From positions 1-12,829 of the forward strand of contig JADHYP010000016.1 of NCBI GenBank assembly GCA_016782355.1: a stretch of 12,829 bases of DNA. The letters run 5' to 3'. The notes under the pieces are model-generated. The model was given only the letters and a program-made list of their open reading frames with translations. It made no database searches and was not told the origin of the DNA. Numbering within the stretch: position 1 is the first letter of the stretch; the number at the start of each line of letters is the position of its first letter. Below are positions 1 to 12,829 of the stretch, one piece after another. This DNA is from Candidatus Syntropharchaeum sp. Its GTDB lineage: Archaea; Halobacteriota; Syntropharchaeia; Alkanophagales; Methanospirareceae. The position numbers and the translations under genes are program-made.

Positions 1-2048
1 CAGCCACCGAAAAAGTAGCTCAGGATATTATTCAACAAATGGGAGGCGATACAAAGTATATTCACGGTAATTTGATGCGAGAAAATCTTGTATTAAACGT
101 AGTAAGCGTTTCTTCCGATGATGATAAGTTAGCCTTTTTAGCTCACTCTTTACCTGAACTGGAGGGAACAGGTATCATTTACAGCGGCACAAGAGCAGAT
201 ACAGAAGAGTATTCAAAGTTCTTAAACCGTCAAGGCATTGAGGCTGTAAATTACAATGCAGGATTCGATGCTGAAAGGAGGAGAGAAGTAGAAGAAGGAT
301 TGCTTAATAACCGCTGGAAGTGTATCGTCGCTACAAATGCTCTTGGCATGGGTATTGATAAACCTGACATTAGATTTATCATTCACACCCAAATCCCGCA
401 GTCGCCAATTCATTATTATCAGGAGATTGGACGAGCAGGCAGAGATGGAAGAGAAGCCAAGATTATTCTTTTATACAATCCCGAAGATAGGGAATTACCC
501 GAATATTTTATTGAAAATAATCGCCCGCCCGTTCAACACTATCAGAGAGTTATTGACAGTTTAAAATCAAAAAAGAAAGCTGAGGGCATCTGGGATTTGA
601 TGAGGAAAACAAATCTTAATCGTACCAAAATAGAGGTGATAATAAGGGATTTAATTGAGCAGGGCATAGTAAAAAAGGTTGCAGGAGGTCGTTCTAAAAA
701 ATATGAATATCAATCTGATGCCCCTATTCTTGACACTACGGCTTTTGAAAAGTTCAGAGAGTTCAAGTTAGGAGAACTTGATAAAATCATAGAATACGCT
801 GAAACCAACAGGTGCAGGATGTTTTATCTCTGTGATTACTTAGAAGATAAGGACGTAAGGGTATGCGATAAATGTGACAATTGCAGAGGTGAAAGATGGA
901 TTTATGAAATCAACGCTGAGTGGCAACAAAAAGTGGATGATTTTAAGAATAACTATTTCCCCGAGATTGAATTGGTTCCCAGAACTCAACAAGAAAGACC
1001 CCTTTCAGAGCAAAAGAGTAAATTGGTCAATGGAGTTGCATTCTCGTATTATGGTTTTTCCAATGTGGGTTCTACTATTCACCATTGCAAATATGAGAAT
1101 GGCGGAGATTTTCCCGATTTTCTTTTACACGGAGTTTTGAGAGCATACCATAGCTATTTTAGAGACGAGAAGTTCGATTTAATTATCTATGTTCCCCCAA
1201 CTGAATCGGGCGATTTGGTCAAGAATTTTGCTGAAAAAGTATCCACCGCCTTGAAGATACCCCTTTCTCATAGTTTGGTAAAACCGCAAAATACTGAGCC
1301 CCAGAAGGTATTCCAGAATTACGTATTAAAAAGGGATAATGTGAAGGATGCATTTGACTACGAAAATCTCGCAGAGGTGGTAGATAAGAACGTCCTGTTA
1401 ATTGACGACATTTGCGATAGCAGAGCAACAATCAGGGAGATCGGAAAATTAATGAGCAAGCTGGGCGTGAACAAAATTGCACCGTTGGCGATAGCAAAGA
1501 CAATTAGTGGTGATATAATGGACGATAAACCCGACTTACCTAAAATTAAAATAGATACGGCGGACACAAAAGAAGTGGTGAGTAAGAAAGCAGAACCTTT
1601 TACCGAAATCCGCCAAAAGTACCCAAACGCTTATGAGAGATGGACGAAAGAAGACGATGAGCTATTAGTGAATATGTTTCGTCAGGGGGAAAGCATAGCT
1701 GAACTGGCAAATCACTTTCAAAGAAAAAAAGGCGCTATCCGCTCAAGATTGAAAAAGCTTATAGGTGAAGATGGGATAAGGAGGATGCCACAAGAAAGCT
1801 TAGACTATAGCGCTCCTCCTGTCGATGAAGACCAAATTTTTCAGGCTTTACGGGAATGGCGGTTCAGAAAAGCGGAGGAAAGGAATGTGCTTCCTTATCA
1901 TATTTTTCCAGATAGAACCCTGCACAACATTGCCCGAGCAAGACCCACTTCTCCTTGGGACCTTCTGGACATAAAGGGCTTGGGTAAGACAACGATCAAA
2001 AAATATGGTGAAGAGATTATTAAAATTATAAATGAACAGGAGAGATAA
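1..2048 (+). CDS. RecQ-family helicase fused to ComF-type phosphoribosyltransferase, Myb-like HTH and HRDC-like domains (5' partial)
   Basis: The reading frame is open from base 3 and begins with ATEKV, which fits RecQ motif Ia, so the N-terminal Walker A/B half lies outside the window; the ATG at 39 is internal. Counting from base 3 (681 residues visible): helicase motif IV near 57-62, motif V (GMGIDKPD) at 115-122, motif VI (QEIGRAGRDG) at 140-149. A zinc module has Cys 271, 288, 291 and 294, the same spacing as E. coli RecQ. Residues about 343-500 form a ComF-like phosphoribosyltransferase with PRPP motif LLIDDICDSRAT (Asp 468-469). A Myb/SANT-like helix-turn-helix follows (about 547-587), then an HRDC-like helical domain (about 612-676). 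RecQ proteins unwind DNA 3'-5'; the PRTase suggests a nucleotide-linked or competence-like DNA role (inference). It overlaps or abuts the DprA-like gene, so the two are probably co-transcribed. AT-rich compared with the atwA and ftsZ regions. Confidence 0.93.
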   Translation, partial: ATEKVAQDIIQQMGGDTKYIHGNLMRENLVLNVVSVSSDDDKLAFLAHSLPELEGTGIIYSGTRADTEEYSKFLNRQGIEAVNYNAGFDAERRREVEEGLLNNRWKCIVATNALGMGIDKPDIRFIIHTQIPQSPIHYYQEIGRAGRDGREAKIILLYNPEDRELPEYFIENNRPPVQHYQRVIDSLKSKKKAEGIWDLMRKTNLNRTKIEVIIRDLIEQGIVKKVAGGRSKKYEYQSDAPILDTTAFEKFREFKLGELDKIIEYAETNRCRMFYLCDYLEDKDVRVCDKCDNCRGERWIYEINAEWQQKVDDFKNNYFPEIELVPRTQQERPLSEQKSKLVNGVAFSYYGFSNVGSTIHHCKYENGGDFPDFLLHGVLRAYHSYFRDEKFDLIIYVPPTESGDLVKNFAEKVSTALKIPLSHSLVKPQNTEPQKVFQNYVLKRDNVKDAFDYENLAEVVDKNVLLIDDICDSRATIREIGKLMSKLGVNKIAPLAIAKTISGDIMDDKPDLPKIKIDTADTKEVVSKKAEPFTEIRQKYPNAYERWTKEDDELLVNMFRQGESIAELANHFQRKKGAIRSRLKKLIGEDGIRRMPQESLDYSAPPVDEDQIFQALREWRFRKAEERNVLPYHIFPDRTLHNIARARPTSPWDLLDIKGLGKTTIKKYGEEIIKIINEQER

Positions 2049-2052
2049 TGTT

Positions 2053-2991
2053 ATGGAAATGAGAGATTATCCCTACTGGATAACCCTGGCGCATCTTCCC
2101 AACTGGAAAACAGCGAGAATATATAACCTTCTTGTTGATATTGGTTATAACCACAACACTTCATTCGAAGATTTTTTTTCTCGTGATATCTCTACTCTGA
2201 AAAAAGATTTCGCTCTATCCTCAAAAGAATCTGAAGATATTTTACGTGCAAGAGATAATCTACAAAATAACTCGTTTTTAGCAGAAGAACTTATTTCTGA
2301 GAGGGTTGAGTTAGTTTCTTTTGATTCGCCTGAATATCCCATAACATTAAGAAATAACCTGGGAACCAAATATTCTCCCCCTTTGCTATATGCTAAAGGG
2401 AACACAAAATTATTTTTTGAAGATAAAATAGCGATTGTGGGTTCAAGAAATGTGAGTGATAAAGGTGCTGAATTTACCAAACACATAGCCAGGAAATGCG
2501 CATCCGAAAATAAGGTTGTCATAAGTGGATACGCTCGAGGAGTGGATAAGATTGCGCTGGAAACGGCAATAGAAAATAACGGAATGGGAATTGTTATTCT
2601 TCCCCAGGGAATAATGACCTTTAAAAGCGGATTCAAAAAGCTGTATAAATACATCATTGAAGGTCGTGTTCTTGTTGTCAGCACCTACCCGCCAAAAGCA
2701 GGGTGGTCAGTAGGTTTTGCAATGGGGAGAAATGTCTATCTTTATGGACTGGCTGAGGAAATTTATGTGGCTGAATCGGATAACAAAGGGGGCACCTGGA
2801 GTGGTGCTATCGATGGGCTTAGAAAAGGGAGAAAAATATTTGTTCGGAAAGCAACATCTGAGGAAAAATGTGCTAATAACGAATTAATAGCAAAAGGTGC
2901 CATAGCTGTTGATGATTTTGGGAATATAATAAAAGGGACGAGAAATTACGATAAAGGGGCGATTCAAAAAACATTCTTTGAAATTCAGTAA
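2053..2991 (+). CDS. DprA/Smf-like DNA-processing protein (divergent)
   Basis: 312 residues from the ATG at 2053, chosen because AGGAGAG at 2038-2044 sits about 8 nt upstream; an in-frame ATG at 2032 would overlap the helicase by 17 bp. A Rossmann-like DprA core is visible: IAIVGSR with GSR near residues 130-132, and SGYARGVD at 158-165, corresponding to the SGLARGID motif of DprA that helps bind single-stranded DNA. The later segment (GWSVGFAMGRN, then VAESDNKGGTWSGA) fits the last part of the fold. The YP..N motif usual in bacterial DprA is not obvious, and there is no clear C-terminal winged helix, so this is a divergent member. DprA proteins load recombinases on ssDNA during transformation; in archaea that role is not established. 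Coupling to a RecQ-ComF fusion suggests a joint DNA-uptake, repair or defence function (inference). Confidence 0.85.
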   Translation: MEMRDYPYWITLAHLPNWKTARIYNLLVDIGYNHNTSFEDFFSRDISTLKKDFALSSKESEDILRARDNLQNNSFLAEELISERVELVSFDSPEYPITLRNNLGTKYSPPLLYAKGNTKLFFEDKIAIVGSRNVSDKGAEFTKHIARKCASENKVVISGYARGVDKIALETAIENNGMGIVILPQGIMTFKSGFKKLYKYIIEGRVLVVSTYPPKAGWSVGFAMGRNVYLYGLAEEIYVAESDNKGGTWSGAIDGLRKGRKIFVRKATSEEKCANNELIAKGAIAVDDFGNIIKGTRNYDKGAIQKTFFEIQ

Positions 2992-3002
2992 AAGACAGCA
3001 CT

Positions 3003-3028
3003 ACCGAAAGTATTAAAATGGTTTAAAA
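3003..3028 (+). promoter_or_regulatory. Putative BRE/TATA promoter of the ATPase-PIN pair
   Basis: CGAAAG followed by TATTAAAA (3011-3018) lies about 27 nt before the ATG at 3042, the distance expected for a leaderless archaeal transcript. A second AT-rich match (TTTAAAA, 3022-3028) is closer. No Shine-Dalgarno is seen before this ATG, which fits leaderless initiation. It suggests the ATPase-PIN pair is transcribed separately from the helicase-DprA pair. Confidence 0.45.
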
Positions 3029-3041
3029 CCAAAATAATAAT

Positions 3042-4334
3042 ATGCTTTCAAAAGTGAAAATTGGGAACTTCAAAAGCATAGAAGAATTAGAACTTGAACT
3101 CGCTCCGCTCACCATATTCGTAGGTCCAAATTCTTCGGGGAAGTCAAACGTCCTCGAAAATATAGCAATTTTAGCACAAACTACAAGGCTTCGTGATAGG
3201 ATTGTTAGATCGCTGCTCGGCAGCTTAGAATATGGTGAGTTTGTACGGTACCCTTCCACTTCTGATTTTTCACTATTTGATTTTATAGCTCATAAGAAAG
3301 ATTGGAGCAAATTTATAACCTTTGAGATTCACATAACAGATGCAGAATATCACGACATTGGATATATGTACGCTTTTATGCCAAAAGATGAAGAAGTGCG
3401 TCAGGCTGTTTTTGCAAACGAAAAAAAGTTGGTTGAAGTGGGGAATTTGAGAGTAGGAAAATCGACAACGAGGCAGGAAGTTTTATATCCTGAAGAATTT
3501 AAAGAATCCCTACAATTAAGGGGCGACACCGACTATATATTAAATCCAACCTGTTTCAAATTTGCTTTAACGAAAAAACTTACAAATCAAGAACAACAGC
3601 AAATCGAAGAAATTTCTTCTAAAGCCCAAGAAATCGTAAAGAAGATAGAGACAACAGTCAGAGATGTTTATCTAATATCGGCGATAAGGGGTGAGGTAAG
3701 ACCAATTGTTGAAATCGGTGTTGGTGAGCCGGGATTAGGAACACACGGAGAAGGGCTAATAGAAATTTTGGCATTGATTTTTAGAAGACCAGAATATGAG
3801 AAAATATCCGGAAAAATTATTAAATGGGCATCAAAATTTGGTATGGAGGGAATCAAAGCAGGTTGGTGGGGTAAAAATATCTTGAGTTCAGATTATATAG
3901 ATCCTGAACTTCAGACTCGCCTTAATATGGCTCTTGCAAGCCAGGGTTCCAGACAAATTTTGACCATCATTACGCAGCTCTTCTGGAGTAGACCGGGAAG
4001 TGTTATTATGATAGAAGAGCCAGAGATAAGCTTGCACATTGAAGCACAATTAGAATTACCCAAGATGTTCTCTGAGGCGATAAAAGAAGGAAAGCAGGTT
4101 ATTGTAACAACACATAGCGAGCACTTGATCCTGGCGTTGAAGCCCCTTATTGTAAATGGCGAGTTGAAACCAGAGGATGTAGCGATTTGGCACTTCGAGA
4201 AGACTGAGGAGGGAACAAAAGCAGAGAGATTGAATCTCACCGACAAAGGCATTATAGAAGGATGGATTCCAAGCTATGTCAAGGCAGAGGGGGAGATAAT
4301 AAAGGAGTGGTTTGATACGCTGCCTGAGGATTGA
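3042..4334 (+). CDS. AAA family ATPase with SMC/ABC-type head (AAA_15/AAA_21 or OLD-like)
   Basis: 430 residues. The N-terminus (MLSKVKIGNFKSIEELELEL) is the typical beta-hairpin of RecF/SMC-like ATPases. Walker A GPNSSGKS is at residues 28-35. Walker B VIMIEEPEISLH starts at 321, with catalytic Glu 325-326, and a switch/H-loop TTHSEH has its His at 358. The middle (about 100-300) is family-specific; a short helical stretch near 185-205 could be a small coiled coil. No C-terminal TOPRIM is present, unlike true OLD nucleases. The effector may instead be the PIN-like protein encoded 6 nt downstream. Such ATPase-nuclease pairs are common in defence and plasmid-maintenance loci (family knowledge); the pairing here is an inference from spacing. 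A cytosolic sensor or switch ATPase is the likely role; the substrate cannot be read from the sequence. Confidence 0.88.
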   Translation: MLSKVKIGNFKSIEELELELAPLTIFVGPNSSGKSNVLENIAILAQTTRLRDRIVRSLLGSLEYGEFVRYPSTSDFSLFDFIAHKKDWSKFITFEIHITDAEYHDIGYMYAFMPKDEEVRQAVFANEKKLVEVGNLRVGKSTTRQEVLYPEEFKESLQLRGDTDYILNPTCFKFALTKKLTNQEQQQIEEISSKAQEIVKKIETTVRDVYLISAIRGEVRPIVEIGVGEPGLGTHGEGLIEILALIFRRPEYEKISGKIIKWASKFGMEGIKAGWWGKNILSSDYIDPELQTRLNMALASQGSRQILTIITQLFWSRPGSVIMIEEPEISLHIEAQLELPKMFSEAIKEGKQVIVTTHSEHLILALKPLIVNGELKPEDVAIWHFEKTEEGTKAERLNLTDKGIIEGWIPSYVKAEGEIIKEWFDTLPED

Positions 4335-4340
4335 AGTCCA

Positions 4341-4817
4341 ATGAAACGGGAAGGGCCAGTGGAAGCGGTATTTGACACAAGTGTAATAATGGGGGCTATT
4401 CTTGAATCTTATGATAAAGAGGCTGGCAGCGCATCACGTAATGCTTTGACATCTCTTATAGAGCGTCCTTATCATATCCTCAGAATTTCAGAAAAAATTA
4501 GAATAGAATGTAAGAAGGACCTCAAGCACCGGGGACTGCCACCATATCTTATATTACCCCTTTTATTGGGCCCTCTTGAGCCAAAGGGAAAGATTAAAAT
4601 GGTTCGGTATAATCAGGAAGACATTGAGCTTAAAGTTTCTGTACCTGCGCATGATCGGCATGTAGTGGAAGCTGCTGTAGCGGTAAAAGGAAAACGAAAA
4701 GGAATAATCGTTTGCTTAGTCCCTAAAAATCCGCGGCACTTTGAGCCTATAAAAGAAGAAATGCGTAGAAATCATGACATATTAGTCCTTAGTCCTGATG
4801 AATACGCCGACCCATAA
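4341..4817 (+). CDS. PIN-like domain nuclease, partner of the upstream ATPase
   Basis: 158 residues, starting 6 nt after the ATPase stop, with TGAGGA (4325-4330) as a possible ribosome site inside the end of the ATPase gene. The pattern is that of a PIN fold: FDTSVIMG with Asp12, an acidic RIECKKDL helix with Glu56, and AHDRHVVEAAV with Asp105 and Glu110, followed by a hydrophobic strand (GIIVCLV) and a terminal strand (DILVLSPDEY). These acidic residues would bind a divalent metal and cleave RNA or DNA. Single PIN proteins are often VapC toxins, but no small VapB-like antitoxin is next to it; the neighbour is a 430-residue ATPase. I infer a two-gene ATPase/PIN module. The PIN assignment rests on motif spacing and should be checked with profile or structure comparison. 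Confidence 0.7.
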   Translation: MKREGPVEAVFDTSVIMGAILESYDKEAGSASRNALTSLIERPYHILRISEKIRIECKKDLKHRGLPPYLILPLLLGPLEPKGKIKMVRYNQEDIELKVSVPAHDRHVVEAAVAVKGKRKGIIVCLVPKNPRHFEPIKEEMRRNHDILVLSPDEYADP

Positions 4818-4820
4818 ATA

Positions 4821-4919
4821 TCAACCACTCACCAGCTTCATAAACCTCAACGCATCTTCATACATCGTTAAAGATAACGCTTTGAGACTTTGGAAACCGC
4901 AAACTCCTGCTTTTATCAT
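4821..4919 (-). pseudogene. Probable DUF72 (YecE-like) gene remnant with internal deletion
   Basis: On the minus strand, 32 codons plus stop run from an ATG at 4919-4917 to a TGA at 4823-4821. The start (MIKAGVCGF) resembles the N-terminus of archaeal DUF72 proteins, and the end (MYEDALRFMKL) resembles their C-terminus, whereas a full member is about 230-250 residues. The most economical reading is one gene whose middle has been deleted in frame, joining the two ends. An AT-rich TATA-like stretch lies upstream (4929-4942), so the promoter may survive. The resemblance is from memory of the family, not from a search. A small real protein is the alternative. Confidence 0.45.
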
Positions 4920-4946
4920 TCTTTCGTCTAAAAATTTTAAAAAGTT

Positions 4947-4975
4947 CTTTTTATGAAACTCTCTTTCAAGAAAAG
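4947..4975. promoter_or_regulatory. 29-bp imperfect palindrome next to the atwA promoter (candidate operator)
   Basis: CTTTTTATGAAA, then a CTCTC spacer, then TTTCAAGAAAAG: TGAAA/TTTCA pair exactly and CTTTT/AAAAG pair exactly around one A-A mismatch and one T-G pair. It ends just before the putative TATA box of atwA and could bind a dimeric regulator that controls atwA or the divergent minus-strand remnant. Confidence 0.4.
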
Positions 4976-4990
4976 TTTATGTTTATATTG
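4974..4990 (+). promoter_or_regulatory. Putative TATA region of atwA
   Basis: AAGTTTATGTTTATATT gives one or two TATA-like boxes (4976-4981 and 4982-4989). They lie about 25-35 nt upstream of the GAGG ribosome site (5011-5014). The start point would fall about 5003-5012, giving a short leader. Confidence 0.45.
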
Positions 4991-5023
4991 TAGTTTAATA
5001 AATGTATCAAGAGGCGATTGAAA

Positions 5024-6742
5024 ATGGGAGAAATAGTGCGTGTTGACGGGCTGTGTAAGAGATACGAATTACCGGAAATTAGCAAAGAAGTGGTAGCGCT
5101 GGATAATGTATCCTTCGAGATAGGAAAGGGCGAGGTGCTGGGAGTAATCGGGAAGAGCGGTGCTGGAAAGACGACTCTGCTTCGTATGCTTCGCGGTTAC
5201 GAGAAGTTCGATGCGGGGGTCATAGAGATGGAGGGCGTTAAAGTAATGCCCGACTCACCTTACTCGGAGTTCAGAGAGCTGCAAAAAAAGACCGCATTTC
5301 ACCTTCAGCGTTCCTTTGCACTCTGGAACCAGTCAGTGTTGAATAACATCATATTACGACTGCGGGCAGTGCAAACGGGGTTTGAGGAAATACCGCAGAT
5401 TGAGGACGAATACGAAGAGTTAAAGGAGGAGGCGCTTGAAATACTTGACCTCGTTGGGCTGCGAGAGAAGCAAAAGTATTTTTATCCTATTTTAAGCGGT
5501 GGCGAGAAGCAACGCGTTTTGCTTGCACGTCAGCTTGCCAAATCACCTTCTTTATTACTGTTAGATGAGCCAAGCACGATGTCAGACCAGTTGTCTCGCG
5601 AACAACTGCTTGATAGTGTGAAAAGCGTAAATGAAGTGATGGGCATCAGCGTTTTGCTCGTCTCTCACATGCCGGAAGTGCATAGACACCTCTCCGACAG
5701 GCTTATCTGGGTAGATAAAGGGAGAATAATTGATGAAGGCGAGGTAGAGGAGATAACCGGGAAGTTCTTAGCACAGCTCGAGCCGATAAAGCCTTTGGCA
5801 CCTATAAAGGACGAACGCGACATAATGATTGATATTGACGGCGTATGGAAGAAGTATGTGATATACACGAGCAACACGTTGATAAAGACGATAGAGATGC
5901 CGGATATAAACTTAAAGATACCAAGAGGCGATATACTGGGCGTAATTGGACCCTCGGCAATGGGGAAGACAGTATTGATGCGATTACTTTCTGGGATTGA
6001 GCAGCCGGATAGGGGATGCGTGTTGTACAGGATAGGCACGGTGGACTTCGCTAATATTGCCGCAATCGGTAGTAGAAGAGCAATAGAGGCGAGAAGCAAA
6101 TTGGGTATCTTGCATCAAGAGTTCACGCTCCCTCCATATCAACTCGTTCAGAATGCCTTCGCACAAAAGCTGGGGATAAAGAAGCTCGAGATGGTGCGAC
6201 AGGCAATGGATATCGCGAAGGAGCAGGGAATAAGCGACGTAACGCTCGATGCCCTCCTCAGGATTGCGGACATGTCGGAGTTAGAAGCAAAGCAGAAGCT
6301 CGAAGAGGTAGGCCTCAGCATGGATATACTCGACGAGCTATTCCCGAAGTTTCCACCATCCGAGGCTTTTAAAGCGGCTAAACCTTTCCTCGATGCTCTT
6401 AACCTGCCGGAAGAACTATTCGAGCGTCACAACGGCGAAGCAAGTGCAGGTGAGCACGTCAGGCTGGCAATCGCGGTTCTGATGGCAGCAAAACCGGAAG
6501 TTCTCCTCTTGGATGAGCCTTTTGGTGACCTCGACCCGATTTCGATGCGCATAATAGCAAACTCAATTAAAGAGCTGAATCGTAAATTCAACACCACCAT
6601 TTTGGTGGTAAGTCATCAGCTCGATGTAGTCCGGGAGCTTGCACACGAAGCGATAATGATTGACGAAGGCGAGATAGTGATGCGTGGCGACCCGGATAAG
6701 GTATGCGATGCGTTTATTGCGCTTGGAAAACCGGAACAATAA
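5024..6742 (+). CDS. atwA: Methyl-coenzyme M reductase system component A2 (double ABC ATPase)
   Basis: 572 residues; two ABC ATPase domains in one soluble chain without membrane segments, as in component A2, which supplies ATP-driven activation of methyl-CoM reductase by bringing its Ni-F430 to the Ni(I) state. Domain 1: Walker A GKSGAGKTT from residue 43, signature LSGGEKQR at 157-164, Walker B LLLLDEP with Asp181-Glu182. Domain 2 begins near 267: Walker A GPSAMGKT from 309, a modified signature SAGEH near 474, Walker B VLLLDEP with Asp497, and a D-loop GDLD. The degenerate second signature and the long helical insert between about 390 and 465 match the family as I know it. I chose the ATG at 5024, 9 nt after GAGG (5011-5014); a TTG at 5018 is too close to that site. 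It probably forms its own transcript, ending before tRNA-Glu 35 bp downstream. Confidence 0.93.
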   Translation: MGEIVRVDGLCKRYELPEISKEVVALDNVSFEIGKGEVLGVIGKSGAGKTTLLRMLRGYEKFDAGVIEMEGVKVMPDSPYSEFRELQKKTAFHLQRSFALWNQSVLNNIILRLRAVQTGFEEIPQIEDEYEELKEEALEILDLVGLREKQKYFYPILSGGEKQRVLLARQLAKSPSLLLLDEPSTMSDQLSREQLLDSVKSVNEVMGISVLLVSHMPEVHRHLSDRLIWVDKGRIIDEGEVEEITGKFLAQLEPIKPLAPIKDERDIMIDIDGVWKKYVIYTSNTLIKTIEMPDINLKIPRGDILGVIGPSAMGKTVLMRLLSGIEQPDRGCVLYRIGTVDFANIAAIGSRRAIEARSKLGILHQEFTLPPYQLVQNAFAQKLGIKKLEMVRQAMDIAKEQGISDVTLDALLRIADMSELEAKQKLEEVGLSMDILDELFPKFPPSEAFKAAKPFLDALNLPEELFERHNGEASAGEHVRLAIAVLMAAKPEVLLLDEPFGDLDPISMRIIANSIKELNRKFNTTILVVSHQLDVVRELAHEAIMIDEGEIVMRGDPDKVCDAFIALGKPEQ

Positions 6743-6777
6743 AATTATTTCCCGCTGGGGGTTTGGATTGTTAAAGA

Positions 6778-6852
6778 GCTCCGCTGGTGTAGTTCGGCCA
6801 AGCATGCGGGCCTCTCGAGCCCACGACCGGGGTTCAAATCCCCGGCGGAGCA
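6778..6852 (+). tRNA. tRNA-Glu (anticodon CTC)
   Basis: Acceptor stem GCTCCGC/GCGGAGC pairs fully (6778-6784 with 6845-6851), with discriminator A at 6852. The T arm is CGGGG-TTCAAAT-CCCCG. The anticodon loop CTCTCGA puts anticodon CTC at 6814-6816. The outermost anticodon-stem pair is C-A (6807/6823), flanked by a possible extra G-C. The D arm GTGTAGTTCGGCCAAGCAT is typical of archaeal tRNA-Glu. CCA is not encoded and no intron is seen. A TATA-like AAAATTATTT lies at 6741-6750, directly after the atwA stop. Confidence 0.95.
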
Positions 6853-6913
6853 TTCATGGATGTTTAGCTGTGACGAAGGTAAGTAGCGCGACAAAAATCC
6901 TGTCCTCAAAGAT

Positions 6914-6926
6914 GCCCTTACAGGGC
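6914..6926 (-). other. Small hairpin just beyond the rnpB 3' end
   Basis: GCCCT-GTA-AGGGC on the minus strand begins five bases after the end of P1. It could mark 3' processing or termination of the precursor. No long T run follows, so a classical terminator is not claimed. The rest of 6853-6930 holds nothing else I can recognise. Confidence 0.3.
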
Positions 6927-6930
6927 TTGC

Positions 6931-7200
6931 GGGGGAGTGAGGAGAGTAAGCCCCCTTCTGTTTCGGCAGCATTTATCTTTGCGCCTTCCTGAGGCTTGCA
7001 CCCACGAGGTTGGTCGTTCCATCCGTAACCATACGACCTCATCCTTAAGGAATCATTGCTTTAATATGGCACGGTATCGTTTCTATACCAGAGCCAGGAC
7101 TCTCGCCTTATGCCCTCTCGGCATTCGTGTTTTTGCGGTGGAGGGACTTTCCTCAGCCTTCTTACTAAAGAAGACCGGCAGCCGCCCTTCCTCTCTCCCC
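6931..7200 (-). ncRNA. rnpB: RNase P RNA (archaeal type)
   Basis: On the minus strand the universally conserved GAGGAAAGTCC (7154-7144) lies near the 5' end, and the other conserved block, ACAGAAGGGGGCTTA (6961-6947), near the 3' end. The ends pair to form helix P1: GGGGAGAGAGG (7200-7190) with CCTCACTCCCC (6942-6932), 10 of 11 pairs. GGGTGCAAGCC and a GCATAAGGCGAGAGTCC-like segment fit the P RNA core. About 270 nt, on the short side for an archaeal P RNA. This is the catalytic RNA that cuts the 5' leader from pre-tRNAs; the convergent tRNA-Glu next to it would be a substrate. No protein-coding frame is credible here. Exact ends are inferred from P1. Confidence 0.93.
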
Positions 7201-7221
7201 TATAATACTGTTTATTCTATC

Positions 7222-7237
7222 ACGATATATATTTTGG
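7222..7237 (-). promoter_or_regulatory. TATA box of rnpB
   Basis: Read on the minus strand, CCAAAATATATATCG is centred about 27-29 nt before the inferred 5' end of RNase P RNA at 7200. This is the standard spacing for an archaeal TATA box and supports both the promoter and the RNA end. Confidence 0.65.
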
Positions 7238-7255
7238 CGAAGCAAGCAGTAGAAG

Positions 7256-7290
7256 TAATTGCTCAAAATCTTATGGATTTCGAGCAATTA
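7256..7290. repeat. 9-bp perfect inverted repeat between actin-like gene and rnpB
   Basis: TAATTGCTC (7256-7264) and GAGCAATTA (7282-7290) are separated by 17 nt. On the minus strand the element sits after the actin-like gene and before the rnpB TATA box, so it may be a 3' stem-loop of the former or a regulatory site of the latter. Confidence 0.5.
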
Positions 7291-7322
7291 AATGCAGAAT
7301 GCAAATTGAAAAATGCAAAATA
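7288..7322. repeat. Degenerate AATGCAAA-type short repeats
   Basis: Three imperfect copies of an AATGCA(A/G) unit occur in tandem, directly after the stop of the actin-like gene (minus strand). The sequence is simple and AT-rich, with no coding sense. Confidence 0.4.
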
Positions 7323-7331
7323 AACAATACT

Positions 7332-8348
7332 TCATTCTGCGCTTTCTTCTGTTTTACTTTCCTCCACCTCTTCACCCTCTTGTGTTCTCGCTGCTATTAA
7401 ATCGCCCCTTGCAACCGAATACAACGGCTCTTTTGCAAGTCTTATCTTCGATATATCAATCTGGAGCTTTGCCTCTCTTAATTTCCGCTCGAACATCTTT
7501 GAAAATCCATCGGGCATGGCGCTTCCTCCCGCAAGTGCAACCGGGAATTCCACTTTTGGTGGTGTAATCTCTGCAAGCTTCCTGTTCAGGTTCTTTATGA
7601 CATACGTTATCAAAGCATCGTAATAAATGGAGAGCGCACCCTCAGGACTTCCAAACTCCACCTCCAAGTCCAATTTAAAGCCCTTTTCCTTTGTCGCACA
7701 TACATGGTCCTTTGGCAACCCCGTTGTAATCGAAACCTGCTCATCAATCCAATCTCCACCTCTGGCTATACGGAATGACATCACTGGCGTGGCTAAATAT
7801 GCAAGCGTAACGTTTGTGAGACCCGCGCCAATGCTTATCCCCAATCCCGTGAAGTCGTAATCCGCAAGCTCTGAATATATCACGCTCAACCCCTCGTCAA
7901 TCACATGCGTTTCGTAAGTCATTCTCCTTGCCAGCGCTTCCATCATCTTCTTGTGATACAATGTGTTCATATCTAAATCTATTGGGTCGGCTGGCGATGA
8001 AATGCACAGTACCTCGTTTCGATAACCTGGCTTTCCTAAAACCCGCTCCACTATCAGCTTTATCATGGGTATCGCATCCTTCTCATTAGGACTTATTATA
8101 CCAAACCTCATCGGTCTTCTCGCGTCTTTCCCGAATATGGTTGCGAATTTAAATGCCTCCTCGCCCAATACGAAAATCCTGTCGTCCTTCTCGATGTAAA
8201 GCACTTTTGAACTATCTAACATCGTCTTCGTGAGGTCGCTCGACTCGAGTTCCAGAAATGCATTCCTCTGCTGCGTGAAAATTACATCGTCCCCCTCTCT
8301 TTCCGAACAGATTATGTTCATGGTTCCTATATCAAGACCTTTTGCCAT
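7332..8348 (-). CDS. Actin/MreB-superfamily ATPase, archaeal actin-like cytoskeletal protein
   Basis: 338 residues. The superfamily motifs appear in order: phosphate-1 GLDIGTMN at residues 4-11, connect-1-like DEGLSVIYSE at 151-160, phosphate-2 GLGISIGAGLTNV at 168-180, RGGDWID at 197-203, and the adenosine motif ALAGGSAMPDGF at 271-282. The core is close in length to MreB and ParM. There is no DnaK-type substrate domain and no obvious amphipathic N-terminal helix as in bacterial MreB. An acidic Glu-rich tail (about 320-338) ends the protein. It is expected to bind ATP and perhaps polymerise (family inference). It lies 103 bp downstream of the CdpA-like gene and two genes from ftsZ on the same strand, so a shape or division role like that of the haloarchaeal actins, or an FtsA-like tether, is plausible. 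The start has GTGA (8360-8357) 8 nt upstream. Confidence 0.85.
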   Translation of the reverse strand: MAKGLDIGTMNIICSEREGDDVIFTQQRNAFLELESSDLTKTMLDSSKVLYIEKDDRIFVLGEEAFKFATIFGKDARRPMRFGIISPNEKDAIPMIKLIVERVLGKPGYRNEVLCISSPADPIDLDMNTLYHKKMMEALARRMTYETHVIDEGLSVIYSELADYDFTGLGISIGAGLTNVTLAYLATPVMSFRIARGGDWIDEQVSITTGLPKDHVCATKEKGFKLDLEVEFGSPEGALSIYYDALITYVIKNLNRKLAEITPPKVEFPVALAGGSAMPDGFSKMFERKLREAKLQIDISKIRLAKEPLYSVARGDLIAARTQEGEEVEESKTEESAE

Positions 8349-8383
8349 TTTTTACGTCACTATAATAAAAGATTCAGGTATGG

Positions 8384-8394
8384 TATTTAAAAGT
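8384..8394 (-). promoter_or_regulatory. Putative TATA box for the actin-like gene
   Basis: Minus-strand CTTTTAAATAC lies about 40 nt before the ATG, leaving room for a short leader containing the GTGA ribosome site. It suggests the gene can be transcribed separately from ftsZ. Confidence 0.35.
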
Positions 8395-8413
8395 TACGCT
8401 AATGCTAATTTTA

Positions 8414-8428
8414 TTACAAACGTTGTAA
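8414..8428. promoter_or_regulatory. Perfect palindrome TTACAA-N3-TTGTAA (candidate operator)
   Basis: TTACAA-ACG-TTGTAA, 6-bp arms with a 3-bp spacer, lies between the CdpA-like stop and the actin-like promoter. It is about 20-30 bp upstream of the TATA-like box, where an activator or repressor dimer could sit. A stem-loop is less likely given the weak AT arms. Confidence 0.4.
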
Positions 8429-8451
8429 AAAATTTTTGAAGTTTGATTCAC

Positions 8452-9285
8452 CTAAGTTTTCTTAACACGGATAAACGAATGAAACTTTTTTATATCGCCC
8501 TTAATTTTATCCTTTATCCCTCCAAATCGTCCCTTCTCAACCGCTTCCTTTCTTAAAACGTCACCCAGGCTCCTTGATATACTCTCAACCTCCACAGAAC
8601 CCGATTTCGTCCTCTCTCCATGGTTTATCGTCTTTCTCAAGCTTATTGCTTCCCCAATATCATCTTTGACCCTGATGGTATCACCACGTGACTCACGAAA
8701 CGCCTTCCCAAATTTCACTTCCTCCACGCCCGGCTCTTTAAATTTCAGTTCACTGGCAGAAAGTTCTATGCTTTTCCTCGTTGCTTCTTCTATGTCTCGC
8801 TCTATCTCCTCATCGGTATATATTTTTATTTCTTCCCCTTCTCGCCCCACCACCGCCTCAGGCTTTCCCTCAATCATCCAGAGAATTGAGTTCGCAAACG
8901 CATTTCCCAATAGCGCCAGAAATCCAACGACGTAGAGAGCAAGAATATAGCTTATAAGTGGATAACGCCAGTTGTGCGGATAATTGGACGTAAAGATGAG
9001 AAGCGCAAGCAATGATGTAAACGCACTCGCACCCACAATACAATACCCGTATCGCGTCTGCCTCATCATCAGATTTATACCCGCTAAAATCAGCGTGGCT
9101 CCAACGCCCGTGAAAATAAAGGTAAGAATGATTTTTTCCGGCTCAGACCCATAGTGTATCCTGAAAATCGTAATAAACGTGGTACCTACGGCTAAGAGCA
9201 CAATGCCTGCCGCAAAAGTCACCGAACCGACGTAATATATAATTGTACCACGATGCAATACGCCTGGTGAGCTTGTGTTAGTCAT
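8452..9285 (-). CDS. Four-TM membrane protein with long cytoplasmic tail, CdpA-like
   Basis: 277 residues. Four hydrophobic segments are at about 14-42, 52-74, 79-98 and 107-130. A charged tail of about 145 residues follows, rich in Glu, Lys and Arg and probably largely disordered, ending in a basic stretch (KGDIKKFHSFIRVKKT). The N-terminal pattern (four TMs, a YPHNW turn between TM3 and TM4, and a GNAFANS-like end of TM4) recalls the DUF7139-type domain of haloarchaeal CdpA, which anchors FtsZ1 to the membrane through its tail; this resemblance is from memory. Lying 51 bp after ftsZ on the same strand strongly supports the same job here. No ribosome site is seen before the ATG, and T-rich runs fill the gap to ftsZ, so translation or transcription signals are unclear. 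Confidence 0.72.
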   Translation of the reverse strand: MTNTSSPGVLHRGTIIYYVGSVTFAAGIVLLAVGTTFITIFRIHYGSEPEKIILTFIFTGVGATLILAGINLMMRQTRYGYCIVGASAFTSLLALLIFTSNYPHNWRYPLISYILALYVVGFLALLGNAFANSILWMIEGKPEAVVGREGEEIKIYTDEEIERDIEEATRKSIELSASELKFKEPGVEEVKFGKAFRESRGDTIRVKDDIGEAISLRKTINHGERTKSGSVEVESISRSLGDVLRKEAVEKGRFGGIKDKIKGDIKKFHSFIRVKKT

Positions 9286-9336
9286 TAGACGGATAAAAAA
9301 TGAAAAAAATGCAGGGTGTGGAAGAATTTACGAGTT

Positions 9337-10437
9337 TCACCGGATAATCTGTATAATATCGCTGATTCCTCTGCTACCTGCATCCACTCCCTTTAGTTTT
9401 GCATCCTCTTCTCTATCTTCGTATATCCCGCCGAATATCCATTTCGGCTCCACACCGGTCATTATCGCCGTTACCCTTGCCTTACCACTGAAATCCTCAC
9501 TTATCCTCGCTCCCCATATCACGTTTGCATCACGATTTAAGTCGTAGGTAAGCAACTCTACGATGTCATTTGTCTCCTTCATCGTGAGATCTGACCCCCC
9601 GGTGATATGTATAAGAGCACCCTTCGCCCCTCGATAGTCCGCGTCCAAAAGCGGATGACTGAGTGCATCAGATACAAGCGATTCGGGCTTATTCTCCGCT
9701 TTCGTCGTCTCGCCTACGAGCATCACGGCAACACCGCCTTCCGCCATTACCGCTTTGAGGTCTGCGAAGTCGAGATTCACCAAAGAAGGTTTTGTTATCG
9801 TCTCTGCAATACCCAGTATTGTACTTGCAATCAACATATCCATTTTTTTAAAGGCATCATTCACCGGAAGGTTCCCCGCGTATTTTAGCAATTTGTCGTT
9901 CTCCAGCACGATAACCGTGTCCGTTACGTCTCTCAATGCCTCTATGCCCTCGGCTGCTCTTTTTCTCCTTATCCTTTCCGCTTCAAACGGGAAAGAGACC
10001 ATGGCAACTACAATTGCACCTGCTTCCTTCGCTACTTCCGCAACGATTGGCGAAGCCCCCGTGCCCGTTCCGCCGCCCATTCCCGCAGTGATGAACACAA
10101 AGTTTTTGTCCGCTAACAATTCTCGTAATTCCTCCCTGTCTATTTCCGCAGCCTTTCTCGCTACTTCCGGAGAACCACCGGCTCCCAATCCCCGAGTAAG
10201 CGTTTTTCCTATCAATACCTTCTTTTCGCAGCTTATCGAATCCAGGTGCAGCTTGTCGGTATTTATGGCTATCCTATCTACACCACTCAGTCCTCCTAAA
10301 CGCTCCAATCTGTCCATAGAATTGTTACCTGCTCCACCCACGCCAACTATTGCTATCCGTGGCACCCCAAACCAATCCTTTTCTTCGCTTTCTTCCACAA
10401 CCATCCCCTCTGTACTATATCCTAACATTTTTTCCAT
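9337..10437 (-). CDS. ftsZ: Cell division GTPase FtsZ
   Basis: 366 residues. The tubulin signature GGGTGTG is at residues 121-127, the T1-like GVGGAGNN at 32-39, and the synergy-loop NLDFADL at 221-227 with the acidic residue needed for GTP hydrolysis (Asp226). The protein is full length, with a 24-residue acidic N-terminal extension before the GTPase domain and a short conserved-looking end (GISDIIQIIR) that could be the partner-binding peptide. FtsZ polymerises at mid-cell to form the division ring. I cannot tell FtsZ1 from FtsZ2 by eye. The start has AGGTGG about 5 nt upstream; an ATG three codons later is the alternative. Transcribed divergently from the coiled-coil gene and followed by the CdpA-like and actin-like genes. 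Confidence 0.97.
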   Translation of the reverse strand: MEKMLGYSTEGMVVEESEEKDWFGVPRIAIVGVGGAGNNSMDRLERLGGLSGVDRIAINTDKLHLDSISCEKKVLIGKTLTRGLGAGGSPEVARKAAEIDREELRELLADKNFVFITAGMGGGTGTGASPIVAEVAKEAGAIVVAMVSFPFEAERIRRKRAAEGIEALRDVTDTVIVLENDKLLKYAGNLPVNDAFKKMDMLIASTILGIAETITKPSLVNLDFADLKAVMAEGGVAVMLVGETTKAENKPESLVSDALSHPLLDADYRGAKGALIHITGGSDLTMKETNDIVELLTYDLNRDANVIWGARISEDFSGKARVTAIMTGVEPKWIFGGIYEDREEDAKLKGVDAGSRGISDIIQIIR

Positions 10438-10503
10438 TTTTCCACCTTTTCTTTTTCTATCATTTTCATACGTTTTCGTAATTGTCTTCTTAGGAAGAAG
10501 GGG

Positions 10504-10520
10504 TTATATAAACTTTTCGG
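10504..10520 (-). promoter_or_regulatory. ftsZ promoter (BRE/TATA)
   Basis: On the minus strand CCGAAAAG is followed by TTTATATAA, a good BRE plus TATA box about 70 nt before the ftsZ ATG. It is a near mirror copy of the divergent promoter at 10543-10560. Confidence 0.65.
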
Positions 10521-10542
10521 TTGAGCACATTATAAATAGTTT

Positions 10543-10560
10543 CCAGAAAAGCTTATATAG
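10543..10560 (+). promoter_or_regulatory. Promoter of the coiled-coil/PRC gene pair (BRE/TATA)
   Basis: CCAGAAAA followed by GCTTATATAG lies about 70 nt before the ATG at 10625. A start near 10582 would leave a leader containing GGGGGAG (10603-10609) and GAGG (10612-10615). A further TATA-like ATTATAAATA (10529-10538) lies between the two divergent promoters. Confidence 0.6.
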
Positions 10561-10624
10561 AAAGGGAAAAAATAAATGATAAAAATTTCTTTTACATCCT
10601 CCGGGGGAGAAGAGGCGAGTTAAA

Positions 10625-11527
10625 ATGGTGGAAAAATTTAACGAAAAGGGGAATGCGTTAGCTGCTGAATATTGGCGTTTGAAAGAGTTAAAAGGCAGCG
10701 AAACAGGCGGGAATAGGTTAGAAGAGATAGAAAAGCTATTGGAAAAGGGGATAGGGGGAAAGCTAAGGGAAAAATTGGATGCCGAAGCGAAGAAGCTGAG
10801 GAAAGAGAAGGAAGATAGAAGCACTGCATTTGTGAGATTAGAGGAAGTTAAAAAGGAAATATTAGAGCTAACGGCGGATTTAGCCCCTAATCTCGACCTC
10901 TTTGAAGATGGCTTCTTCCCCTACGATAGCGAACACGAGCCGATTTCCGAGACTTTTTTCTCCGCTCTTACCGAGATATTTTTTGGCACGCCGCACTCAA
11001 GTATTCAATTCAAAGTGGCTAATTTCTCTAAGGATGGAATAGAAATTCATTCGCGGGATGAGAATTCATCTTTAAATATCCTGGGGTACGTAGTGACGAT
11101 AATACAGGAAGCAGCGAAGAAGATGCTCCGCGAGGAGAATAATATAGATAAAAGTTGTGAGCTACTCAAACAGAATGAATACGCTTTTATTGCATTGGGG
11201 ACGTTGATCAAGGAAGGGAAGCGGCTGAGGCTAAAGGAAATAAAGGAAATTTCGCACCGGGAGGATAAGGCGTATAAAGAGCTTATGAGAGATACCTATG
11301 ACCGGGAACTTGTTAATGGTGTAGAGTATTTGGTGAGCGATAAGTGGGAATATAACCTGGTGAAGGAATATAATGGGGAATACGAAGTGACGGACTTTGG
11401 CGAGTGGGTATGGCGGATTTGTAATGTCGAAGCGAGCGAAGAGGAAGGGAGAGGGGGAGGGAGAAGAAAAGGCATTTCAAATTCGAATTTGAATATTTGT
11501 AAGATACTGAAGTTTTTAAAAAGGTGA
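10625..11527 (+). CDS. Coiled-coil protein of unknown family, divergent from ftsZ
   Basis: 300 residues; I do not recognise the family. Residues 1-80 are highly charged with heptad-like Leu spacing, consistent with a coiled coil. Residues about 85-200 form a mixed globular region. Residues about 205-275 are helical and end with VTDFGEWVWRI, which looks like the wing of a winged helix. The tail is odd: a Glu/Gly/Arg-rich purine tract (EEEGRGGGRRKG), then a segment containing an 18-bp perfect DNA palindrome, then KILKFLKR, so the natural C-terminus may have been altered. No signal peptide or TM. Start supported by GAGG 9 nt upstream. It shares a divergent promoter region with ftsZ and lies 25 bp before a PRC-barrel gene and upstream of CetZ, so a cytoskeletal or division partner is a reasonable guess, no more. 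Confidence 0.8.
   Translation: MVEKFNEKGNALAAEYWRLKELKGSETGGNRLEEIEKLLEKGIGGKLREKLDAEAKKLRKEKEDRSTAFVRLEEVKKEILELTADLAPNLDLFEDGFFPYDSEHEPISETFFSALTEIFFGTPHSSIQFKVANFSKDGIEIHSRDENSSLNILGYVVTIIQEAAKKMLREENNIDKSCELLKQNEYAFIALGTLIKEGKRLRLKEIKEISHREDKAYKELMRDTYDRELVNGVEYLVSDKWEYNLVKEYNGEYEVTDFGEWVWRICNVEASEEEGRGGGRRKGISNSNLNICKILKFLKR
11476..11493. repeat. 18-bp perfect palindrome within a coding end
   Basis: TTCAAATTCGAATTTGAA equals its own reverse complement. It sits in the last 20 codons of the coiled-coil gene, about 60-75 bp before the PRC gene start. Confidence 0.75.
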
Positions 11528-11552
11528 AGGGGGAGGAAAGAAAGGAGAGGAA

Positions 11553-12266
11553 ATGAGGAGGAAGAGGGAGAAGGAAAGAGAAGAGGAGGAGAAAGTAGTT
11601 GCATACTTAAGATCACGACTGTTTCCGTGGAATTTCATTTTTGAGGACGTCGAAGAAGATGCGATAAAACATTTTGTCACGTATGCAATCCAAATTTGCG
11701 AGGGAAAGGGGATAGATAAGCGGTCTATATCGGTAGAGGGGGTGGAGATAAAAGAGTTGATTATAAAGGAAGTAAAAGAGGCGGTGAACGATTATCTATT
11801 TGATGCAAATGACCGCGATATGGTAAGAATGCATGGCGATTTCGCGGGTAGTTATCCTTTTGCATTCGCTCAATGTTTGGCGCATACAATTTTACACCGG
11901 CTTGGACTGGAGATGGAGGACGTGGTGGACGTGAACGCGATTAGTGAGTTACTGGGGCAGGATATAAAAGAGATAAAAGGGAGAGTGTTATTTATCAGGG
12001 ACTTAATAGCGAAGAATGAAAATAAAGCAATGAAGATGTTTGGAAAATCAATTCTGGATAAAAAAGTCATAATGGCAGGAGGGGAGTGTATAGGAAGCGT
12101 GGGGGATATTGTTTTTGATGCCGGAACGGGGAACGTGGAGGGATTAGTGGTAAATCACCAAAAAGGCGCGGGTTTTAAAAAAAGCCGGATATCCATGCAA
12201 GACGTGCGTTTAAATATGTATAGTAAGAACATTGTTTTAAAATATTCAAATTACGATAAAAAATGA
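11553..12266 (+). CDS. PRC-barrel protein with unrecognised N-terminal domain (CdpB-like candidate)
   Basis: 237 residues. A short, extremely charged start (residues 1-14, Arg/Lys/Glu only after Met) is followed by a helical domain of about 150 residues that I cannot assign. The C-terminal part from about 164 to 234 is a PRC-barrel: KKVIMAGGECIGSVGDIVFD, then GNVEGLVVNH and a final strand pair, a fold that usually mediates protein contacts. In haloarchaea the PRC-barrel proteins CdpB1/CdpB2 link SepF to the division ring; those are shorter, so this would be an extended relative or an independent PRC fusion (inference). The ATG has GGAGAGG directly upstream (11544-11550), embedded in a purine-rich spacer with several overlapping Shine-Dalgarno-like runs. 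Likely co-transcribed with the coiled-coil gene; CetZ follows after 86 bp. Confidence 0.82.
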   Translation: MRRKREKEREEEEKVVAYLRSRLFPWNFIFEDVEEDAIKHFVTYAIQICEGKGIDKRSISVEGVEIKELIIKEVKEAVNDYLFDANDRDMVRMHGDFAGSYPFAFAQCLAHTILHRLGLEMEDVVDVNAISELLGQDIKEIKGRVLFIRDLIAKNENKAMKMFGKSILDKKVIMAGGECIGSVGDIVFDAGTGNVEGLVVNHQKGAGFKKSRISMQDVRLNMYSKNIVLKYSNYDKK

Positions 12267-12280
12267 AGAGATGATTCTCT
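12267..12280 (+). terminator. Weak hairpin after the PRC-barrel stop codon
   Basis: AGAGA-TGAT-TCTCT begins at the base after the TGA stop. The stem is only 5 bp and no T run follows, so termination is uncertain. Confidence 0.25.
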
Positions 12281-12281
12281 A

Positions 12282-12313
12282 CCAACACATTTATATATTA
12301 TGAGGAATGTTGG
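12282..12313 (+). promoter_or_regulatory. Promoter region of the CetZ gene flanked by an inverted repeat
   Basis: A TATA-like TTTATATATT (12290-12299) is bracketed by CCAACA (12282-12287) and TGTTGG (12308-12313). The start point would fall near 12320, giving a leader with AGGGGG before the GTG. The flanking repeat could be an operator overlapping the promoter. Confidence 0.45.
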
Positions 12314-12352
12314 CAGTAATGAAGTGTATAAAGAAGAGAAAGGGGGAATAAA

Positions 12353-12829
12353 GTGAGAGTGTTTATGATAGGCTATGGGCAAGCCGGGGGAAGAGTAGCG
12401 GATTCATTTGTAGAGTTTGCTAACCGAACGGGGCAGAATTTCGTGGTTCGTGCATTGGCCATTAATACAGCGAAGGCGGATTTGCTTGGAATAACGACCA
12501 TACCAATGGAAGACAGGCTGCTTGTAGGGGAGTCATTAACGAAGGGGCATGGGATAGGAGCAGATAACGAATTAGGGGCGAAGGTTGCCACTGATGAACT
12601 TTATACGATTCAGAGTGCAATAGACAAACGCGGGACACACCAGATTGATGCTTTCCTGATAATAGCAGGTCTGGGCGGTGGAACGGGTTCCGGAGGTGCG
12701 CCAGTATTGGCAAGAAGGCTGAAGAAGCTATACGAGGAGCCGGTTTATGGACTGGGGATTTTACCCTCGAAGGACGAAGGGAGCTTATATTCTTTAAATG
12801 CCGCAAGGAGCCTGATGTCGTTCGTGAAC
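12353..12829 (+). CDS. cetZ: CetZ-family tubulin-like GTPase (3' partial)
   Basis: 159 residues visible from a GTG start at 12353, with AGGGGG (12340-12345) upstream; no ATG lies in frame before it, and the frame stays open to the window end. The N-terminus MRVFMIGYGQAGGRVAD, then INTAKADLLG, GHGIGADNELGA and the tubulin signature GGGTGSGGAP (within LGGGTGSGG), followed by EPVYGLGILPSKDEGSLYSLNAARS, matches CetZ proteins rather than FtsZ, whose signature reads GGGTGTG. CetZ1 of Haloferax controls cell shape and motility, not division itself (established). The presence of a CetZ next to an FtsZ locus means this cell carries two tubulin-family filaments. The C-terminal half lies outside the window. 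Confidence 0.95.
   Translation, partial: MRVFMIGYGQAGGRVADSFVEFANRTGQNFVVRALAINTAKADLLGITTIPMEDRLLVGESLTKGHGIGADNELGAKVATDELYTIQSAIDKRGTHQIDAFLIIAGLGGGTGSGGAPVLARRLKKLYEEPVYGLGILPSKDEGSLYSLNAARSLMSFVN

Follow-up and report, generated by a model that had tools for sequence, protein, structure and literature searches.

The locus and its genes

The window is the 12,829-nucleotide stretch of DNA analyzed here, and the locus of interest occupies its positions 7332-12829, the latter being the end of the contig. Profile searches and open reading frame coordinates show that this region encodes volactin, a DUF7139 protein, FtsZ, an uncharacterized 300-aa protein, a PRC-barrel protein, and a partial CetZ. 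An initial annotation had predicted FtsZ, CetZ, an actin-like ATPase, a four-TM protein, and a PRC-barrel protein in a probable methane- or alkane-metabolizing archaeon. All five are present in the sequence, and named relatives place the genome in the Methanophagales (ANME-1), a methane-cycling group. ANME-1 archaea are methane consumers whose cell biology has, to our knowledge, been little studied. Profile searches bore out most of the predicted family assignments, with the exception of the CdpA-like and CdpB-like labels. The 300-aa gene (10625-11527, plus strand), the most novel member of the locus, had gone uncounted. Because each homologue search scored approximately the 8000 best candidates, the counts of homologues given below are lower bounds.

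Volactin and its membrane-protein neighbor

The gene at 7332-8348 (minus strand) encodes volactin (VolA), an actin-superfamily filament protein of 338 aa. Like volactin of Haloferax volcanii, it matches PF25216 over almost its full length (residues 1-320; 417.8 bits, cut-off 35), and it is 51-98% identical to volactins from haloarchaea, Methanosarcinaceae, Archaeoglobaceae, and ANME-1. Unlike its H. volcanii counterpart, it is encoded together with FtsZ2 and a DUF7139 protein. The latter (8452-9285, minus strand; PF23600, 38.7 bits, cut-off 30) has 277 aa, with four hydrophobic segments between residues 13 and 135, called by simple hydropathy rather than a trained predictor, and a charged tail at about residues 148-277. 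A phage collection held no match to it.

The open reading frame directly upstream of volactin encodes a DUF7139 protein in 77 of 78 cases tested across haloarchaea, Archaeoglobaceae, Methanosarcinaceae, GoM-Arc1, and ANME-1. Only eight of 51 ANME-1 genomes carry volactin, and all seven ANME-1 genomes with DUF7139 above cut-off also have volactin, with the pair adjacent. In the eighth volactin-bearing genome, the contig starts too near the gene to show DUF7139. This pairing makes the DUF7139 protein a likely membrane partner of volactin, and from it we infer that the two proteins bind each other physically.

The four-TM protein had been labeled CdpA-like, a candidate FtsZ anchor. A DUF7139 domain is indeed common to both it and the paralogue at the CdpA position of a Haloferax-like genome. 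However, that haloarchaeal paralogue carries a C-terminal, Cys-rich DUF7140 tail, which the window protein lacks, and the latter groups outside the CdpA-position clade and travels with volactin. The same division runs through the wider family. None of the 78 volactin-linked proteins matches DUF7140 at E 0.001, whereas both of the two scanned DUF7139 proteins not linked to volactin do; likewise, the Cys motif occurs in 0 of 75 volactin-linked proteins versus 16 of 18 unlinked ones. We therefore reject the assignment to CdpA. An acidic tail motif is not universal among these DUF7139 proteins (0/11 in Archaeoglobaceae, 2/14 in Methanosarcinaceae). CdpA of H. volcanii, a division-related membrane protein, is presumably HVO_0739. 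The available portion of PMC12186497 names CdpA and cites the HVO_0739 paper (PMC8406309).

FtsZ2 and the shared intergenic region

The FtsZ at 9337-10437 (minus strand; 366 aa; TIGR00065, 384.7 bits, cut-off 295.2) is a division GTPase that falls in the FtsZ2, not the FtsZ1, clade of our tree. There it groups, with support of 100/99, with a Haloferax-like gene whose position in genome G235 marks it as the orthologue of haloarchaeal FtsZ2 (HVO_0581). The surroundings differ: the window ftsZ2 diverges from the 300-aa gene, whereas haloarchaeal ftsZ2 is co-transcribed with cdrS, according to the accessible part of PMC8406309. A second FtsZ of the same genome lies on contig C10 and is followed by SecE- and Spt5/NusG-like genes, these two names being assigned by eye.

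Between the two divergent transcription units lies a 187-bp intergenic region (10438-10624) with a block that is conserved in an alignment of 21 ANME-1 genomes. It includes an archaeal BRE/TATA-like ftsZ2 promoter, CGAAAAGTTTATATAA read towards ftsZ2 (10504-10519, minus strand; position checked), and a TATA-like element is found at 39 of 47 scanned ANME-1 ftsZ2 starts. An imperfect palindrome, CTTCTTAGGAAG (consensus CTTCTTAAGAAG), sits at 10486-10497, where it separates the TATA element from the beginning of ftsZ2. It recurs with no more than one mismatch at 23 of 47 ftsZ2 starts, in a scan that omits locus L241, whose FtsZ is cut and below the score limit.

The 300-aa protein, the PRC-barrel protein, and CetZ

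Divergent from ftsZ2, the 300-aa protein has no above-threshold match in Pfam or NCBIfam. Its predicted structure has N-terminal helices, including a long helix at residues 46-84, a winged-helix-like domain in its C-terminal part (about residues 171-280), and a disordered C-terminal end. A plain Foldseek search with this model returned nothing at E 0.001 (best 0.25), and a profile search of solved structures gave nothing useful for the protein. Winged-helix regulators of several kinds score alike against the model (RosR 11.7; MarR and PadR types about 8.4-9.6), and the fold is a common one. The VIA-align comparison barely probes the N-terminal part of this model or of that for the PRC-barrel protein, its rows being confined to residues 171-280 and 157-237, respectively. 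For three of the proteins of the locus, there was no match in PHROGs.

The PRC-barrel protein (11553-12266, plus strand) has 237 aa, with a helical N-terminal region and a C-terminal PRC barrel; the PF05239 match (30.6 bits, cut-off 21.2) is confined to residues 162-218. By profile and by fold, the barrel resembles the Archaeoglobus fulgidus CdpB1/CdpB2 structures (E 1.7e-7 in the profile match to 8qzo; fold match to the PRC domains of 8onw and 8qzo, with a Foldseek E of 6.7e-4 to 8onw). It differs from them in its helical N-terminal part of about 160 residues. According to the part of PMC11188069 available, PRC proteins and SepF form a complex by which FtsZ is recruited. We reject the assignment of the window protein to CdpB: it is not a small PRC-only protein, and each of the eight other ANME-1 genomes searched has, in addition to it, a pair of small stand-alone PRC genes (open frames of 89-173 aa), with one such gene found in the incomplete genome of the window itself. 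It is a third PRC type next to two small CdpB-like ones.

The last gene (12353-12829, plus strand) encodes the N-terminal 159 aa of CetZ, a tubulin-like GTPase (PF00091, 102 bits), and is open at its end because the contig stops at 12829. As the window copy is partial, its grouping relative to FtsZ was determined on a full-length relative from genome G093, which is 86-91% identical to it over the shared part and falls in the CetZ clade of the tree. Some CetZ matches contain stops; at the two loci re-read (L249 and L281), these come from matches that overrun the start of the gene, and the frames are intact.

Three units, each with its own distribution

The initial annotation read the locus as a single coordinated module. 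A neighborhood survey supports conservation of its parts but not of the whole: all six genes occur together in only three genomes, and the locus is a meeting place of three units rather than one conserved six-gene module. In unit 1, the DUF7139 gene precedes volactin. Unit 2 is the run of 300-aa protein, PRC-barrel protein, and CetZ; the 300-aa and PRC genes are neighbors in 53 of 54 genomes, with CetZ following them in 46 of 54. Among the eight genomes without CetZ after the PRC gene, the contig ends in four. Unit 3 is FtsZ2, whose surroundings we read in 44 of the 51 ANME-1 genomes of the family; in 21 of these 44, which represent seven genera, it is transcribed divergently from unit 2. It lies upstream of unit 1 in five genomes, and the FtsZ2-DUF7139-volA linkage, with or without an adjoining CetZ unit, is found in four genera (g1, g2, g5, and g7). 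In three genomes of genus g8, the PRC gene alone remains beside FtsZ2, as if the array were eroding.

Each unit also exists without the others in other lineages. Outside ANME-1, neither FtsZ nor CetZ was found in the 73 named volactin loci (L069-L141), some of which are on short contigs, and in genome G098, the three units lie on separate contigs. The arrangement goes beyond chance: many genomes repeat the DUF7139-volactin pair, the 300-aa-PRC-CetZ run, and the divergence of FtsZ2 from the 300-aa gene. Nor are the haloarchaeal counterparts always separate genes, as had been supposed. In the Haloferax-like genome G235, a CetZ gene adjoins volactin and DUF7139, in agreement with the H. volcanii tags HVO_2013 for CetZ5 (PMC10927574) and HVO_2015 for VolA (PMC10869688), as given in the accessible parts of those papers.

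Discussion

We show here to which families the genes belong, how they are ordered, that three units are conserved, and that the region between the operons contains a conserved promoter element for ftsZ2. Most probably, a single FtsZ2 promoter region separates two divergent operons, with ftsZ2-DUF7139-volA to one side of the 187 bp and 300-aa protein-PRC-cetZ to the other, which we infer to be co-regulated. By orthology, FtsZ2 would form the constricting division ring. The DUF7139 protein would sit in the membrane, where its charged tail may hold the tips of volactin filaments. Judging from the conserved gene order, CetZ filaments could form a complex with the PRC-barrel and winged-helix proteins, making up a second, tubulin-like skeleton unit. 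With units 1 and 2 brought beside FtsZ2 in ANME-1, shape filaments would be made at the same time as the division ring, following the cell cycle. We put this explanation, supported by the recurrence of the units, by their linkage to FtsZ2, and by conservation of the ftsZ2 promoter block in the shared region, at slightly better than even.

Joint production is weakened by the small number of genomes with the complete set and the separate occurrence of the units. It is also weakened by the behavior of H. volcanii volactin, whose filaments form independently of the division site, according to the available text of PMC10869688. The same observations speak for a rival account, which we consider a serious contender even though it is probably not correct: two or three ancient, independent units (DUF7139-volactin; 300-aa protein-PRC-CetZ) merely came to lie next to FtsZ2 in an ancestor of ANME-1 and have been inherited since then without any joint function. 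A single event can explain linkage that is inherited within one family. However, FtsZ2 has stayed linked to the 300-aa gene in seven genera and to DUF7139-volA in four, and the Haloferax-like genome shows a second lineage joining CetZ to volactin-DUF7139.

The winged-helix-like domain raises further alternatives. The 300-aa protein could be a regulator of the divergent promoter, the locus then amounting to FtsZ2 and its regulator with PRC and CetZ as passengers, and the ftsZ2 palindrome would be a possible target. But the palindrome is exact in three loci of g8, a genus in which we found no 300-aa gene, and for this reason it does not join the two operons. Several genomes bearing the 300-aa gene (for example, G064, G070, G133, and G295) also lack the palindrome or have a weak form of it, and the constant neighbors of the 300-aa protein are PRC and CetZ, not FtsZ2. 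We regard a regulator of this kind as unlikely. Slightly less probable still is that 300-aa-PRC-CetZ forms a DNA-positioning system like TubZR, with a CetZ filament and a winged-helix DNA-binding adaptor. The fold match to TubR of the TubZRC plasmid partition system is unspecific, given the many regulators that score alike, and the 300-aa protein differs from TubR in its extra helical N-terminus and its PRC partner; TubZRC is not known to include a PRC protein. A broader version, about as improbable as the regulator, would see an undescribed archaeal tubulin system in which a TubR-like winged-helix adaptor ties CetZ to DNA and the PRC-barrel protein connects the filament with the division machinery. 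This system would be wired, in ANME-1, to FtsZ2 and, via the FtsZ2 operon, to membrane-anchored volactin, so that one locus might run chromosome position, shape, and constriction.

The locus bears on a question raised in a review, how the CetZ shape machinery connects to the FtsZ1/FtsZ2 rings (PMC7617429, in the part available). The CetZ-PRC run that lies back to back with FtsZ2 across seven genera of ANME-1 offers concrete evidence, at the genome level, of this connection, and it provides two new candidate proteins. An earlier survey of CetZ neighborhoods (PMC9856176) concerns the same archaeal family of tubulin-like proteins. Unlike our survey, it lists, in its accessible part, genes for nucleotides, cofactors, sugars, and pili in the vicinity of cetZ and finds that the neighborhoods of Archaeoglobales, Methanomicrobiales, and Methanosarcinales have little in common; the term PRC is absent from its main text. 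Papers naming both CetZ and PRC-barrel proteins report no gene cluster of them in the portions available. We found no published record of units 1 and 2 as such, nor any mention of DUF7139 or HVO_2016, in the literature searched; bioRxiv and most subscription journals lie outside it, and earlier notice is possible.

More generally, the locus suggests new candidates for proteins acting together with cell-skeleton filaments. In H. volcanii, volactin has a role in the change from rod to disk shape, and the tips of its filaments bind the membrane; PMC10869688 suggests volactin-binding factors for filament turnover that have yet to be identified and, in its available part, names no anchor. The DUF7139 gene, which lies beside volactin almost everywhere tested, offers a direct and testable candidate for that anchor, with a homologue in genetically tractable Haloferax.

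Composition of the locus

The window comprises the entire contig C94 (12,829 bases) of a draft genome that is 61% complete. Named volactin relatives place the host in Methanophagales/ANME-1: among the matches listed, the closest volactin (98% identity) lies on a contig of 'Methanosarcinales archaeon 1244-F3-H4-B6', and the next relatives come from Methanophagales MAGs (89–90% identity). The minus strand encodes volactin (7332–8348), a DUF7139 protein (8452–9285) and FtsZ (9337–10437), with intergenic gaps of 103 and 51 bases. Across a divergent gap of 187 bases, the plus strand encodes a 300-residue protein (10625–11527), a PRC-barrel protein (11553–12266) and a truncated CetZ (12353–12829), separated by 25 and 86 bases. 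Further left, the window encodes tRNA-Glu, DprA, an AAA ATPase, a weakly matched PIN-like protein, a fragment judged by eye from its sequence to be a RecQ-like helicase, and a two-domain ABC ATPase (5018–6742). The ABC ATPase is a relative of component A2 of methyl-coenzyme M reductase but scores under that family's curated cut-off. This last gene is convergent with volactin, as it is in a close relative (L062).

A DUF7139 protein paired with volactin

Among 294 genomes sampled across the phylum, 77 match volactin (69 above cut-off) and 94 match DUF7139 (87 above cut-off). We examined the best 80 of 192 confirmed volactin loci, all of them named, and recovered an upstream ORF in 77; two of the others end at contig ends (L062, L098) and L123 gave none. 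With the window included, 77 of 78 upstream proteins match DUF7139 at E 0.001, and the single miss is probably L124, for which the script picked a 188-residue ORF without hydrophobic segments. Within ANME-1, volactin occurs in 8 of 51 genomes and DUF7139 is matched in 10 at E 0.001, 7 of them above cut-off. The gene adjoins volactin in all seven; 264 bases separate the eighth volactin from the start of its contig, and the three sub-threshold matches fall in genomes with no volactin match. Many haloarchaea show a further DUF7139 match within very long open frames, often of at least 900 codons (e.g., G175:C1:2063160–2063591), and in some a long frame also holds a second match to volactin.

The initial annotation had likened the membrane protein to CdpA, which we take to be HVO_0739 of Haloferax volcanii. 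Haloarchaea carry additional DUF7139 genes away from volactin. In a Haloferax-like genome (G235), such an unlinked gene lies ~7 kb from a CetZ gene matching PDB 4b45 (679 bits) and ~15 kb from an FtsZ1-type gene, with an FtsZ2-type gene 155 kb further. In H. volcanii, 4b45 is CetZ2 (PMC9856176), CetZ2 is HVO_0745 (PMC10927574), and FtsZ1 and FtsZ2 are HVO_0717 and HVO_0581, in the same series of tags as HVO_0739 (PMC8406309). Because its spacing fits these tags, the G235 gene is most likely the HVO_0739 counterpart. Its product joins DUF7139 to a C-terminal DUF7140, a domain present in none of the 78 volactin-linked proteins, and a tail cysteine motif marks 16 of 18 unlinked proteins versus 0 of 75 linked ones. 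The DUF7139 tree included 21 unlinked rows, for 18 loci plus three duplicates; 20 of them share a single clade, and the other, L152, which has the acidic helix motif described below, is placed among linked haloarchaeal proteins. We therefore reject CdpA for the window protein, which by its tail domains and motifs and by the tree is of the volactin-linked type.

The share of linked proteins with an acidic helix motif (of the type DEEIERDIEEA) differs by lineage: ANME-1 (7/7), GoM-Arc1 (3/4), MAGs titled Thermoplasmata (6/6), haloarchaea (19/33), Methanosarcinaceae (2/14) and Archaeoglobaceae (0/11). Of the unlinked proteins, 1 of 18 has it. For all motif counts, L104, L117 and L124 were dropped from the linked set and three duplicates from the unlinked set. 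Since the motif is not universal, it is a weaker candidate for a general volactin-binding site.

A conserved run ending in CetZ

No Pfam or NCBIfam family was assigned to the 300-residue protein. Two database searches gave at least 107 and at least 101 homologues in largely overlapping lists, from Methanophagales, Alkanophagales, Syntrophoarchaeum, MAGs named Methanocellales and one Archaeoglobi MAG; among those listed, identity falls as low as 39% against the window protein and 34% between family members. A profile matched 51 of the 294 genomes from the phylum, including 34 from ANME-1. In these 51 plus three further ANME-1 genomes (G294, G295, G296), the PRC gene directly follows on the same strand in 53 of 54, the exception (G118) being a contig end. 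CetZ comes next in 46 of 54 (34/37 in ANME-1, 12/17 elsewhere). The ANME-1 runs without it are at a contig edge (G070, G098) or followed by 2.1 kb free of CetZ (G287); outside ANME-1, the runs in G118 and G155 are truncated, less than 2 kb remains in G147, and G025 and G082 have none nearby. The window's own genome has a second CetZ gene outside the cluster (C105, L281:1119–2270).

The PRC protein has 160 helical residues followed by a barrel of 75. The barrel is akin to Archaeoglobus fulgidus CdpB domains by profile (8qzo, E 1.7e-7) and fold (8onw, 8qzo). The match is to the PRC fold in general and not specifically to CdpB: by fold, a bacterial PRC protein (3htr) ranks first, with similar scores for S. 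islandicus CdvA (9s9i) and for the H chains of photosynthetic reaction centres. Two further small PRC genes (frames of 89–173 residues) occur in all 8 other ANME-1 genomes tested, and one was found in the incomplete genome of the window; these are better CdpB candidates, and we reject the cluster protein for that role. PRC proteins are reported to join SepF in a tripartite complex, which recruits FtsZ (PMC11188069). SepF is present in 48 of 51 ANME-1 genomes and lies, by contig, away from all three units except in G098, where it sits ~4 kb downstream of volactin on the contig of the DUF7139-volactin pair (L035:4193–9649, G098:C135).

FtsZ2 and the meeting of the units

ANME-1 genomes have two main FtsZ types. 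The window FtsZ falls in the FtsZ2 clade with Haloferax-like FtsZ2 (support 100/99). Downstream of the other FtsZ in this genome lie SecE- and Spt5/NusG-like genes (named by eye), a typical FtsZ1 setting. Our FtsZ2 survey covered 47 loci from 44 of 51 ANME-1 genomes. In 21 genomes, spread over seven genera (g1, g4, g6, g7, g11, g12, g13), FtsZ2 is divergent from the 300-residue gene. In three genomes of g8 its divergent neighbor is PRC without the 300-residue gene, and in the loci read from g2, g3, g5, g9, g10 and g108 it is apart from both. FtsZ2 joins DUF7139 and volactin in five of the eight volactin-bearing genomes, from four genera (the window, G005, G064, G093, G113). In G098 FtsZ2 and the pair are on different contigs, G297 is cut, and 5.6 kb downstream of FtsZ2 in G287 lack the pair. 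Three genomes have the complete set of six in one place: that of the window, G093 and G113. No FtsZ or CetZ was found in 73 named volactin loci outside ANME-1 (L069–L141; flanks up to 10 kb, some shorter).

Genus g10 (G179, G142) has extra divergent FtsZ-like genes in tandem, pointing away from an FtsZ2 (L193:8872–12788, L200:2301–6178); the G179 pair has long branches in the FtsZ tree. G295 carries two similar FtsZ2 genes ~7.6 kb apart (L171:9079–17847), either a duplication or an assembly repeat.

In G235, one strand carries CetZ, volactin and DUF7139 as neighbors (L161:7638–11452). At 421 bits to CetZ1 (4b46), this CetZ is neither CetZ1 nor CetZ2 itself. In H. volcanii, CetZ5 is HVO_2013 (PMC10927574) and VolA is HVO_2015 (PMC10869688). 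No CetZ was found near volactin in the other haloarchaeal loci examined. Together with the ANME-1 cluster, the G235 locus thus makes CetZ and volactin neighbors in at least two lineages, in differing arrangements.

Beyond the observed gene families, order and conservation, the DUF7139 protein may anchor volactin, the PRC and 300-residue proteins may act together with CetZ, and the ANME-1 arrangement would allow division and shape proteins to be made together. In H. volcanii, volactin filament tips are reported to contact the membrane and unknown binding factors have been suggested for filament turnover; filament assembly was found not to depend on the division site (PMC10869688), which argues against one joint machine. 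The member families are of known kinds. As far as we searched (most subscription journals and bioRxiv lay outside), the DUF7139-volactin pair, the 300-residue protein-PRC-CetZ run and the 300-residue family are undescribed; the sources compared included the CetZ neighborhoods in PMC9856176.

A palindrome at the ftsZ2 promoter

The divergent region has a single strongly conserved block (10486–10519), also conserved at other ANME-1 ftsZ2 starts. In the direction of ftsZ2 it reads CCGAAAAG-TTTATATAA, an archaeal BRE/TATA form, followed after ~6 bases by a palindrome with consensus CTTCTTAAGAAG. Of 47 ftsZ2 starts scanned, 39 have the TATA form, 23 the palindrome with at most one mismatch and 33 with at most two. 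Because the palindrome is kept where the 300-residue gene lies far away (G005, G108, G294) and also in g8, where none was found, it is an element of ftsZ2, possibly an operator.
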